Assembly: GCA_021810625.1 (NCBI GenBank) | Contig: JAJZIJ010000013.1 | Location: forward strand, 1-64,000 | Length of the DNA stretch: 64,000 bases | Source: Acidobacteriota bacterium | GTDB taxonomy: Bacteria > Acidobacteriota > Terriglobia > Terriglobales > Acidobacteriaceae | Reading direction: 5' to 3' | Program-made: the position numbers and the translations under genes | Shown: positions 1 to 64,000 of the stretch, piece after piece | Numbering within the stretch: position 1 is the stretch's first letter | Layout: each line of letters opens with the position of its first letter | The notes under the pieces: generated by a model | Seen by the model: the letters and a program-made list of their open reading frames with translations, nothing else | What the model was told of the DNA's origin: nothing | Database searches by the model: none

Positions 1-25
1 CAGCCAGGAGCTAAACTCCTGGCTG
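1..25. repeat. perfect palindrome, 10-bp stem with CTAAA loop
   Basis: Two perfect 10-base arms (CAGCCAGGAG and its complement) flank the loop CTAAA. No T-run follows on the + strand, so it is not a convincing intrinsic terminator. It resembles other short stem-TAAA-stem palindromes in this window (near 1441, 11251 and 11847) and is best described as a small dispersed hairpin. It may extend beyond the window edge. Confidence 0.5.
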
Positions 26-123
26 CATCTCTACAACTGGCATCGTCCCCATGCTAGTCTGGGCCAGTCTCCTCCCATCAGCCGCTCCGGCCTCGAAGGG
101 AATAACCTATTGAGCCACCACAG

Positions 124-1302
124 CTAGAACGCGGAGATGCCCGTAATGCTTTGGCCGAGGATAAGGGAGTGGATGTCGTGCGTTCCCTCGTAAGTCTTCA
201 CGGATTCCAGATTCATCATGTGGCGCATGATCGGATAGTCGTCGGTGATGCCGTTGCCGCCGAGAATGTCGCGGGCGCTGCGGGCGCACTTCAGCGCCAT
301 CCAGACATTATTTTGCTTGGCCATTGAGATGTGTTGATGCTCCGCGGTTCCAGCATCCTTCATGCGGCCCACCTGGAGCGCCAATAGTTGCCCCTTGGTA
401 ATTTCTCGAATCATCCAGACCAGTTTTTCCTGCACAATCTGATGGCTGGCAATCGGCTGCTCGCGAAATTGTTTGCGCAGCAGCGCGTATTGCAGCGCCG
501 TGTCGTAGCAACTCATCGCCGCGCCCAGCGCTCCCCAACTGATGCCATAGCGCGCCTGATTCAGACACATCAAGGGAGACTTCAGACCGCCCGTTCCCGG
601 CAGCAGCGCCGAGGCAGGCACGCGCACATCCTGCATCGACAGGCCAGAGGTCACAGAGGCGCGCAGCGACCATTTCCCGTGGACATCGTAAGCAGAGAAG
701 CCCGGCGATTTTGTGTCCACCAGAAAGCCGCGCACGCGATCCTCTTCGTCTTCCACCTTGGCCCAGATGATGGCCACATCCGCCAGCGTGCCGGAGGTGA
801 TCCACATTTTTTCGCCATTCAAGATGTAGTCGGTGCCAGATTTTTTTGCGCGCGTCCGCATTCCGCCGGGGTTGGAGCCGAAGTCTGGCTCGGTGAGGCC
901 AAAGCAGCCCAGCTTTTCTCCTGCTGCCAATTGCGGCAGCCATTCATTCTTTTGTTCGTCACTGCCAAAAGTATGGATGGGATACATGACCAGCGCGGAT
1001 TGCACGCTGACGAAACTGCGCACGCCGGAGTCGCCGCGCTCCAACTCCTGCATCACCAGGCCGTACTCCACATTGGACATGCCCGCGCAGCCGTAGCCTT
1101 CAATGTTGGCGCCGTAAAATCCCAGCGCGCCCATCGGCTGAACAAGTTCTTTCGGGAAGCGACCATCGCGGTTGCACGCTTCGATGATGGGAACCAGATT
1201 GTCTTCAATAAATTGGCGCGTGCTGTCGCGCACCAGACGCTCGTCATCGTTCAGCATGGCATCGAAGCCAATAAAATCGACACCTTTGAATTTGAATCCC
1301 AT
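124..1302 (-). CDS. gcdH: glutaryl-CoA dehydrogenase-like acyl-CoA dehydrogenase
   Basis: A 392-residue acyl-CoA dehydrogenase. Family knowledge: glutaryl-CoA dehydrogenase oxidises and decarboxylates glutaryl-CoA to crotonyl-CoA with FAD, in lysine and tryptophan breakdown. Seen: the GVRSFVSVQSALVM stretch, whose Arg corresponds to the residue that binds the glutaryl carboxylate; the CFGLTEPDFGSNPGGM flavin motif; and the C-terminal YEGTHDIHSLILG, which carries the catalytic Glu. The start is placed at 1302 because GGGAG lies about 8 bases upstream; a GTG six codons earlier is possible but has no ribosome site. The gene stands alone. A general short-chain acyl-CoA dehydrogenase is less likely because the Arg/SVQS and YEGTHDIH motifs are typical of the glutaryl type. 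Confidence 0.9.
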   Translation of the reverse strand: MGFKFKGVDFIGFDAMLNDDERLVRDSTRQFIEDNLVPIIEACNRDGRFPKELVQPMGALGFYGANIEGYGCAGMSNVEYGLVMQELERGDSGVRSFVSVQSALVMYPIHTFGSDEQKNEWLPQLAAGEKLGCFGLTEPDFGSNPGGMRTRAKKSGTDYILNGEKMWITSGTLADVAIIWAKVEDEEDRVRGFLVDTKSPGFSAYDVHGKWSLRASVTSGLSMQDVRVPASALLPGTGGLKSPLMCLNQARYGISWGALGAAMSCYDTALQYALLRKQFREQPIASHQIVQEKLVWMIREITKGQLLALQVGRMKDAGTAEHQHISMAKQNNVWMALKCARSARDILGGNGITDDYPIMRHMMNLESVKTYEGTHDIHSLILGQSITGISAF

Positions 1303-1358
1303 CGCGTTCTCCCGCTGCACTCGCGCAGACCTATCAGCCTATAACATTTCCACGTTAA

Positions 1359-1488
1359 GGGAATCGCTGCACAAGTCCTTATTGCGAGGTCACATTCCCT
1401 CAGAGGCTGAAGCCCGCGTTGATTTGGCTGCGATGACGGCACGGCTAAAGCCGCGCCCCTTCAAAATGCAGATTTATTCAGAGATTCC
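1359..1488. repeat. dispersed repeat element, copy 1 (130 bp)
   Basis: Begins GGGAATCGCTGC and ends CAGAGATTCC. It holds a CGGCTAAAGCCG palindrome followed by CGCCCCTTCAAAA. The copy at 7109-7192 shares both ends and the core but lacks about 45 internal bases around CAGAGGCTGAAGCCCG. That internal part reappears, inverted, near 60400. It abuts the stop codon of the ATPase gene at 1489. No coding potential; probably a REP-like element. Confidence 0.6.
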
Positions 1489-2328
1489 TTAGCTTAGAAA
1501 TTCCTTTAGAAATGGGTCTTCCGCGCACTGGAGTTCCTGCAAGGTTCCATCAAAGACAACGTGCGTGTTGTTGAGAACAAGGAAGGTTGTTTTTTGATTG
1601 ATCTCGTTGTTTGGGCTGCGCTGTATCTGATTGGTTGCGCGATTGAAGATATGCGTGGCCAGCATGTAGGCGTCCTGTAGCCGATGTGTTATCAGCAGAG
1701 ATGTTCCCCCGTAGACATCGCGCTGTTTCACGATCAGATCGATAATGGTCGCCGAGGTAGTGGGATCCAGACCGCCCGTTGGAGAGTCATAGAGCAGCAA
1801 TTCTGGATGGGTAATAATGGCGCGCGCAATGGCTACGCGGCGGCGCATTCCGCCGGAAAGCTGCGAGGGAAACTTGTCGAGAGTGTGTTCCAACTCCACA
1901 AAGCGCAATACCTCCTGTACCCTGGCCTCCACGGTTGCATCCTCAATATGCGCTGCGCGGAGTTGGTATGCGACATTTTCGCGGACGGTGAGGGAATCAA
2001 AGAGCGCGCTCTCCTGAAAGACCATGCCAATCTTTTCGCGCAGGCGAAAGAGGCCGTTCTGCGGCAGTGTGGACATCTCTTCGCCAAACACATAAATCTG
2101 GCCGGAGTCGGGGCGCATCAGGCCATTCGCCAGCTTGAGGAGAACGCTTTTGCCGCAGCCTGCCGGGCCGAGCAGAATGCGCGTCTCGCCCTGTTGCGCG
2201 GTGAAGCTGATGTCCTGTAGCACCTGCTTTCCATCAAAGCCAATGGAGACATGGGAAAATTCCACGACGGGGACTGTGTTTGCGTCGGGAGTGGGAACGA
2301 GTTCGGGAAGCAAGTTGGGATGAGCCAT
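1489..2328 (-). CDS. MlaF-like ABC transporter ATPase
   Basis: A 279-residue nucleotide-binding subunit. Seen: Walker A GPAGCGKSVLL (about residues 53-63), the signature LSGGMRRRVAIARA, Walker B LLLYDSPTGGLDP, and the switch His in LLITHRL. The MRRR after the signature and the downstream position beside an MlaE permease fit the phospholipid or organic-solvent-tolerance importer family (MlaF/Ttg2A), which moves lipids between outer and inner membrane. It starts 6 bases after the permease stop, so the two are one transcription unit. No MlaD substrate-binding gene is in the window. The substrate is inferred from family only. Confidence 0.85.
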   Translation of the reverse strand: MAHPNLLPELVPTPDANTVPVVEFSHVSIGFDGKQVLQDISFTAQQGETRILLGPAGCGKSVLLKLANGLMRPDSGQIYVFGEEMSTLPQNGLFRLREKIGMVFQESALFDSLTVRENVAYQLRAAHIEDATVEARVQEVLRFVELEHTLDKFPSQLSGGMRRRVAIARAIITHPELLLYDSPTGGLDPTTSATIIDLIVKQRDVYGGTSLLITHRLQDAYMLATHIFNRATNQIQRSPNNEINQKTTFLVLNNTHVVFDGTLQELQCAEDPFLKEFLS

Positions 2329-2334
2329 GTGCTT

Positions 2335-3105
2335 CTAACCGCCAAAGATGCCGAGCATCAGGCGACTGATAACAAAGTCCACGGCAATAATCAGAACAGA
2401 AGCCGTGACGACGGCCTGCGTGGTGGCGTGTCCCACGCCCCGCGTTCCGCCCTTGGTGGACATGCCATAGTAGCAGCCGACGGTGGCGATAATCAGGCCA
2501 AAAAATAAAGGTTTGATGAGGCCCTGCAGGACATCAGGATAGGCCAGAGCCTGATAGCTGGTATGAAAGTATTGGGAGGCATCGAGATTCATCATCGTGG
2601 TTCCCACCATGCCTCCACCAAGAGTGCCCACCGTATCCGAGACGATGGTGAGAAAAAACAGCATGACCACGGTTGCAATCACCCGCGGCGTGACCAGTTT
2701 TTTGATGGGGTCGGTGCCCAGGGCGCGCATCGCGTCGATCTGCTCGGTGACTTGCATGGAGCCAAGTTCGCTGGCCATGCCAGAGGCATTGCGCCCGGAG
2801 ACCATCAAGCCAGTGAGCACCGGCCCAAGCTCCCGAATCATCGACAGGCTGACCAGTTGGCCGGTGATGCTTTTGGCTCCGAACTCTGACAACGTGGCGG
2901 ACGACTGCAACGCCAGCACGCCGCCAGTAAAAAATCCCGTGAGTATGACGATAGGCAGGGAACCAACGCCGATGATATCTGCTTGTGTGTAGATGTCGTC
3001 CAAATACAGCGGACGGCGAAAGAGATTTACAATCGCCTCGACAGACAGCAGGACGTATTCCTGCACGCGCAGAATCTTTTCCCGCAAAAGCTCGCCAATC
3101 TCCAT
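2335..3105 (-). CDS. MlaE-like ABC transporter permease
   Basis: About 256 residues with several membrane segments and the MlaE/YrbE hallmarks: VREYVLLSVE-like amphipathic start, VGVGSLPIVILTGFFTGGVLALQ, GPVLTGLMVSGRNASGMASELGSMQVTEQIDAMRALGTDPIKKLVTPRVIA, and a C-terminal GTRGVGHATTQAVVTASVLIIAVDFV. The reading frame is open further upstream, but homology begins at MEIGELLREKI, so the start is put at 3105. It is followed at once by its ATPase. It faces away from the histidine kinase gene at 3220, leaving about 114 bases for two promoters. Confidence 0.85.
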   Translation of the reverse strand: MEIGELLREKILRVQEYVLLSVEAIVNLFRRPLYLDDIYTQADIIGVGSLPIVILTGFFTGGVLALQSSATLSEFGAKSITGQLVSLSMIRELGPVLTGLMVSGRNASGMASELGSMQVTEQIDAMRALGTDPIKKLVTPRVIATVVMLFFLTIVSDTVGTLGGGMVGTTMMNLDASQYFHTSYQALAYPDVLQGLIKPLFFGLIIATVGCYYGMSTKGGTRGVGHATTQAVVTASVLIIAVDFVISRLMLGIFGG

Positions 3106-3219
3106 ACTCGCATTATGGCATTCGGGAGGGGGAATGTCCGAATCCGCGTTGCAAAACGTGTAGATTTGGGCGTGAAAAGAGTGTGCTGCGGTTTCTTGAA
3201 GTAAGGTGTAATCATTGCA

Positions 3220-4734
3220 ATGGAACGGAGAGAACGGGGCGGAACGATGGTTCAAATACCTCTACAGCCGGATAAGCCAGCGATGCGTCATGGCCCCATG
3301 ACTTCGACGCTGCTTTTTTTGTATCGCGGAAATCGCAAGGCGGTGCTGGTTTCTGTTTTTGGCATGATTGCCATAATTTCCCTGCTGGATGCGCGCGCCG
3401 CGACCGATCTGCCGCTTGGATTTCTCTACCTTTTCCCAATGATTTTCGCCGCCAGCGTTTTGAATCGCGTTCAAATGGGAGTGGTCGCGCTTGTTTGCAC
3501 GCTGCTTACAGAAATCTTCGATGAATTTGTTTGGAATCAGCGAACTGGAATTACCCGTGACATCTTGTACTTTGCGGCGTTTTATGGTGTCGGCCTCTTC
3601 GTGCATGAATTTCTTCGCAGCCGCCAAAGCACGCTCGAACATCTCCAGTGCATTGAGGAGGAGAGTCGGGCCAAGCGGGCCGCCGAAGAGCAATTAAACA
3701 TTTTGATTGAAAGCAGTCCGGCGGCTGTTTTTACGGCGGATGCGGAAGGCTGCATTCTACTGGCGAACGATGCGGCGCACCGACTCTTTGGGCTGCAACC
3801 GGGGGCGCTGCGTGGACAACCGATGGCTGCATATTTGCCTTCGTTGGCGAATGTGGATGTGCAGGCCAGTGATCGGCAGTCCCTGCGCACGGTGATGGAG
3901 TGCCGTGGATGGCGGGCGAATGGAGAGGTGTTTCTTTCCAATGTGTGGTTCTCCACATATCGCACCTCTGCCGGCCCCAGGTTGGCCGCAATGGTGATTG
4001 ATGTCTCGGATAATCTTCGCAACCAGGAGGAGATGAACTTGCAGCAAGTGCTGTCCAGTTCGCGCATTCTGGTGGGGGCCGTCTTCCACGAGGTACGCAA
4101 CGTCTGCGGCGCGATTGCCGTGGTGCATCAAAATCTGGAGCGCGCGGGCGCGCTGGCAAAGAATCAGGATTTTGAAGCGCTGGGAACACTGATTCTTACC
4201 CTGGAAAGAATTGCCTCCTTGGAATTTCGCCAACCCGCAGCCCATGCGACGGCCATTGATCTTGCCTCCCTGCTCCACGAGTTGAGGATTATCATTGAGC
4301 CTTCCTTGCAGGAGTCTGCGGTCGAGGTGGTTTGGGCCGTCCAGCAGGAACTCCCCTGGGTATGGGCGGATCGTCAAAGCCTGATCCAGGTTTTTTTGAA
4401 CCTGTCGAACAATAGCGCGCGCGCAATGGCCTCGGCTCCAGCGCGGCGTCTTACCATTGCCACGCATGTGGAAGGTGGCAACCTTGTTGTGCGTTTTACT
4501 GATACCGGCTGCGGTGTGGCTCAACCGGAGCGACTCTTTCAGCCTTTTCAACCGGGGGCTGAAAATACCGGGCTGGGACTCTATCTTTCCCGCGCCTTTA
4601 TGCGCACCTTCGGTGGCGATGTGCGCTACGAAGCAGAGAGCAACGGAGCGAGTTTTCTGGTCGAGCTTCCACTCGCGTATTCCGTGGAATCCAGAGGGAA
4701 CCATGCGTCGTCTGATAAAAATTCTGCTGATTGA
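3220..4734 (+). CDS. membrane PAS-domain sensor histidine kinase
   Basis: 504 residues. Four hydrophobic segments lie at about residues 41-57, 64-81, 86-100 and 113-130. A short coiled linker follows, then a PAS domain (about 155-265; ILIESSPAAVFTADAEGCILLANDAA), a phospho-acceptor helix with FHEVRN (His290), and an HATPase domain with NLSNNSARAM, DTGCGVA and TGLGLYLSRAF. The response regulator gene overlaps its end by 32 bases, so the two form a pair. Signal unknown. Alternative starts at 3247 and further in are possible. The FHEVRN box places it in the NtrB-like group of kinases rather than the EnvZ type (inference). Confidence 0.88.
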   Translation: MERRERGGTMVQIPLQPDKPAMRHGPMTSTLLFLYRGNRKAVLVSVFGMIAIISLLDARAATDLPLGFLYLFPMIFAASVLNRVQMGVVALVCTLLTEIFDEFVWNQRTGITRDILYFAAFYGVGLFVHEFLRSRQSTLEHLQCIEEESRAKRAAEEQLNILIESSPAAVFTADAEGCILLANDAAHRLFGLQPGALRGQPMAAYLPSLANVDVQASDRQSLRTVMECRGWRANGEVFLSNVWFSTYRTSAGPRLAAMVIDVSDNLRNQEEMNLQQVLSSSRILVGAVFHEVRNVCGAIAVVHQNLERAGALAKNQDFEALGTLILTLERIASLEFRQPAAHATAIDLASLLHELRIIIEPSLQESAVEVVWAVQQELPWVWADRQSLIQVFLNLSNNSARAMASAPARRLTIATHVEGGNLVVRFTDTGCGVAQPERLFQPFQPGAENTGLGLYLSRAFMRTFGGDVRYEAESNGASFLVELPLAYSVESRGNHASSDKNSAD

Positions 4735-5380
4735 CGATCACACATTATTTCGCGAAAGCCTGGGCCGTCTTCTCCAGGCGGAGCCGGATATGAAGATCGT
4801 CGGCGCCAGCGCAACGGTCGCCGAGGGTCTTCGTCTGCTTCATCAGGAAAAGCCCGATGTGGTGTTGTTGGACTATGACCTGGGCGCGGAGCGGGGATTG
4901 TCGCTACTGACAAAGGCGAGGACGGCTGAATTTGGCGGTGCGGTTTTGATGGTGACTGCGGGCCTCGACGATGCGGCCACCTTGCGGGTGTTGCAGGAAG
5001 GAGCGTCGGGCATATTTCTGAAGCATAGTCCACCTGCGCGGCTCATCGAAGCCATTCATCGGGTTGTAGCGGGGGAGACGTGGCTTGACCAGCGCGCCAT
5101 GCAGTCCGCCCTTGCAGTCGCGCAAGAGGCAAAGGGGCGTGTAGGCGAAAACCGCGCGCTGCCATCTCCCACGACACGAGAGAGGGAAGTGCTCCAGGGA
5201 GTTCTGGATGGCTTGAGCAACAAGGAAATTGCCAGCAGGCTGGATGTTTCGGAAAGTTCCGTAAAAGCAGCGCTGCAACAGTTGTTTGACAAGACTGGGG
5301 TGCGAACAAGGAGTCAGTTGGTGCGCATCGTTCTGGAACAACACTCCAAAGACTGGATGAAGAATGATTCTGGAAAGTAG
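4703..5380 (+). CDS. NarL/FixJ-type response regulator
   Basis: 225 residues. The receiver domain has the acidic pair D11-D12, the phospho-acceptor Asp57 in VVLLDYDL and the conserved Lys in FLKHSPP. A LuxR-type helix-turn-helix follows (TTREREVLQGVLDGLSNKEIASRLDVSESSVKAALQQLFDKTGV). The start at 4703 has AGAGGGA just upstream and lies inside the kinase gene, so translation is probably coupled. It likely acts as a DNA-binding output for the kinase; targets cannot be read from the sequence. The long open frame upstream to 4457 is only kinase DNA read in another frame. Confidence 0.9.
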   Translation: MRRLIKILLIDDHTLFRESLGRLLQAEPDMKIVGASATVAEGLRLLHQEKPDVVLLDYDLGAERGLSLLTKARTAEFGGAVLMVTAGLDDAATLRVLQEGASGIFLKHSPPARLIEAIHRVVAGETWLDQRAMQSALAVAQEAKGRVGENRALPSPTTREREVLQGVLDGLSNKEIASRLDVSESSVKAALQQLFDKTGVRTRSQLVRIVLEQHSKDWMKNDSGK

Positions 5381-5449
5381 CGTGTGCTGTTTTTGGTTTG
5401 TCCCGGCAGAAGGGAGTAAATTTTCGCGTTACAGAAAAATATGGGGGAT

Positions 5450-5737
5450 TCAATCTTTCAGCATTCGCTTTTGTGCCCGCGCCAGCAGGACAATCGCCAC
5501 GCCGACCATCATGCCTTGCAGCAGCGCGGTATAGGCGGGCGTTTCTGATGTCGCGTGATCGGTGCCGACGGGACGCATCCTTGTGGATGCCTGCGCGGCC
5601 TGATGCTTCTTCCATGCCTTCCGTTCCAGGTCAATCTCTTTATTCTCATATTGTCTGTGAATGCCGCGCAGCGCGAAAAAAGCCGTCCCCAGAAGGATGC
5701 CCATGCTGAGAAGCGCGGCAATATACAAAATGCGCAT
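5450..5737 (-). CDS. small membrane protein, unknown function
   Basis: 95 residues. A hydrophobic segment near the start (about 4-22, ILYIAALLSMGILLGTAFFAL), a charged middle (residues 27-65) and a second hydrophobic segment (about 70-86, ALLQGMMVGVAIVLLA) ending in RAQKRMLKD suggest a two-pass inner membrane protein. I recognise no family. Its ribosome site (AGGAG, 8 bases upstream) overlaps the stop codon of cutA, so it is likely translated together with cutA. It converges on the response regulator gene. Confidence 0.7.
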   Translation of the reverse strand: MRILYIAALLSMGILLGTAFFALRGIHRQYENKEIDLERKAWKKHQAAQASTRMRPVGTDHATSETPAYTALLQGMMVGVAIVLLARAQKRMLKD

Positions 5738-5742
5738 GAAGA

Positions 5743-6096
5743 TTACTCCTCATTGCTGGATGTGCCGAACTGCGTGCCGGGTTGCGTACTCGATGTGATC
5801 CAGCGCAGATACTCCGGCGCGGCAGCGTCCACAGGGAGAACCACAAACTCCGGCAATGCGTATGAGTGTAACTCCCGGATGGCCTGTTCGAGCGGCTCCA
5901 CATGGCTGGCGACGGTTTTGATGACCAGCAGAAGCTCCTCGGCGGTTTCCACCGCGCCCTGCCAGCGATAGACCGAATGCACGCGATCCACAATGTTGAC
6001 ACAGGCGGCCAATCCGCGCTCCACCAGCGCGCGCGCCAGGGAGCGTGCCCGCTCTGGATCGTCGATGGTTGTCAATACAATGCGCGCTTCGGTCAT
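5743..6096 (-). CDS. cutA: divalent cation tolerance protein CutA
   Basis: 117 residues, close to the usual CutA1 length of about 110. Seen: IVLTTIDDPERARSLARALVERGLAACVNIV, the VHSVYRWQGAVETAEELLLVIKT block and the C-terminal HSYALPEFVVLPVDAAAPEYLRWI, all standard CutA1 elements. CutA1 forms very stable trimers linked to copper and other divalent metals; its biochemical role is unsettled. The last dozen residues are a polar tail. It is first in a two-gene unit with the small membrane protein 5 bases downstream. Confidence 0.93.
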   Translation of the reverse strand: MTEARIVLTTIDDPERARSLARALVERGLAACVNIVDRVHSVYRWQGAVETAEELLLVIKTVASHVEPLEQAIRELHSYALPEFVVLPVDAAAPEYLRWITSSTQPGTQFGTSSNEE

Positions 6097-6131
6097 CTAC
6101 ATTGGTTGTACATGCAGCGGGCGCGCAAGGC

Positions 6132-6163
6132 CATCCCCAAATGGAGTCATCCCCAAATGGAGT
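6132..6163. repeat. 16-bp tandem duplication
   Basis: The unit CATCCCCAAATGGAGT occurs twice in direct tandem (6132-6147 and 6148-6163), between cutA and the hydrolase gene. It is noncoding and may reflect slipped replication. No function is evident. Confidence 0.8.
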
Positions 6164-6202
6164 GTGGATGGGGTATGCGCCTTGGTTCCGATGGCAAGGG
6201 GC

Positions 6203-7057
6203 TTACGCAGAAACACAAAGTTGTTTCTGTCGGCCAAGCTGGTCGATTTCCAACTCAACAATATCCCCAGCCTTCAGGTATTTCGGTGGTTTCATGCCAA
6301 GACCCACGCCGGGAGGGGTTCCGGTTGAAATCAGGTCTCCCGATTCCAGTGTCATAAACTGCGAGAGGTAATGCACCAGAAAAGGAACATTGAAAATCAT
6401 CTTTGCCGTCGTGCCTTTTTGTCGTACTTCTCCGTTGACCCATAGCTGCATGGAGAGTGCATCCACCTTTGCTATCTCCTCTGGCGTGGACAGCCACGGG
6501 CCTAAGGGGTTGAACGTATCGCAGCTTTTGCCTTTTGTCCATTGGCCGCCATGTTCCAGTTGGAAGGCGCGCTCGGATACGTCGTGCGTCAGGCAGTATC
6601 CGGCAATGTGCGACTGCGCTGCTTCCGGCGAGGCCAGATAGCGGGCCTCTTTTCCGATGACAACGCCCAGTTCCACTTCCCAGTCCGTCTTTGTGCTGCC
6701 ACGCGGAATCTGGAGATTGTCATACGGGCCAACCACCGTGTTGGCAGCTTTGAGAAATACAATCGGCTCCGTGGGAATCGGCATTCCCGACTCTGCGGCG
6801 TGGTCGGAGTAATTCAGCCCAATGCAGATAATTTTGCCAGGTCGCGCCACGGGCGCAGCCCAACGTTCGGTTTCAGGAACCATCGGCAGGGATGCTGCAT
6901 TCCGCCGAAGGATTTCTGCGAGTTGATTGGCTGCATCCCCCGCAAAAAAGCTCGCATCCCAATCGTGAAAATGCGCGGAAAGATCGCGGCGAACTCCACT
7001 GCCGTCCATAACGCCTGGTTTCTCGTTGTTTACAGCGCCAAACCGTACCAATCGCAT
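6203..7057 (-). CDS. fumarylacetoacetate hydrolase family protein
   Basis: 284 residues from the ATG at 7057, chosen because GGAGGA sits 9 bases upstream; two further ATGs precede it by 3 and 10 codons. Seen: the short N-terminal FAH domain (RLVRFGAVNNEKPGVMDG), KIICIGLNYSDHAAESGMPIPTEPIVFLK, the metal-binding DWEVELGVVIGKEARYL, GYCLTHDVSERAFQLEHGGQWTKGKSCDTFNPLGPWL and the end DLISTGTPPGVGLGMKPPKYLKAGD. These proteins cleave or isomerise acylpyruvates and 2-oxo acids using Mg or Mn, often in aromatic or sugar-acid breakdown. The gene stands alone, so the true substrate is open. Confidence 0.88.
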   Translation of the reverse strand: MRLVRFGAVNNEKPGVMDGSGVRRDLSAHFHDWDASFFAGDAANQLAEILRRNAASLPMVPETERWAAPVARPGKIICIGLNYSDHAAESGMPIPTEPIVFLKAANTVVGPYDNLQIPRGSTKTDWEVELGVVIGKEARYLASPEAAQSHIAGYCLTHDVSERAFQLEHGGQWTKGKSCDTFNPLGPWLSTPEEIAKVDALSMQLWVNGEVRQKGTTAKMIFNVPFLVHYLSQFMTLESGDLISTGTPPGVGLGMKPPKYLKAGDIVELEIDQLGRQKQLCVSA

Positions 7058-7108
7058 ACAGATCATTCCTCCGGGAATTACGTCCATCGCTGGTGAGACC
7101 TAATGGTG

Positions 7109-7192
7109 GGGAATCGCCGCGCAAGCCCTTGTTGCGATTACGGCGCGGCCAAAGCCGCGTCCCTTCAAAACACTGACCCATTCAAAGATTCC
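7109..7192. repeat. dispersed repeat element, copy 2 (84 bp)
   Basis: Matches the copy at 1359-1488 at both ends (GGGAATCGCCGCGCAAG at the left, TTCAAAGATTCC at the right). It shares the core GCGGCCAAAGCCGC palindrome followed by GTCCCTTCAAAA, and lacks the middle of copy 1. It lies in the gap between the divergent hydrolase and ispE genes. Confidence 0.6.
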
Positions 7193-7239
7193 GTGAGTGT
7201 CATTATAAGACACAGGATTGTTGCCAGCTTCCGCATAGA

Positions 7240-8316
7240 ATGATTGCTGAGATGCCTATGCGTGTTCGTTCCCATGCAAAGATCAACCTGGGCCTGGCCA
7301 TCGGCCCCACGCGGCCTGATGGCTACCACGCGCTGGCTACGATCTATCAGACGCTGGCGCTCTACGATCTCGTTACGGTGACGGCGGAGCGGCTGCCCCA
7401 GAACGCAGCCAGTTCCGCAGCCAGCGTGATTCAAATGACCTGCAACGATGCCCGCGTGCCCTGCGATGCTCGCAACACAGCGTGGAGGATGGTGGAACTG
7501 GCTCTCGCAGCGATGAAAATCGTAGCGTGTGTGACCATCCATATTGAGAAGAATCTGCCCGTGCAAGGCGGTCTGGGCGCTGGATCGGCCAATGCCGTGG
7601 CCGCGCTGATTGGCTTGGAGCGCGAACTGGACGTTACGCTTCCTGATGCCGTTCGGTTGGAGATCGCCGCCAAGGTTGGCTCCGACGTGCCGTTGTTTCT
7701 GGTGGGGGGAACGGTGCTGGGCGTAGGCCGTGGCGAGCAGGTTTCGCCGTTGCCCGATCTGCCGGAGTTGCCCTGCGTTGTCGCCGCGCCGCCGATTGGA
7801 GTTTCCACGCCGCAGGCCTTCCGCGATTGGGATGCGCGGCAAAACCTCTCGCCGGGGAAAGATGCCCCGAACAAAATCCGCACTTCGCCATTGACCCATC
7901 CGACGGCTTCCGATAGGCTGGAAGAGCTAGGTCGTAGATGGGCGGCAGCTTTGGCTGCGGCTCCTCAGGATGTTACGCCTGCCTCCGGTGTCTTTTCAGA
8001 GAAAGACCGGGCCGAGGAACTGCTTCTCAGGCTTGTCCGTGCCGGGATCGAAAACGACTTTGAATGCGTCGTTTTCCCGCTGTATCCCTCCCTGCACGGC
8101 ATTCTTCAGACGCTTCGTACTCCTTCCTCAGCAAAGTCAGACGCGCTGTATGCGGCGCTCTCCGGCTCCGGCTCGGCACTTTTTGGACTGTACGCCACAG
8201 AGGCGCAGGCACAGGCGGCCACGGAACAGTTGGCCGTTATGGATGTACCCGCGCTGCGGACGAAGACCCTCCGCCGCTCGGAGTATTGGCAGAATATGGT
8301 GGAAGTGGAAGGATAA
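7240..8316 (+). CDS. ispE: 4-diphosphocytidyl-2-C-methyl-D-erythritol kinase
   Basis: GHMP kinase of the non-mevalonate isoprenoid pathway, phosphorylating CDP-methylerythritol. Seen: HAKINLGLAIG (about residues 12-22) with the conserved Lys, the ATP loop LPVQGGLGAGSANAVAAL (106-123), SDVPLFLVGGTVLG and the C-terminal SGSGSALFGLYA. At 358 residues it is longer than the usual 280-300; the extra length is around residues 190-250 (DWDARQNLSPGKDAP through the LEELGRRWAAALAAAP helix). The start could also be the ATG at 7258. It heads the run ispE, tRNA-Gln, prs. Confidence 0.92.
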   Translation: MIAEMPMRVRSHAKINLGLAIGPTRPDGYHALATIYQTLALYDLVTVTAERLPQNAASSAASVIQMTCNDARVPCDARNTAWRMVELALAAMKIVACVTIHIEKNLPVQGGLGAGSANAVAALIGLERELDVTLPDAVRLEIAAKVGSDVPLFLVGGTVLGVGRGEQVSPLPDLPELPCVVAAPPIGVSTPQAFRDWDARQNLSPGKDAPNKIRTSPLTHPTASDRLEELGRRWAAALAAAPQDVTPASGVFSEKDRAEELLLRLVRAGIENDFECVVFPLYPSLHGILQTLRTPSSAKSDALYAALSGSGSALFGLYATEAQAQAATEQLAVMDVPALRTKTLRRSEYWQNMVEVEG

Positions 8317-8352
8317 GACGAGCGGCCAGCAAAGAATCGGCCACTCTTCCGA

Positions 8353-8426
8353 TGGGCGATCGACTAATGGTAGGTCAAGTGCCTTTGGAGCACTTTGTCT
8401 AGGTTCGACTCCTAGTCGCCCAGCCA
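8353..8426 (+). tRNA. tRNA-Gln (anticodon TTG)
   Basis: A complete cloverleaf of 74 bases. The acceptor TGGGCGA pairs with TCGCCCA; the D arm is GACTAATGGTAGGTC; the anticodon stem AGTGC/GCACT holds the loop CTTTGGA with anticodon TTG; the T arm is CTAGG-TTCGACT-CCTAG; discriminator G and an encoded CCA follow. It lies 36 bases after ispE and is probably co-transcribed with it and prs. Confidence 0.95.
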
Positions 8427-8649
8427 ACTTTTCACCGCAGGGCCGTTAGTTTGGAAGTTGCAGTACCCCCTAGGCAAGGCGCTTTTCGTTTTTACGAATC
8501 GCTTTGCGGATGGGTTCGCATTTTGCATGGATGTCGCAGGATCGGAACACCTGCGATGTATTGGTTCCCGAAGAATGGATGGCGCGAACAAGGCCATCGT
8601 CCTTCGTGAGCAGTCGGAGTAGCCACGCCAACCAGCCTGGGGGTCCGGA

Positions 8650-9705
8650 ATGAACAGCGATGCAACGGCAACTGCGTCCACTGTGGTGGAAGAGGTGGAA
8701 GCCTCGGCAGACAAGCAGGCAGACAAGCCTGCGGTCGGTCGCAAACGCGCCAAGTCCTACAGCGAGGACAAGCGCTTTAAGATTTTTAGCGGATCGTCCA
8801 ACCGGCCATTGGCCGAGGAGGTTTGCAAGTTTGTCGGCATCCCGCTGGGCGAGGTTCGCTTGCAGCGGTTTTCCGACGGAGAAGTGTACTTTCAGCTTTT
8901 GGAGAATGTGCGCGGAGCCGATGTCTTCGTCATTCAGCCGACCTGCTATCCGGTCGATCAGCATTTGCTGGAGCTGCTGATTATGATTGACGCGCTCAAG
9001 CGGGCTTCGGCAGGACGCATCACTGTGGTGGTTCCCTACTACGGCTATGCGCGCCAGGATCGCAAGGATCGGCCTCGCGTGGCCATCTCCTCCAAGCTGG
9101 TGGCCGATTTGTTGACGACCGCAGGGGCCAATCGCGCTTTGTTGGTCGATTTGCACGCGGCGCAGATTCAGGGTTTTTTCAACATCCCGGTGGATCATCT
9201 GTTTGCCAGCCCGGTGCTGGTCAGCCACTTTCGGGAGTTGAACCTTCCCGATCTGACCGTGGTTTCACCGGATGCCGGGGGCGTGGAGCGCGCGCGCTTC
9301 TTCGCCAAAAAGATGGAAGCGCCTTTGGCCATCGTGGACAAACGTCGCACCGACCTGAACGTAACCGAGGTCATGCACGTCATCGGCGATGTGGAAGGGC
9401 GAACCTGCCTGATCCTCGATGACATCGTGGACACGGCGGGCACGCTGGTCAAGACGGTCGATGCGTTGATCGAAGCAGGCGCAAAAAAGGTGTATGCCTG
9501 CGCGACGCACCCGGTGCTGTCCGGGCCGGCGATGGAGAGGATTGAAAATTCGCGACTCGAACAACTGGTGGTGACGAACACCATCCCGCTGCGCGAGGAA
9601 GCGAATGGAACATCGAAGATCAAGGTGCTTTCGATTGCCGGTCTGATTGGCCGCGCCATTGAGAGCATCCACATGGAGACCAGCGTCAGTTCGCTGTTTA
9701 ACTAG
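8650..9705 (+). CDS. prs: ribose-phosphate pyrophosphokinase
   Basis: Makes PRPP from ribose 5-phosphate and ATP for nucleotide, His, Trp and NAD synthesis. Seen: FSDGEVYFQLLENVRGADVFVIQPTCYPVDQHLLELLIMIDALKRASA, the ATP flexible-loop region PYYGYARQDRKDRPRVAISSKLVAD, DLHAAQIQGFF, and the PRPP-binding loop CLILDDIVDTAGTL. It is 351 residues against the usual 315. About 40 polar residues precede the conserved KRFKIFSGSSNRPLAEEV, and this extension is Ala/Lys/Glu-rich. A later start is not supported by an in-frame ATG before the conserved part. It precedes rplY. Confidence 0.95.
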   Translation: MNSDATATASTVVEEVEASADKQADKPAVGRKRAKSYSEDKRFKIFSGSSNRPLAEEVCKFVGIPLGEVRLQRFSDGEVYFQLLENVRGADVFVIQPTCYPVDQHLLELLIMIDALKRASAGRITVVVPYYGYARQDRKDRPRVAISSKLVADLLTTAGANRALLVDLHAAQIQGFFNIPVDHLFASPVLVSHFRELNLPDLTVVSPDAGGVERARFFAKKMEAPLAIVDKRRTDLNVTEVMHVIGDVEGRTCLILDDIVDTAGTLVKTVDALIEAGAKKVYACATHPVLSGPAMERIENSRLEQLVVTNTIPLREEANGTSKIKVLSIAGLIGRAIESIHMETSVSSLFN

Positions 9706-9732
9706 CGCAGTCTTCGACAACGAAAATCCAAC

Positions 9733-9746
9733 GCGGCTTTGGCCGC
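9733..9746. repeat. inverted fragment of the dispersed repeat core
   Basis: GCGGCTTTGGCCGC is the exact reverse complement of the palindromic core of the repeat at 7109-7192 (GCGGCCAAAGCCGC). It lies in the 127-base gap between prs and rplY. The flanks do not clearly match, so this is either a shared hairpin or a decayed copy. Confidence 0.4.
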
Positions 9747-9832
9747 AGTTGGAACCAACCACTGCGGCGAGGGAGGGCATCCTTCTCCGCGACAAGGGAG
9801 CGGCATAGAGCCGTGCCCGAAGGGAAACGAAC

Positions 9833-10564
9833 ATGAGCGTAACCAACGAAGTTGTCACCGCAACGCCGCGCGAAGGAAAATTCACCAAGAACGTCGCCCG
9901 TCGCGTGCGCGTGTCAGGAAAAATCCCCGCCGTGGTCTACGGCGCGCAGCAGCCCTCCGTGGCCATTACCGTGGATCCCAAGCAGATTCAGCGCATTCTC
10001 TATTCTGAATCCGGCCACAACACGATTTTCGATCTGGAAGTAACCGGCTCCAAGGCCGGCACCAAGACGAAGGTCATGATCGTCGATTGGCAGTATGAGC
10101 CGATTCGCGGCGCGTTGATGCACATCGACATGAAGCGAATTGCGATGGACAAGGCGATGCGCGTGCAGGTTCCCATCCAACTGCAAGGCGTGCCTGTGGG
10201 CGTCAAGACCCAGGGCGGCATTCTGGATCAGATTTTGCGCGAAGTCACCGTCGAGTGTCTGCCTGCCGACATCCCAAGCCACATTGATGTGGATGTCAGC
10301 GAGTTGGCCTTTGGACAAATTCTGCGCGTCTCCGACCTGCCGCATGGCGGCAAGCTGAAGTTCATCACGGATGAAGAAACCGCCGTGGCCCACATCACCG
10401 CTATCCGCGAGGAAGTTGCGCCTGCTGCCGATGCTGTGGCCGCCGCAACAACGACGGCTGCTGAGCCTGAGGTTATGAAGAAGGGCAAGCCGGAAACGGC
10501 GGACGCTGCCGCAGATGCCAAGAAGGGCGACAAAAAGGACGTTAAGAAGGACGCCAAGAAGTAG
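9833..10564 (+). CDS. rplY: 50S ribosomal protein bL25, long CTC form
   Basis: Binds 5S rRNA in the large subunit. Seen: the N-terminal L25 domain (residues about 10-100; RRVRVSGKIPAVVYGAQQPSVAITVD, FDLEVTG, ALMHIDMKRI), then the TL5/CTC beta-domain (about 100-190; QLQGVPVGVKTQGGILDQILREVTVECLPADIPSHIDVDVSEL). It ends in an Ala-rich then Lys-rich tail (KKGDKKDVKKDAKK). At 243 residues this is the two-domain general-stress form rather than the short E. coli form. pth follows 12 bases after the stop, the normal neighbour in many bacteria. Confidence 0.95.
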   Translation: MSVTNEVVTATPREGKFTKNVARRVRVSGKIPAVVYGAQQPSVAITVDPKQIQRILYSESGHNTIFDLEVTGSKAGTKTKVMIVDWQYEPIRGALMHIDMKRIAMDKAMRVQVPIQLQGVPVGVKTQGGILDQILREVTVECLPADIPSHIDVDVSELAFGQILRVSDLPHGGKLKFITDEETAVAHITAIREEVAPAADAVAAATTTAAEPEVMKKGKPETADAAADAKKGDKKDVKKDAKK

Positions 10565-10576
10565 TTGGATGCTCTC

Positions 10577-11221
10577 ATGGAAACATCACAGGGCGGGTCA
10601 ACACAGGACAGGCCAAAGGGGCCGGTTCTTATTGTTGGACTGGGCAATCCGGGCATCGAATACCAGTTCACGCCCCACAACGCAGGCTTTCTGGCGGTGG
10701 ATCGCATTGCCGAACAATGCAGGGCAACCATCGCCAATCGGCGCGGCAAGGCCATCACTGCCGCTACGCGCATCGCAGGACGGCGCGTGCTGCTGGCCAA
10801 GCCGGAAACGTATATGAACCTGAGCGGGCTGGCTGTCTCCGCTCTGGTTCGTGAACTGGAGATTGATCCGTCGCAGGATCTGATTGTGATCTACGACGAG
10901 ATTGCTTTGCCGCTGGGAAGCATTCGCGTGCGCGAGCGCGGAAGCTCCGGCGGGCACAACGGAGTCAAGTCGATCAGCGGCGCGCTGGGTGGGGAAGAGT
11001 GGCTGCGCATCCGCATCGGCATCGCGCCCGACGATCCCAAAGCGGCGGAAGGTGTCCGCAGCCGGGTTCGGGATTTTGTTTTAACTCCCTTTCGCAAGGC
11101 CGAACTGGCCACGCTGGATGGAGTGCTGGATGAAGTTGCACAGGCCGTCGAAACCATCCTAACCGAGGGGCCGACGGCGGCCATGAACCGATGCAACCGG
11201 CGGGAACGCGCCGGAGAATAG
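10577..11221 (+). CDS. pth: peptidyl-tRNA hydrolase
   Basis: 214 residues. Releases peptides from tRNA after abortive translation. Seen: VGLGNPGIEYQFTPHNAGFLAVD with the catalytic His, KPETYMNLSG, IVIYDEIALPLGSIRVRERGSSGGHNGVKSI and LRIRIGIAPDD, all Pth signatures with the expected Asn and Asp residues. The ATG at 10577 is preferred; an in-frame TTG four codons earlier is possible. The C-terminal 20 residues (AAMNRCNRRERAGE) are basic. Co-oriented and close to rplY and rpsF. Confidence 0.95.
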   Translation: METSQGGSTQDRPKGPVLIVGLGNPGIEYQFTPHNAGFLAVDRIAEQCRATIANRRGKAITAATRIAGRRVLLAKPETYMNLSGLAVSALVRELEIDPSQDLIVIYDEIALPLGSIRVRERGSSGGHNGVKSISGALGGEEWLRIRIGIAPDDPKAAEGVRSRVRDFVLTPFRKAELATLDGVLDEVAQAVETILTEGPTAAMNRCNRRERAGE

Positions 11222-11250
11222 AAGCCTTGCGGCCAGGTTGCGCCGCGCAC

Positions 11251-11272
11251 GCGGGAGAGATAAAACTCCCGC
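11251..11272 (+). other. hairpin in front of rpsF
   Basis: GCGGGAG and CTCCCGC form a 7-bp stem around AGATAAAA, ending 12 bases before the rpsF start codon. A similar hairpin followed by a like string (GCAGAAA, then GAG) stands before rpsR. It could be a leader structure affecting translation, or one of the dispersed palindromes; the sequence alone does not decide. Confidence 0.4.
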
Positions 11273-11284
11273 AGAAACGAGAAG

Positions 11285-11728
11285 ATGATGATGCTACGCA
11301 AATATGAAGTGATGTATATTCTTCGCCCGGATATCGTGGAGGAAGACATCGAAAAGCTGACGGCCAGCCTGGAAGCCACCGTGACCAAGGGCGAAGGCAA
11401 AGTGTTGGCGACCGACAAGATGGGCATGCGCAAGCTGGCCTATGCTGTTCGCAAGTTCAACGATGGCCTGTATATGTTGATGACGCTCGAAGCCGACGGT
11501 GTATTGATTGCCGAGTTGGAGCGTCGCCTGCGTGTCACCGAGCAGGTGATTAAGTTCATCACCGTGCGCATGGACGAGGAAGAAAAGCGTCTGGCTAAAA
11601 TCCGCCAGATCCGCTCCACCCGCGTCAAGCAGAGCGCGTTGCCGCAGCAACATGCGGCACCCGTGGAGATCGCGTCGGTGGAAGCCGTTGCGGAACCCGT
11701 GGTTGCTGCAACCGAAGCAACGGTATAA
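11285..11728 (+). CDS. rpsF: 30S ribosomal protein bS6
   Basis: 147 residues. The S6 fold is clear in YEVMYILRPDIVEEDIEKLTASLEATV, DKMGMRKLAYAVRKFNDGLYMLMTLEAD and LERRLRVTEQVIKFITVRMDEE. The extra 40 residues after the core form a basic then Ala/Val-rich tail; E. coli S6 also has a C-terminal extension. Binds S18 in the platform of the small subunit. Three ATGs in a row begin the gene; GAG upstream is a modest ribosome site. Order rpsF, rpsR, rplI as in many bacteria, without ssb or priB between. Confidence 0.95.
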   Translation: MMMLRKYEVMYILRPDIVEEDIEKLTASLEATVTKGEGKVLATDKMGMRKLAYAVRKFNDGLYMLMTLEADGVLIAELERRLRVTEQVIKFITVRMDEEEKRLAKIRQIRSTRVKQSALPQQHAAPVEIASVEAVAEPVVAATEATV

Positions 11729-11846
11729 AAGCGGATTGCTGGAGCGACACTTGCAGGCGGAGATTCCACTTGCAACGGTTGGCCCGACAATTTGTTCCAT
11801 TTATTTTTGCTCCTCGTAAATGCAGGACAGATGCGCGGAGCCGGAT

Positions 11847-11865
11847 GCTGGAGATAATCTCCAGC
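11847..11865 (+). other. hairpin in front of rpsR
   Basis: GCTGGAGA and TCTCCAGC pair perfectly (8 bp) around the loop TAA, 19 bases before the rpsR start and just before its AAGGAG ribosome site. It resembles the hairpin ahead of rpsF in layout and in the following GCAGAAA. A role in S6/S18 autoregulation is a guess. Confidence 0.4.
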
Positions 11866-11884
11866 GCAGAAAAAGGAGTTCAGC

Positions 11885-12205
11885 ATGGCTGACGAAACAA
11901 CACAAGCACCTCGACAGGAATCTTCCTCCTCCAGTGGCCCACGGCCAGCAGGGAGGGGCGGAGCCTCCAATGGCCCCGGCGGACGCAAATTTTTCCGTCG
12001 CAAAAAGGTCTGCAAATTCTGCGTCGAAAAGATCGATGCCATTCCATATCGCGACGTGCGCACGCTCCAGCAGTTTGTCGCTGAGCGTGGCAAGATTGTG
12101 CCACGTCGCCTAACCGGCGTCTGCACCCGCCACCAGCGTCGTTTGACGCGGGCGATCAAGCAGGCGCGCAACATCGCGCTGCTGCCTTTTGCTGCGCGCT
12201 TTTAG
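11885..12205 (+). CDS. rpsR: 30S ribosomal protein bS18
   Basis: 106 residues. The S18 core is [65 protein letters not shown]. It keeps CKFC and a later Cys in TGVCTRHQ, as in zinc-binding S18 forms. An N-terminal extension of about 37 Ser/Gly/Pro-rich residues precedes it. A strong AAGGAG lies before the ATG. Partner of S6 on the ribosome platform. Confidence 0.95.
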
Positions 12206-12343
12206 CTGACCGCTACTGGCTTTTAGCCGCTGGCTACTGGCTGCGGCGCTAAAGAATCGAACCTGTCCTCTGAATTCCCTGAGCCGCCAATACATCGACG
12301 GCCCAATTCATGGCAGAGGTGACAGAGATACGGAGATGGAAAC

Positions 12344-12799
12344 ATGGAAGTGATTCTGAAAGAAGATGTCGTCAACCTGGGGCACCAAGGGGATGTTGTG
12401 AAGGTGGCCGAGGGTTATGGCCGCAATTTTCTGCTGCCGCGCAAGCTGGCCATCCAGGCCACCAGCGCCAACAAAGCTGTCATTGAGCAGATGAAGGGCG
12501 CTTCCGTGCGCCGTTCCGCCAAGGAAAAGAGCGAGGCGGAACTGTTGCTGCAACAACTGGACAGCGTCGCGCTCGCTTTTACGCGCAAGACCGGCGAGAA
12601 CGATCATATCTTTGGCTCCGTGACCTCGGCGGATATCGCGCAGGCGCTTGAAGCCAAGGGCTTCCACATTGATCGCCGCAAGGTGCATCTGGAGGAGCCG
12701 TTGAAGGCGCTGGGTGAATTTTTGGTTCCGGTGCGTCTGCATCGTGAAGTCACGGCCCACATTAAAGTGGCCGTGAACCGCGAGTCGGAAGCCGAGTAG
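12344..12799 (+). CDS. rplI: 50S ribosomal protein bL9
   Basis: 151 residues, normal length. N-terminal domain MEVILKEDVVNLGHQGDVVKVAEGYGRNFLLPRKLAIQAT, a long connecting helix, and the C-terminal domain beginning at about residue 83 (TGENDHIFGSVTSADIAQALEAKGFHIDRRKVHLEEPLKALGEFLVPVRLHREVTAHIKVAV). Last gene of the ribosomal protein run; a perfect hairpin follows 27 bases after the stop. Confidence 0.95.
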   Translation: MEVILKEDVVNLGHQGDVVKVAEGYGRNFLLPRKLAIQATSANKAVIEQMKGASVRRSAKEKSEAELLLQQLDSVALAFTRKTGENDHIFGSVTSADIAQALEAKGFHIDRRKVHLEEPLKALGEFLVPVRLHREVTAHIKVAVNRESEAE

Positions 12800-12825
12800 C
12801 CGAAGCGCAAAAGAAATACGGGTGC

Positions 12826-12851
12826 CCCAGGTCTCGATTGTGAGACCTGGG
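12826..12851. terminator. strong hairpin after rplI
   Basis: CCCAGGTCTC and GAGACCTGGG make a perfect 10-bp stem around GATTGT. Its place, 27 bases after the rplI stop and before an unrelated gene, suggests transcription termination. No T-tract follows, so it may be a dispersed palindrome or act with Rho instead. Confidence 0.4.
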
Positions 12852-12882
12852 ATTCAGTGCGGTGGAGTCCTAGAGGATCAAC

Positions 12883-14097
12883 ATGCAAACAAATCGCAGA
12901 ACCTTTCTCAAGGCAGGCGCAATGGCGGCTGTCGCGAGCAACATGCCCATTCTTTCGGAATCAACTCCTCCGAAGCCTGTGTATGAAGTGGGCGCGTATT
13001 ATTTTCCGAGTTGGCATGTGGATACAAGAAACGAGGCAGTTCACGGCAAGGGTTGGACGGAGTGGAATGTATTGCAACGCGGCCTACCCAGATTTCCGGG
13101 ACATCAACAGCCCAAGATTCCATTGTGGGGATATGAGGATGAGTCCATCCCCGCAGTCTTCGAGAAGAAAATCCAAGCTGCCGCCGACAACAAAATAACT
13201 TATTTTATTTTTGATTGGTATTGGTATGAAGGAAAACCATTTCTCAATGCCGGTCTCGATCAAGGGTATCTTCAATCATCCAACAACGACCGCTTAAAGT
13301 TCTGTCTGATGTGGGCCAATCACGACTGGATCAACATCTTTCCAGCCAAGCTCAACGCGCCCAAGTGGATGCAGTACAAAGGCGCGGTGAATCGAGAGCA
13401 GTTTGACGGAATCACGAATTACATTATCGAAAAGTATTTTTCTCATCCGTCGTATTTCAAAGTCGATGGTTGTCCGTATTTTTCCGTCTTTGAGCTTTCG
13501 CACCTGGTCTCCGCGCTGGGCGGAGTTACAGAGGCCGGGAAGGCCCTGGAAAGCTTTCGCCGTCGAACCCAGGCTGCGGGGCATAAAGACCTGCACCTGA
13601 ATGCCATAAAATCTGGGATTGCATTCAAGTCTGCGGCGCAACAGGCAGACGCGAAACAGATGTTGCAAGATATTTCCTGTCGGAGCACCACATCCTATAA
13701 CTGGCCTCAGGGGCCAAGGCCAAAAAGTTTTCCATCCTACGATTACGCGGATGCGATGCAGCTTGCCATCCCTTATTGGGAGCAATCAGCTTCAGATTTT
13801 TCACTGCCATATTATCCAGGGGTCACTATGGGATGGGATGCGACACCGCGAACCTGCCAAAGCGACATCTTTACGAATTCGGAATATCCATTCATGGCAG
13901 TAATGACGGGGAATACTCCAGAGCGATTCAAAGCGGCGCTCCAGGCTGCAAAGCAGTTCGTTGACCGCAAAGGCGGGACGCAGCGCATTCTGAACATCAA
14001 TGCCTGGAACGAGTGGACGGAAGGCAGCTATCTTGAGCCGGATACTACCTACAAGATGGAATACCTGAAGGTAGTTCGCGACGTATTCCGTTCGTAG
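12883..14097 (+). CDS. Tat-exported WbsX-like glycan protein (GH99-like)
   Basis: 404 residues. A twin-arginine signal begins the protein (NRRTFLKAGAMAAVASN). The mature part starts with YEVGAYYFPSWHVDTRN and carries WTEWNVLQRGLPRFPGHQQPKIPLWGY, IFDWYWYEG, LMWANHDW and, at about residues 371-387, INAWNEWTEGSYLEPD. These are marks of the WbsX family, often annotated as glycosyltransferase WbsX but with a fold like GH99 endo-mannosidases (family knowledge). WbsX usually sits in O-antigen loci as a cytoplasmic protein; an exported, stand-alone copy points to a hydrolase instead (inference). Substrate unknown. Confidence 0.78.
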   Translation: MQTNRRTFLKAGAMAAVASNMPILSESTPPKPVYEVGAYYFPSWHVDTRNEAVHGKGWTEWNVLQRGLPRFPGHQQPKIPLWGYEDESIPAVFEKKIQAAADNKITYFIFDWYWYEGKPFLNAGLDQGYLQSSNNDRLKFCLMWANHDWINIFPAKLNAPKWMQYKGAVNREQFDGITNYIIEKYFSHPSYFKVDGCPYFSVFELSHLVSALGGVTEAGKALESFRRRTQAAGHKDLHLNAIKSGIAFKSAAQQADAKQMLQDISCRSTTSYNWPQGPRPKSFPSYDYADAMQLAIPYWEQSASDFSLPYYPGVTMGWDATPRTCQSDIFTNSEYPFMAVMTGNTPERFKAALQAAKQFVDRKGGTQRILNINAWNEWTEGSYLEPDTTYKMEYLKVVRDVFRS

Positions 14098-14150
14098 GCC
14101 GAACGCGGTGCCGGATACCCCCATGCTCCGCTCCGCGTCACGCGATGCGC

Positions 14151-14906
14151 TCAACGGCCGAGGCGCAGGCGAGTTCCCAGACTTTCCGGTAGTCCGGCGC
14201 GCTGGATGCGAATCTGCGCCGCCTGCACCATGTAGGGAACCCGCCCAAAGGTGACGCTCTGCGCCTTGCTGTCGTAGAGGGCGAAGGCGGCGCGCCAGTC
14301 GCGGTCTCGCGGTTGGCCGACGGAACCAGGATTGATCAGGTACTTCGATCCTTTGCGTATCTGGAATTCATAAAAATCCATTTCGTCGTGACTGCTGTAG
14401 ATAGGTGTCAGAGTTGCCCCATCTCCATCTGGATTCACGACAAAGCCTCCCTGAGTATGCGTGTGTCCAAAAAACGTGAGTCGAGCCGACGAGGCTTCCA
14501 ATTGCTGCTGGGCATCGCGCAGGGAGAGTATGTACTGATCTTCATTTTGTAGCGATCCATGCACGCAGTTCACTCGCAGTTTGTCGGGATGGACAGGGCC
14601 GCGCGGAAGTTCTCGCAGCCAGTCCATGTTCTCTCGTGTCAACTCCTGCTGCGTCCAGCGAACGGCAAACAGCGCCACGGGATTGAACTCTTCGGCATGG
14701 ATCAGCCCGGAGCAGGCGCGATCATGGTTGCCGCGCACGAACACTTCGCCCAGTCCGCGCACCCGCTCCACCACTTCATTGGGAGTGGCACCGTAGCCAA
14801 CCACATCTCCCAGATTCCACACCACGTCATAGGCGGGCGCGGCATGGAGCACCGCTTCCAGAGCGTCGATGTTGGAGTGAATGTCTGAGAGTATCAGAGC
14901 GCGCAT
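14151..14906 (-). CDS. calcineurin-like metallophosphoesterase
   Basis: 251 residues. The dinuclear metal motifs appear in order: SDIHSN (8-13), NLGDVVGYGATPNEV (about 31-46), VRGNHDRA, and FFGHTHTQGGF, with PGSVGQPRDRD after them. This is the YfcE/MJ0936-like phosphodiesterase group, small cytosolic enzymes acting on cyclic or simple phosphodiesters. The substrate cannot be inferred. It stands alone and converges on the WbsX-like gene. Confidence 0.88.
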   Translation of the reverse strand: MRALILSDIHSNIDALEAVLHAAPAYDVVWNLGDVVGYGATPNEVVERVRGLGEVFVRGNHDRACSGLIHAEEFNPVALFAVRWTQQELTRENMDWLRELPRGPVHPDKLRVNCVHGSLQNEDQYILSLRDAQQQLEASSARLTFFGHTHTQGGFVVNPDGDGATLTPIYSSHDEMDFYEFQIRKGSKYLINPGSVGQPRDRDWRAAFALYDSKAQSVTFGRVPYMVQAAQIRIQRAGLPESLGTRLRLGR

Positions 14907-15194
14907 GGTAATTCTTCCTCTTTGTTAGGACAGCACAACCCTACGATGGTACCGTCCCAGCAGGGACATATCCAAAAATTTCATAGGCTGTACGAGAGAG
15001 CCGCATCGGATTTTCCGCAATGGGAAGGAACGGCTAAGCGGGAAGTCTCAGTAGATTGGTTATTCGACCAAGATAGAAGAAGTTGATAATGGCGCATGAC
15101 GCAATTCTTGGCTTGCATCCACCATTTTGCACATTTTGCATTTCGGTCGAGCGCGTGGAAGCCATGCGCCGTCAGTGCTGGAAGAGAGTTATGT
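14907..15194. other. intergenic region, no gene seen
   Basis: Gap between the divergent phosphoesterase gene and the initiator tRNA. It would hold the phosphoesterase promoter. I see no conserved RNA fold or credible open frame; short frames on either strand lack ribosome sites and homology. Confidence 0.5.
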
Positions 15195-15223
15195 TTGACC
15201 GCGAGCCAATCCCCAAGTACCAT
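15195..15223 (+). promoter_or_regulatory. sigma70-type promoter of the initiator tRNA
   Basis: TTGACC (15195-15200), a 17-base spacer and TACCAT (15218-15223) lie so that transcription would start near 15229-15232, at the first base of the tRNA. Both hexamers are near consensus. Predicted by eye. Confidence 0.55.
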
Positions 15224-15228
15224 GAAGA

Positions 15229-15305
<77 letters not shown>

Positions 15306-15403
15306 ATCAAATCAACATTTTGCATGGATTTTCACTTCCAGTAAGTCTGCGGAGTTCTCCATTCCAAGAGTTTGTGCTTCCGAAGACCCGTCTTTTATAT
15401 CTC

Positions 15404-18400
15404 CTATTGCGTAACGGTAAGGTTGAGATGGACGGTTTGGGTCATTCCTCCCGATGCTGGAACCGACTGCACGGTCACATTCGAGATGGCTGCGGGCGTG
15501 GGGCCAAAGAAGCCGCCGTGACATCCAGAGACCCCCGCCGCCAACGCTCCCGTTAGCAGCACCAGCAGGCAGAGTTGCAACATTCGCTGCCGCGTCTTCG
15601 AGAGATTCTTCCTGCGCCCAAAGGCCGCCAGTCCGGCCATGCTTCCCGGCCACCAGAAGGCCAGCGCCGGAAGAATTGGACTCACCGGGCTGGATGGGCT
15701 TTGTGGCCCGAATGGACTGGGCATCGCCTGCATCCGCGCCAACGGCGGCGCTGTCGCCGCGTTGGTCTCAATATTCAGCGGTACCGTGACCACAGTATTG
15801 CTGCCATCCAGCGTCACCGTGGTGCTCTGCGCCCCGTTCGGGAAGACGCAGTATGCGCTGGACGGCAGGTTGAGACAGTTCAGCGTGAGCGTGTTGGCGT
15901 AGCCCCCCGTGGGCGTGATGGTCAGCGTCGTGTTGCCCGTCTGTCCTGCCACGATGGTCAGCGCGGTTGGGGCGGGCGGAACCACGGTCAGCGTGTAGCT
16001 GGGCAACACGGTGGGGGTGGCCGTGCCGATGCCGTTCAGGATCACGGACTGCACATTGTTGGGCGCGACTGCGTTCAAATTGTTGTCGGTGATGTTCACC
16101 GTGCCCGTCAGCGGCCCCGCAATGAGAGGTTCAAACTCCACGCCCAGGCCGCAGATTGCGCTCGGATTCAGCGTCGTTGTATCCGTGCAGGTGGTGCCTG
16201 ATCCGTTCAGGTTGAAGCTGCTGATTGTTTGCCCGGTCGTCGTCGTATCCAGCGGTGGCGCAAAGATAAGCGGAGCATTGCCGATGTTTTGCAGTGTCAC
16301 CATTTGCTGTGGGCTGGTTGTGCCCACAAGGTAGGTGTGTGGGCCGAAGTTTACCGCCGCCCATTGCTGCGTCCGAGTGATCTTCGCCGCGAGGTTATTG
16401 CCGGGATCCGTGATGTAGATATCCCCCGCTCCATCCACCGCCACGCCAACGAAATTGACATGGCTTCCTGTTGTGCCCACCGTCGTCTGTATCCCGCTGG
16501 GTGTTACCTCCACCACTTGGTGGTTGTATGTATCCGTGATGTAGACATCCCCCGCAGTATCCACCGCCACGTCATCAGGACTCAGGCCGATCGAAACCAT
16601 CGTCTGCGTGCCGCTGGGCGTTACCTTCAGCACGCGACCGGGCTCCGTGATGTAGACATTCCTCGCTGCATCCACTGCCACGTCGTTGGGTTGATACAGG
16701 CCGCTGGCAGGCACAGTGGTCTGCGTCCCGCTGGGTGTCACCTCCACCACGTCGTTGTTGCCGGAGTCTACGATGTAGAGATCCCCCGCGCCATCCACCG
16801 CCACGCCATCGGGAACATTCAGGCCGCTCACAGGTACGGTCGTCTGCGTCCCCTCTGGCGTTACCTTCAGTATGTGGCCGTACGCGGGCTCCGAGATATA
16901 GACATTCCCCGCTGCATCCACTGCCACGTCGTCGGGAGAACTCAGTCCGGTTCCGACCGTTGTCTGCGTGCCGCTGGGCGTTACCTTCACCACGCGGTTG
17001 TTGAGCGTATCCACAATGTAAGTATTTCCCGCTGCATCCACCGCCACGCCATCGGGATCGTTTAGTCCAGTCGCAACCACCGTCTGCTCGCCGGGCAGGA
17101 AGACATCCAGCGGGCCGGTTCCGATGCCCACCAACCCAACGGTGCCGACGAGGGTGCTGCCGTTGTTGACCATCAACTCCCCGGTGCGCTGGCCGGGATA
17201 CTGCGGGCTAAAGGTAATGGGCACGGTGCAGACCGTGTCTACAGCATTGACGCTGGTTCCATCGGTTACGCAGCCCGTCACTGCGCCGACGGTAAACTCC
17301 TGCACGCCATTCTGTGCCTTGGGCACGGTGATGCTGGTGATCGCGCTGGCTGCCGTCAACTCCACAAAGATGTTCTGCGAGACAGAGGTCTTTCCCACTG
17401 ACGTTGCCGGGAAGGTCGAGTTGACGCTCACCTTCCGTATGACATTGTTGCTGTAGTCCGCGATGTAGAGATTGCCTGCGCTGTCCACGGCCACGCCCAG
17501 GGGAGTGTTCAACTCGGCGATGGTGGCCGCTCCTCCATTTCCGGTGTAACCCGGCGTACCATCTCCCGCCACTGTGCTGATGATCCCTGATCCCGCCGTC
17601 ACCATGCGAATGCGATTGTTGCCTTGATCCGCGATGTAGAGGTTGCCTGTGCTGTCCACGGCCACGCCATAGGGATAGTCCAACATGGCGCTGGTGGCCG
17701 GGATATTATCTCCGTTGTAGCCAGCCGTGCCCGTGCCCGCCACCGTGCTGATGATCCCTGATCCCGTCGTCACCATGCGGATGCGACTGTTGCCTTGATC
17801 CGCGATATAGAGGTTGCCCGCGCCGATGATTGCCACGTCATAGGGAGCGTACAACTCGGCGTTGGTGGCCAGGACATTATCTCCGTTGTAGCCAGCCGTG
17901 CCCGTGCCCGCAACGGTGTAGATGTCTCCAGCCGTCGTGCTGAGCGTCCCTCCGAACATTGTCCCCGTCGTTGCCGCCACCATGCGGATGCGTTCGTTGC
18001 CGGAATCCGCGATGTAGAGATTGCCCGCGCTGTCCAATGCCAGGCCCAGGGGAAGATTCAACTTGGCGTTGGTGGCCAGGATGTTATCGCCGTTGTAGCC
18101 CTGTGCGCCATTGCCCACTACGGTGGTAATAATTCCCGTGCTCGCGCTTACCTTCCGAATGCGTTGGTTGCCGTTATCCGCGATGTAGAGATTGCCCGCG
18201 CTGTCCACCACCACGCCCTGGGGAATGGACAACTCGGCGTTGGTGGCCGGGATGTTATCCCCGTTGTAGCCCTGTGTGCCATTGCCCGCCACAGTGTAGA
18301 TATCTCCTGCTGTCACACTCTGGCCGAAGATCGTTCCTGTCGTTGCCGCCACCATGCGGATGCGTTGGTTGCTGGTATCCGTGATGTAGACGTTGCCCGC

Positions 18401-18691
18401 GTTGTCCAGCGCCACGCCAAACGGAAGATGCAGCTCGGCGCTGCTGGCTGGCCCACCATCCCCAAGGTAGCCCGCCGTGCCATTGCCCGCAAACGTGCTG
18501 ATGACGGACACCACGGCCACATTTCCCGATACGGCTTGCGCGTGGGTTGCGGGCGCGGTCAGCAGCGCAAAAAGCGCCAGCGGCAGCAACAACGCGGCGC
18601 AAAGATTTCGGCTACGGACGACAGGGCAGAGCGCGAGAATGCGTGACACAAGGATTGGCGCGGATGTAAGCGTGGATGTTGACCGGGGCAT
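15404..18691 (-). CDS. secreted double NHL beta-propeller protein with Ig-like modules
   Basis: 1095 residues. Signal sequence LCAALLLPLALFALLTAPATHAQA at about 29-52. Then six NHL repeats of the type GVAVDSAGNLYIADQGNNRIRMV (about 60-430), an Ig-like or ASH-like spacer, and six repeats of a second type ending KVTPSGTQTTV (about 545-790). An Ig-like domain with ITDNNLNAV follows, then a module AGQTGNTTLTITPTGGYANTLTLNCLNLP. The end is a hydrophobic stretch LQLCLLVLLTGALAAGVSGC followed by about 40 residues. NHL propellers bind partners or ligands; enzymatic function is not shown. GAGAGG precedes the ATG. A bacterial extracellular or outer-surface protein of unknown role. Confidence 0.85.
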   Translation of the reverse strand: MPRSTSTLTSAPILVSRILALCPVVRSRNLCAALLLPLALFALLTAPATHAQAVSGNVAVVSVISTFAGNGTAGYLGDGGPASSAELHLPFGVALDNAGNVYITDTSNQRIRMVAATTGTIFGQSVTAGDIYTVAGNGTQGYNGDNIPATNAELSIPQGVVVDSAGNLYIADNGNQRIRKVSASTGIITTVVGNGAQGYNGDNILATNAKLNLPLGLALDSAGNLYIADSGNERIRMVAATTGTMFGGTLSTTAGDIYTVAGTGTAGYNGDNVLATNAELYAPYDVAIIGAGNLYIADQGNSRIRMVTTGSGIISTVAGTGTAGYNGDNIPATSAMLDYPYGVAVDSTGNLYIADQGNNRIRMVTAGSGIISTVAGDGTPGYTGNGGAATIAELNTPLGVAVDSAGNLYIADYSNNVIRKVSVNSTFPATSVGKTSVSQNIFVELTAASAITSITVPKAQNGVQEFTVGAVTGCVTDGTSVNAVDTVCTVPITFSPQYPGQRTGELMVNNGSTLVGTVGLVGIGTGPLDVFLPGEQTVVATGLNDPDGVAVDAAGNTYIVDTLNNRVVKVTPSGTQTTVGTGLSSPDDVAVDAAGNVYISEPAYGHILKVTPEGTQTTVPVSGLNVPDGVAVDGAGDLYIVDSGNNDVVEVTPSGTQTTVPASGLYQPNDVAVDAARNVYITEPGRVLKVTPSGTQTMVSIGLSPDDVAVDTAGDVYITDTYNHQVVEVTPSGIQTTVGTTGSHVNFVGVAVDGAGDIYITDPGNNLAAKITRTQQWAAVNFGPHTYLVGTTSPQQMVTLQNIGNAPLIFAPPLDTTTTGQTISSFNLNGSGTTCTDTTTLNPSAICGLGVEFEPLIAGPLTGTVNITDNNLNAVAPNNVQSVILNGIGTATPTVLPSYTLTVVPPAPTALTIVAGQTGNTTLTITPTGGYANTLTLNCLNLPSSAYCVFPNGAQSTTVTLDGSNTVVTVPLNIETNAATAPPLARMQAMPSPFGPQSPSSPVSPILPALAFWWPGSMAGLAAFGRRKNLSKTRQRMLQLCLLVLLTGALAAGVSGCHGGFFGPTPAAISNVTVQSVPASGGMTQTVHLNLTVTQ

Positions 18692-18948
18692 GGGCGAAAC
18701 CTCTCGGAATTATGAAATTAGAATCTCCAGCGACATCGCCAGAATCGAATACCACAACTGCCACAACAGGGCACGGCTGAGCGCGTACAGAGAAATATCC
18801 AACCCCGCGATTGCGGGCAACCCTGGCTTGGCCTATAGCCGAGCTTGCTGAGGGAAGGTACGTTACTTATAGCACGAATTTTCTGGGAAATTCCATAAAA
18901 ATTTCGTTGTTTTGCGATGGATACATGCAGAGTTTCCAGAAAGAAAGT

Positions 18949-18980
18949 GGCCCCGAACCAAGTTTCCTTTGCGCGGGGCC
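18949..18980 (-). terminator. intrinsic terminator of rnpB
   Basis: Read on the minus strand, GGCCCCG pairs with CGGGGCC across an 18-base loop and is followed by ACTTTCTTTCT. It begins just past the 3' end of RNase P RNA, as expected for its terminator. Confidence 0.6.
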
Positions 18981-18984
18981 ATAT

Positions 18985-19385
18985 TGGCAGACGGCCTGTA
19001 AGCCGAATTTTGTCGTGGACGATCATTCCTCTAGGCCGCGCATTGCTGCGCGCGCTCATCAGCGACCTACCCGCAGGTTTGGCGCATCGGGCCGACACGC
19101 TGCCGTGGCCGAAGCCGCGACATTCCCGCCTATTTGGTCTTGCTCCGTGTGGGGTTTACCCTGCCTCCGACCTTACAGCCGGAGCGGTGCGCTCTTACCG
19201 CACCTTTTCACCCTTACCCTGCTCTTGCGAGCGGGGCGGTATATTTTCTGTGGCACTGGCCGTCCCAGAGCCTTGACGCTCCAGTCCCGGACGTTATCCG
19301 GCACACTGCCCTGCGGAGTTCGGACTTTCCTCCCCCGAAGTTACCTTGCGGCTCCCTCGGCAGCGATCGTCTGGCTCGCCTGCCA
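18985..19385 (-). ncRNA. rnpB: RNase P RNA, bacterial type A
   Basis: About 400 bases. Minus-strand landmarks in order: near the 5' end GGGGGAGGAAAGTCCG with AACTCC after it (conserved region I), the CACAGAAAATATACCGCC block (conserved region IV), AGGGTGAAAAGGTGCGGTAAGAGCGCACCG, and at the 3' end the ATTCGGCTTACAGGCCGTCTGCC string. The ends TGGCAG and CTGCCA can pair as helix P1, which sets the boundaries. It forms the catalytic subunit that matures tRNA 5' ends. A TACGAT -10-like box lies just upstream. Confidence 0.95.
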
Positions 19386-19518
19386 GTACCATCGTACTCC
19401 AAGTAAATGCGCGCGGCGGAATTCCTGCACAAGTCAACGCCGAGAGCGGGTACCGTTGATTTTTCCATACGCCTTCAGTTCTAATTACATCTGTTGGTGA
19501 CTACACTCAGGAGTGGAC

Positions 19519-20847
19519 ATGCGAATATACCCCCAGACGCGAACGCAAGGCTGCTGCCGCGCCCTGCGAATTCTTGGAGCGTTGTGGATCGTTGCGGTTC
19601 TCGCATTGTCTGCCCCGGCCCGCGCAGCTTCAAAAACAGTGACCGTTGACTATCGTTTCTTTCCTGGACTGGCCAAGATGGACGGAAACTGGGCGGCATT
19701 AAAAGCAGCGTCCGACGGCAAGGTGTACGTTGGCCTTGCGTGCCACGGTTGCAATGGACATCTTGTCTTCTACGATTCAAAAAAAGACCAGATGGTGGAC
19801 GTGGGCAACCTGACCCGACTCAGCGGTGAAAATGGATTGCACCTTGGGCCGCAATCAAAGATTCACGCCAAGTTTGGCGAAGGGAAAGATGGGCGCATCT
19901 ACTTTGCGACTCATGGCGGGTTTTGGTTCAACTATGCGCGCTTTGCCACGCAGGAGGGATACCCCGGATCGCATTACATGGCCTATGATCCAAAGACCGG
20001 GCAGGTGCAGGACTTTGGCATCGGCCCCAGGTTTGAAGGCATGAATACCGCGGCCTACGATCCAAAATTCAATCGCATTTATGGACTGACACATCCTCGC
20101 GGTCACTTCGTTTACTACGATGTGGCGACCGGAGCCAAGGTGGACAAGGGAAGAATAGACAACTGGGACTCCATCTGCCGCACCTTGGGCATTGATGACG
20201 AAGGAAATGTTTACGGAAGCTTCGGAGCCGGAAGAATTTTCAAGTACGATCCCAGAACCGACAAGATTACGGAGCTTCCTGAGAGACTTCCCATCCGACA
20301 GAAGGGCATCTCGCTGGGCCGCGATTACACCAAAGCAGAAACAGCGTGGCGCGTAGTGGTGTGGGATCAAAAGGCAAGAAAATTTTATGGCGTTGAAGAG
20401 AGCGCCACCACGCTATTTTCCTTTGATCCGTATGCTCCCCCAGACGACGCGGTGCGGCGATTGGGCCAGATGTGCATTCCCGCGCTCGCGGCAAGCCGCA
20501 ACGTACCGTATGCCACGCTGAGTCTGACGCTCGGTCACAACGACAAGCTCTACTATGCGGCGGCGGGAAAAGAATTTGACTACGGCGGCAGTGCAGGATT
20601 AGCGGATTCCCATTTGATTACCTACGATCTGCACAGTGGGAAAATTGAAGATCTCGGAGAGATGCGCCTGCCCAACGGACAGCCTGTTCTTGGCACAAAC
20701 TCTGCCGATACGGGACCGGATGGCACGATTTATTTTGTCGGGGCGGTCGGAGTTAAAGAGACTCCCGGTAAGAAAAACTACGGTGGAAAAATTGGAAATG
20801 TACCGTTCAGGTTGGCTTTGTTTATCTACCATCCGAAAGCAAATTGA
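19519..20847 (+). CDS. secreted beta-propeller protein, possible polysaccharide lyase relative
   Basis: 442 residues. Signal peptide LGALWIVAVLALSAPARAAS, then repeated blades of the form DGKVYVG...HLVFYDSKKDQMVDVG and YDPKTGQVQDFG, about seven in all. Motifs SKIHAKFGEGKDGRIYFATHGG (His116, His132) and YGLTHPRGHFVYYD carry conserved His. This layout recalls secreted propeller proteins of planctomycetes and verrucomicrobia and, more loosely, propeller-type polysaccharide lyases (PL24/PL25); that link is inference. A ribosome site AGGAG precedes the ATG at 19519. A paralogue starts 8 bases downstream. Function not proven. Confidence 0.65.
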   Translation: MRIYPQTRTQGCCRALRILGALWIVAVLALSAPARAASKTVTVDYRFFPGLAKMDGNWAALKAASDGKVYVGLACHGCNGHLVFYDSKKDQMVDVGNLTRLSGENGLHLGPQSKIHAKFGEGKDGRIYFATHGGFWFNYARFATQEGYPGSHYMAYDPKTGQVQDFGIGPRFEGMNTAAYDPKFNRIYGLTHPRGHFVYYDVATGAKVDKGRIDNWDSICRTLGIDDEGNVYGSFGAGRIFKYDPRTDKITELPERLPIRQKGISLGRDYTKAETAWRVVVWDQKARKFYGVEESATTLFSFDPYAPPDDAVRRLGQMCIPALAASRNVPYATLSLTLGHNDKLYYAAAGKEFDYGGSAGLADSHLITYDLHSGKIEDLGEMRLPNGQPVLGTNSADTGPDGTIYFVGAVGVKETPGKKNYGGKIGNVPFRLALFIYHPKAN

Positions 20848-20854
20848 CCTTACC

Positions 20855-22015
20855 ATGAATCTTAAACGACTTACATTTATTGCCCTCGCCTTTCTTATCT
20901 CCGCCGCTGCCTATGGCCAGCGGTCTCCCGATTACGACACGGTCGTGGCCTTACAGACGCGGATCGACGCGCGCGATCTCGGTTATGCGCCGATAGATGT
21001 AATTCCAGATGGAGAATCCGGGATCACTTCGCTCACAGTTGCGCCCAATGGGTATCTCTATGGAGCCACAAGCGGCGATCGCTCGCACCTGTTCGTGCTG
21101 ATTCCCCGCCACGGGTACGTTCAGCCCTTGGGGGTCATCCCCGGAGCCAAGGCGGTTACGCAAGCTGTCGCTGTCTCGGCCTCCGGAAACGTCTATATCG
21201 GAACGTCTCCGCAGGGACACCTCCTTCAATACACTCCCCATGACGAATATCATCAAAAGAAGCTTCAGATAGATGAAAACCTTCCCGTCACAGACCTGGG
21301 TCAGGCTGTTCCCGGAGAGAGTATCTTTGCGCTGACCATAGATCGAAAAGCGCGCATGATTTATGGACTGACTTCTCCCAATGCCCATTTCTTTGCATAC
21401 TCCATCGCCACGGGGAAGTTCAAAGACTTTGGCGTAGTGGCAAAGAAGATTCCGCTGGGCGAAAAATTTGAACACGACAAGATGATGTCGCGGATGTTAG
21501 TCGTGGATAAAAACGGGAACGTATTTTCCTCTGGAGAAAACGGATCATTCTATCGATTCGACGCTAAGGCGCAGACCCTTCAGGAACTTCCCATTCACGC
21601 GCCTGCGGTTCCTGGGCGGGAGATATGGACGCGGGTGGATGCTTTTCTTCTCGATCCATCGGGAGCCATTTATGGTGGTACATCTGACGGGTATCTCTTC
21701 CGCCTGGATCCAGAAAAACTTACCGTGACCAACCTGGGCAAGCCGCTCAATCAATATCGAATCGCCGGGCTGGCTCGCGGCCCGAATGGAAAACTCTATG
21801 GAGTGGGTGGTGACAAAGAAGAAATGGCCCGCATGTTTTCCTACGATCCCACCAGTGGAGCCTATGACGTGCTTGGCTTCGTGGACGTGAATCGTCGTCC
21901 CTATTACACTTGGCAGGCATACGTTGTTGGCGCTCTCGCTTCTGGTCGTCACGGCACCATTTATATCGGAGAGAACGAGCGAGTCTCCAAGCTCTATCTT
22001 TTTTATCCATATTGA
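20855..22015 (+). CDS. secreted beta-propeller protein, paralogue of upstream gene
   Basis: 386 residues from the ATG at 20855. Signal peptide LKRLTFIALAFLISAAAYGQ. Blades repeat APNGYLYGATSGDRSHLFVL, SASGNVYIGTSPQGHLLQY, IYGLTSPNAHFFAYSIATGKFKDFG and DPSGAIYGGTSDGYLFRLDPEKLTVTNLG. The YGLT...HF.Y...TGK.KDFG block matches its neighbour, so the pair probably arose by duplication. The KIHA...ATHGG element of the first protein is missing here, so the activities may differ. Transcribed as one unit with the first. Function unknown. Confidence 0.65.
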   Translation: MNLKRLTFIALAFLISAAAYGQRSPDYDTVVALQTRIDARDLGYAPIDVIPDGESGITSLTVAPNGYLYGATSGDRSHLFVLIPRHGYVQPLGVIPGAKAVTQAVAVSASGNVYIGTSPQGHLLQYTPHDEYHQKKLQIDENLPVTDLGQAVPGESIFALTIDRKARMIYGLTSPNAHFFAYSIATGKFKDFGVVAKKIPLGEKFEHDKMMSRMLVVDKNGNVFSSGENGSFYRFDAKAQTLQELPIHAPAVPGREIWTRVDAFLLDPSGAIYGGTSDGYLFRLDPEKLTVTNLGKPLNQYRIAGLARGPNGKLYGVGGDKEEMARMFSYDPTSGAYDVLGFVDVNRRPYYTWQAYVVGALASGRHGTIYIGENERVSKLYLFYPY

Positions 22016-22099
22016 GGTAGTTTCCTTGTGGCTATTCCGTTGTAACTGGCAAAGCTACAGCAGGATGGATAAATAAGGTCTCAATCTTCTGGAGTTGGC

Positions 22100-23698
22100 A
22101 TGAAACCATCTACATCCAGTCAAACGCGAATGCTTTCAAGACGAAGTTTCCTTGGAACTGGCCTCGCTGCGAGCGCGGCTGCTGGTCTCTTCTCTGGTGG
22201 GCAGGCAGCGGTTGGCCAACAAGTGGCGGATGACTCCATAACGTACAACTTCTGTAGTTCTTCCGATCAGGCAGATCGCCTCGATCAGGGGCCTTTTTAT
22301 CTTGAGCAGGATCAAGGGGAGCAGACCCTTGCAGTTACAACTCCATCCAGAGAACATCTTAAAAATTTTGGGTTGGGCCTGGTCGGCTATACCTGGGAAG
22401 AAAATGGGCCGGCGCTCCGGGTGCGTACAGGGCAGGAGACTCTGGAACAATCCGTGGAACGCATGGCCAGCCTGCCGTTCGTTGATACGCTCTATATTCG
22501 ATGTGACTGGCGAGATGTTCAATCGAGGCCGGGTCGTCTGGACCTCAGCCCCGTGTGGGAACTGACGCTCGACGCGGCACGGTGGCATGGCCTGCGCGTC
22601 GCGTTTCGCGTTCAGCTTTCCAATCCTGAGTTTGAACCGACAAGGATTGCGCTGCCAGACTTCCTGCACAATAAAATTCCTCTCGTCCCCATCGGACGCA
22701 AGGACTTCCACGGACGGAAGGATGTTACTTTTGTTGAGCCGCGTTACGATCATCCGGCGTTCCAAAGCGCGTTTCTTGAGTTAAATGAACTTTTAGCTGC
22801 GCGCTTTGACGGCGATCCACTACTGGAATGGATGGATTTAATGATGTATGGATTTTGGGGCGAGGGCCATACGGAAAATCTGCCGAATCCATTTCCAAAT
22901 TTTCTTGCCGCCGAAAAAACATTTCTTCACATGACCCAGGTGCAATTGGATATTTGGAAGAAAACCCAGTTGGCGGTAAATACGCAGCCAGACATCAGTC
23001 ATGTTGGGAATGCTGAAGTGGTGAACCTGGCGATGCGGTCGGGGTGCTGGCTACGATCAGACGGCCTCATCGACGATGAACCCATTCAGATTGAGGAATT
23101 GGGCAATCGTCCTCCTTGGTTGGCGGCGGTAATGGAAGATGGGGAGTACCGCGCATACGACACCACAAAAATTCCCGTTGATATCTCTGGGATCAATCGT
23201 CTGGAAAATGAGATGATGCATGTTCTGGATATCGGCGCGAACTACTGGTCGCTCTGGACAGAGGCTCAGAACCTGGCCGAGTACAACATGCGTTTTCCCG
23301 AAGGGTTTCGAGCGTTGCAGGAACGCATGGGATATCGCATCCGACCAGCCTGGATTTGGCAACGTAGGCGGTGGGGTACCAAAGAGGTGATCGTGGGAGT
23401 GGCGAATCGTGGAGTGGCGGGAATTCCCGGCGTGCTCCGCCTCACGCTGGAGAGCGAGGACGGCTCCATTCGGCTAAGTGGCACGCTTGACCCGGGGCAT
23501 CCATTTGCGGGCAAGGTGCGGCAGGCTGCCATGATTCTTCCGCCCGGACTCGGCGCGGTAAAGTTGAAATTGACGGCCCATCTGGAAACAAAGGCAAACG
23601 TTCGACGACCCATTCAGTGGGCCTGCGCGCAGAAGCTCAACGCGGATGGATCGTTCCCCGTGCAACTGAAAACCGCAGAGGAAGGCGGCTGGGATTGA
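22100..23698 (+). CDS. Tat-exported TIM-barrel glycoside hydrolase-like protein
   Basis: 532 residues. Tat signal SRRSFLGTGLAASAAAGLF near residue 14. The body shows alternating strands and helices of a (beta/alpha)8 barrel: VDTLYIRCDWRDVQ, LRVAFRVQLSN, LLEWMDLMMYGFWGEGHT and ANYWSLWTEAQNLAEYN, then a C-terminal beta-sandwich-like part. The Glu in YGFWGEGH and the Glu in SLWTEAQ (or IEELGN) are candidate catalytic residues, as in clan A hydrolases. I cannot assign a GH family. GGAG stands 6 bases before the ATG. It follows the propeller pair and may share their function. Confidence 0.6.
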   Translation: MKPSTSSQTRMLSRRSFLGTGLAASAAAGLFSGGQAAVGQQVADDSITYNFCSSSDQADRLDQGPFYLEQDQGEQTLAVTTPSREHLKNFGLGLVGYTWEENGPALRVRTGQETLEQSVERMASLPFVDTLYIRCDWRDVQSRPGRLDLSPVWELTLDAARWHGLRVAFRVQLSNPEFEPTRIALPDFLHNKIPLVPIGRKDFHGRKDVTFVEPRYDHPAFQSAFLELNELLAARFDGDPLLEWMDLMMYGFWGEGHTENLPNPFPNFLAAEKTFLHMTQVQLDIWKKTQLAVNTQPDISHVGNAEVVNLAMRSGCWLRSDGLIDDEPIQIEELGNRPPWLAAVMEDGEYRAYDTTKIPVDISGINRLENEMMHVLDIGANYWSLWTEAQNLAEYNMRFPEGFRALQERMGYRIRPAWIWQRRRWGTKEVIVGVANRGVAGIPGVLRLTLESEDGSIRLSGTLDPGHPFAGKVRQAAMILPPGLGAVKLKLTAHLETKANVRRPIQWACAQKLNADGSFPVQLKTAEEGGWD

Positions 23699-23735
23699 GT
23701 TTGTAAAGTTTGTAGATGCTGAATAGTCCGGATGG

Positions 23736-26651
23736 TCAGAACAAAGCAGACTCGGAGATATCCTCAAGGGTTTCATCACTATCCAAGTCAGGTTGTTTCG
23801 CCCGTGGCGAGATATCGATGGCATTTAGCCCTGGTTCCCTGTCGAGAAGCTCGCGAATGAAAGAAACATCTGGAATTTGTAGACACTTGAAGATGGCTTG
23901 GTCGATCTTGCAACGGACAGGATCAGATTTCAGTTGGGCGAGAGGCGCTAATTTTTTCTCTGCAAGCGCATCATAAGCAGTTGCAAGCACCGTGATTTGC
24001 TTCGCAGAAAGCGCGCGCACATCCAGAACGGGCATGGATTCCCATGCTGGTTTCTTCATCTGCATCCACGCACTGCGTGTTACTACTCTCCGGCCATAAT
24101 ACAGGAGTAGCGAGAATGAACTATTGAGCCACAGTAAAAGCGCTTTTTCTTGTTTTTTAGTCAGCAAGCTGGACTTCAATGCCCACCAGGTATTTCCAAG
24201 AATTTCGCTATCGAATCCCACGGCAAGGACACTGTGCGTTATAGGCCATAGCCGTTCTACAAGCAAAACTCTTCCTGCCTTAGCCCACACGTCTGCTGCG
24301 CTTTTGATGTGTCTTCCCTTTGCTGCCCGTGTCCGTGCAAGCAGCGTAGCATTCGGTTTCTGTGCAATGGTCTGCACTTTTCCGGATTCATGGCCCCAAA
24401 ATGCTGGATATGGCGACCAGTCGTCCGTAGAAACTTCAAAAGCGTCATGAATGTCGCGCCTGTCATATCCGAGAGCACCGAGCGTGTCTAATCTACATAG
24501 TGGCATCGATAAATTTTTCTTGCTACCCGGAACGTGGAGCTTGCCCTGCTCAAGTTTCCAGCAAATGCGTAGAAGTTCGCTCTGCGCGAAAAGCGCGCCC
24601 GTCCAATTCTGCTTCTCTTTGGCTGGCGGCAGAGAGACGACCTCACCGAGCTTCCCGCTAAGCCCACGAACCGTGGTGATGCCCGCGCCCTCAATGGTCA
24701 CAAGTTGATCGAGTTGGACAATGCGGTTTGCAAGATCAAGTGCTTCGTGGATCGACCGTGGATTGCGCCACAGGCTCACATACGCGGTGCGTCCGGGCGT
24801 TTCTCCCTCATTGAGCTTTCGCGCGATAAATAAAATTTCAGAAAGGTCAGTGTTCTCTGAAAAATTTGGACGTTCTGCATCGTGGCTCGATATGACCGTT
24901 TCCAGATGATAGCGTTCGGCAATCAGTTTTCGCGTATCGCCCCAAGCCTCACCCGAAACGAGGGCTGCCGGAAGCACGAAAGCGAGCCGCCCCCCGGTTT
25001 TGAGGCACCTATCGGCAAGCGCAACAAAGACGCTCCCCAGTCCCGCTGTGGCGCTGGCTCCAATTTGTTTTACCCGGCGTTTCAATTCTGTCTGAAGTTT
25101 GTCCCGTTCATCCAGCAGAGAACCGAACAAGAGGTTGCCGCCCACGCTGCGGACAAAGGGAGGATTCATCACGCACAGGTCTAATTTCGGCACCACAGCC
25201 TTTGCCACATAGGAGGATGCGGCCCCTGTGCGAATGCTTTCGCTATGAGTGGAGTCAAGCGTCATCTGCGTAAAGATTTCGGAGTTCGTGAGAAAATCCA
25301 AACTGCCAAGTTTCGCAATGCCGTGGTCGATACCAAACGGCATGACATAGAGTGACATCCGCACAAATGCGACCTCTGGAGCAATCATGGCCAGGGTCGA
25401 TGCCGTCAGATGGACAGCAGAGGGAAGCACATCATAGCCATGCAGAACGTTTTCCATCAGCGTGCGATGCAGCGTAGTCATGTCCTTTACGTCTAGTGGG
25501 AGATCGCAGTCTGCGCGCTCTCTTATGTAAATATCTGACAATGCCTGGGCGCTTGCCATCAGGAGCGTCCCTGTGCCGCAAGCCAGATCTGCGACCTTGA
25601 AGGACGCCAACTCCACGGGGTCGCTAAAATTCTGTTTCCATTTTGCGGCAATCGTCAGTTTCATCAGTAGCGTGGCTGCGGAAACGGATGTGTAATAGGT
25701 TCCAAGATACTTGGCCTCGTGAAGAAGCCAGTGATAAATACGGCCCATCAGATCATGTCGCAGGGCTGCTTGTTGAACGCAAATAGATATGGCTTCTTTC
25801 AGGAGGGCACGCGTAGCAATGGCGGAATTTCCATCAATGGGAAGTTCATTCAAAACCCGTTCACCAAGCTGAAAAATTGGGACATAATTGATGTTTTCCC
25901 AAATCCACTTCCAATGTTTCGCTGTTGCTCCTATAGTGTCATTTTCTTTATCGAGTTTTCGCAGCGAAAAAATTCGGCCATCCGTCCCTGCAAGCTGCTC
26001 CTGGAAGATAAAGGCATTTGCTAATACCAGTGCCGATACTTTGGCTGCTGTTTCTCTGCGCAACTGCGCTTTTTCCTGCGTCTCGCCCTTGGGCGGATAT
26101 ATACCTAGGATTTGCGATAATCGGTCGCATGAACCTTGCTGGCCCATCCATAACTTGGCAACGCCAACCAGATGAACAGATAGTGATTTGGCCGTCTTCT
26201 CTACAATATCGTCTCTTGTAAGAGCTTCCTGGACACGCCGAAGGGCAGCCATGAGGGAGGCCGGATTCCCTTCAAACCATTCCTGTGTTTCGCCGGATTC
26301 GGAGACAATTCGATATTTTAATTGTGCAGTGCGGAGGACTTCCAGTACCTTCGTTGTGGGTGTGCTACGAAGATCAACAGGATATATCGCAGCCGCTGCG
26401 ATATGTGCAATGCCGCTCTGTACACGCTTCCTGGCATCCTCCAAGACAATTTCTTCGGCACCGGGGTGGTCAGAAAATTTTCCTTCAATGACCACGCGGA
26501 GTCCCCGCAATTGAAATAAAACATCAGGCCGATGTTTCCCGTGGACGTGGATCGTCTCGGCATCCGCAGTGACCCCAAGCCCAGAAATAAGAATTGCGAG
26601 TTGAGTATTGATTACCTCTTCGCGGTTTCGTTGCTTCTGCATGCCATTCAC
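23736..26651 (-). CDS. fused nuclease/N6-adenine DNA methyltransferase (type IIG-like)
   Basis: 971 residues. The N-terminus has a PD-(D/E)XK-like core: RPDVLFQLRGLRVVIEGKF (Asp43, Glu56, Lys58). A helical part leads to the methylase: YLGTYYTS (about 316-323, motif X), VADLACGTGTLLMA (353-366, SAM binding), GYD (405-407) and MNPPFV (495-500, catalytic NPPF). The C-terminal half, about 660-950, resembles a target-recognition region. No separate specificity, restriction or helicase gene is nearby. It could be a single-chain restriction-modification enzyme, a regulated methylase or a defence effector. It sits alone between carbohydrate genes, which suggests acquisition. Start near MNGMQKQ is uncertain by three codons. 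Confidence 0.8.
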   Translation of the reverse strand: MNGMQKQRNREEVINTQLAILISGLGVTADAETIHVHGKHRPDVLFQLRGLRVVIEGKFSDHPGAEEIVLEDARKRVQSGIAHIAAAAIYPVDLRSTPTTKVLEVLRTAQLKYRIVSESGETQEWFEGNPASLMAALRRVQEALTRDDIVEKTAKSLSVHLVGVAKLWMGQQGSCDRLSQILGIYPPKGETQEKAQLRRETAAKVSALVLANAFIFQEQLAGTDGRIFSLRKLDKENDTIGATAKHWKWIWENINYVPIFQLGERVLNELPIDGNSAIATRALLKEAISICVQQAALRHDLMGRIYHWLLHEAKYLGTYYTSVSAATLLMKLTIAAKWKQNFSDPVELASFKVADLACGTGTLLMASAQALSDIYIRERADCDLPLDVKDMTTLHRTLMENVLHGYDVLPSAVHLTASTLAMIAPEVAFVRMSLYVMPFGIDHGIAKLGSLDFLTNSEIFTQMTLDSTHSESIRTGAASSYVAKAVVPKLDLCVMNPPFVRSVGGNLLFGSLLDERDKLQTELKRRVKQIGASATAGLGSVFVALADRCLKTGGRLAFVLPAALVSGEAWGDTRKLIAERYHLETVISSHDAERPNFSENTDLSEILFIARKLNEGETPGRTAYVSLWRNPRSIHEALDLANRIVQLDQLVTIEGAGITTVRGLSGKLGEVVSLPPAKEKQNWTGALFAQSELLRICWKLEQGKLHVPGSKKNLSMPLCRLDTLGALGYDRRDIHDAFEVSTDDWSPYPAFWGHESGKVQTIAQKPNATLLARTRAAKGRHIKSAADVWAKAGRVLLVERLWPITHSVLAVGFDSEILGNTWWALKSSLLTKKQEKALLLWLNSSFSLLLYYGRRVVTRSAWMQMKKPAWESMPVLDVRALSAKQITVLATAYDALAEKKLAPLAQLKSDPVRCKIDQAIFKCLQIPDVSFIRELLDREPGLNAIDISPRAKQPDLDSDETLEDISESALF

Positions 26652-26767
26652 TCATTTCGTGGGTGCCGCAATGTCCACTATATCTGCTATTTGATGGTCA
26701 CGACCAGGGACTATGCGGTGAGTAGAGAAAGGCGGATAAATTTTGCGTGGACATTGTACCCGCATCG

Positions 26768-28279
26768 TCATTCACTGGGCCTGTGGAGTTGGGAGGGTGT
26801 GCGTCCGTTTGCGTCCGCTTGAAATTCGCAGACACAGATATATTCGATCTGCAAAATAGCGGCCAGCTTGCGAAGTTTTTCTACGAGATGTCCCACGCCC
26901 ACCGCGCAGTGATGGGCCGGGCCGTGTCGATTCCACTCCTGCATGAAGTTGCGCGCGCCCAGGGGAAATTTGTATCGACTGTTCGTGTTTCCGATTTCGA
27001 GAATAGGCCCAGGTACAGACTCGCCTTCTGCGACGAGAAATTGCACACTTCCATCTGCGGTTTGAATCACAGAAAGCAGTGTCACCGGGCCATGCTGCAC
27101 GGACATCTCCACCGAAAGCCCCCGACCAACCTTGCCGTGATAGACCCCCAGCGGTCGAACGCGAGTTCGTCCCTCAGCGATGGCCACATGGCCCGGCCCA
27201 TCGTGTCCCATGAGAATTACGTCGTTGTCGAAGTCCGTGGCGTAATACTCCGTGAAGGAACCTCCAGCCCCAAAGCTATCCATGATCTTCATGGCATGTG
27301 CGTTCTTCACTTCGTACTCGCCTGCCACAGGAATGCCGCGAGCCGTCAACAGGCTGTTGCCAAGAATGATGGAGCGAATTGCATCCTCTGCCGCAAGGTT
27401 CCCCGTGCCCATATAGTAGTAGGCCATCGAGCCAAGCTGGTGCTTTGCAACCAGACGATCCAGTGCAACGGAGGTTCGAGCCGCAAGCGCAAGCTCATCA
27501 GCAGCGCAGCCCGACTGGATGTCGAAGGTATCCTGAAAAAGTGTCACTCGCGTCTTGATTTCATCGGCTGTCACCGCCGCGCAGAGCGTGACCAATTCCT
27601 CCACTTCTAAAATTTCCATGTGGCCGCCGAAGCAGGCGTTCAACGATGTCAGGTCTGTGTAGATATCCAACATGCCGCTGTAATAATGCCCCATCAGGCC
27701 CAACCGATTGTGCTCCATGATGTGAGCCACGCGCGCGGCATCCACCCAATCGCCAATTTCCTTCCACGCAATCGGATCGTTCTCCAACATGCCTGTCACC
27801 TGATGAAATGGAATGCGGCTCCGCGCAAAGACGTTGGCGATCTCCGGCACCGGACATGCCTGGCAGTAAGCGAGCCATTCGCCCGTCATCGCCGCGCGGT
27901 CGCCAAGCTGGTTGAACCATGTGTAGTCGATGGCTGCCGAGGGAGCCAAATTGAGAATGACCACAGGCACGCGCGCGCGACGCACAATCGGCAACACGGT
28001 CGAGGAAAGCGCGTAGGTGGTGACATACAGAAAAATGAGATCCACATCGGCCTGCCGCAGGGCATGTCCAGCGGCAAAGGCACTCTCGGCATTGTCAATC
28101 AGGCCAAGATTGACAACCTCGGCACCCATCCCCGCGATGCGTGCTGCTACCTGTGCGACATGACCCCGAAGTCGCTGCTCCAAGCCGGGGAACTGTTCCC
28201 AATATGCCTCCAGCCCTATGCCGAACAAGCCAACTTTTACCGTGGACTGCACATGTTTTTTTATATCTGAATCTTGCAT
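26768..28279 (-). CDS. L-arabinose/L-fucose isomerase family sugar isomerase
   Basis: 503 residues. The fold is that of the AraA/FucI superfamily: an N-terminal Rossmann-like part (VGLFGIGLEAYWEQFPG, IFLYVTTYALSSTVLPI) and a metal site with Glu321 (AGEYEVKNAHA), Glu344 (SFTEYYATDF), His359/His364 (MGHDGPGH) and His456/His457 (GPAHHCAVG). Spacing is close to AraA's Glu306, Glu333, His350 and His450. These enzymes interconvert aldoses and ketoses with Mn. Its divergent neighbours are rhamnose genes and no RhaA is seen, so it may isomerise L-rhamnose or a related 6-deoxy sugar; that is inference. The start at 28279 is preferred, though an upstream ATG at 28315 is in frame. Confidence 0.8.
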   Translation of the reverse strand: MQDSDIKKHVQSTVKVGLFGIGLEAYWEQFPGLEQRLRGHVAQVAARIAGMGAEVVNLGLIDNAESAFAAGHALRQADVDLIFLYVTTYALSSTVLPIVRRARVPVVILNLAPSAAIDYTWFNQLGDRAAMTGEWLAYCQACPVPEIANVFARSRIPFHQVTGMLENDPIAWKEIGDWVDAARVAHIMEHNRLGLMGHYYSGMLDIYTDLTSLNACFGGHMEILEVEELVTLCAAVTADEIKTRVTLFQDTFDIQSGCAADELALAARTSVALDRLVAKHQLGSMAYYYMGTGNLAAEDAIRSIILGNSLLTARGIPVAGEYEVKNAHAMKIMDSFGAGGSFTEYYATDFDNDVILMGHDGPGHVAIAEGRTRVRPLGVYHGKVGRGLSVEMSVQHGPVTLLSVIQTADGSVQFLVAEGESVPGPILEIGNTNSRYKFPLGARNFMQEWNRHGPAHHCAVGVGHLVEKLRKLAAILQIEYICVCEFQADANGRTPSQLHRPSE

Positions 28280-28360
28280 AAGAAGAACGCTTCCATCCCA
28301 GGGATGCGCCTGCATCCTGCGTCGAAGTATAAATTTTTCTATGGTGAAACACTACCTCTA

Positions 28361-28389
28361 TTGATATTAACGCCTGACTTGTGTATTGT
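28361..28389 (+). promoter_or_regulatory. predicted promoter of the rhamnose gene run
   Basis: TTGATA (28361-28366), a 17-base spacer and TATTGT (28384-28389) form a sigma70-like promoter about 50 bases before the GH39-like gene, inside the AT-rich divergent gap. Predicted by eye; no operator was identified. Confidence 0.4.
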
Positions 28390-28438
28390 TTGCTTGCGCT
28401 CTTCAATCCACACGCGGAACCACGGAGGGGATAGACCC

Positions 28439-29977
28439 ATGCGAGTACCGAGGCCTGCAATTGCTGGCCGAATCCGGTTTCTGATTGCTGTAGGGATTTT
28501 TTTCTTTGCGACCGCTGCGATGGCGCAAACGACAAAACCAGTTTCCATTAGGGTTGATTGGAATCAGATACTACTGCCGCTGAAAACATCCTCTACGCTT
28601 CAGGTTGTGGTCAATCCTCTGCTGCGGCGTGGTTCGCCAATCCATGACAAGGCGTTTCGCTCTCTGACCGATGTAGGTGCCGACTATGTTCGCTATGTTC
28701 CTTGGCTACCTTATCCAAAGCTGGCAGTGGCCGAGTTACAACCGCCCGCAGCAGGTCATACCTCCTGGGACTTTAGCTTGATCGATCCCATGACCGAGGA
28801 TTTTTTCTCAGCGACAAAAGGGCACTCTGTCATTTTGAATTTCAGCACTATTCCTGCCTGGATGTTTCAAACTCCCAAACCAGTTTCCTACCCAGACAAT
28901 CCAGACACCGTTGATTGGAATTACACGCAAGGGACAGAATTGCGCGACCCCAGCATGCGCGAATTGGGAGATTACTATGCGCGCCTGGTGAGTTGGTACA
29001 CGCGGGGAGGATTCACGGATGAGATGGGCCAGCGACATGAATCCGGACATCATTACAAAATCAACTATTGGGAGGTTTTTAACGAGATCGACAACGAGCA
29101 TCACATGACGGCCAAGCAGTATACCGAACGCTACGATGCCGTTGTTGCTGCCATCCACAAGGTGGATCCAACGATCAAGTTTGTTGGTCTTGCGTTGGCT
29201 GACATCAGTACCAAACCCGAGATGTTCGAGTACTTTCTAAATCATGCCAATCATCGCCCCGGCACTCCTCTGGACATGATTTCCTATCACTTCTATGCCC
29301 AGCCAACCAAGAACCAAACGCTGGATAACTGGCAATACACCTTCTTCGACCAAGCAGATCGTTTTCTTGCAACCATGCGCTACGTAGAAGCAATTCGCAA
29401 GAGTCTCTCCCCAGAGACTAAAACCACGCTCGATGAAATCGGCACTATTCTACCAACGGACAACACCTCGGAAGATGCGAAGGGCCTGATCCCGCCTGCG
29501 TACTGGAATGCCTCTGGGGCGCTCTACGCATATATCTTCATGGAAGCGGCAAATTTCGGAATTGACGTTGTTGGCGAGTCGCAACTGGTCGGATATCCCT
29601 CCCAGTTTCCCAGCGTCTCCCTGGTGGACTGGAAGACTGGCTCCCCCAATGCCCGATTGCGCGTGCTGGAATTGCTGCATCAAAACTTTCTGCCCGGATA
29701 CGAGATGGTAAGCACAAAGAGTATGGCAAGCAAAAACAATTCAAAGAGTGCCGTTGCTGCGCAGGCATTTCTTACCCCAACCAGCAAAAAACTTCTTCTT
29801 ATAAACAAGCGTAATCGTGAAATTACTGTAAGTATTCCCGAAGATTTCTCTTCCGGGCGTGTAACTGCCGTCGATGTTTCCACTGGAGCGCAGGCTCCCG
29901 TGACTGCTCCTGTAGGCAGCCGTTTACTGCAATTGAAGGCATTCTCCGTGTGTGTTGTTACCTCCCCAGGAAAATAG
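28439..29977 (+). CDS. secreted GH39-like glycoside hydrolase
   Basis: 512 residues. Signal peptide IRFLIAVGIFFFATAAMAQ. A TIM-barrel of the GH39 type follows: VGADYVRYVPWLPYPKLAVAEL, WDFSLIDPM, VILNFSTIPAWMF, then KINYWEVFNEIDNEHHM with the acid/base Glu216, DMISYHFYA, and KTTLDEIGTIL with the likely nucleophile Glu333. A C-terminal beta domain ends the protein. GGAGGGG lies 8 bases before the ATG. GH39 includes beta-xylosidases, iduronidases and other activities, so the substrate stays open; rhamnose neighbours suggest a rhamnose-containing glycan. rhaM follows one base after its stop. Confidence 0.8.
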   Translation: MRVPRPAIAGRIRFLIAVGIFFFATAAMAQTTKPVSIRVDWNQILLPLKTSSTLQVVVNPLLRRGSPIHDKAFRSLTDVGADYVRYVPWLPYPKLAVAELQPPAAGHTSWDFSLIDPMTEDFFSATKGHSVILNFSTIPAWMFQTPKPVSYPDNPDTVDWNYTQGTELRDPSMRELGDYYARLVSWYTRGGFTDEMGQRHESGHHYKINYWEVFNEIDNEHHMTAKQYTERYDAVVAAIHKVDPTIKFVGLALADISTKPEMFEYFLNHANHRPGTPLDMISYHFYAQPTKNQTLDNWQYTFFDQADRFLATMRYVEAIRKSLSPETKTTLDEIGTILPTDNTSEDAKGLIPPAYWNASGALYAYIFMEAANFGIDVVGESQLVGYPSQFPSVSLVDWKTGSPNARLRVLELLHQNFLPGYEMVSTKSMASKNNSKSAVAAQAFLTPTSKKLLLINKRNREITVSIPEDFSSGRVTAVDVSTGAQAPVTAPVGSRLLQLKAFSVCVVTSPGK

Positions 29978-29978
29978 G

Positions 29979-30305
29979 ATGAAACTTATGCAACGTTTCG
30001 CATTCCAGCTCCGTATCCGCAAAGACAAGATCGAAGAATATGATCGCGTACATGCCGCAGTGTGGCCGGAATTGCTTGAGAGTATTCGACGGGCTGGTAT
30101 CCATGATTACTCCATCTTTCGCCGCCATCAGACGGTTGTCTTAGTCATGCGCATCGAGGACTTTGATCGGGCATGGGAAACGCTTGCGCGTGATCCCATC
30201 AATCAGAAGTGGCAAAAAAAGATGGCAGACATTTTTGAAGAAACTCAGGACGTGGAACCAGGAGAGCGCTTCCCGATGCTAAAGGAAGTATTCTATATGG
30301 AGTGA
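29979..30305 (+). CDS. rhaM: L-rhamnose mutarotase
   Basis: 108 residues, the normal length. Seen: RFAFQLRIRKDKIEEYDRVHAAVWPELLESIRRAGIHDYSIFRRHQTVVLVMRIEDF and the end MLKEVFYM, matching the RhaM/DUF718 family with the catalytic His in VHAAVWPEL (His25). It interconverts alpha and beta anomers of L-rhamnose after uptake. The ATG starts one base after the GH39-like stop, so translation is probably coupled. Alternative ATG at 29988. Confidence 0.93.
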   Translation: MKLMQRFAFQLRIRKDKIEEYDRVHAAVWPELLESIRRAGIHDYSIFRRHQTVVLVMRIEDFDRAWETLARDPINQKWQKKMADIFEETQDVEPGERFPMLKEVFYME

Positions 30306-30373
30306 TCTAGTTGGGCAGTTTGATTCTTTTTGCTCCGCTGTAACTGTAAATATAAACTTCAAGAGAGATTTCT

Positions 30374-31486
30374 TTGATCCCCAATCCATTTCTAGGCGTG
30401 CTGTATCACTGGACGGGTGGGCTGGCCTCGGCCAGTTGCTATCTTCCATTTCGGTCAATCCGCAAGTGGTCCTGGGAGACCTACTGGCTGATCCAGGGAT
30501 TCTTCAGCTTCTTGCTTGCTCCGATCTTTGCAGCCTTACTGTTGGTTCCACAGGTCGCCATGATTTTACATCACACGCCGTGGCACACCTTGCTTTTGAC
30601 GTACTTCTGGGGGCTGCTGTGGGGCGTGGGTGGGCTAACCTTTGGATTGACGATCCGCTACCTGGGCATTGCCCTGGGATATGCCGTTGCGCTGGGATTG
30701 ACGACGGCCTTCGGAACCTTGATGCCGCCGCTCTTTGCTGGCGAGATGCCCGCGCTGCTACATGAAATTCCAGGTCAGGTCATTCTGTTTGGCATCGGGG
30801 TCTGCATGGTTGGCATTGTGTTGAGCGGCATTGCCGGTTACTCCAAAGAGCGGGAGTTAAGCGCCGCGCAGAAGAAAAAAACTGTCGCTGAATTTAATTT
30901 TCCCAAAGGGCTTCTGGTCGCCATATTGGCCGGAGTTATGAGCGCTTGTTTTGCCTATGGGCTGGCTACAGGGAAGCCAATTGCCGCGCTAGCCCATACA
31001 GATTTGCTGGCACATGGACGCGCTCTGGAATGGAAAAATCTCCCCATTCTGATTGTGATTCTACTGGGTGGACTGACGACCAACTTTACATGGTGCGTTG
31101 TTTTGATGATCCGCAACGGAACAGCAGCGCAGTTCCTAGGAAAGACCGAGGATATAGCTACCCTCCATCCCGCCAGTATCAAAGCAAGCGGTCTGAGCCT
31201 CAACTACCTGCTTTGCGCCGCCGCAGGTATCCTATGGTACTTACAATTTTTCTTCTATAGCATCGGCCAAACAATGATGGGCAAGTACGATTTTTCCAGT
31301 TGGACACTGCACATGGCCAGCATCATCATCTTCTCAACGCTGTGGGGAATCTATTTGAAAGAATGGCACGGCACCAGCAGCAAGACAAAAGTTTTCGTTG
31401 GCTTGGGCTTAGCCGTGCTCGTTCTCTCCACGCTTCTAGTTGGTTATGGAAATTATCTCAACGTGAAATTCATTCCTGTTGGTTGA
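30374..31486 (+). CDS. rhaT: L-rhamnose/proton symporter
   Basis: About 370 residues with ten hydrophobic segments. Seen: PNPFLGVLYHWTGGLASASCYLPFRSIRKWSWETYWLIQGFFSFLLAPIFAA, WGVGGLTFGLTIRYLGIALGYAVALGLTTAFGTLMPPLF, LLGGLTTNFTWCVVLMIRNGT and YLQFFFYSIGQTMMGKYDFSSWTLHMA, all RhaT blocks. It imports L-rhamnose with protons. The likely start is TTG at 30374, with AAGAGAGA upstream. It lies 68 bases after rhaM and converges on the GH78 gene with 5 bases between stop codons. Confidence 0.93.
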   Translation: MIPNPFLGVLYHWTGGLASASCYLPFRSIRKWSWETYWLIQGFFSFLLAPIFAALLLVPQVAMILHHTPWHTLLLTYFWGLLWGVGGLTFGLTIRYLGIALGYAVALGLTTAFGTLMPPLFAGEMPALLHEIPGQVILFGIGVCMVGIVLSGIAGYSKERELSAAQKKKTVAEFNFPKGLLVAILAGVMSACFAYGLATGKPIAALAHTDLLAHGRALEWKNLPILIVILLGGLTTNFTWCVVLMIRNGTAAQFLGKTEDIATLHPASIKASGLSLNYLLCAAAGILWYLQFFFYSIGQTMMGKYDFSSWTLHMASIIIFSTLWGIYLKEWHGTSSKTKVFVGLGLAVLVLSTLLVGYGNYLNVKFIPVG

Positions 31487-31491
31487 TCCAT

Positions 31492-33987
31492 CTATTTTGC
31501 AGCACGAATGTCGAAATGGCCTCCGTGTGGGAGTACGATAGCCACTCGATGGCCACCCTCCACAAACTGTCCAAGCTGTGGCTTTCCATTCACCATTACG
31601 GCAAAGCTCTCCGTCTCTGCGGGAACTAAAACAGTCGCACGTATGCCAACAGGAATATCCAGGCCCATTGACATTTCCGGCCCCGATTTCAGATCGACTC
31701 GAATCAACCCATACGGCGTAGGCTCCGCGCCTTTAGCCCACGCGAGTCCAGCAAGGTCAGGGCGGATTGTTACCTCGCGGAATCCATCGGACGTTGGATG
31801 AATGCCAAGAATCTGCTCCATGAGCCAAGCCGTTGGCCCGGTAGACCAGCCGTGCGCTAGGCTGACAAAGTAGCCAGCGCTTCCATCAGCCTGCAGCGAG
31901 GCGTGAGGATTTCGCTTGGGCCAGCTTGGGTCATATGCCTCCCAGAAAGTGGTAGCTCCTTCGGCGATCATGCCGCCCCAGTATTTCCGTATCCACTCCA
32001 GAGCTTCGGCGCGATGATCCGTCTCTGCCATAGCTTGGATGACGTAATAGTTGTAGTATGGAGAGATGATGAAGGCGGTGTATGGCGTTGTATTCACCGT
32101 GGACAACACATTCCTCCAGATCGAGTCATACTGCGTCTTGTCTGCCAGACCGGAATAGATTGCCATAGCATTTGTTTGCCATCGCGTGCCGAAGGTTCCA
32201 GTCTTTGGATCGAGATATTTTTCATGTGCCGCCTGCTTCATGGTTCGAGAAAGCTGCTCAAAGTGCGCGGCATTCTGCGTATCTTGCAATTGACGCAAGA
32301 GTGCCGCTCCCTGCGTAAACGCCCGATAGAATTCAAAGTCTGTTGCCATGCGAGCTTCTGGAGTGTCGGTATGCAGATAAGGAGACCAATCCACAAATGG
32401 CCACGCCTTGTGTGGGTTGGCATAAAGATGGTCTGGCCCAAGTTCTCCCTCCATGTACGAGAGAAGTTGCACAAGCTGGTCATGCATTTTGGCAATATAT
32501 TCTGGGGAGTTTGTATGCAAGTTGTAGTCGGCCATCCCCATGACCCAGAATGCCGAGTAGCCTGGAATGCCATTGATATCTCGCGTAATAGGATCCGTTC
32601 CTATCAGGCGTGCCATCGTATCCTGCATAAGAAAGTGATCGGCAAAAACACTGTCAATTACGTTGCCACTTACATCCATATCTCCCATCCACCGACCACG
32701 ATCCCTCTTGGGCGCATCCCAGATGTCATCCTGCATGCAGAGATGCGCCGTATATGCGCCAACTTCCCATATCTGGTTCAGCAGCGCGTCGGAGGAGGTA
32801 AACGAGCCTTGATACTTCACGGGATAGTAAATGCCATGTAGTCGAATCGCGTGGAAGAGCAACGGCCCGGACGCTTGCAGGAAGCGAATCTTTACATAAC
32901 GAAAGGCGCTCTTTGGCCCATGCGCCGTGCCATGCGCAGGAATGAATACAGGATCGATGCCGAGGTATGGCTCATGTTGCATTTCACCTTCCGACTCGCC
33001 ATATTGGACGGTCACGGTGCCTGCCTGCGCGGAATCTGAAAGTAGTTCTACCCAACCTACAACTTCTTTTCCAAAATCCAGAACGATGCTTGGAGCATCC
33101 TGCTCCATCATCATGGGTTTTGCTAAAGATACGGTAAACTCCTGGTTGTTTGTGGTCGGCGTGGATGTAGTCAAAGCCGCGACATTCACAATCTTTCCGG
33201 AGCCTTCAAAGACCTGGTCAACTTCTTTCGGAAGCATCTGATAAGACGCAAGGAACGGGGAAACCCCGCTGTAACCCGGCCAATTATACAAACCCGCATC
33301 GCGATTCCATTGCAGGTAGTCGATGTCTCCATTGATTGGCCCCAGCGCGTGAACCTTTGGCCATGCAGCGTCATCAAATTTCGTCTGTTGCCACCCACTT
33401 TGCAATATCGTTGTGCTCTTCCACTGGGCATTCGTCACGACTAGTGGGGGAGCTACAATGCCTCGACCTGCTGGAACAATCTTCACGACCAATGTTTTCC
33501 CTACTTCTGAAACTGGACGAATTTCCTTATTGCGTATCGTCTGCACTGCCAAAGTATTGTTTCCACGAAGCAGTGCCCCCCTCAAATCCGCAGTAAACAT
33601 CTGCATCTTCAATGGGGAAGATGGGTTCGCCTGCGCGTTCAATACCAGCCTGCCATTTAAGTACACATCTACGCTTCCTGGGCCTGCTACATACAGCGTT
33701 GCCTGTGCAGGCACATGCGTCACAGCAAAGCTGTCGCGGAAATAATGAGGGCTTGGCCCGATGGCAGAGGCAGAGCTTCCTTGTACGGGTTTGGATTGTT
33801 CCGCGCTTCCGGTTTGCGTCCAGATGTATTGCTCCGGCAAGGGCGTTCCCGCAGATGAATCCATGTCGGGAGTCTGAATATTGCGCGTTGGATCAAGTGC
33901 TCCCGCAGAAAATCCGACGGATTGGCCAAAGACAAAATTGCAAAAAGTCAGAGACAAGACGACAGAAGTCAATGCTCGTAAATTCAT
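31492..33987 (-). CDS. secreted GH78 alpha-L-rhamnosidase
   Basis: 831 residues. Signal peptide LRALTSVVLSLTFCNFVFGQ. N-terminal beta domains lead to an (alpha/alpha)6 barrel. Family marks: QDDIWDAPKRDRGRWMGDMDVSG (419-440), YNLHTNSPEYI, TTFWEAYDPSW with Glu683 as the likely catalytic base, and SLAHGWSTGPTAWLMEQILGI near the end. These enzymes remove terminal alpha-L-rhamnose from glycans or glycosides. The protein is exported, so it probably acts in the periplasm or outside and supplies RhaT. It faces rhaT convergently, so it has its own promoter. Confidence 0.9.
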   Translation of the reverse strand: MNLRALTSVVLSLTFCNFVFGQSVGFSAGALDPTRNIQTPDMDSSAGTPLPEQYIWTQTGSAEQSKPVQGSSASAIGPSPHYFRDSFAVTHVPAQATLYVAGPGSVDVYLNGRLVLNAQANPSSPLKMQMFTADLRGALLRGNNTLAVQTIRNKEIRPVSEVGKTLVVKIVPAGRGIVAPPLVVTNAQWKSTTILQSGWQQTKFDDAAWPKVHALGPINGDIDYLQWNRDAGLYNWPGYSGVSPFLASYQMLPKEVDQVFEGSGKIVNVAALTTSTPTTNNQEFTVSLAKPMMMEQDAPSIVLDFGKEVVGWVELLSDSAQAGTVTVQYGESEGEMQHEPYLGIDPVFIPAHGTAHGPKSAFRYVKIRFLQASGPLLFHAIRLHGIYYPVKYQGSFTSSDALLNQIWEVGAYTAHLCMQDDIWDAPKRDRGRWMGDMDVSGNVIDSVFADHFLMQDTMARLIGTDPITRDINGIPGYSAFWVMGMADYNLHTNSPEYIAKMHDQLVQLLSYMEGELGPDHLYANPHKAWPFVDWSPYLHTDTPEARMATDFEFYRAFTQGAALLRQLQDTQNAAHFEQLSRTMKQAAHEKYLDPKTGTFGTRWQTNAMAIYSGLADKTQYDSIWRNVLSTVNTTPYTAFIISPYYNYYVIQAMAETDHRAEALEWIRKYWGGMIAEGATTFWEAYDPSWPKRNPHASLQADGSAGYFVSLAHGWSTGPTAWLMEQILGIHPTSDGFREVTIRPDLAGLAWAKGAEPTPYGLIRVDLKSGPEMSMGLDIPVGIRATVLVPAETESFAVMVNGKPQLGQFVEGGHRVAIVLPHGGHFDIRAAK

Positions 33988-34092
33988 AACCCTATGCTGC
34001 TCCTAATTTGTTTTTCGGTAAAGTCAGGACTCTTGCCCCTATTGTGGGTGGCAGTTGTTCTGAGACGCACATATAGTTTCCATAACAAGCTA

Positions 34093-35568
34093 TCATTTTT
34101 TAGGTAACAATTTGTACAGCACGACTGTGGCATGTTCGGTTGGATTGAATACATGAAACCTTGCTTGTTCCACCACTCTAGTTTTCATTTTCACAGAGAT
34201 CAGGCGTTGCGGTGTATCCGGCATCCACCGCATCAACCAGCCCGGATGATAGACGGAGATTTTTTCTGCCAGCGGCATAGCGCCATCGCTATCCATTGTT
34301 GGGAGACCTCCACTTAGCAGAGAAATCTCATCTGCGCCCCGACCAATTAGCAATTTATTCGACGTAGTATCCGTTTCTATTGCCTGCTTGATTTCCATGC
34401 TGGCATCAAGCAGCGTATAGCGTGGGTGAGCTAGATAGTCGGCAACGTAGGCAAGATTCCACACAAAGGAAATTGCAACGCACGTAGTCAAGAGTAGCGC
34501 TACAGGCCGACGCTCCTGCCACAGCCATTCCATGAAAATTAACGCCAGCCAGATGGTGGGAATAATCAGGACAGAAAAGTAACGCGGTGGCCCGTCGTAG
34601 TGAAACACGATAAAGGCCGCATAGCCTGCTTCCCATAAAAATGCTGTGACAAACAATGTGTCGCTCCAAAGAAACCGTAAACGAAAGGTGGCAGCGATGG
34701 AGCCAAGCAACGCAATGGGAAAAAGAACGGGGTCTACCCATGTGCCACGAAAGAAAAACCGCAGAAGGCGAGGTAGGGAATGTTCGATTTGCGCCAGAGG
34801 ATTCATGGCGAGAATTATCTGTGAGTCAGTCAAGTAATAGTGCGACCAGACGAATTTTGCGTATCCTAGAAAAAGAAAGACGACCCCCACTGTAACTGCA
34901 AGGAGCTTCCATGCGGCAGATCGCTGTTCTCGGTTTCTCGCCCAGATTGGATATAAGATGGCGGGCAATACAAACGGGCCGGTTGTTTTGGTCAGAGTTG
35001 CAATAGTAAAGATAATTCCGACAAAAATTGCCAGAGCATAATTCCCAGGTTTTACTTTTCCAGCCAGGTAAATGGTGAGCAATAGAAACATGACAAACGC
35101 AGGTTCCAGAATCGCCAGGCGAGCAAAGAAAAACCCCAATGCATTGGCGGCGAGCAGCAGCGCGGCAATGCTCGCGAACATGTGGGAGCGGTACTGGCGC
35201 GCCACGGCATAGGCTAGCAGAACGCTTATCCACGTACACATCACGGCCAGAGATCGCGCGGCGACGACGGAGATGCCGGTGAAGTGAAAAATCGCGCCCA
35301 CCATCAACGGCCATACAGGCATAAAGACCCCAGGGTTCCACCCGCCGGGAATATACGCATGGCCGAGCAGGAGGTGATGAAGTGCAGCCCCGGTATAAAA
35401 ACCTTCGTCCGTAAATTTTGCCCCGTCCTGGCTGTAGAAATGATAGCCGGGAAAATCAGACTGGATATGCCAGAGCCGCAATCCAAGCAGGGCAATAACG
35501 AGAGTCAGCAACAGAAGTCGAGTCTTATAGCGCACGTTGTCGGCAACCCATATACTCACAGACATCAT
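34093..35568 (-). CDS. polytopic GT-C (PMT/ArnT-like) membrane glycosyltransferase
   Basis: 491 residues with about eleven membrane segments. The first large loop has the acidic pair DGAKFTDEGFYTGAALHHLL, as in GT39/ArnT-type enzymes that use polyprenyl-linked sugars. A soluble C-terminal tail (about 400-491) ends in LYKLLPKK. The donor and acceptor cannot be read from the sequence. It is the last of three leftward genes of the same kind, though each is separated by about 300 bases and probably has its own promoter. Confidence 0.72.
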   Translation of the reverse strand: MMSVSIWVADNVRYKTRLLLLTLVIALLGLRLWHIQSDFPGYHFYSQDGAKFTDEGFYTGAALHHLLLGHAYIPGGWNPGVFMPVWPLMVGAIFHFTGISVVAARSLAVMCTWISVLLAYAVARQYRSHMFASIAALLLAANALGFFFARLAILEPAFVMFLLLTIYLAGKVKPGNYALAIFVGIIFTIATLTKTTGPFVLPAILYPIWARNREQRSAAWKLLAVTVGVVFLFLGYAKFVWSHYYLTDSQIILAMNPLAQIEHSLPRLLRFFFRGTWVDPVLFPIALLGSIAATFRLRFLWSDTLFVTAFLWEAGYAAFIVFHYDGPPRYFSVLIIPTIWLALIFMEWLWQERRPVALLLTTCVAISFVWNLAYVADYLAHPRYTLLDASMEIKQAIETDTTSNKLLIGRGADEISLLSGGLPTMDSDGAMPLAEKISVYHPGWLMRWMPDTPQRLISVKMKTRVVEQARFHVFNPTEHATVVLYKLLPKK

Positions 35569-35861
35569 ATTTACGGACAGCGAAAATTTGAGATTGCAGC
35601 GGGTTCGGAGAGAATCTCATGCTCAGAATAACATCTGGCAATATGGATGGCGCGCATCCCTGCAAATTCGGAGGCATTTCGATGAAAATGGTTGCTGGGA
35701 ACTTTCGTCCTTACGGACCGAATCGGCCGATTGATTGTGATTGATTGTGTCGGTCAAGAACCCGCATCTGTGTTGCAGCCTATCCTGTTGTTCTGTATTC
35801 CTGGTAGCAAGAATTTAGCTTTGGAAAAATACGGGTTGATGGACTTTTCGCCAGCCTACTT

Positions 35862-37163
35862 CTACTTACATTCGGGCACCTCCTGCGGGTAGCCTTTACT
35901 GGCAGTCGCGTCCGCTTGGTGAGGATGTGCCTCTTGCGCAGACATGGATGGATGATCCTCTATCAGCTTGGCGATGTGCGCTAAAAGAGCAATGTCGAGG
36001 GGAAATTGATAGCGGGGATCTACCGCCGTCAAGAGGAATGGCAGAACGTAGAGGACTGCTGTTGCAATGAAGATTCTGTCGTATAGATCGAATCCCCGCC
36101 GCGATTTCTGCAGTAACAAGACAAGCCAGCCGGGAATTACCATCGCCATTGCATAGACAGGAATCGTCCACAGGCTTAGCCCGCGATGGAGACGCAGATA
36201 AGGAGACAGAAAAATATAGAGCTTGACCGCCGCAATTTTTACCTCATTGATCGGATGATTTCGTATATATTCCAGGCCGTGATGGATGAAGTATCGCTGT
36301 AATCGGGGGTTAAAGCCAGGGAACTTAGGATCGGCGATGATGTCTGCCCCCTGATAGCTGAGACCCTCTGCCTTCATAAACAACGACACAGATGGTTCTG
36401 ATGACTGATTTTGCAATAGGGCTTCGACGGTGAACTCATTGTGTCCCTGCGCAAAATTGTAGGGGCCGTTCCCGGAAAGGAAAAAGCTGCCGTGTGCGAG
36501 GGTATTGACGGCAACCAGCGTTCCGGCGCTAACGGCTCCACCAACGATGAGTGCTAGCACTCTCCAACGCCACCGAGTATGGGACGCAAAGATGGCGTAT
36601 ACCAGTAAGGGCAGCAGGAGAAGCATATTGGGGCGCTCTGCCATGCCGCATCCAAAAACAATTCCCGTGCCGATTACCAAGGGAATCCTGGGGCCCATCT
36701 GGACGATTAAAACGATACACAGTAGCAGAACGACCATCACAAAAACCGAGAAGTCGACATCCCAGAGCTTAACGACGGAAGCCGGAAGCTGCGGATAGAG
36801 CGCAGTCATCAAGCCTGCCATGAGCGCGTAACGACTTCTGACCTCAATCCTCCGCGCAAGTTTCCACACGGCAACAACCGTGAGGACATACATGGCAGCC
36901 TGCAGAATCTCCATGCCATGCTGGCCCAACGCCTTGATGCTCAACGCTATCAGCCATGCGTATTCAAGCGGAATTGCGACCTCCGCAATATGGCCAGTAC
37001 GCAGGTATTCCTGTACATATTCGAGAAAAGCAGGATCAGGCATGGCTACTTGAGTCACAAGCGAGGCGACAAGAGCTAAAACAAGCGGTGTGCCCAGAAG
37101 TAGTACCCAGTAGCCGATGGAACGATCATCGTCGAGCCATGAATGAACATGAGACGCGTGCAT
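35862..37163 (-). CDS. polytopic membrane protein, GT-C glycosyltransferase-like
   Basis: 433 residues with about ten membrane segments. After the first segment comes MPDPAFLEYVQEYLRTGHIAEVAIPLEYAWLIALSIKALGQHGMEILQ, a loop like those of PMT-type glycosyltransferases, but without a clear DE or DD pair. Later parts hold GTGIVFGCGMAERPNMLLLLPLLVYAIF and a soluble loop around 235-290. AGGAG lies 10 bases before the ATG. Assignment rests on topology and on two similar neighbours; function is uncertain. Confidence 0.55.
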   Translation of the reverse strand: MHASHVHSWLDDDRSIGYWVLLLGTPLVLALVASLVTQVAMPDPAFLEYVQEYLRTGHIAEVAIPLEYAWLIALSIKALGQHGMEILQAAMYVLTVVAVWKLARRIEVRSRYALMAGLMTALYPQLPASVVKLWDVDFSVFVMVVLLLCIVLIVQMGPRIPLVIGTGIVFGCGMAERPNMLLLLPLLVYAIFASHTRWRWRVLALIVGGAVSAGTLVAVNTLAHGSFFLSGNGPYNFAQGHNEFTVEALLQNQSSEPSVSLFMKAEGLSYQGADIIADPKFPGFNPRLQRYFIHHGLEYIRNHPINEVKIAAVKLYIFLSPYLRLHRGLSLWTIPVYAMAMVIPGWLVLLLQKSRRGFDLYDRIFIATAVLYVLPFLLTAVDPRYQFPLDIALLAHIAKLIEDHPSMSAQEAHPHQADATASKGYPQEVPECK

Positions 37164-37458
37164 TATTTTTTTACTCCTACGCGCAGTCCGCCACGCGCCT
37201 TAATTTTTACAGGGTACTTTGCTGGGTCAAGGCCAAGAGGCATCCCAGCCCGGTGAAGACCGAGGTGAAGCCTTCGAGTCACCCGTGAATTTAAACCATT
37301 TTCTCCCGGTGGTCAAGGAATATCTGGGGGCAAACTAGCCAAAATTTTTAGTCATGCTTCATGAAATGGTTATGCCTCAGACATTGTATCGGTTATGTAA
37401 TTGCCGATGCCCCCTTGCTATGCTGAAACACGATATTTTTGGCATACCCAGAGAAGCT

Positions 37459-38874
37459 TCAGCAATTTATACCGTCAACGGCCCGGTCTATACAGCGCTG
37501 CGGGAGTGTTGGAAAGGGCATCGCGTTAAGTTGTAGACGAAGCATCTTTGCAATTCCGGCGCCTGCAAATAGGGCAACGATGGGCATGATGGGATAGCGA
37601 TATCTCGCCATGCCCGCAGCTCCTCCGGCAATAACAACAAAATAACAAAATATCAGCGCCAGGGTAATCAAGAGGGACTTTGATTGCAATAAACTTGGGA
37701 TGCCGAATATGGCTAATCCATAGTAAGCCATCAGAAGAACCTCCAGCATTGCTGTTCCCAGGAATACAAGCGGAAACCTCCAAAATGTTTTCCATAGTGT
37801 GAAAATTATGCCATGCTTATCTGCGTTGGAGCGGAAAGCTGTTACGGAGGATAACGGAGACTCCCCTAACATCCACAGATAGTCCGTGGCACATGGATGA
37901 AAGAGTACGACAGCCATACCACGCAAATGATCTTTTAAGTACAGAAGCTTATTCTCTGAGATTGTTCGCAGGGCCATGCGCCTTTGGTATGCGAGCTGCT
38001 GGGCAATCGACCAATTGACCTGTTCTGGATGTATGGCCAAATATCCGGGAGTATCCTGCCAATGTAACAAGCCAAGTTCTGTAGTAAAGTCCGTATGCTG
38101 TTTTTGGGCCAGAACCTCTCCCGCGTTAAAAAAATACAGGTTGCTGTCAGCTATAGAGGAAAAACCTGAATATCCGGTTTCCACATAATTGCGAACGCGC
38201 CATGCGCCTATCAGAACGGAACAGATGATAAGAAAAACAAGTGCCCGCAAAAGTCTGGGAGCAACTCCGACCTTAGGGGGGATGAACGCAAGCCCGATGG
38301 CGCAGCACAGTGGAAGATAGTAAGAAGCGGGTCGAACATAGACTGTTGCTGCAAGCGCCAATGCAGCATAAAGAAGAGAACTCCATGTGGAAGCGCGCAG
38401 ATGTTTCAGAAAAAAGAACAGGAATATCAGAAGGATCGTGGTAAAAAGACATTCCGAGAGCAGCTCTATGCCATAAAGAATGGAAAGCGGTTCGATGGCA
38501 TAGAGGCCGGCGCAAAGGATCGCCACACGTTCATCATGGAAGAGAAATATGCCGATTTGGAAGACAAGGAACACCGAGAATCCTGCCAGAAGAATCTGAC
38601 ACCCGTCAGACAATAGTGGGTGATTGCCCACCATGCCTGTAAGCATTAGAAAAATTGGATATCCGGGGGTTCGTTGTAACTCTGGGCCACTGTCTGTCGC
38701 AAAGGAACCGTGCAACAAGTGTTGTATGGGAGCGATATAACCGTGACTGTCGGCAGCAAATATAGCCTTGATGCCGGATAGGTGCAGGGCGGTCAGAAGA
38801 AGGAACGCCCGCAAGAAAACAGCCAGTGCCAGGATTGCCCATAAGCGGGGTTTGTTTATATTCCCATTTTTCAT
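37459..38874 (-). CDS. polytopic GT39-like membrane glycosyltransferase
   Basis: 471 residues with about eleven membrane segments. The first loop AIFAADSHGYIAPIQHLLHGSFATDSGPELQRTPGYPIFLMLTGM carries an acidic residue and the RTPGYP element common in GT39/PMT-like bacterial proteins. The ATG at 38874 has GGAG about 9 bases upstream; the open frame extends further but without membrane character. Probably transfers a sugar from a lipid carrier; donor unknown. A sulphur- or phosphate-linked role cannot be excluded. Confidence 0.68.
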   Translation of the reverse strand: MKNGNINKPRLWAILALAVFLRAFLLLTALHLSGIKAIFAADSHGYIAPIQHLLHGSFATDSGPELQRTPGYPIFLMLTGMVGNHPLLSDGCQILLAGFSVFLVFQIGIFLFHDERVAILCAGLYAIEPLSILYGIELLSECLFTTILLIFLFFFLKHLRASTWSSLLYAALALAATVYVRPASYYLPLCCAIGLAFIPPKVGVAPRLLRALVFLIICSVLIGAWRVRNYVETGYSGFSSIADSNLYFFNAGEVLAQKQHTDFTTELGLLHWQDTPGYLAIHPEQVNWSIAQQLAYQRRMALRTISENKLLYLKDHLRGMAVVLFHPCATDYLWMLGESPLSSVTAFRSNADKHGIIFTLWKTFWRFPLVFLGTAMLEVLLMAYYGLAIFGIPSLLQSKSLLITLALIFCYFVVIAGGAAGMARYRYPIMPIVALFAGAGIAKMLRLQLNAMPFPTLPQRCIDRAVDGINC

Positions 38875-39026
38875 TTTATGGCTCCAACTTTGGCGCACAG
38901 CACGTACAAATTGGATGAGCGGAGTTAGTCGAACTTTCCCCCCCACTGTATTCCCTGTGGGATGCACACAGAAAGTCCAACCCATTTATCGATGGATTAC
39001 CATCACCCATTGTCGAAACCAAGTAC

Positions 39027-40637
39027 CTAGTTTGGATTTCCTTGCGCGCTGGTTTTCATGGCCAGCGTCTTTTTCGCGGCATCTTCCAGCGTCGCCGCCT
39101 GCGGCATCAGGGTAATTGCCTTGTTAATCATGGGATCCCACTCTGCTCGAACCTTTAGACCCTCCGCCTGTCCGAATTGGGAGGTGAATAACTCGCTTTT
39201 AATGTTGGTGTCGATCCAGTCGCGCACGCCGTTGATCTCTGCGTCAGTATAGGGAATCTGTTGTTGCTTCAGGAATTTTGTAAAGTCCTGAAGCACGGAA
39301 TCATCCACCTTGAAGTCGCGTGTAATGGTGCGATTGGCCAGATAGTATTTGGCGAAATCGAAAAAGGCGAGATGTTGCAGGAGGGCATCTTCAAAGGGCG
39401 TGGATGTTGGCGTATCAATTTTGACATCGGGCGTGATGCCACCGCCGCCATATACGGTTCGCCCGGAGTCGGTCAGCTTGACCTCGCGATTGGCATCATT
39501 TTGCGTGACGCCATCGTGGTTGTAATAGTAGTCATAGAGAGAAACGCCGTTATAGTTGCGCTGGATCAAGCGTCCGCTGGGCGTGTAGTAGTGATAGGTG
39601 GTCAACGCCAATCCCGTGTTTTCGGAGAGCGGATAAACAGTCTGAACCAGTCCCTTGCCGAAGGTGGTTTCTCCGGCGACGAGCGCGCGATCATGATCCT
39701 GCAATGCGCCAGAGACAATCTCCGCAGCCGAGGCCGTGCCATGATTCACCAGAACGACAATGGGGTAATTGCCCCCATGATTGGTATTGGGCGCGCGATA
39801 GACCTGTTCGGGGAAGGCGCGTCCTTTTTGCGAGACGATGATCTGACCCTTTTGTAGAAAATCCCCGGCGACAGAAACGGCCTCACTCAACAGGCCGCCT
39901 GGATTGCCGCGCAGGTCGAGCACCAGACCCTGCATGGGGGCAAGGCGCTGCAAAGCCTCGGCCACTTCGCGGCCCGTGGTCTCCTGAAAGTTTGTAATGT
40001 GGATGTAGCCAATGCCGGGCCGAATATCGAAGGCCAGGTCCACGCTGTTGCGCGGAATTTCATCGCGCACCAGATGGAACTCCAATGGCTTGGGCGCGCC
40101 CTCCCTCCCGATGGTGATCTCGACGGGCGTGCCCTTGGGGCCTTTCAACTTGTTGGCGACATCGGTGCTGGTCATCTTTGCCGCAGATTTTCCATCAATG
40201 TCCAGAATGACATCGCCCGGACGAATGCCAGCCCTGTAGGATGGCGTTCCCTCAAAGGGAGCGACCACGACAACCTTGTCGCCCTGCTGCATGATCTGCA
40301 TGCCGACGCCGTAGTATTTCCCGTGCTCCTCTTCCTTCATGCTCGCAAAGGCCTTTGGATCGTAAAAATTGGAATGCGGATCCAGGACGTGCAGCATATT
40401 GGGGATGGCGCTGTCGTAGATGGCAGTGTCGATTCGCTTTGTGTCCAGCGGTTCCGCGTAATTCTGCTCGACAACGCTGTAGACATCGGTGAACTGCTTC
40501 AGATTTTCGCGTAGCGTGGAGGCATCACTGTCCGCTTGTGCCGCGCCGACGCTCCGGCCCAGGAGTGAGCCAAGGATGCCACAGGTGGCAAGAAACACGA
40601 CAAGAAAAAAAATGGGGCGGCGGGAGCGTGAATTCAT
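39027..40637 (-). CDS. C-terminal processing peptidase, S41 family
   Basis: 536 residues. N-terminal membrane anchor or signal (RRPIFFLVVFLATCGILGSLLG). The cap helix region, a PDZ domain (about 105-185; GVGMQIMQQGDKVVVVAPFEGTPSYRAGIRPGDVILDIDG), and the peptidase core GLVLDLRGNPGGLLSEAV follow. The catalytic Ser303 is in NHGTASAAEIVSGAL and Lys328 in ETTFGKGLVQT. CtpA-type proteases cut periplasmic proteins from their C-terminus. It faces away from the SurA-like gene; the 316-base gap between them may hold both promoters. Start chosen at MNSRSRR. Confidence 0.92.
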   Translation of the reverse strand: MNSRSRRPIFFLVVFLATCGILGSLLGRSVGAAQADSDASTLRENLKQFTDVYSVVEQNYAEPLDTKRIDTAIYDSAIPNMLHVLDPHSNFYDPKAFASMKEEEHGKYYGVGMQIMQQGDKVVVVAPFEGTPSYRAGIRPGDVILDIDGKSAAKMTSTDVANKLKGPKGTPVEITIGREGAPKPLEFHLVRDEIPRNSVDLAFDIRPGIGYIHITNFQETTGREVAEALQRLAPMQGLVLDLRGNPGGLLSEAVSVAGDFLQKGQIIVSQKGRAFPEQVYRAPNTNHGGNYPIVVLVNHGTASAAEIVSGALQDHDRALVAGETTFGKGLVQTVYPLSENTGLALTTYHYYTPSGRLIQRNYNGVSLYDYYYNHDGVTQNDANREVKLTDSGRTVYGGGGITPDVKIDTPTSTPFEDALLQHLAFFDFAKYYLANRTITRDFKVDDSVLQDFTKFLKQQQIPYTDAEINGVRDWIDTNIKSELFTSQFGQAEGLKVRAEWDPMINKAITLMPQAATLEDAAKKTLAMKTSAQGNPN

Positions 40638-40953
40638 GAACCGAAGGTTCCTCGTGGCGAACTGGGTACGCAGACGGGTGTTGCGCTCAACGCCGGACAC
40701 GGCGAGGCCTCCATCTGCTTTTCATTTTCACCCCCAGTGTAGCACCGGGGGCGAGGGGATGCTGCACTCAGGGAGAGATTTTGAATCTTTGGCGGAATGG
40801 GAAAACCTCGGCTGGAAATATGAGTAGAATGAAGAGCAAAGGAATCGGTCGGAACGCATGGGGCGCATGGCGGGCACCAAGGTGTCTGCCGGAATGCGCC
40901 AGCCAGGGAATGCAAGCCACGCTGGCAGGCCGTAAACCATAGAGTCTATAACG

Positions 40954-42864
40954 ATGATGCTTCGAGTTGTCCTGCGCGCCACCCTACCGCTGGCTGTAGC
41001 CACGGTGTTTTGCCTTCCCGTCGTCGCACAAGCCGATGGGTCGGCCTCTTCCAGTTCGCCTGCAAGCTCGACCAGCTTGTACGGCACGCCGGTGGAGCAG
41101 ATCATCGCCCGCGTCAATGATCGGGTGATCTCCAACTCCGATTTGGAGCGCGCTCAGCAACAGTTGGCGCAGCAGGACAGCCAGCAGAACCTGTCCCCGG
41201 AGGAGATCGAAGAACAACAAAAGAATCTGCTGCGCGACTTGATTGACAGGCAACTGCTGCTCTCTAAAGGCAAGGAGCTGGGAATTACCGGCGATACCGA
41301 GCTGATTAAAGCCCTGGATGAAATCCGCAAGCAAAACCACCTGGATTCAATGGAAGACCTGGAAAAAGCGGTACAGCAACAGGGCACTTCGTATGAGGAT
41401 TTCAAGGCTAACATTCGCGACAACATCATCGCGCAGAATGTTGTACGCGATGAGGTGGGCAGCAAGCTGCATGCCTCGCACGCGCAGATGGAACAGTATT
41501 ACGAGGCGCACAAGGACAACTTTGCCCAGCAGGAATCCGTTCGTCTGAGCGAAATTCTGATTCCAACCGCTGCCGATGCCAGTGATGCACAGTTGGCTGC
41601 TGCCGCCGCGCAGGCAAAAAGCATTGAAGCAAAGTTGAAGTCGGGCGCTGATTTTGCGCAACTTGCAAAGCAGGATTCCAGTGGATCCACGGCGCAGCAG
41701 GGCGGCGACCTCGGAGAATTCCATCGGGGCACTCTGGCCAAGATGCTGGAGGATCAAACCTTCAACCTGCCCGTCGGCGGATATACGCAGCCTATTCGCA
41801 CCCGGCAGGGATACGTCATTCTGAAAGTGACGCAGCATGTGCCCGGTGGCATTCCTCCGTTGCAACAGGTGGAGCCGCAGGTGGAGCAGGCCGTCTATAT
41901 GGAGCAGATGGAGCCTGCGCTGCGCAAATATCTGACGCGCCTGCGCGAGGAGGCCTATATCGACATCCGTCCGGGATATGTCGATACGGGCGCGAGTCCA
42001 AATGAGACGAAGCCCATTTACAGCGCATACACTCCGCCCCTGTCGAAGAAGGAAAAGCAGAAGCAGCAGATGGAAAAGCGCAGATTGAAGCTGGCGGCGA
42101 TGGCTGCGCGGGACAAATGGCATCGCGGAAGGAAGACAGTCGCAGGTGCGCCGATTGCAGGCGCTGCGGCTACGTCCTCAGCCGCAGGTGCAAAGGCTGC
42201 GGCGAGTAGTTCCAGCACTAGCAGCGTGGCATTGCTGCCAGCCGCAGCGCAGGCGGGCGGCAAGCTTGTCAAGAAAAAGAAAGTGAAGCGAGAGAAAATT
42301 CGCTACGGAAGGGCACCGCTGTATCGCCTTTCTGAGGAGCAGGTGCCGAACGAAACCGCGCCTGCATCAAGCGCTGCGTCTGCAAAGGCCGCGCCTGCGG
42401 AGTCTGAGTCGGAAGATGCCACAATGGGATCGGAGGCGCAACCGCTGGGGCCGGATTTGACGCATACTCCAGGCGCTCCGGTAAAAAAAGGCAAGGTGCG
42501 CCTGAGCGACCTGCCCAAGCAAAAGCGCGCGGCGAAGAAGCGCGCGCCAAAGAAAATCAAGCCGAAGAAAACCAAGCCAAAAACAACGCAGCCACCTGTG
42601 GCCAATACCGATGAGTTGGCGACGCAGAAGGTGCAATCCGCGCCACTCGGTTTGGCGGGCGACACGGCGAGCAAAAAGAAAAAATCCAGCAGTGCCAGTG
42701 CCGTGGTTCATCCCGGCGTGAAGACGCGCATGAGCGACGAGAAAAAGAAAAAGCCCCATAAAAAGAAGAAGTCGGCTGCGCAGCCGGAGTCGGCACCGTC
42801 TACGGGTGCGTCAACATCGTCTTCCAGTTCCAGCAGCGCAGATTCAGGGGCATCGCAGCCATAG
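40954..42864 (+). CDS. SurA-like peptidyl-prolyl isomerase with long basic tail
   Basis: 636 residues. Signal sequence LPLAVATVFCLPVVAQA. SurA N-domain (about 45-185; VEQIIARVNDRVISNSDLERAQQQL) and one parvulin domain (about 186-300; ESVRLSEILIPTAAD, GADFAQLAKQDSSGSTAQQGGDLGEFHRGTLAKMLEDQTFNLPVGGYTQPIRTRQGYVILKV). The conserved core ends near 345. The last 280 residues are low-complexity and rich in Lys, Ala, Ser and Pro, with KKKK clusters. SurA chaperones outer-membrane proteins in the periplasm. The tail is the oddity. First of a rightward run to rsmB. Confidence 0.88.
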   Translation: MMLRVVLRATLPLAVATVFCLPVVAQADGSASSSSPASSTSLYGTPVEQIIARVNDRVISNSDLERAQQQLAQQDSQQNLSPEEIEEQQKNLLRDLIDRQLLLSKGKELGITGDTELIKALDEIRKQNHLDSMEDLEKAVQQQGTSYEDFKANIRDNIIAQNVVRDEVGSKLHASHAQMEQYYEAHKDNFAQQESVRLSEILIPTAADASDAQLAAAAAQAKSIEAKLKSGADFAQLAKQDSSGSTAQQGGDLGEFHRGTLAKMLEDQTFNLPVGGYTQPIRTRQGYVILKVTQHVPGGIPPLQQVEPQVEQAVYMEQMEPALRKYLTRLREEAYIDIRPGYVDTGASPNETKPIYSAYTPPLSKKEKQKQQMEKRRLKLAAMAARDKWHRGRKTVAGAPIAGAAATSSAAGAKAAASSSSTSSVALLPAAAQAGGKLVKKKKVKREKIRYGRAPLYRLSEEQVPNETAPASSAASAKAAPAESESEDATMGSEAQPLGPDLTHTPGAPVKKGKVRLSDLPKQKRAAKKRAPKKIKPKKTKPKTTQPPVANTDELATQKVQSAPLGLAGDTASKKKKSSSASAVVHPGVKTRMSDEKKKKPHKKKKSAAQPESAPSTGASTSSSSSSSADSGASQP

Positions 42865-42918
42865 GCGGCGCGGGGGATATTTGAAAGCAAGTGCCGACAA
42901 CGGCAAGGGTGAAGGATT

Positions 42919-43905
42919 ATGAAGGACTTCTTTGCCGCAGATGCAGCGCAACGCCAAGGGCAGGAGATTCAATCCTGCTTCGCCGTTCTCTCCAAGCAGG
43001 TACGCGACAAGAAAGATGGCGGCGCCTATCTTGCGCTGGTGCTGGGAGATCGAAGCGGCCACATCGACGCGCGCATCTGGGAGAATTGCGAGGCCCATGC
43101 GCGCAAGTTTGAAAAGGACGATGTGGTTCTCCTGCGCGGAACCGTCGAGACTTTCAATGGGAAGCAGCAGTTGCGTGTTTTGGAAATCGCAAGAGCCAGG
43201 CCCGATGCCTTCGATCTGGGCGATCTGCTGCGAGCCACCAATCGGGATATTCCTGCCATGTGGGCCGAATTGCGTGCCACGGTTTCCACGTTTACTGATC
43301 CTGATTTGAAGCGCCTGGTTTTTGCCTTTCTCGACGATCCCGACATCGCGCAGCGCTATCAGGCCGCGCCCGCAGCCAAGATGATGCATCATGCCTGGAT
43401 TGGCGGATTGTTGGAGCATGTTGTCGATCTCTGTAAGTTTTGCGATCTGGCCGCAGGTCATTTCCCGCTGATTCATCGCGATCTGTTGTTGACCGGAGCC
43501 ATCCTGCATGACATTGGAAAAATTTACGAACTTGGCTGGAAGACCAGCTTCGAGTACACGCTGGAAGGCCAGTTGATCGGACATATTTCCATTGGCACGC
43601 GCCTGCTGCATGGAAAACTGCAAACGCTGCCGGGCTTCCCCGACCGCCTGCGCATTCTGGTGGAGCACATCATTCTGAGTCACCACGGCAGTTATGAATT
43701 TGGCTCCCCCAAGCTGCCGATGATCCCCGAAGCGGTGCTGCTGCATTATCTGGATGATGCCGAGGCCAAGATGCTGGCTATGGAGGAGGCATGCGCGCCG
43801 CAGTCCGTCGGAGCCGCTGCGCCGGAGTTTGTGGATCGTGTGCGCGCGCTGGATCGCAGTCTGGTGAATACGCGGCAATATCTGGCGAATGTTTCCGGCG
43901 CGTGA
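42919..43905 (+). CDS. YhaM-like 3'-5' exoribonuclease (OB fold plus HD domain)
   Basis: 328 residues. An OB-fold nucleic acid-binding part at about 12-100 (IQSCFAVLSKQVRDKKDGGAYLALVLGDRSGHIDARIWEN, DVVLLRGTVETFNGKQQLRV) precedes an HD hydrolase domain with MMHHAWIGGLLEHVVDLCKFCD, LLTGAILHDIGKIYELGW (metal-binding HD) and HIILSHHGSYEFGSPKLP. This layout matches YhaM/Cbf1 nucleases, which trim RNA or DNA 3' ends with Mn. It starts 54 bases after the SurA-like gene and ends 89 bases before aroC. Confidence 0.88.
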   Translation: MKDFFAADAAQRQGQEIQSCFAVLSKQVRDKKDGGAYLALVLGDRSGHIDARIWENCEAHARKFEKDDVVLLRGTVETFNGKQQLRVLEIARARPDAFDLGDLLRATNRDIPAMWAELRATVSTFTDPDLKRLVFAFLDDPDIAQRYQAAPAAKMMHHAWIGGLLEHVVDLCKFCDLAAGHFPLIHRDLLLTGAILHDIGKIYELGWKTSFEYTLEGQLIGHISIGTRLLHGKLQTLPGFPDRLRILVEHIILSHHGSYEFGSPKLPMIPEAVLLHYLDDAEAKMLAMEEACAPQSVGAAAPEFVDRVRALDRSLVNTRQYLANVSGA

Positions 43906-43994
43906 CAATATCTGTTCCGCACGGCGACTCTACTTTAGAATCAGTACCAAGCCTCACAACGACTTCATAAATGGCTACTTGGGGATAACGAATT

Positions 43995-45179
43995 ATGTTT
44001 CGATTTTCGACAGCCGGGGAATCGCACGGCGAGTGTTTGATTGCCATGATCTCCGGGATGCCTGCGGGCGTGCCCATCGACGTGGCGCAGGTGAATCGCG
44101 AGCTATGGCGCAGGCAGCAGGGCTACGGGCGTGGCGGACGTATGCGCATTGAGCAGGACACGGCGGAGATTCTCTCCGGCGTGCGCCACGGCAAGACCAT
44201 CGGATCGCCCATCGCATTGCGAATTGAGAATCGCGACTGGAAAAACTGGGCGGAGATTCTTCCTGTCGATGCGGGCGACCCAGCCAAGCACAAGGCTGTA
44301 GCTTCGCCGCGTCCGGGGCACGCCGATCTTGCGGGCGCTTTGAAGTATGATTTCCCCGATGCGCGCTATGTGCTGGAGCGCGCCTCTGCACGGGAATCCA
44401 CGGCGCGTGTGGCCGCTGGCGCGTTAGCCAAGCAACTTTTGCAGCCGCTGGGGATTCATGTGGCCAGCCACGTCATTCGCGTGGGACAGGCTGAGCTGGA
44501 TCGCGATGCAAGCTGGGCAGAGATCTCCGCTTTGCTCGAACGCGAGGAGATTCTGTTGAACTGCGTGGATGCGGATGCCGAGCAGCGCATGAAGGCAGCA
44601 GTCGATGAGGTGCTGCGCACAGGAGATTCGATTGGCGGCGTATTTGAGGTGGTTGCGCATGGCGTGCCGCCCGGTCTGGGAACCTATGCCAACTGGGATG
44701 AGCGTCTCGACGGCCTGCTGGCCGCATCGGTGATGTCCTTGCAGGCCGTCAAAGCGGTGGAGATTGGCCGTGGCGTGACCGCAGCCGCTTCCCTGGGTTC
44801 GCAGGTGCATGATCCGATCCACTATGCGGCGGAATCGAAAGACGCTGCTTCCTTCACGCGCTTTTCGCGGGAGCAGAACAATGCGGGCGGCATTGAGGGT
44901 GGAATCTCCAATGGCGAAGACCTGGTGGTGCGTGGCTATCTGAAGCCGATCTCCACGCTGCGCCGTCCGCTGGGTTCCATCAGCTTTGACAAGCGCGAAG
45001 AGGTGAAGGCGGCCTATGAGCGCTCCGATGTCTGCGTGGTTCCGGCTGCGGGCGTTGCGGCGGAGGCGATGGTGGCGCTCACGCTGGCAAAGCTGGCCAT
45101 CGAAAAGTTTGGCGGAGACTCGCTGCGAGAAATGGCGCGAAACTATCAGGGATACTGCGAGCAGATTCGCAGGTATTGA
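43995..45179 (+). CDS. aroC: chorismate synthase
   Basis: 394 residues. Last step of the shikimate pathway, EPSP to chorismate, with reduced FMN. Seen: MFRFSTAGESHGECLIAMISGMPAGVPID, GYGRGGRMRIEQDTAEILSGVRHGKTIGSPIAL, RPGHADLAGALKYDF, SARESTARVAAGALAKQLL, and FSREQNNAGGIEGGISNGEDLVVRGYLKPISTL, all class signatures with the conserved His and Arg. aroB lies 6 kb away on the other strand. def follows 66 bases later. Confidence 0.97.
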   Translation: MFRFSTAGESHGECLIAMISGMPAGVPIDVAQVNRELWRRQQGYGRGGRMRIEQDTAEILSGVRHGKTIGSPIALRIENRDWKNWAEILPVDAGDPAKHKAVASPRPGHADLAGALKYDFPDARYVLERASARESTARVAAGALAKQLLQPLGIHVASHVIRVGQAELDRDASWAEISALLEREEILLNCVDADAEQRMKAAVDEVLRTGDSIGGVFEVVAHGVPPGLGTYANWDERLDGLLAASVMSLQAVKAVEIGRGVTAAASLGSQVHDPIHYAAESKDAASFTRFSREQNNAGGIEGGISNGEDLVVRGYLKPISTLRRPLGSISFDKREEVKAAYERSDVCVVPAAGVAAEAMVALTLAKLAIEKFGGDSLREMARNYQGYCEQIRRY

Positions 45180-45245
45180 AAGTATTGCAGGAGATTCGCC
45201 GATACCAGACCTTAAGAAGGAAGCAGTTCCCAAGATCGCACAGCA

Positions 45246-45755
45246 ATGATTTACTCGATTGTAAAGTATCCCGATCCCGTGTTGCAGCGCCCTGCGGAGC
45301 CAGTGACAGCGTTCGACAGCAAGCTTCGTCGCCTGGTGGAGGACATGTTCGCCTCCATGTATGAAGCCGAGGGCATTGGGCTGGCTGCGCCGCAGATTGG
45401 AATTTCCAAACGAATCACGGTGATTGATCTGAGCTTTCAGAAAAAACCGGAAGACAAGATTGTTCTTATCAACCCGCAGGTTGTTGCAGCCGAGGGCAAG
45501 CAGTATGAAGAAGAGGGCTGTCTGAGTCTTCCAGAGATTCGCGACAAAGTGAACCGCGCGGCCCACGTCAAGATACAGGCGCAGGATGTGCAGGGCGCGA
45601 CCTTCGAGATGGAAGGCGATGCGCTGTTGGCGCGTGCCTTTCAGCATGAGATCGATCACCTGGACGGCATTTTGTTTATTGATCGCATCAGCCGTTTGAA
45701 GCGCGATTTGCAACTGCGAAAAATTCGCAAAATGATCAAAGCTGGCGAGTGGTAG
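45246..45755 (+). CDS. def: peptide deformylase
   Basis: 169 residues, the usual size. Removes formyl from new N-termini. Motifs: EGIGLAAPQIG (motif 1), EEGCLSLP with the metal-binding Cys (motif 2), and QHEIDHLDGILFIDRIS with HExxH (motif 3). fmt starts 4 bases after the stop, the classic def-fmt pairing. Confidence 0.97.
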   Translation: MIYSIVKYPDPVLQRPAEPVTAFDSKLRRLVEDMFASMYEAEGIGLAAPQIGISKRITVIDLSFQKKPEDKIVLINPQVVAAEGKQYEEEGCLSLPEIRDKVNRAAHVKIQAQDVQGATFEMEGDALLARAFQHEIDHLDGILFIDRISRLKRDLQLRKIRKMIKAGEW

Positions 45756-45759
45756 ACCG

Positions 45760-46713
45760 ATGCGTCTGGTTTTTTGTGGAACTCCCGCCTTTGCCGTGCC
45801 CACGTTCCATGCTCTACTGGCCGTCGGTCATACCGTCGAGCTGGTTCTGACGCAGCCGGATCGCGCCAGCGGACGCGGGTTGGCGCAGCAGTTCTCTGCC
45901 GTCAAGCAGGCCGCGCTGGAGCGCAATCTTCCCATCGCGCAGCCGGAAAAAATCCGCAACAACGCAGCCTTGCAGCAACAACTTACAGACATTGCCGCCG
46001 ATGCCATTGTCGTCGTCGCGTATGGACGCCTGATCCCGCCGTGGATGCTGGCGCTGCCGCGCCACGGCAATCTGAACCTGCACGCCTCGCTACTGCCCAG
46101 GTATCGCGGAGCCGCGCCAATCCAATGGGCCATTGCGTGTGGGGAATCGGAGACGGGCGTGACCACGATGCGCATTGATGAAGGACTCGACACCGGAGAC
46201 ATGCTGCTGCAACAGCGTGTTCCAATCGGGCCGGAGCAAACCGCCGCAGAGCTTGCGCCTGTACTGGCGGAGGCGGGCGCGGTGCTGATGGCGCAAACGC
46301 TTGCAGCGCTGGAGCGCGGAACTCTAACGGCAACGCCACAGCAGAACTCTCTGGCCACGCTTGCGCCGATACTGCAACGCGAAGATGGTCATATCGACGC
46401 CGCGAAGACGGCCACGGAAATTTATAATCGCTGGCGAGGCTTTCAGCCCTGGCCGGGAGCATATGGCATCCTCCGTGAAAAAAAATTATCCATCCATAAC
46501 ATGAGGATTAAGCGCATGAGAATCGAATCGGAAGCGCTACAACCTTCGTTGCCTTCGGGAACCTTGCATGTTCAGGGCAATCGTCTTTTTCTCGCCTGTG
46601 GGGAGGCAACCCTGTTGGAGTTGCTGGAGGTGCAGATCGAGGGCCGGAAGCGTATTGCTGCGGAAGATTTTCTGCATGGCTACGCGCTGGCTCCGGGGGA
46701 GCGGCTGGCGTAG
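45760..46713 (+). CDS. fmt: methionyl-tRNA formyltransferase
   Basis: 317 residues. Formylates initiator Met-tRNA with 10-formyl-tetrahydrofolate. Seen: LVFCGTPAFAVPTFHAL, the folate-binding NLHASLLPRYRGAAPIQWAIACGESETGVTTMRIDEGLDTGDMLLQQ with catalytic Asn, His and Asp, and the C-terminal OB domain beginning at about residue 205 (NSLATLAPILQREDGHIDAAKTATEIYNRWRGFQPWPGAY). Starts 4 bases after def; rsmB follows 18 bases after the stop. The substrate tRNA-fMet is at 15 kb. Confidence 0.97.
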   Translation: MRLVFCGTPAFAVPTFHALLAVGHTVELVLTQPDRASGRGLAQQFSAVKQAALERNLPIAQPEKIRNNAALQQQLTDIAADAIVVVAYGRLIPPWMLALPRHGNLNLHASLLPRYRGAAPIQWAIACGESETGVTTMRIDEGLDTGDMLLQQRVPIGPEQTAAELAPVLAEAGAVLMAQTLAALERGTLTATPQQNSLATLAPILQREDGHIDAAKTATEIYNRWRGFQPWPGAYGILREKKLSIHNMRIKRMRIESEALQPSLPSGTLHVQGNRLFLACGEATLLELLEVQIEGRKRIAAEDFLHGYALAPGERLA

Positions 46714-46731
46714 TTGCCAATAGCCCACTCC

Positions 46732-48090
46732 ATGCCCGTCAATTCCATGCCCGCCAATCTTGCTCCAGCGCGCCGCGCAGCCTTTCAAGTTCTGCAAAAA
46801 ATCGCTGCGGACAAGGGAAATAGCGACACGCTGCTGCATGGCGCAACGCTGCAAGGGCTGTCGCAATTGGATATCAATTTATGTACGGCGTTGGTGTTGG
46901 GGACGCTGCGCTGGCAGGGCGCGTTGGATGCAAAAATCCGCGAACATCTGTCGCAGCCGTCGATGCAGTTGCCCGAACCTGTCGCTCTCGCATTGCGGAT
47001 GGGGGCCTTTCAACTGCTGTTTATGGACAGAATCCCCGTTCATGCAGCGATCTTTGAATCGGTCGAGTGGGTCAAGCATTCGGAACATCCGCGCGCATCG
47101 GGCATGGTGAACGCAATCCTGCGAAAAATCGCCACGCTGCCAAAGTCCACGACAATCCAGCCGGAGCAGGCGTATCCCGAATGGATGATCCAGCGATGGA
47201 GAAAAAATTACGGCGATGCCATAACCCGGAAAATTTGCGCCGCCGGGCAACAGGAGCCGACGACATCGCTGCGCATCTTTGATCCCTACGTTGAAGAAGA
47301 ATTGCAATCGGAGGGTGCGCGACTGGCTCCGGGAGCGTTGCTGGCGCAGGCGCGGACGGTTTCTTCCGGGGATGTATCTTCCACGCGCGCGCTGCGCGAG
47401 GGGCGGGCGCAGGTTCAAGATGAAGGATCGCAGCTTGTCGCGGAGTTGCTCGGAACCGGCCAGAGGATTTTGGATTGCTGCGCTGCGCCGGGTGGAAAGA
47501 CGGCAATTTTGCTCAATAATAATCCGCAGGCAAAACTTGTTGCGTGCGATATCAGCCCGGCGCGTTTGAAGGTAATGCGGCAACGGCTGACTCGCCCGGA
47601 GTGGCAGGAACGCATCGCGTTCCACGTTGCCGACGCGGAGCGACTGCCGGAGATGGGCCTCTTTGACAGAATTCTCTGCGATGTTCCATGCAGCGGCACC
47701 GGAACACTTGCGCGCAATCCAGAAATTCGCCATCGCCTTCAGCCGGAGGATATCTCGCGTCAGGCAATCCGGCAGCGCAGTATTCTGGCTGCGGCGCTCC
47801 GCAGGCTTGCTCCCGGAGGACGCCTGCTCTACGCGACCTGTTCGCTGGAGCCGGAGGAAAATGAAGCGGTGATTCAAAGCGTTCTTTCGGCGAACGGGCG
47901 CGCGCCGTCAGCCTACGCATTGCTGGATTTGCAGCCGGAGTTGGAGAATCGAATCCAGCAGGGCGCGATTCGCGGGGCCGCAGTGGATCATTTATTGGCG
48001 ACGGGTTTTCGTTCCGGCTATCTGCGAACGTTGCCGGGCGTGCATCCCGGCGATGGATTTTTTGCCGCGCTTATTGAGCGAAAAAACTGA
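46732..48090 (+). CDS. rsmB: 16S rRNA (cytosine967-C5)-methyltransferase
   Basis: 452 residues. An N-terminal NusB-like domain (about 9-130; APARRAAFQVLQKI, LALRMGAFQLLFMDRIPVHAAIFESVEWVK) is followed by the RNA methylase: VQDEGSQLVAELL, LDCCAAPGGKTAILL (SAM), CDVPCSGTGTLARNPEIRHR (motif IV Cys) and LLYATCSLEPEENEAVI (catalytic TCS Cys). The ATG at 46732 is chosen; a TTG six codons earlier is possible. Last of the aroC, def, fmt, rsmB run; converges on the PASTA gene. Confidence 0.95.
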   Translation: MPVNSMPANLAPARRAAFQVLQKIAADKGNSDTLLHGATLQGLSQLDINLCTALVLGTLRWQGALDAKIREHLSQPSMQLPEPVALALRMGAFQLLFMDRIPVHAAIFESVEWVKHSEHPRASGMVNAILRKIATLPKSTTIQPEQAYPEWMIQRWRKNYGDAITRKICAAGQQEPTTSLRIFDPYVEEELQSEGARLAPGALLAQARTVSSGDVSSTRALREGRAQVQDEGSQLVAELLGTGQRILDCCAAPGGKTAILLNNNPQAKLVACDISPARLKVMRQRLTRPEWQERIAFHVADAERLPEMGLFDRILCDVPCSGTGTLARNPEIRHRLQPEDISRQAIRQRSILAAALRRLAPGGRLLYATCSLEPEENEAVIQSVLSANGRAPSAYALLDLQPELENRIQQGAIRGAAVDHLLATGFRSGYLRTLPGVHPGDGFFAALIERKN

Positions 48091-48137
48091 TCTTCGTTTC
48101 GCGCATCGTTGTACAAAACTCGCATTGCTGTACAAAA

Positions 48138-48902
48138 TCAATGCTGCACGATCAGGTGAATGATGGCTCCGGCTTCCACTCGGCTATCAGGTTCTGGAAT
48201 TTGCGCGATGACCGTCCCGGAAGGAACGGGTGGCGTTGGCGGTGTGCTCGCTGTGCCGATTGGGGCCACGCGCGGAATGGTGATGTTGGCCTCTTCCATC
48301 GGCGCCAGCTTGAAGCCGGCGTTCTCCACCGCAGACGCTGCCGCAGAGTAAGTTTCTCCGATGAAGTTGGGCATGGCATAGGCCGGTGGCGTTGCTGGCA
48401 GTGGGGCAGCCAACAAAATATCCACGCGCGGGCGCTCGACTGCGGTGGCATGTTCTATTGGACTTTGCGCGATGACCGTGCCGTCTGGAGCATCGGCGTA
48501 GGGAAGGGAAGTGACATCGCCCAGATGCAATCCGTCACGGCGAATGGTGATCGTTGCCAGTCGCGCATCCATGCCGATGACATTGGGAATGGTGACATCC
48601 TGTGGCCCAAGACTCTCAGTCACGCGCACGCGCCATGACCTGCGAACCAGGGTTCCCGCCTTCGGGCGCTGCACTAGAACGTGGCCGGATGGCGTGGTCG
48701 CGCTGTAAAAACGATCCTCGACGCGCAATTGCAGGCCCAACGCATGGGTTTGCTCCTGCGCCTGCGCCAGGGTCATGCCCGACAAGTTTGGCACGCGCAC
48801 CTCTGCGCCGTGGATCGCAAGACGCATGGTGGCCAGCGCCGATAACAAGGCGATGACCACCAAGGCCAGACTGAAGAGAAGCATGTGAAAGAGTTGACGC
48901 AC
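48138..48902 (-). CDS. membrane-anchored PASTA-domain protein
   Basis: 254 residues. One membrane segment near the start (LLFSLALVVIALLSALATMRLAI), then three PASTA repeats: VRVPNLSGMTLAQAQEQTHALGLQL, VTIPNVIGMDARLATITIRRDGLHL and YAMPNFIGETYSAAASAVENAGFKL, each ending in G.VI/VLVQ.P. PASTA domains bind peptidoglycan or beta-lactams. They usually hang on Ser/Thr kinases or PBPs; here there is no kinase or transpeptidase part. It lies 8 bases after the OsmC-like gene, at the end of the leftward run. Confidence 0.85.
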   Translation of the reverse strand: MRQLFHMLLFSLALVVIALLSALATMRLAIHGAEVRVPNLSGMTLAQAQEQTHALGLQLRVEDRFYSATTPSGHVLVQRPKAGTLVRRSWRVRVTESLGPQDVTIPNVIGMDARLATITIRRDGLHLGDVTSLPYADAPDGTVIAQSPIEHATAVERPRVDILLAAPLPATPPAYAMPNFIGETYSAAASAVENAGFKLAPMEEANITIPRVAPIGTASTPPTPPVPSGTVIAQIPEPDSRVEAGAIIHLIVQH

Positions 48903-48910
48903 GATGACTC

Positions 48911-49312
48911 TTAGTCTACATATTCGATGACATATTCGATCTTCGCTGTTTGGGAGATCATGCCTCCGACCGCACAGTATTTTGTCTCCGACAAGCGGAC
49001 GGCATCCTCCATTGATTTTGCAGCAACGCCGCCGCTGACGCGATAGACCAGGCGAACCTGCGTGAATACCTTGGGTGGTTCTCCGGCCTGCTCCGCGACG
49101 GCGGAAACGGAAAGCCCGGTAAACGGCTCCCGTTTCTTTTTCAGGATGGAGATCACGTCAATCGCGGTACAGCCGCAGAGTCCCATCAAAACAACTTCCA
49201 TCGGACTGGGGCCGCGCGTGTGCGCCGGATCGCCGTCGAAAAGAATGGTGTGCGCGCTGTGGGAGGTTGCGTCGAAGAGCATTTCGCTTTTCCATGTGGC
49301 ATTGGCCTGCAT
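48911..49312 (-). CDS. OsmC/YhfA family protein
   Basis: 133 residues. Seen: SAHTILFDGDPAHTRGPSPMEVVLMGLCGCTAIDVISILKKKREPFTGLSVSAVAEQ, with the two Cys residues expected in OsmC (GLCGC has a pair; OsmC proper keeps a pair further apart), and VRLSETKYCAVGGMISQTAKIEYVIE. The Cys in LCGC and in KYCAVGG are the likely reactive pair of these thiol peroxidases. The ATG at 49312 has AGGAAAC upstream and is preferred to one seven codons earlier. In the aroB run. Confidence 0.85.
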   Translation of the reverse strand: MQANATWKSEMLFDATSHSAHTILFDGDPAHTRGPSPMEVVLMGLCGCTAIDVISILKKKREPFTGLSVSAVAEQAGEPPKVFTQVRLVYRVSGGVAAKSMEDAVRLSETKYCAVGGMISQTAKIEYVIEYVD

Positions 49313-49350
49313 TGTTGTTGGTTTCCTTTCCATGTGCGGCGCAGTGTGCT

Positions 49351-50781
49351 TCAGCGCCGATTGTCGGTGGCTGGTTCTGGATGAATAAAAACACGTCTCA
49401 CCTCTGGCATCTCCGCTTTCACGGAGTCCTCAAGCTGGGTGATGAGGGAATGTACCTTTTCCATTGACGTTTCGTCTGGCAGCGTGCAATGGCAGGCAAT
49501 CTGCAAGCGCGCGCCAATCAATCCAATGGTAACGTCATGCACGTCCAGAATCTCTGGAAATCCGCTTGCAATACGGCGCAGACGTGCCTCTATTGCCTGA
49601 TTGGCGGAGCGCCGCGCATCGCGTTCGATGGTGGCGTGCTCGCTCTCGATATGGGTTAGTATGGATTGAATTTCTGGAATCTCGGCGAGCATTTCCGCTT
49701 CAATTCGCGTTGCCATCTCATGCGCGGCGCGCAGCGTGAGCGACTCCGGCACCTCCAAATGCTGCTCCAGGTGGAGTTGCCCGTTCCAGTTCTGCACAGT
49801 GACATCGTGTACGGAAAGATTGTTGTTCGCCGCCACGGCGCGGACGCGGTCGAAGATGCTCTCCGAACGGCTGGGACGAGGTACGGCATAGGTAATCACG
49901 TCAGCATTGGGAAGCACGCGATGCACCGCTGCCGCCACATTTTCTTTGATGCTTTCCGAGCGTTGAAAACTAAGATTGCGTGGCATTGCCAATTTCAGAT
50001 CGACAAAATAACGATTGCCGGAGCGCCGCAATCGAACCCGTTCCACATCCAGGACTCCTTCGGGATGTCCGATTTCATCGAGAATTTTTCGATGTGTCTC
50101 TGTTGGAGCGGTGTCGATCAGCACGTCGATGGCCTGCCGTGTCAATCGCCAGCAGACTTTCAAAATAATGATGGAAACAACGATGGCCGAGAGTGGATCG
50201 CCCAGGCGCAGCCACTTCAGATGCAGATGCGTTCCCAGATCATTTGCCAGCAGGCCGAGAATGACGGCGAGACTCGACCACATGTCCATGCCGAAGTGCA
50301 TCGCGTCGGCTTCCAGCGCCGGACTGTCGGTGTCCGACGCAGTGCGCGCCAGCGCGCGCGAGCGAAAGAAATCAACGGCCATTGAGAGTAGCAGGACGGC
50401 AAAGGCCCAAAGGGAAATCCGAACCGTATAGGTTTCGAGAAAAATGCGTCGAATCGCTTCGGTCACAATCCAGATGACCGATCCCAGCATCAGCAGCGTT
50501 TCGGTAAAGGCTGCAAGATTTTCAATCTTGGCATGGCCGTAGGGATGGTTTTCATCCGCAGGACGGTCGGAAACCGTCACTGACGTTAGGGTAATGGCGG
50601 AAGCAACCAGGTCAAGGCCGGAGTGCGCTGCCTCAGAAAACATGCCAATGCTGCCGCTGTAGGTGGCGGCAATCAACTTCAGAACTGTAATGCCACAAGC
50701 GGCCAGCACAGAGACCAGCGCGGTGCGCGTCTTTTTTGCCGGGGAAGAGAGTGGCATCGTTCTGGATATTGTCCGTGTCAT
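49351..50781 (-). CDS. cation diffusion facilitator with three cytoplasmic repeats
   Basis: 476 residues, against about 300 for common CDF proteins. The membrane part (about 15-210) has FSEAAHSGLDLVASAITL and EADAMHFGMDMWSSLAVILG, whose Asp and His residues form the Zn/Fe/Co transport site, plus HPYGHAKIENLAAF. Three ferredoxin-like ZT-dimer repeats appear to follow: VLDVERVRLRRSGNRYFVDLKL, SVHDVTVQNWNGQLHLEQHL and ILDVHDVTIGLIGARLQIACHC, each with a helix then EIP/MPE-type turn. One such domain is usual. The start at 50781 has AAGGAC upstream. Metal specificity cannot be told. Confidence 0.87.
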   Translation of the reverse strand: MTRTISRTMPLSSPAKKTRTALVSVLAACGITVLKLIAATYSGSIGMFSEAAHSGLDLVASAITLTSVTVSDRPADENHPYGHAKIENLAAFTETLLMLGSVIWIVTEAIRRIFLETYTVRISLWAFAVLLLSMAVDFFRSRALARTASDTDSPALEADAMHFGMDMWSSLAVILGLLANDLGTHLHLKWLRLGDPLSAIVVSIIILKVCWRLTRQAIDVLIDTAPTETHRKILDEIGHPEGVLDVERVRLRRSGNRYFVDLKLAMPRNLSFQRSESIKENVAAAVHRVLPNADVITYAVPRPSRSESIFDRVRAVAANNNLSVHDVTVQNWNGQLHLEQHLEVPESLTLRAAHEMATRIEAEMLAEIPEIQSILTHIESEHATIERDARRSANQAIEARLRRIASGFPEILDVHDVTIGLIGARLQIACHCTLPDETSMEKVHSLITQLEDSVKAEMPEVRRVFIHPEPATDNRR

Positions 50782-50818
50782 TTTGCATGTCCTTCGCAAC
50801 CGATGCGTCGGAGTGCGC

Positions 50819-51559
50819 CTATGGTTTCACGGCGCGGTAGAGTCCGGCAATGCCAAAGGTGTACGGCGTCCAGGAGATGTGGCGAAATCCAGCCGCCGAC
50901 ATCATGGCCTGCATCTCGCTCGGCGCGGGAAAGCGATGCACCGATTGGGGGAGATACGCATACGGCCCTGCCGTGCCGGAAATCCATGTTCCGATGCGCG
51001 GCAGCACGCGCCGAAAATAAAATTGATAGAGCCTGCCCATGATTCCGCTCGGCTCGTTGAAATCGAGAATGCCAACTTCGCCGCCGGGACGCAGCACGCG
51101 ATACATTTCTTGCAGCCCCGCAGCATAGTTGGCCAGATTGCGGAATCCAAAGGCCGTCGTGAGTAGATCGGCGGAGTCTTCGGCCAGTGGCAGCGCGAGG
51201 GCATCTGCTTCGATGGCGATGGCTCCCAGCGCAGAAAATTTTCTCTGGCCACGCGCCAGCATCTCATGGGCGAAATCAATAGCCAGAACAGGAGCGCCCG
51301 GCTTGGGCCGATGACGCAGCAGAGCCAGCGTCATATCTCCAGTGCCGCAGCAGAGATCGACGATGGTTGCCTCTGGCTGCCGCAGAATGTGGCGAAAAAC
51401 GCGGGCCGTTCTCCACCACCAAAGACGGTCGATGTTGGCCGAGAGCACATGATTCAGCAGGTCATAACGCGGCGCAATCTCATTGAACATGGATTGCACC
51501 GCATGGCTGGCGCTCTGCTCCGTTGTTGCGCCTTGCGGCTCTGCTCCACGGGCTGGCAT
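50819..51559 (-). CDS. menG: demethylmenaquinone/ubiquinone C-methyltransferase
   Basis: 246 residues. UbiE/MenG methylates the quinone ring late in synthesis. Seen: VQSMFNEIAPRYDLLNHVLS, the SAM loop TIVDLCCGTGDMTLALL, ADALALPLAEDSADLLTTAFGFRNLANY and YRVLRPGGEVGILDFNEPSG. Menaquinone is the expected quinone for this lineage (inference). GGAG stands 7 bases before the start, and only 2 bases separate it from aroB, so the two are co-transcribed. Confidence 0.93.
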   Translation of the reverse strand: MPARGAEPQGATTEQSASHAVQSMFNEIAPRYDLLNHVLSANIDRLWWWRTARVFRHILRQPEATIVDLCCGTGDMTLALLRHRPKPGAPVLAIDFAHEMLARGQRKFSALGAIAIEADALALPLAEDSADLLTTAFGFRNLANYAAGLQEMYRVLRPGGEVGILDFNEPSGIMGRLYQFYFRRVLPRIGTWISGTAGPYAYLPQSVHRFPAPSEMQAMMSAAGFRHISWTPYTFGIAGLYRAVKP

Positions 51560-51561
51560 CG

Positions 51562-52668
51562 TCAGGCTCCGGTCTCTCGCACGGCCTGCATCATGCTCTG
51601 GATGGCGCGATGCAGTTCTTGCGTGGTTACATCGGATGTCACAATGGCCTTGCCGATTTTGACGGGAAGAACAAAGTTGCGCGTGTCAGAGCGATTCTTT
51701 TTATCTGCGGAAGTTAAATCCAGCAAACGCTGCGCTGTGGCGGAGAAGCGCGGCAGCGGGCCAAAGTGATGGATCAGGCGCTCGATGCGCGCAGCATCGT
51801 TTGCTGGCAGTGCAGCGCGGGCCGCAGCCAGCCGCACTGCGGCGATCATGCCCCAGGCGATGGCCTCCCCATGCCGCAGCGCGCGATATTGCGTTGCCGC
51901 TTCAATGGCGTGCCCGACCGTGTGTCCAAGATTCAGCAGCATTCTTTGGCCGGATTCGTACTCATCCGCGCTGACGATCCTGGCCTTGATGCCAACGGAG
52001 ACGCGGATGGCATAGGCAAGCGCATCGACATCGCCACGCAGCATCGCGTCCGCATTTTTTTCCAGCCATGCAAAGAAACGCGCATCGCCCAACACTGCGG
52101 CTTTGATGCTCTCCATGATGCCGGAACGCAGCTCCCGCAGCGGCAACGTGGCGAGCAATTTTGGATCAGTAAGAACCGTGGCGGGATGGTGAAAACTTCC
52201 AATCAGATTTTTTCCAGTGCGTAAATTTACGCCGGTTTTGCCGCCGACAGAGGAATCGATTTGCGCCAGATATGTCGTTGGCACCTGCACATAAGGAATG
52301 CCGCGCATGTAGATGGCGGCAAGAAATCCGGCCAAATCGCCGACCACGCCGCCACCAAAGGCAAGCAGCAGGGAATCGCGGCGAGCCTGCGCCTGCACCA
52401 GTTCGTCTGCCAGCTTTTCCAGCGCGGAGAGGCGCTTGTAGCGTTCGCCGGAGGGAAGAAACAGAATGCATGGCGCGTCCTTCCCCTTGGGAAAGGAGGC
52501 TAAGAAAGGTTTGTGCCACAGCGCCCATATCTCCGGCGTTGTGACCACGAATAATTTTCTCTTGGCAAGGCCCAGCGGGCGCAGTTGGCGGTAGAGCTTC
52601 GGGAGCAGGCTAGGCTCCACGCGAACGACATATTTTCCGCCAGCGACATGAACAGGAATGTTGGACAC
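51562..52668 (-). CDS. aroB: 3-dehydroquinate synthase
   Basis: 368 residues. Second step of the shikimate pathway, using NAD and Zn or Co. Seen: the NAD site GGGVVGDLAGFLAAIYMRGIPYVQVPTTYLAQIDSSVGGKTGVNLRTGKNLIGSFHHPATVLTD, RSGIMESIKAAVLGD, and the metal ligands in LLNLGHTVGHAIEAATQYRALRHGEAIAWGMIAA. First of a leftward run aroB, menG, CDF, osmC-like, PASTA. Diverges from nadB across about 110 bases. Confidence 0.96.
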   Translation of the reverse strand: MSNIPVHVAGGKYVVRVEPSLLPKLYRQLRPLGLAKRKLFVVTTPEIWALWHKPFLASFPKGKDAPCILFLPSGERYKRLSALEKLADELVQAQARRDSLLLAFGGGVVGDLAGFLAAIYMRGIPYVQVPTTYLAQIDSSVGGKTGVNLRTGKNLIGSFHHPATVLTDPKLLATLPLRELRSGIMESIKAAVLGDARFFAWLEKNADAMLRGDVDALAYAIRVSVGIKARIVSADEYESGQRMLLNLGHTVGHAIEAATQYRALRHGEAIAWGMIAAVRLAAARAALPANDAARIERLIHHFGPLPRFSATAQRLLDLTSADKKNRSDTRNFVLPVKIGKAIVTSDVTTQELHRAIQSMMQAVRETGA

Positions 52669-52777
52669 AATGGTTGTATCGTATCGCAGGCGGGGAGAGT
52701 TTTCTTGCTGCCATGCGCGACGACTTCGATTCTGGCGCTATCGCGTGCCCATCTTGTCGCGTGCTAGTCTCAATTCG

Positions 52778-54367
52778 GTGGGAGTTCTTTCTACGGTCGA
52801 TTTCGTTGTTGTCGGAGCGGGCATTGCCGGTCTGCGCGCCGCCATTACCCTGGCTGGCGCGGGCCAGGTTCTGGTAGTTACCAAGGAGTGCGCTGCCGAA
52901 TCCAACACGCAATATGCGCAGGGTGGGATCGCCGTCGCGATGGGCGGCGAGGAGGATGTTGCGCTGCATTTGCAGGACACCCTCGCCGCAGGCGATGGGT
53001 TGGTGGAGGAATCCGCGGCGGCCACTCTGGTGCGGGAAGGCCCGCTGCGTGTGCAGGAGTTGCTGGAGTGGGGTACGGTCTTCGACCGTGACCACGGGGA
53101 GTTGATGCGCACGCGGGAAGGCGCGCACAGCCTGCCTCGCATTCTGCACGCCAACGGGGATGCGACGGGCCGGGAGATTGGTCGGGCGCTGCTGCAACAC
53201 GCGCTCAGCGATCCGCGCATTACGTTGATGGAGTGGGCGACCACGCTGGATTTGATTGTGCAGAATGGCCGCGTCGTCGGGCTGTCGTTGCTGGATCGCG
53301 CTGGCACCAAGCACATCGTGGCCACGCGCGCGGTTTTGTTGGCCAGTGGCGGCGCAGGTCAGGTCTATAGCGACACCACCAACCCGCCTGTGGCCACAGG
53401 CGATGGCATCGCGATGGCCTATCGCGCGGGCGCGGAGATATCCGACATGGAGTTTTATCAGTTCCACCCGACGGCGCTCAGCCTGCCGGGCGTGCCGCGC
53501 TTTTTGCTCTCGGAGGCGCTGCGTGGCGAGGGAGCCGTGCTGCGCAATCATCGCCAGGAGCGATTTATGGATCGCTATCATCCGCTGGCGGAGCTTGCGC
53601 CGCGCGATGTTGTAGCCCGCGCCATTACGCGGGAGAGCTTGAGCGACAAGCCGGGTGAAATTCTTCCGGTTTATCTCGACATGCGTCACATTACCGGCAT
53701 GGATTTGAGCCAGCGCTTTCCGGGGATCTCAACATTTCTGCGTCAGCATGGATTGGATATTTCTCGCGATCTGATTCCGGTTCGGCCCGCCGCGCATTAT
53801 CTGATGGGCGGTGTGCGGACAGATGTGGATGGTCGCACTTCGCTGCCCGGCCTGTATGCTGCGGGCGAAGTCGCCTGCACCGGAGTGCATGGAGCGAATC
53901 GTCTGGCCAGCAATTCTTTACTGGAGGGACTGGTCTTTGGCGCGCGCGCCGGAGAAGCGATGCGCAAAGAAACGCAGGCGACCCCCACACTGAAAGCCAT
54001 GCCGCCATCTCAACAGACGACAACAGACACGGCTGCGATTCATGCGCTGCGCGATGCTCTACGCGATGCCATGTGGCGCGATGCGGGATTACTGCGCGAG
54101 GAGCATGGCCTTCGGCGCGTGCTGGCAAGGTTGCAGTCGATGGAGGCGCAGCTTCCCGCGCCGGAAACGCGCGACGCGGTCGAGCTGCGCAATCTGCATA
54201 CGGTGGGCACGCTGATTGCCCGATCCGCGCTGGCACGACGAGAGTCGCGTGGTGCCCATGCGCGCACGGATGCCCCGGAGAAGCTGGCAGGCTTGCCGCT
54301 GCACTCCTGTATTCGCGAGGGGCAACAGGTTCGCTTCGTCAGGTTTGGCGACGAGTCGGCTGCGTAA
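52778..54367 (+). CDS. nadB: L-aspartate oxidase
   Basis: 529 residues from a GTG start at 52778. Makes iminoaspartate for NAD synthesis, with FAD. Seen: FVVVGAGIAGLRAAITLAGAG (FAD), SNTQYAQGGIAVAMG, FYQFHPTALSLPG, LAPRDVVARAIT with the active-site Arg, and GLYAAGEVACTGVHGANRLASNSLLEGLVFGARAG, then a helical C-terminal domain. The open frame reaches back to 52658 but that part reads as shadow of aroB's leader and has no FAD homology. No strong ribosome site is visible, so the start is uncertain. Its 3' end overlaps TerC by 29 bases. nadA lies 3.6 kb on. Confidence 0.93.
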   Translation: MGVLSTVDFVVVGAGIAGLRAAITLAGAGQVLVVTKECAAESNTQYAQGGIAVAMGGEEDVALHLQDTLAAGDGLVEESAAATLVREGPLRVQELLEWGTVFDRDHGELMRTREGAHSLPRILHANGDATGREIGRALLQHALSDPRITLMEWATTLDLIVQNGRVVGLSLLDRAGTKHIVATRAVLLASGGAGQVYSDTTNPPVATGDGIAMAYRAGAEISDMEFYQFHPTALSLPGVPRFLLSEALRGEGAVLRNHRQERFMDRYHPLAELAPRDVVARAITRESLSDKPGEILPVYLDMRHITGMDLSQRFPGISTFLRQHGLDISRDLIPVRPAAHYLMGGVRTDVDGRTSLPGLYAAGEVACTGVHGANRLASNSLLEGLVFGARAGEAMRKETQATPTLKAMPPSQQTTTDTAAIHALRDALRDAMWRDAGLLREEHGLRRVLARLQSMEAQLPAPETRDAVELRNLHTVGTLIARSALARRESRGAHARTDAPEKLAGLPLHSCIREGQQVRFVRFGDESAA

Positions 54368-55274
54368 ACAGCGACAGTAAAATTGTCAGCGCGATTATCG
54401 CCGCCAGCACACCCAGCGAGACGGCAATGGGAATCTTCAACACATGACTGAGCAGCATCTTGGCTCCGACAAAAAGAAGAAGAACGGCCAGACCATCGTG
54501 CAGGCGATGGAGTTTTTCCAACATTCCGGCGACCACAAAGTACAGCGACCGCAGGCCCACCACGGCAAAAATGTTGGAGGCATACACCACAAAAGCATGG
54601 CGCGATACAGCCAGCACGGCGGGGATGGAATCCACGGCAAAGAGCAGGTCAGTGATTTCAACGACGATCAATGCGAGCAGAAGATGCGTGCCGCGCAGGC
54701 GGCCCTTGTCGCGTACAAAAAAACGGCTGCCATCCATGCGGGAGGACAGGGGAAGGTGTCGGGCAAGAAATGTGATCCAGCGTGGCTGCGATCCATGCTG
54801 CGCATCTGTTCGTTGACGCAGTAGGCGCAACGCGGCCAGCAGCAGAAGAATGCCAAATGCATAGGTGATCCACGCAAAAATATGCACCAGCGCCAGCCCT
54901 GCGGCAATCATGCCAGCGCGTAGAACGATGGCTCCCAGCACGCCCCAGAAGAGTGCGCGACGCTGTTGCTGCGGGTTCAGATCGAAAGCTCGAAAGAGGA
55001 GAAGGAAGATAAGCAGATTGTCGATGCTAAGCGATTCTTCAATGCCATAACCGGCCAGATATTCTGCGGCCAATTGCGGACGCAAGGCGTGCCCGATCAG
55101 CAGCGCGAAGAGTAACGCGGAGATGATCCAGACTGCGGTCATCCAGAATGCAGCGCGATGCGACGCGGGCATGTCCGACTGGCGCGCGCGCGCAACGCCA
55201 GCGTCCAACGCCAGCAGCGCCAGCAGCAGCAGATGAAAGACGATCCACAGCCATAGGGGAGCGGAGCCAAGCAT
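54339..55274 (-). CDS. TerC/Alx family membrane protein
   Basis: 311 residues with about eight membrane segments. Family marks: EESLSIDNLLIFLLLFRAF in the middle, EITDLLFAVDSIPAVLAVSRHAFVVYASNIFAVVGLRSLYFVVAG later; both carry the Asp residues shared by TerC proteins. The family is linked to Mn efflux and tellurite resistance, and some members load Mn into exported proteins. I see no yybP-ykoY riboswitch in the leader. Ends inside the 3' end of nadB, convergent. Confidence 0.9.
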   Translation of the reverse strand: MLGSAPLWLWIVFHLLLLALLALDAGVARARQSDMPASHRAAFWMTAVWIISALLFALLIGHALRPQLAAEYLAGYGIEESLSIDNLLIFLLLFRAFDLNPQQQRRALFWGVLGAIVLRAGMIAAGLALVHIFAWITYAFGILLLLAALRLLRQRTDAQHGSQPRWITFLARHLPLSSRMDGSRFFVRDKGRLRGTHLLLALIVVEITDLLFAVDSIPAVLAVSRHAFVVYASNIFAVVGLRSLYFVVAGMLEKLHRLHDGLAVLLLFVGAKMLLSHVLKIPIAVSLGVLAAIIALTILLSLFTQPTRRQT

Positions 55275-55350
55275 GTGCCGATGCTATCGCAGCCAATGCT
55301 GCTTGCGAAGCCCCGCGTGAAAGGATTTTTTTGCGAGCGCCGAAGACTTG

Positions 55351-56325
55351 TTAGCGTTGATTGAGAAGATGGATGGTCGTGGCCACGGTCTGGCCGGAGA
55401 TGGTCAGGCTGCGAGCGCTGATTTTATCCATCGTGTCCTCCGCCGTGTGGTGGTAGCCATCGGGATGCGTCGCGTCATGCGGCCCGTAGTCGATGTCGAT
55501 GATGTCCGCCGTGGGAACGCCGCGTTGCACAAAGGGAAGTTGGTCGTCCTCCACCTGATCCTGACGCTCAAAAAAGTACGAGGCGTATCCATCCTGCTGC
55601 GCCGCTTTGTAGATCAAATCCTCCAGCCACGGCGTGGAGTTCATCTCGCGGGATATATCCAGTTGCTTGTCGCCGATCATGTCGGTCAACAGGAATGCCC
55701 GAATGCGCTTGAGCGTTCCGTCGCGCTCCCATTTGGCCGCCAGATGCCGACTGCCGTAAAGAGAGTCGGAATCTGTCCATTGAGATTTGATGGATTCTTC
55801 TCCATCAAAAAAGACCAGCCAGACGCTATAGCCATCGAGTGTTTTTCCGCGCAATCCATTGGCGAGTTCCACCAGCAGGCCCACGGTCGCGCCGCCGTCA
55901 TTGGCTCCTACAAAGGAGGTATTACGCAGCCAGTAGTTTGTCTCATAGTGCGAAGCGACGACAATTACGCCGTCTTTTTTTCCGGGAAACTTCACGATGA
56001 AATTGTGCATCGTCAGCGGGCCGATGGGTGTGCTGGAAGTAAAGGTGTCCTCTTCCAGATTGTCCTTGGCGAAGTGTTGCTTGAGGAATTTTTCCGCGCA
56101 GAGATGGCCGGGACTCCCAATCCAGCGCGGGCCGCAGGCAACGAATTTGTCGGCGTACTCATAGGCCAGATTGCCGTTGAAGCGCGGGGAGGCTGGGGCC
56201 GCGTGCGTGGCAGTTGTGGGCTTTGTTGCTGCGAGGAGTGGTGATGCGAAGAGCGCGAGGAGGCAGAGTATCCCCCACGCGGCACGAAGAGGAACAAACC
56301 TAAAATTAAAGATGGAGCGCGGCAT
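55351..56325 (-). CDS. M28-family glutaminyl-peptide cyclotransferase-like protein
   Basis: 324 residues. Signal peptide LRAAWGILCLLALFASPLLAA. Zinc site residues appear in VVASHYETNYW, VGANDGGATVGLLVELANGL (Asp), FFDGEESIKSQWTDSDSLYGSRHLAAKW (Glu pair) and HPDGYHHTAEDTMDKI (His). FFDGEE followed by DSLYGSRHLA matches animal glutaminyl cyclase, whose fold derives from M28 aminopeptidases; these make pyroglutamate at protein N-termini. An aminopeptidase role stays possible. Its ATG overlaps the tatC stop as TAATG, so translation is coupled to tatC. Last gene of the tat run. Confidence 0.78.
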   Translation of the reverse strand: MPRSIFNFRFVPLRAAWGILCLLALFASPLLAATKPTTATHAAPASPRFNGNLAYEYADKFVACGPRWIGSPGHLCAEKFLKQHFAKDNLEEDTFTSSTPIGPLTMHNFIVKFPGKKDGVIVVASHYETNYWLRNTSFVGANDGGATVGLLVELANGLRGKTLDGYSVWLVFFDGEESIKSQWTDSDSLYGSRHLAAKWERDGTLKRIRAFLLTDMIGDKQLDISREMNSTPWLEDLIYKAAQQDGYASYFFERQDQVEDDQLPFVQRGVPTADIIDIDYGPHDATHPDGYHHTAEDTMDKISARSLTISGQTVATTIHLLNQR

Positions 56326-57125
56326 TATGTCTCCTGTTGCGCTTTCTTTTTGCGGCGTTCTGGATGCACCATGTGGGCCACGCCGATGCTGATGAAGTAA
56401 AGGATCAGCATGGGGGCCGCAAACACGCACATGGTTAGAATATCCGGTGTCGGTGTGATGATGGCTGCAACAATAAAAATAATCAAAATGGCGTAGCGGA
56501 TATTTTTCAGCAAAAACTTGGAATTCACAATTCCAAAGAGCGCCAAAAAAAAGACCAGAATGGGCAGCTCAAAGATCAGCCCCAAGCCGAGAATGACGGT
56601 GAAGAATAGACTTTCGTACTCCTCAATCGTGACCAGAGGTTTGAACTGCGCGCCAAAGCCGATCAGAAATTCCAGCGCGCCGGGGAACACGTAGCGATAG
56701 CCAAAGAAGGCTCCGCCCAGAAAGAGGCCAACCGTGGCGAACATGAAGGGAACCACGTAGCGTCGCTCCCGTTGATACAGCCCTGGCGCGATAAAGAGCC
56801 ACAGTTGATACAGGACGAATGGCGAGGCAAGAATGATTCCGCCAAACAGGGCGATCTTCAAGTAAAAGTTGAACGGATCGACAGGATTCAGATATCCCAG
56901 CCGCGTGTCCATGTGATGCGCGGCCAAAGCCTGCGTGATGGGAGCGATCATGAAACTGGCAATGCGTTCATGAAATCCATACGCAACAAAAAATGCGACA
57001 ACGATGTAAACAACGGAGTGGATGAGTCGCTTGCGCAACTCTTCCAGATGCTCCAGCAGGCTCATGCCGGGCAGTTCCACTCGGTCGCTTACTGCCGAGC
57101 GGGCACGATCCAGAAAGTTAGCCAC
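56325..57125 (-). CDS. tatC: Sec-independent protein translocase TatC
   Basis: 266 residues with six membrane segments. Seen: MSLLEHLEELRKRLIHSVVYIVVAFFVAYGF, the conserved Glu in LGYLNPVDPFNFYLKIALFGGIILASPFVLYQLWLFIAPGLYQRERRYV, and LGLIFELPILVFFLALFG. TatC recognises twin-arginine signals. It overlaps tatA/B by 8 bases upstream and the M28 gene by one base downstream. Two Tat-signal proteins are in this window (12.9 kb and 22.1 kb). Confidence 0.96.
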   Translation of the reverse strand: MANFLDRARSAVSDRVELPGMSLLEHLEELRKRLIHSVVYIVVAFFVAYGFHERIASFMIAPITQALAAHHMDTRLGYLNPVDPFNFYLKIALFGGIILASPFVLYQLWLFIAPGLYQRERRYVVPFMFATVGLFLGGAFFGYRYVFPGALEFLIGFGAQFKPLVTIEEYESLFFTVILGLGLIFELPILVFFLALFGIVNSKFLLKNIRYAILIIFIVAAIITPTPDILTMCVFAAPMLILYFISIGVAHMVHPERRKKKAQQET

Positions 57126-57576
57126 GGGTGGATTCCACCTCTGCGGGAGAATTGGATGTGGAGGGATTTACAGCCAGAGCTTCGGGGACACCTGGGAATG
57201 TCTGGCGTGGTTCCGCGCCAGCGGCAGGCACAACGGTCAGTGGCGCGGGCACTGGTGGCTCGATCGGGTCTGCCAAGGTCGCAGCGACCACGGGCGTGGC
57301 CATCAACTCTTCCGATGGTGACGATTCAGATGGCGATGGCTCGGATGGCGACAATTCGGACGGCGGCTGAATCGCTGGCTCCGCAGGAGACGATTTCGGA
57401 TGGTCGGCTCTCTCCGACTGGCGCAATTCTTCCTCAATCTGGAACTTAAATTCATTGCTGGCGCGTCGAAACTCGCCCACGAGCCGACCCAATTGCTTGG
57501 CTATCTCCGGCAATTTCTTTGGCCCAAAGATGATGAGGGCCAATACGAAGATAAAAATGCTGTCCGATAGGCTCAT
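57118..57576 (-). CDS. TatA/TatB-type translocase subunit
   Basis: 152 residues. A short N-terminal membrane segment DSIFIFVLALIIFGPKKLPEIAKQLGRLVGEFRRASNEFKFQIEEEL gives the family: hydrophobic helix, FGP hinge and amphipathic helix. The length and the RRASNEFK helix are closer to TatB than to short TatA. The rest is Pro/Ser/Glu-rich with repeats PSELSPSEPSPSESSPSEE. Its stop overlaps the tatC start. One A/B-type gene before tatC suggests a minimal system unless a second one lies elsewhere. Confidence 0.88.
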   Translation of the reverse strand: MSLSDSIFIFVLALIIFGPKKLPEIAKQLGRLVGEFRRASNEFKFQIEEELRQSERADHPKSSPAEPAIQPPSELSPSEPSPSESSPSEELMATPVVAATLADPIEPPVPAPLTVVPAAGAEPRQTFPGVPEALAVNPSTSNSPAEVESTRG

Positions 57577-57928
57577 CGTCCTCCATCATACGCAGCCGCG
57601 AATCTCCAAACAAACCGACGCGCTGTGAGGGGTTTTGTATTCCTTCCCCTAAGGGGAAGGAAGGTTTCAACGCGAAGCGTGAAAAAACATCGCAACCATC
57701 GCAACCGAGGACGGGCGTATTACAATTGGGTTAAGAGAAGATTGTCCTCGGCGCGCATTAGGGCTGCCGGAGACATCGGAACGTTGCAACAACCCCGTGG
57801 TTTGGGCGTATGCAAGCAAGCTCCTTTTGCCCAGATACGCAGTGAAGCCACTGCAACAGAACGTGAATTGCTTTCAACATCCCCGTTTCGCGCAGGCATC
57901 GTCTGTGGCGGAACTGAAGGCGGAGTAC
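57577..57928. other. intergenic region with a palindrome, nadA leader
   Basis: 352 bases between the divergent tat operon and nadA, holding both promoters. At 57640-57662 TTCCTTCCCC and GGGGAAGGAA form a perfect 10-bp stem around TAA. I see no known riboswitch. An open frame runs into nadA from 57797 but has no homology upstream of 57929. Confidence 0.5.
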
Positions 57929-59071
57929 ATGATTACTGCATTAGATGACGTGGCGTCTGCGCATGCGCAGGCGAGTTGCGCTCTCGACGACTATCTGGCA
58001 ATGCCGGATGACAGCATGGATGGCCGCATCGCGGAGGCGCGCGCGCGGCTGGGCAAACAAGCCATTATTTTGGGCCACCACTATCAGCGCGATGAGATCG
58101 TTCGCTTTGCCGACCACACGGGCGACAGCTATAAGCTCTCCAAGCTCGCCGCGCAGGCCGAGGGGCGCTACATTGTTTTTTGCGGCGTGCATTTTATGGC
58201 GGAGAGCGCGGACATTCTGGCGCAGCCGCATCAGCAGGTGGTGCTGCCTGACCTGAATGCGGGCTGCTCAATGGCCGACATGGCGGACATCTCCCAGGTA
58301 GAGGCGTGCTGGGACAGGCTGGTGGCTGCGGGCCTGACGCAAGCGGCTGCGGGCGGTCTGATGCCGCTGACGTATATGAACTCCACTGCCGCCATCAAAG
58401 CCTTTTGCGGCGAGCGCGGCGGGCTGGTCTGCACCTCCTCCAACGCGGCGGCGGCCTTTCGCTGGGCCTTTGCGCGCGGGCAGCGCATTCTGTTTTTGCC
58501 GGATCAACATCTGGGCCGCAATACCGCGCACGGTATGGGGATTTCGCCGCAGGAGATGGCGGTCTGGGATCCCTACCAGATCAACGGTGGTCTGGCTCCG
58601 GAGCGGCTGCACGCGGCGCGTGTCATTTTGTGGAAGGGGCATTGCTCCGTGCATCAGCGCTTTCTGCCGGAGCATGTGGATCGCGTGCGCGCCAAGTATC
58701 CTGGCATCCAGGTGATTGCCCATCCAGAGTGTCGTTTGGAGGTTTGCCAGAAGGCCGACGGCATTGGCTCCACGGAGCGGCTGATCCAGTTCATCGAGCA
58801 GGCTCCCACGGGAACCATGTTCGCCGTGGGCACGGAGATTCATCTGGTCAACCGACTGGGCAAGCGCTTCGCACCGCTGGGCAAGCGCGTCATTACGCTG
58901 GACGACGCGGGCTGCCTCTGCACCACCATGTTTCGCATCACGCCGCAGCATCTTGCCTGGGCGCTGGAGAATCTGGTGGAGGGCAACGTGGTCAACCGCA
59001 TCCGCGTTCATGAGGATGTAAAGCGCTGGGCGCGTGTCGCGCTGGATCGTATGCTGGAGATTCAGGGATAA
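57929..59071 (+). CDS. nadA: quinolinate synthase
   Basis: 380 residues from the ATG at 57929 (GGAG 5-6 bases before it). Condenses iminoaspartate with dihydroxyacetone phosphate using a 4Fe-4S cluster. Seen: AIILGHHYQRDEIVRFADHTGDSYKLSKLA, VLPDLNAGCSMADMA (Cys113), ILWKGHCSVHQRF (Cys239), VIAHPECRLEVCQKAD and LDDAGCLCTTM (Cys329/331), giving the three cluster Cys. Works with nadB at 52.8 kb; nadC was not found in the window. Confidence 0.96.
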   Translation: MITALDDVASAHAQASCALDDYLAMPDDSMDGRIAEARARLGKQAIILGHHYQRDEIVRFADHTGDSYKLSKLAAQAEGRYIVFCGVHFMAESADILAQPHQQVVLPDLNAGCSMADMADISQVEACWDRLVAAGLTQAAAGGLMPLTYMNSTAAIKAFCGERGGLVCTSSNAAAAFRWAFARGQRILFLPDQHLGRNTAHGMGISPQEMAVWDPYQINGGLAPERLHAARVILWKGHCSVHQRFLPEHVDRVRAKYPGIQVIAHPECRLEVCQKADGIGSTERLIQFIEQAPTGTMFAVGTEIHLVNRLGKRFAPLGKRVITLDDAGCLCTTMFRITPQHLAWALENLVEGNVVNRIRVHEDVKRWARVALDRMLEIQG

Positions 59072-59101
59072 TTCCAGCGCGGGGAAATTCGAGGGGAACG
59101 G

Positions 59102-59536
59102 ATGAGGACATTTTCACTGGACGAGGCGCAGACATTAATTCCCGTGCTGGAATCGTTGCTGAAGCGCGCCCTACAGGCCAAAGACTCCGCCGAAACGGTC
59201 GAGCAGGAGATACAGCAGTTGAGCCAGCGCATTTTTCTCAATGGCGGAATGCTGGTGGCAGTCGCGCAGGTGGCGCGTCGTCGCGCCGAGCGCGATGTTG
59301 CTGTGCAGCAGGTCAAAGACACGCTGCAGGAGATTGATGCCATCGGTGTGCAGATCAAGGACATCGAAAGAGGTCTGCTGGATTTCCCCTGCCGCATCGG
59401 CGAGGAGACCGTGCTGTTGTGCTGGCAGATGGGCGAGACAGAGATCACCCACTGGCATACGATTGAGGCAGGCTTTAGTGGCCGCCAACCCATCGACGAA
59501 CGCTTTCGTCGCAATCAAAAGCAGAGACCGAATTAG
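59102..59536 (+). CDS. DUF2203 family protein
   Basis: 144 residues. Begins RTFSLDEAQTLIPVLESLLKRAL, a helical first half, and ends DFPCRIGEETVLLCWQMGETEITHWHTIEAGFSGRQPID, the conserved block of DUF2203, a small cytoplasmic family found in many bacteria and without known function. It lies 30 bases after nadA in the same direction and may be co-transcribed. The last residues RRNQKQRPN are basic. Confidence 0.85.
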   Translation: MRTFSLDEAQTLIPVLESLLKRALQAKDSAETVEQEIQQLSQRIFLNGGMLVAVAQVARRRAERDVAVQQVKDTLQEIDAIGVQIKDIERGLLDFPCRIGEETVLLCWQMGETEITHWHTIEAGFSGRQPIDERFRRNQKQRPN

Positions 59537-59668
59537 CCAGGGGGATCGAAGTTTCGTACTGGCTGCCTGTGCCTCCACGCTGCAATGGCGACGCAGGGAT
59601 TGCATTGCGGCTCACGCAACCAGCGCCAGCAGAACCAGGCAGCCGGAAGATATACTGCACACAACCCC

Positions 59669-60298
59669 ATGACAGAAAAAATTCTTAGTTTCCTCGTACC
59701 TTGGATTACGGGCATCATCTCTCACATCGGCTATGCGGGCGTGGCGTTGTTGATGGCCATTGAGTCGGCATGTGTGCCGCTTCCCTCGGAGATCATCATG
59801 CCGTTTTCCGGTTATCTGGTCTACATCGGGCGATTTCGGCTGCTGTGGGTGGCGACGGCAGGAGCGTTGGGCTGCAACATTGGCTCGGCGGTCGCGTACT
59901 GGGGCGGAGCCTGGGGCGGGCGTCCGGCGCTGGAACGGTACGGGCGTTATATTTTGCTGAATCATCACGATCTGGAGCGGGCAACCGCGTTCTTTGCGCG
60001 CTATGGTTCCATTACCGTATTTTTTGGTCGGCTGCTGCCAGTAATCCGCACCTTTATCGCCCTGCCTGCGGGCATTGCGCGGATGCCGCAGCTTCGCTTC
60101 CATCTCTACACTTTTGTTGGCTCGTGGCCGTGGTGTTTCGCGCTGGCCTATTTTGGCATGAAGCTGGGCAAAGCCTGGGACACCGATCCGCGCCTGAAAC
60201 ATGCGCTGCATCGCTTTGATGCGCTGATTATCCTGGGGCTGGTTGCCGGAGCATTCTGGTTCTTTCGCTCGCACTGGAAGCAGCGCGTGGGCGCGTAA
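59669..60298 (+). CDS. DedA family membrane protein
   Basis: 209 residues with four or five membrane segments. Family marks: GYAGVALLMAIESACVPLPSEIIMPFSGYLVYIGRF with the conserved Glu, and FFGRLLPVIRTFIALPAGIARMPQLRFHLYTFVGSWPWCFALAYFG with the Arg that the family needs. DedA proteins recycle undecaprenyl phosphate or phosphatidyl lipids across the membrane. The ATG at 59669 fits the first helix; the open frame extends upstream without homology. Confidence 0.92.
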   Translation: MTEKILSFLVPWITGIISHIGYAGVALLMAIESACVPLPSEIIMPFSGYLVYIGRFRLLWVATAGALGCNIGSAVAYWGGAWGGRPALERYGRYILLNHHDLERATAFFARYGSITVFFGRLLPVIRTFIALPAGIARMPQLRFHLYTFVGSWPWCFALAYFGMKLGKAWDTDPRLKHALHRFDALIILGLVAGAFWFFRSHWKQRVGA

Positions 60299-60693
60299 GG
60301 CGTGGGGAGTGGCGCGTAATGGAACCGTTCGGCGCGGTGTACATTCCATCGGGAAACTCTGCCCAAGCCTGCGTTTTGAAGAGGCGCGGCGTTAGCTGTG
60401 AAGGGGACGGGCTTCAGCCCCTGAGGGCGGGTCTCTTCAACTGACCCACTCCCGGTTCTTTCGCTGCGGATTCGCTCCACTAAAAAATAAAGATAAAGAT
60501 GTGTCGTTTGTCACGGAGAATTTTCAGAAGTCCGTGCTACACAGGGTGCATCTTCCTTGTGTAAGCCGAGTTAAAGCGGGAAGCTGCGAGTGGGATGTTC
60601 CTCTATGCGCGCTCACGATGCCATGCTGGCGTTCGTTTCCGGCGAGGTTGGGTTGTTTGCAGTGCATTTCGATCTTGAGAGAGGTTCCTTCCT
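60299..60693. other. intergenic region, contains a dispersed repeat
   Basis: 395 bases between DedA and the giant secreted protein gene. It holds the third repeat copy (60366-60430) and an AT-rich stretch near 60480 that may carry a promoter. Short open frames in it lack ribosome sites and homology. Confidence 0.5.
60366..60430. repeat. dispersed repeat element, copy 3 (inverted)
   Basis: Read as reverse complement, it gives CCCTCAGGGGCTGAAGCCCG, matching the middle of copy 1, and then GCCGCGCCTCTTCAAAACGCAG, matching the shared core of copies 1 and 2. Opposite orientation to both. The order of the two parts is the same as in copy 1, though the spacing is shorter. Confidence 0.55.
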
Positions 60694-63600
60694 ATGTCCA
60701 CGCCCATGCCCACGCTCTGCTCTGTCGCCCATAGGCGAAGCTTTCCCACGCAAGCCAAAAGAATGTTCCGTTCCATGACATCCTTTCCAGCCGCGCTGCT
60801 GGCGGTCTTTGCGCTGGCTGCGGCGAGCGCCCACGCCCAGAACACCTACACGGTGACCAACACGAATAGCAGCGGAACTGGCTCACTCGCCGCAGCGGTC
60901 GCGTCGGTGGATGCAGATACGGGCACGCCCGGCGACACGATTGATTTTGCCTCCAGGGTGACGGGCACCATCACGCCGGGCACGCTGACCCTGAGCAAAA
61001 ACGTGACCATCTCCGGGCCGGGCGCGAATCTGCTGACCATATCCGGCGGCGGCGCGAAGATCTTCTACATCAACTCCGGCGTTACGGCGAGCATCTCCGG
61101 GCTGACCATCGCCAACGGCAACAGCGTCAACGGCGGCGGCATTGACAACGAAGGCACATTGACGGTGAGCAACAGCACCTTCGCGGGCAATTCGGCTGGC
61201 TACATCGGCGGCGGCATTTTCAACGATGGCACATTGACGGTGAGCAACAGCACCTTCTCCGGCAACTCGGCTGGCGGCGGCGGCGGCATTGCCAACAACA
61301 ACGGCACGGTGACGGTGAGCAACAGCACCTTCTCCAACAACACGGCCAGCGGGAACAGCGGCTACGGCGGCGGCATTGTCAACGACAGCACATTGAAGGT
61401 GAGCAACAGCACCTTCTCCGGCAACACGGCCAACTCCGGCGGCGGCATATTCAACAACGGCGGCACGGTGACGCTGACCAACAGCATTGTGGCGGGCAAC
61501 ACCATCAACATAAGCGCTGCGGGCGACGACTGCGATAGCTGCGGCACGCAGAGCGCCTACAACCTCATCAGCACGCCGTCGAATATCATCAATCCGATGC
61601 TCGGCCCACTGCAATACAACGGCGGCCCCACGGAGACTATGATGCCGCTGAAGGGCAGCCCGGCCATCAACGCAGGACTCAGCAGCACGCTCTCCACCGA
61701 TCAGCGCGGATTCCCCCGGCCCACGGGCAACGGCGTGCCCAGCGATCTGGGCGCGGTGCAGGCCGGAGGCCAGGGAGACCTGATCGTGACCACCACGGCA
61801 GACACCACGAACTCCGGCACCGTGTGCGACGGCACCACCACCTGCTCCTTGCGCGATGCCATTACGCTGGCCAACAGCCAGGGTTCCGCGGATATCTCCT
61901 TTGCCCCCAGCATTACGAGTACCCCCAGCACCATTACGCTGACCAGCACGCTGCCACCCATTGCAGCCACGAATATCGCCATCAACGGGCCGGGCGCGAA
62001 TCTGCTGACCGTTTCGGGGAACAATCAATATCAGGGCTTCAACATTAACCTTGGCGTTACGGCGAGCCTCTCCGGGCTGACCATCGCCAACGGCCTCGGT
62101 AGCGGCATTGCCAACAGCGGTACGGTGACGGTGAGCAACAGCGCCTTCTCCGGCAACTCGTCTGACGATGGCGGCGGCATTGCCAACTGCAGCGGTAGCA
62201 CATTGACGGTGAGCAACAGCACCTTCTCCGGCAATACGGCTGGCTCCGGCGGCGGCGGCATTTACAACCAAGGCACGGTGACGGTGAGCAACAGCACCTT
62301 CTCCGGCAATTCGACCCCCGGCGGCGTCGGCGGCGGCATTTACAACCAAGGCACGGTGACGGTGAGCAACAGCACCTTCTCCGGCAACTCGGCCACCAGC
62401 GGCGGCGGCATTTACAACCAAGGCAAGGTGACGATCACCAACAGCATTGTGGCGGGCAACACGGAATCTGCTTCAGGACAAGCGGGCAACGACTGTGATC
62501 TGTGCGGCACGCAGAGCAAATACAATCTCATCAGCACGTCGGCTGCCCCCATTACGGCGGCGCAACTGATGCTTGGCCCGCTGGCGCTGAATGGCCCCAA
62601 CCAGACGCTGCAAACCCTGCTGCCGCTGCCGGGGAGTCCGGCGATTGAAGCGGGCAATCCCGCGCTGCTGCCATCGAGCATGAAGACGGACGAGCGCGGC
62701 AGGCCGCGCACCGTGAACAGCACGCTCGACCTGGGCGCAGTCGAGACGGATTACACTGCCGTGCAGTTCGTGCAGCAGCCGACGAACACGCTCATCAACG
62801 CGACCATCACGCCCGCAGTGACGCTGAGCGTGATGGAAAGCGGCGCGGCAGCGCTCAACATTCCTGTTCCGCTGACGCTCTCCGGCAACGGCACTCTGGC
62901 TGGAACGCTAACGGAGACGACGCTGGTGACGACGCCGGGCACGGCTGCCGTCGCCACCTACGGCAATCTGAGCGTGAATGCGGCGGGCACGGGCGACACG
63001 CTGGATGTGAGCCTGCCGATTACCGCTACGGGAATCACGCCAGCGCTGACGCTGAAGGCCAGCAGCAGTTCGTTTGACATCACGTTGCAGACCACGACGA
63101 TTACCTGGACAACGACACCACCCACCAACGTGACCTACGGCGCAGCGCCAATCACGCTGGCGGCAACGGCCAGCAACGGGGCGACGGTGCTCTACCAAGT
63201 GATCACCGGCCCGGCGACGATTAGCGGCAGCACGCTCACCTTTACTGGCGCGGGCGCGGTGACGGTGGAGGCATACACAAACGTCAGCGGCAGCTACGGC
63301 TCCGGCAGCCTGACGGCCAACATCAACGTGAACAAAGCGGCATTGTCGGTGACAGCCAACAACGCGACGCGAGTCTACGGCGCGGCCAATCCCACCTTTA
63401 CCGGAACCTACTCTGGCGCGGTGAATGGCGACACCTTTACGGTGAGCGGCTCCACCACGGCCACGACAACCAGCGCGGTTGGCACCTATCCGATCACGCC
63501 GACGGCAGCGGGCGCGAATCTCTCCGACTACACCGTGACAACCACCAACGGAACACTGACGGTGAGCGTAGCGACCTCGAAGACCACGCTGGCCGCTTCG

Positions 63601-64000
63601 GACAGCGCGGTCATCGCAGGGCAGCCCGTGACTTTTACCGCGACGGTGCAATCCGGCGCAACGCTGGTTCCCAGCGGCACGGTGAACTTCTACAACGGAA
63701 CCACGCTACTCGGCGCGCAAGCGGTGACCAATGGCGTGGCGACCTTCACCACCTCCACGCTGGCAGCGGGCGGCAATCCAGCGTTCACGGCCAGCTACAT
63801 GGGAACCGTGGATTACACCGCCAGCACCTCTGCAACGGTGATGGTGACGGTCGTTGCGCCCACGTCCGCCAGCTATGCGATGACGGCGACCCCAACTTCA
63901 TTGACGATCACACCGGGGCAGACAGGAAGCAGTTCGCTGACGATTACGCCGTCGGGCGGCTACACAGGCAAGCTGACGCTGGTTTGCGCGGGCCTTCCGG
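60694..64000 (+). CDS. giant secreted beta-helix/Ig-like protein, truncated at window end
   Basis: At least 1102 residues, open at the edge. Signal peptide MTSFPAALLAVFALAAASAHAQ, after about 27 further residues if the ATG at 60694 (GAGAGG upstream) is used; an ATG at 60763 is the alternative. Two right-handed beta-helix stretches follow, with repeats TVSNSTFSGNSA and GGGIYNQG; the second opens with GTVCDGTTTCSLRDAITLAN, a CSLREA-type motif. Then come an MBG-type Ig-like domain (YGAANPTFTGTYSGAVNGDTFTVSG) and an Ig repeat with VPSGTVNFYNGTTLLG. The visible end QTGSSSLTITPSGGYTGKLTLVC matches the C-terminal module of the NHL protein at 15.4 kb. Probably a surface protein or adhesin. Confidence 0.85.
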   Translation, partial: MSTPMPTLCSVAHRRSFPTQAKRMFRSMTSFPAALLAVFALAAASAHAQNTYTVTNTNSSGTGSLAAAVASVDADTGTPGDTIDFASRVTGTITPGTLTLSKNVTISGPGANLLTISGGGAKIFYINSGVTASISGLTIANGNSVNGGGIDNEGTLTVSNSTFAGNSAGYIGGGIFNDGTLTVSNSTFSGNSAGGGGGIANNNGTVTVSNSTFSNNTASGNSGYGGGIVNDSTLKVSNSTFSGNTANSGGGIFNNGGTVTLTNSIVAGNTINISAAGDDCDSCGTQSAYNLISTPSNIINPMLGPLQYNGGPTETMMPLKGSPAINAGLSSTLSTDQRGFPRPTGNGVPSDLGAVQAGGQGDLIVTTTADTTNSGTVCDGTTTCSLRDAITLANSQGSADISFAPSITSTPSTITLTSTLPPIAATNIAINGPGANLLTVSGNNQYQGFNINLGVTASLSGLTIANGLGSGIANSGTVTVSNSAFSGNSSDDGGGIANCSGSTLTVSNSTFSGNTAGSGGGGIYNQGTVTVSNSTFSGNSTPGGVGGGIYNQGTVTVSNSTFSGNSATSGGGIYNQGKVTITNSIVAGNTESASGQAGNDCDLCGTQSKYNLISTSAAPITAAQLMLGPLALNGPNQTLQTLLPLPGSPAIEAGNPALLPSSMKTDERGRPRTVNSTLDLGAVETDYTAVQFVQQPTNTLINATITPAVTLSVMESGAAALNIPVPLTLSGNGTLAGTLTETTLVTTPGTAAVATYGNLSVNAAGTGDTLDVSLPITATGITPALTLKASSSSFDITLQTTTITWTTTPPTNVTYGAAPITLAATASNGATVLYQVITGPATISGSTLTFTGAGAVTVEAYTNVSGSYGSGSLTANINVNKAALSVTANNATRVYGAANPTFTGTYSGAVNGDTFTVSGSTTATTTSAVGTYPITPTAAGANLSDYTVTTTNGTLTVSVATSKTTLAASDSAVIAGQPVTFTATVQSGATLVPSGTVNFYNGTTLLGAQAVTNGVATFTTSTLAAGGNPAFTASYMGTVDYTASTSATVMVTVVAPTSASYAMTATPTSLTITPGQTGSSSLTITPSGGYTGKLTLVCAGLP
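61150..62395 (+). repeat. about eight copies of a 30-bp coding repeat
   Basis: The string GGTGAGCAACAGCACCTTCT followed by CCGGCAA recurs near 61165, 61240, 61315, 61397, 62130, 62209, 62283 and 62360 with few changes, mostly in the fifteenth base and the last seven. Each codes for VSNSTFSGN. Separated by 70-80 bases within each of the two beta-helix stretches. This could promote unequal exchange. Confidence 0.75.

Follow-up and report, generated by a model that had tools for sequence, protein, structure and literature searches.

A C-terminal tail of large secreted-looking Acidobacteriaceae proteins looks like an immunoglobulin-like domain interrupted by a membrane hairpin

The tail described here is already modelled in NCBIfam release 20.0 as NF058595, invert_tail, a 'lipo-invert putative C-terminal anchoring domain'. 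NF058595 represents the same tail. Its profile begins with a strand late in the first piece of an immunoglobulin (Ig)-like domain, omitting most of the first half of that domain, and runs on through a hydrophobic hairpin and a Cys to the last strands. In the open-licence PMC papers searched, we found nothing on lipo-invert, NF058595/invert_tail, inverted lipoprotein or split immunoglobulin with lipobox. The tail is thus an already known putative kind, and the split-Ig anatomy is the addition made here, NF058595 having been compared by profile and name only. Its reading as a putative anchor is partly supported and not new.

Two described signals resemble the tail. The N-terminal lipoprotein signal, the substrate of Lgt and LspA, is alike in its basic stretch, hydrophobic core and small residue before Cys, but differs in that the tail site is internal, near the C-terminus, and follows an exported front and a preceding transmembrane (TM) segment. 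In a canonical lipoprotein the Cys ends an N-terminal signal peptide, whereas in one of the proteins studied here, P0002, it is residue 1057 of 1095. The MYXO-CTERM signal and myxosortase, as presented in PMC11980579, share with the tail an invariant Cys, a TM segment, an Arg cluster and large surface proteins, and a Lgt-like enzyme is proposed there to lipidate MYXO-CTERM proteins. MYXO-CTERM proteins as defined in that paper terminate in Cys-TM-Arg, in contrast to TM-Arg-TM-Cys-folded piece in the tail, which places the tail outside that class.

The window is the whole 64,000-nucleotide stretch that was analysed, and it contains two genes that carry all or part of the tail. Their features outside the complete tail are as follows.

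60694..64000, + strand: P0001, secreted-looking protein (open frame, Pfam/NCBIfam matches; 1102 aa in the window, 3' end outside)
60694..60840, + strand: N-terminal leader and signal peptide of P0001, cut likely after AHA (by eye)
61591..61761, + strand: choice-of-anchor Q domain NF041518 (P0001 300-356, better of two stretches, 114 bits)
62041..62466, + strand: right-handed beta-helix PF13229 (P0001 450-591, best stretch, E 3.1e-13)
63343..63561, + strand: MBG_2 domain PF18676 (P0001 884-956, E 2.4e-20)
63592..63852, + strand: Big_3_5 Ig-like domain PF16640 (P0001 967-1053, E 2.4e-16)
63871..64000, + strand: start (first strands) of the putative split-Ig tail, truncated where the window stops and probably continued at positions 1-560 of contig C54 (L014)
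15404..18691, - strand: P0002, NHL-repeat protein of 1095 aa with the complete tail (open frame, Pfam/NCBIfam matches)
16079..16405, - strand: choice-of-anchor D domain NF012200 (P0002 763-871, best stretch, 42.4 bits against a cut-off of 45, E 7.9e-11)

The reading frame of P0001 has no stop codon across 60694-64000 (+ strand, 1102 aa), and both proteins have signal-peptide-like N-termini ending AHA-Q or THA-Q, as judged by eye. Relatives of the P0001 leader are present in its own genome. The Pfam and NCBIfam matches gave P0001 a front of beta-helix, choice_anch_Q, MBG_2 and Big_3_5, and P0002 a front of NHL repeats and choice_anch_D; the choice-of-anchor domains accompany the tail and are not part of it. 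The initial annotation had described two large proteins with a common C-terminal module, otherwise unrelated fronts, a separation of 42 kb and the same GAGAGG ribosome site. The genes do lie 42,003 bases apart, and GAGAGG stands 9 nt upstream of the ATG in P0001 and 8 nt in P0002, although it is an ordinary Shine-Dalgarno-like site, shared but unremarkable. The fronts differ in their domains within this pair, but 'unrelated' is too strong genome-wide, since NHL, beta-helix and Big_3_5 turn up repeatedly in proteins with the tail.

BLASTP of P0001 against P0002 gave a single significant match, between 1060-1102 and 898-943, with 26/46 residues identical (E 2e-9), which bears out the common module. 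The piece in common is the first half of the Ig-like domain and not the whole tail, whose full length is about 190-200 aa. The P0001 tail is incomplete in the window because its contig, C57, is 64039 bases long and thus ends 39 bases past the window. The final 120 bp of C57 are identical to the initial 120 bp of contig C54, where the frame runs on (L014) as ...ISGCGGSSSSTPPATTMPTHNTPAGTSNVIVTATPASGGASQSVSITLTIS*, in the order seen in P0002: hydrophobic hairpin, the SGC cysteine of ISGC, and the final beta hairpin with the last strands. The expectation that a hydrophobic segment would follow position 64000 was therefore borne out in C54, by way of an overlap that in a graph assembly is a possible path and not proof; another continuation of P0001 is possible, as the tail is a multicopy module. 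Against the NF058595 cut-off of 37, L014 scored 56.3 or 61.4 bits, values that depend on this C57-C54 join, and P0002 fell below it with 28.5 or 33.7 bits despite alignment over positions 3-112 of 113. When the own-genome tails were compared with the family-wide tail alignment by hhalign, the probability was 100, the two alignments sharing some rows.

The complete tail of P0002 was divided as follows.

15761..16003, - strand: piece 1 of the tail (P0002 897-977), with predicted strands one to seven of the Ig-like domain (AlphaFold strands 2-80)
15620..15682, - strand: TM1 region SPILPALAFWWPGSMAGLAAF (P0002 1004-1024)
15584..15619, - strand: basic loop GRRKNLSKTRQR, predicted cytoplasmic (P0002 1025-1036)
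15524..15583, - strand: TM2 MLQLCLLVLLTGALAAGVSG (P0002 1037-1056; AlphaFold helix 136-157), similar to the core of a type II signal peptide
15521..15523, - strand: invariant Cys 1057 of the lipobox-like VSGC (P0002)
15407..15499, - strand: piece 2 of the tail (P0002 1065-1095), the closing beta hairpin of the Ig-like domain (AlphaFold, structural alignment and joined-profile tests)

The order of the tail is the first part of the Ig-like domain, a linker, TM1, a K/R-rich loop, TM2, [G/A/S]-Cys, a short linker and the last segment. On the basis of sequence and predicted models, the membrane hairpin looks like an interruption of the Ig-like domain that falls after predicted strand seven and before strand eight. 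Most own-genome tails have a Met immediately before TM2, which raises the reading that a separate small lipoprotein starts internally ahead of TM2 (KTRQR-MLQLC...). The tails of other genera mostly lack this Met and every tail reads as a single frame, which makes an internal start hardly credible.

To compare the two pieces, half-profiles were built from the 32 aligned tails. In 45 tails matched by both, the half-profiles were spaced by a median of 74 aa (range 62-100), as opposed to 16 internal pairs, of which 7 were adjacent or nearly so (gaps 1-11), 1 overlapped by 2 and 8 overlapped by 10-31 because the first half-profile runs on. Complete Ig domains without the insert thus exist in some tail-bearing proteins, and at L101 1293-1399 (...TITINTDASTTPGTYTAAVNGASG...) the first half passes directly into the last hairpin. 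A joined profile with the membrane hairpin omitted matched 23 complete domains, which are not independent as they come from 6 proteins (ORFs), 10 of them from L117. Eight versions of the joined profile with a column-shuffled second half gave 3-7 matches against these 23, and when the last 30 aa of the 23 domains were shuffled, the median loss was 16.9 bits and the real sequence scored above all 20 shuffles in 21 of the 23. A control profile with the second half ahead of the first gave 57 matches and was taken as uninformative, because in tandem arrays the last hairpin precedes the next domain. Another control, in which the first half was joined to columns of the hairpin, found 17 matches and gained 13 bits; 16 of the matches were further tails (15 of these entered the Cys count below) and one was L089 949-1055.

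We also modelled the tails of P0002 and L086 with AlphaFold from alignments of 8 rows, with mean pLDDT of 66 and 69, respectively. In the P0002 tail, the strands at 2-80 and 172-198 were mostly at pLDDT 70-85 and the linker and hairpin mostly at 39-56 (one block at 67); in the L086 tail, both halves were at 82-91 (one block at 67) and the hairpin at about 40. Both models bring the two pieces together in a single Ig sandwich, which is predicted to take seven strands from ahead of the hairpin and two from behind it. VIA-align placed both halves on a single Ig-like domain in each case, the P0002 tail on 9i1y_A (Z 10.7, rmsd 2.5, 109 residues) and the L086 tail on 2ber (Z 12.2, rmsd 2.0, 99 residues), and Foldseek with the tail model returned no close relative (best E 2.4e-3). 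These alignments of predicted models demonstrate fold, not function. Caf1M/FimC chains are among the structural matches, the Ig-like fold being common and no relation shown. Since the module does hold an Ig-like domain with complete copies upstream in some of the same proteins, it could be read as an ordinary Ig-like repeat end that plays no part in sorting. We consider this very improbable, as the hairpin and Cys are kept on diverse fronts family-wide and the insert is absent from the complete internal copies.

The Cys was found in all 45 tails matched by both half-profiles and in 15/15 further tails, 60/60 in total, most of these having been selected with an HMM in which the Cys is included. 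A less biased set, obtained in the own genome with the Ig part only as query, had the Cys in 15/15 matches reaching the hairpin. The P0002 tail (L002) and the tail of contig C29 (L133) are outside the 60 and also have the Cys, and the L024 tail, truncated by a contig end, was left out of the count. Two columns are invariant across the 32 aligned tails, and the Cys is one of them; the background Cys frequency outside the last 90 aa is 1.0%. For scoring we took two patterns to represent the lipobox: a PS00013-like pattern occurred in 39/45 and 13/15 tails (52/60), and the strict [LVI][ASTVI][GAS]C in just 26/45. Position -1 to the Cys was G in 32, A in 11 and S in 2 of the 45 tails, and their loops together held 207 K/R against 2 D/E.

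These features suggest a C-terminal anchoring device in which an Ig-like domain is split by a membrane hairpin ending in an internal lipobox, a reading to which we give even weight for and against. The initial annotation had proposed a secretion or surface-attachment signal. That proposal gains support from the recurrence of the tail on many large, exported-looking proteins whose fronts vary, from the hydrophobic segment that follows in C54 and from the choice-of-anchor matches in both P0001 and P0002. The motif quoted for it, however, is the first half of the Ig-like domain; what resembles a signal is the hairpin downstream, with its Cys.

From the biochemistry of Lgt and LspA and the positive-inside rule, we infer that the front would be exported by Sec, that TM1 would cross from out to in, leaving the basic loop inside, and that TM2 would return from in to out, bringing the Cys to the periplasmic face, placed as it is in an ordinary prolipoprotein. 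Lgt would then lipidate the Cys and LspA would cut before it, the hairpin being read as an internal lipoprotein signal, and the product would be a short lipidated peptide carrying the last Ig hairpin. This lipidated beta hairpin may dock into the unfinished Ig domain, stapling the front to a membrane without a covalent link, and export of the last hairpin might double as a folding checkpoint. Chaperone-usher donor-strand complementation, in which a separate strand completes an unfinished Ig-like fold, offers an analogy for such a staple. We put forward tentatively, as a possibility, that giant secreted proteins are held to a membrane by such a self-stapling, non-covalent split-Ig clasp, with the LspA cut inside the Ig-like domain. 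After the cut the TM hairpin would remain on the new C-terminus of the front and keep the front in the inner membrane, and for this reason simple outer-membrane or surface anchoring fits poorly unless a second cut occurs; the TM hairpin would either be kept, as a double anchor at the inner membrane, or be removed by that second cut.

In a plainer account, the TM hairpin is by itself enough to fix the protein in the inner membrane, with the Cys perhaps lipidated and never cut and the Ig-like domain remaining one chain. Two hydrophobic segments and a basic loop suffice for insertion, Ig domains tolerate insertions in loops, and a dedicated peptidase was not found; we nevertheless regard this account as rather unlikely, for it leaves unexplained the Cys in 60/60 tails, G/A/S at -1 in all 45 tabulated and the lipobox-like end of TM2. 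As to the enzymes, the own genome has one LspA and two Lgt. A dedicated LspA for the tail was rejected, the single LspA being the only one in the genome. At least two Lgt matches occurred in 44/47 own-family genomes and in about 96/349 others (hand count), with one match only in G022, G115 and G202, all with strong tails; the second Lgt was set aside as a partner of the tail, since lineage alone could explain the excess in the family.

TM1 and its flank are strongly conserved within the host genus (SPILPALAFWWPGSMAGLAAFG), and the linker, TM1 and R-cluster together look like the three-part build of PEP-CTERM, GlyGly-CTERM and MYXO-CTERM-type sorting signals, the last of which also has an invariant Cys (PMC11980579). 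A sortase-like protease would in that case cut before TM1, the front would be attached elsewhere, and TM2 and the last strands would be discarded. Beyond the host genus, though, TM1 is poorly conserved, the Cys lies after TM2 and not ahead of a terminal TM segment, and the last strands are kept as Ig strands, which would be needless if discarded. The exosortase that marks a PEP-CTERM genome (PF09721) gave 0 matches in the own genome at E 0.01. On this evidence a sorting signal of this kind is improbable.

If the anchoring device is real, the tail marks a whole group of envelope proteins of the Acidobacteriaceae, which are abundant in soil, and we found no description of how these proteins are displayed. 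Should LspA cut within the domain, the lipoprotein pathway is used away from the N-terminus, and the split-Ig clasp, if true, would be a new kind of attachment.

In the own genome, the Ig-part query gave 16 matches, 15 readable into the hairpin and the sixteenth being P0001 at its contig end, and a search with NF058595 at E 0.01 found 20, of which 13 exceed the cut-off. Several own-genome matches are located at the end of a contig or close to it (C57, C54, C4, C55, C45, C38, C30 and C10). Across the phylum Acidobacteriota, 54/396 genomes exceeded the NF058595 cut-off. All 47 members of the host family Acidobacteriaceae among the 396 genomes sampled had matches, with a best E of 7.2e-12 or lower, and good matches outside it were few (G208, G264 and G382, of one family, and G391). 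None of the 14 control genomes, which together with a plasmid collection were the only sample of other phyla, exceeded the cut-off. As to the concern that the tail is just a common Ig-like fold with hits in unrelated phyla, the over-cut-off matches fall mostly in one family. With weak matches included, the number rose to 205/396 genomes, but weak matches were not counted because 5/14 control genomes also show them. Eight nearly complete family genomes had 5, 16, 17, 10, 20, 9, 15 and 20 matches (E 1e-5), a few of which are half-profile matches and probably complete Ig domains.

Seven carriers in the own genome have NHL propellers, beta-helices, TIG arrays, Big_3_5 and MBG_2. From other genomes, 40 loci were taken and 32 carriers scanned, with an NF058595 match in 29/32 (E 1e-5). 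Their domain matches included Big_3_5 in 11/32, pro-kumamolisin in 6/32 and SBBP in 5/32, with single occurrences of, for example, GH30 (glycoside hydrolase) and a GDSL lipase, and also choice_anch_D in 10/32 and ExeM/NucH nuclease in 4/32. A single tail on varied heads, as had been anticipated, was therefore found in Acidobacteriota, on propellers, beta-helices, TIG arrays, peptidases, nucleases and glycoside hydrolases. Named hosts of the tail are Acidobacteriaceae MAGs (7 loci) and, as the one record with a match among 72,556 plasmids, the cultured relative Granulicella tundricola MP5ACTX9, whose protein WP_013572957.1 has the same layout at its end.

When the DNA of 11 own-genome tails (loci L001-L003, L005, L006, L008, L009, L011 and L013-L015) was compared by region, identity was highest in the membrane hairpin (median 89%), followed by the preceding Ig part (68%) and the last strands (60%). 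At sites with the same residue, the codons of the hairpin were identical in a median of 75% of cases. Such high likeness could mean that the hairpin has spread recently, undergoes gene conversion or is under strong constraint. The tail module was also found in or near the ends of several contigs, and it seems to be a repeat that breaks the assembly.

Tail module at contig ends: window 63920-64000 (contig C57, which runs to 64039); C54:1-120; ends of C4, C55, C45, C38, C30 and C10
N-terminal leader of the large secreted-looking protein P0001, common to other frames: window 60694-60840, forward strand; own-genome contigs C53, C55, C11, C35 and C66

In the same genome, the leader of the C53 tail protein was 91% identical to that of P0001 over 43 aa, and other large frames carry a related leader, SVVRRQSFPTQAKRRLEWG. 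Numerous small frames also matched short pieces of this related leader, a pattern that would fit a dispersed DNA repeat lying across the starts of the leader-bearing genes.

In genome G217 (G217:C1:3802176-3802595) and similar rows, NF058595, the NCBIfam model of the tail, was aligned through its last ~40 positions only, twice within a single frame. These partial matches are probably complete Ig domains that cross-hit the model, which is consistent with reading the tail as one Ig-like domain interrupted by the hairpin.

Considering the lipoprotein-pathway enzymes, the own genome encodes one LspA as against two Lgt genes (L129 and L130; contigs C5 and C34), and at least two Lgt matches were present in 44 of the 47 genomes of the host's family.
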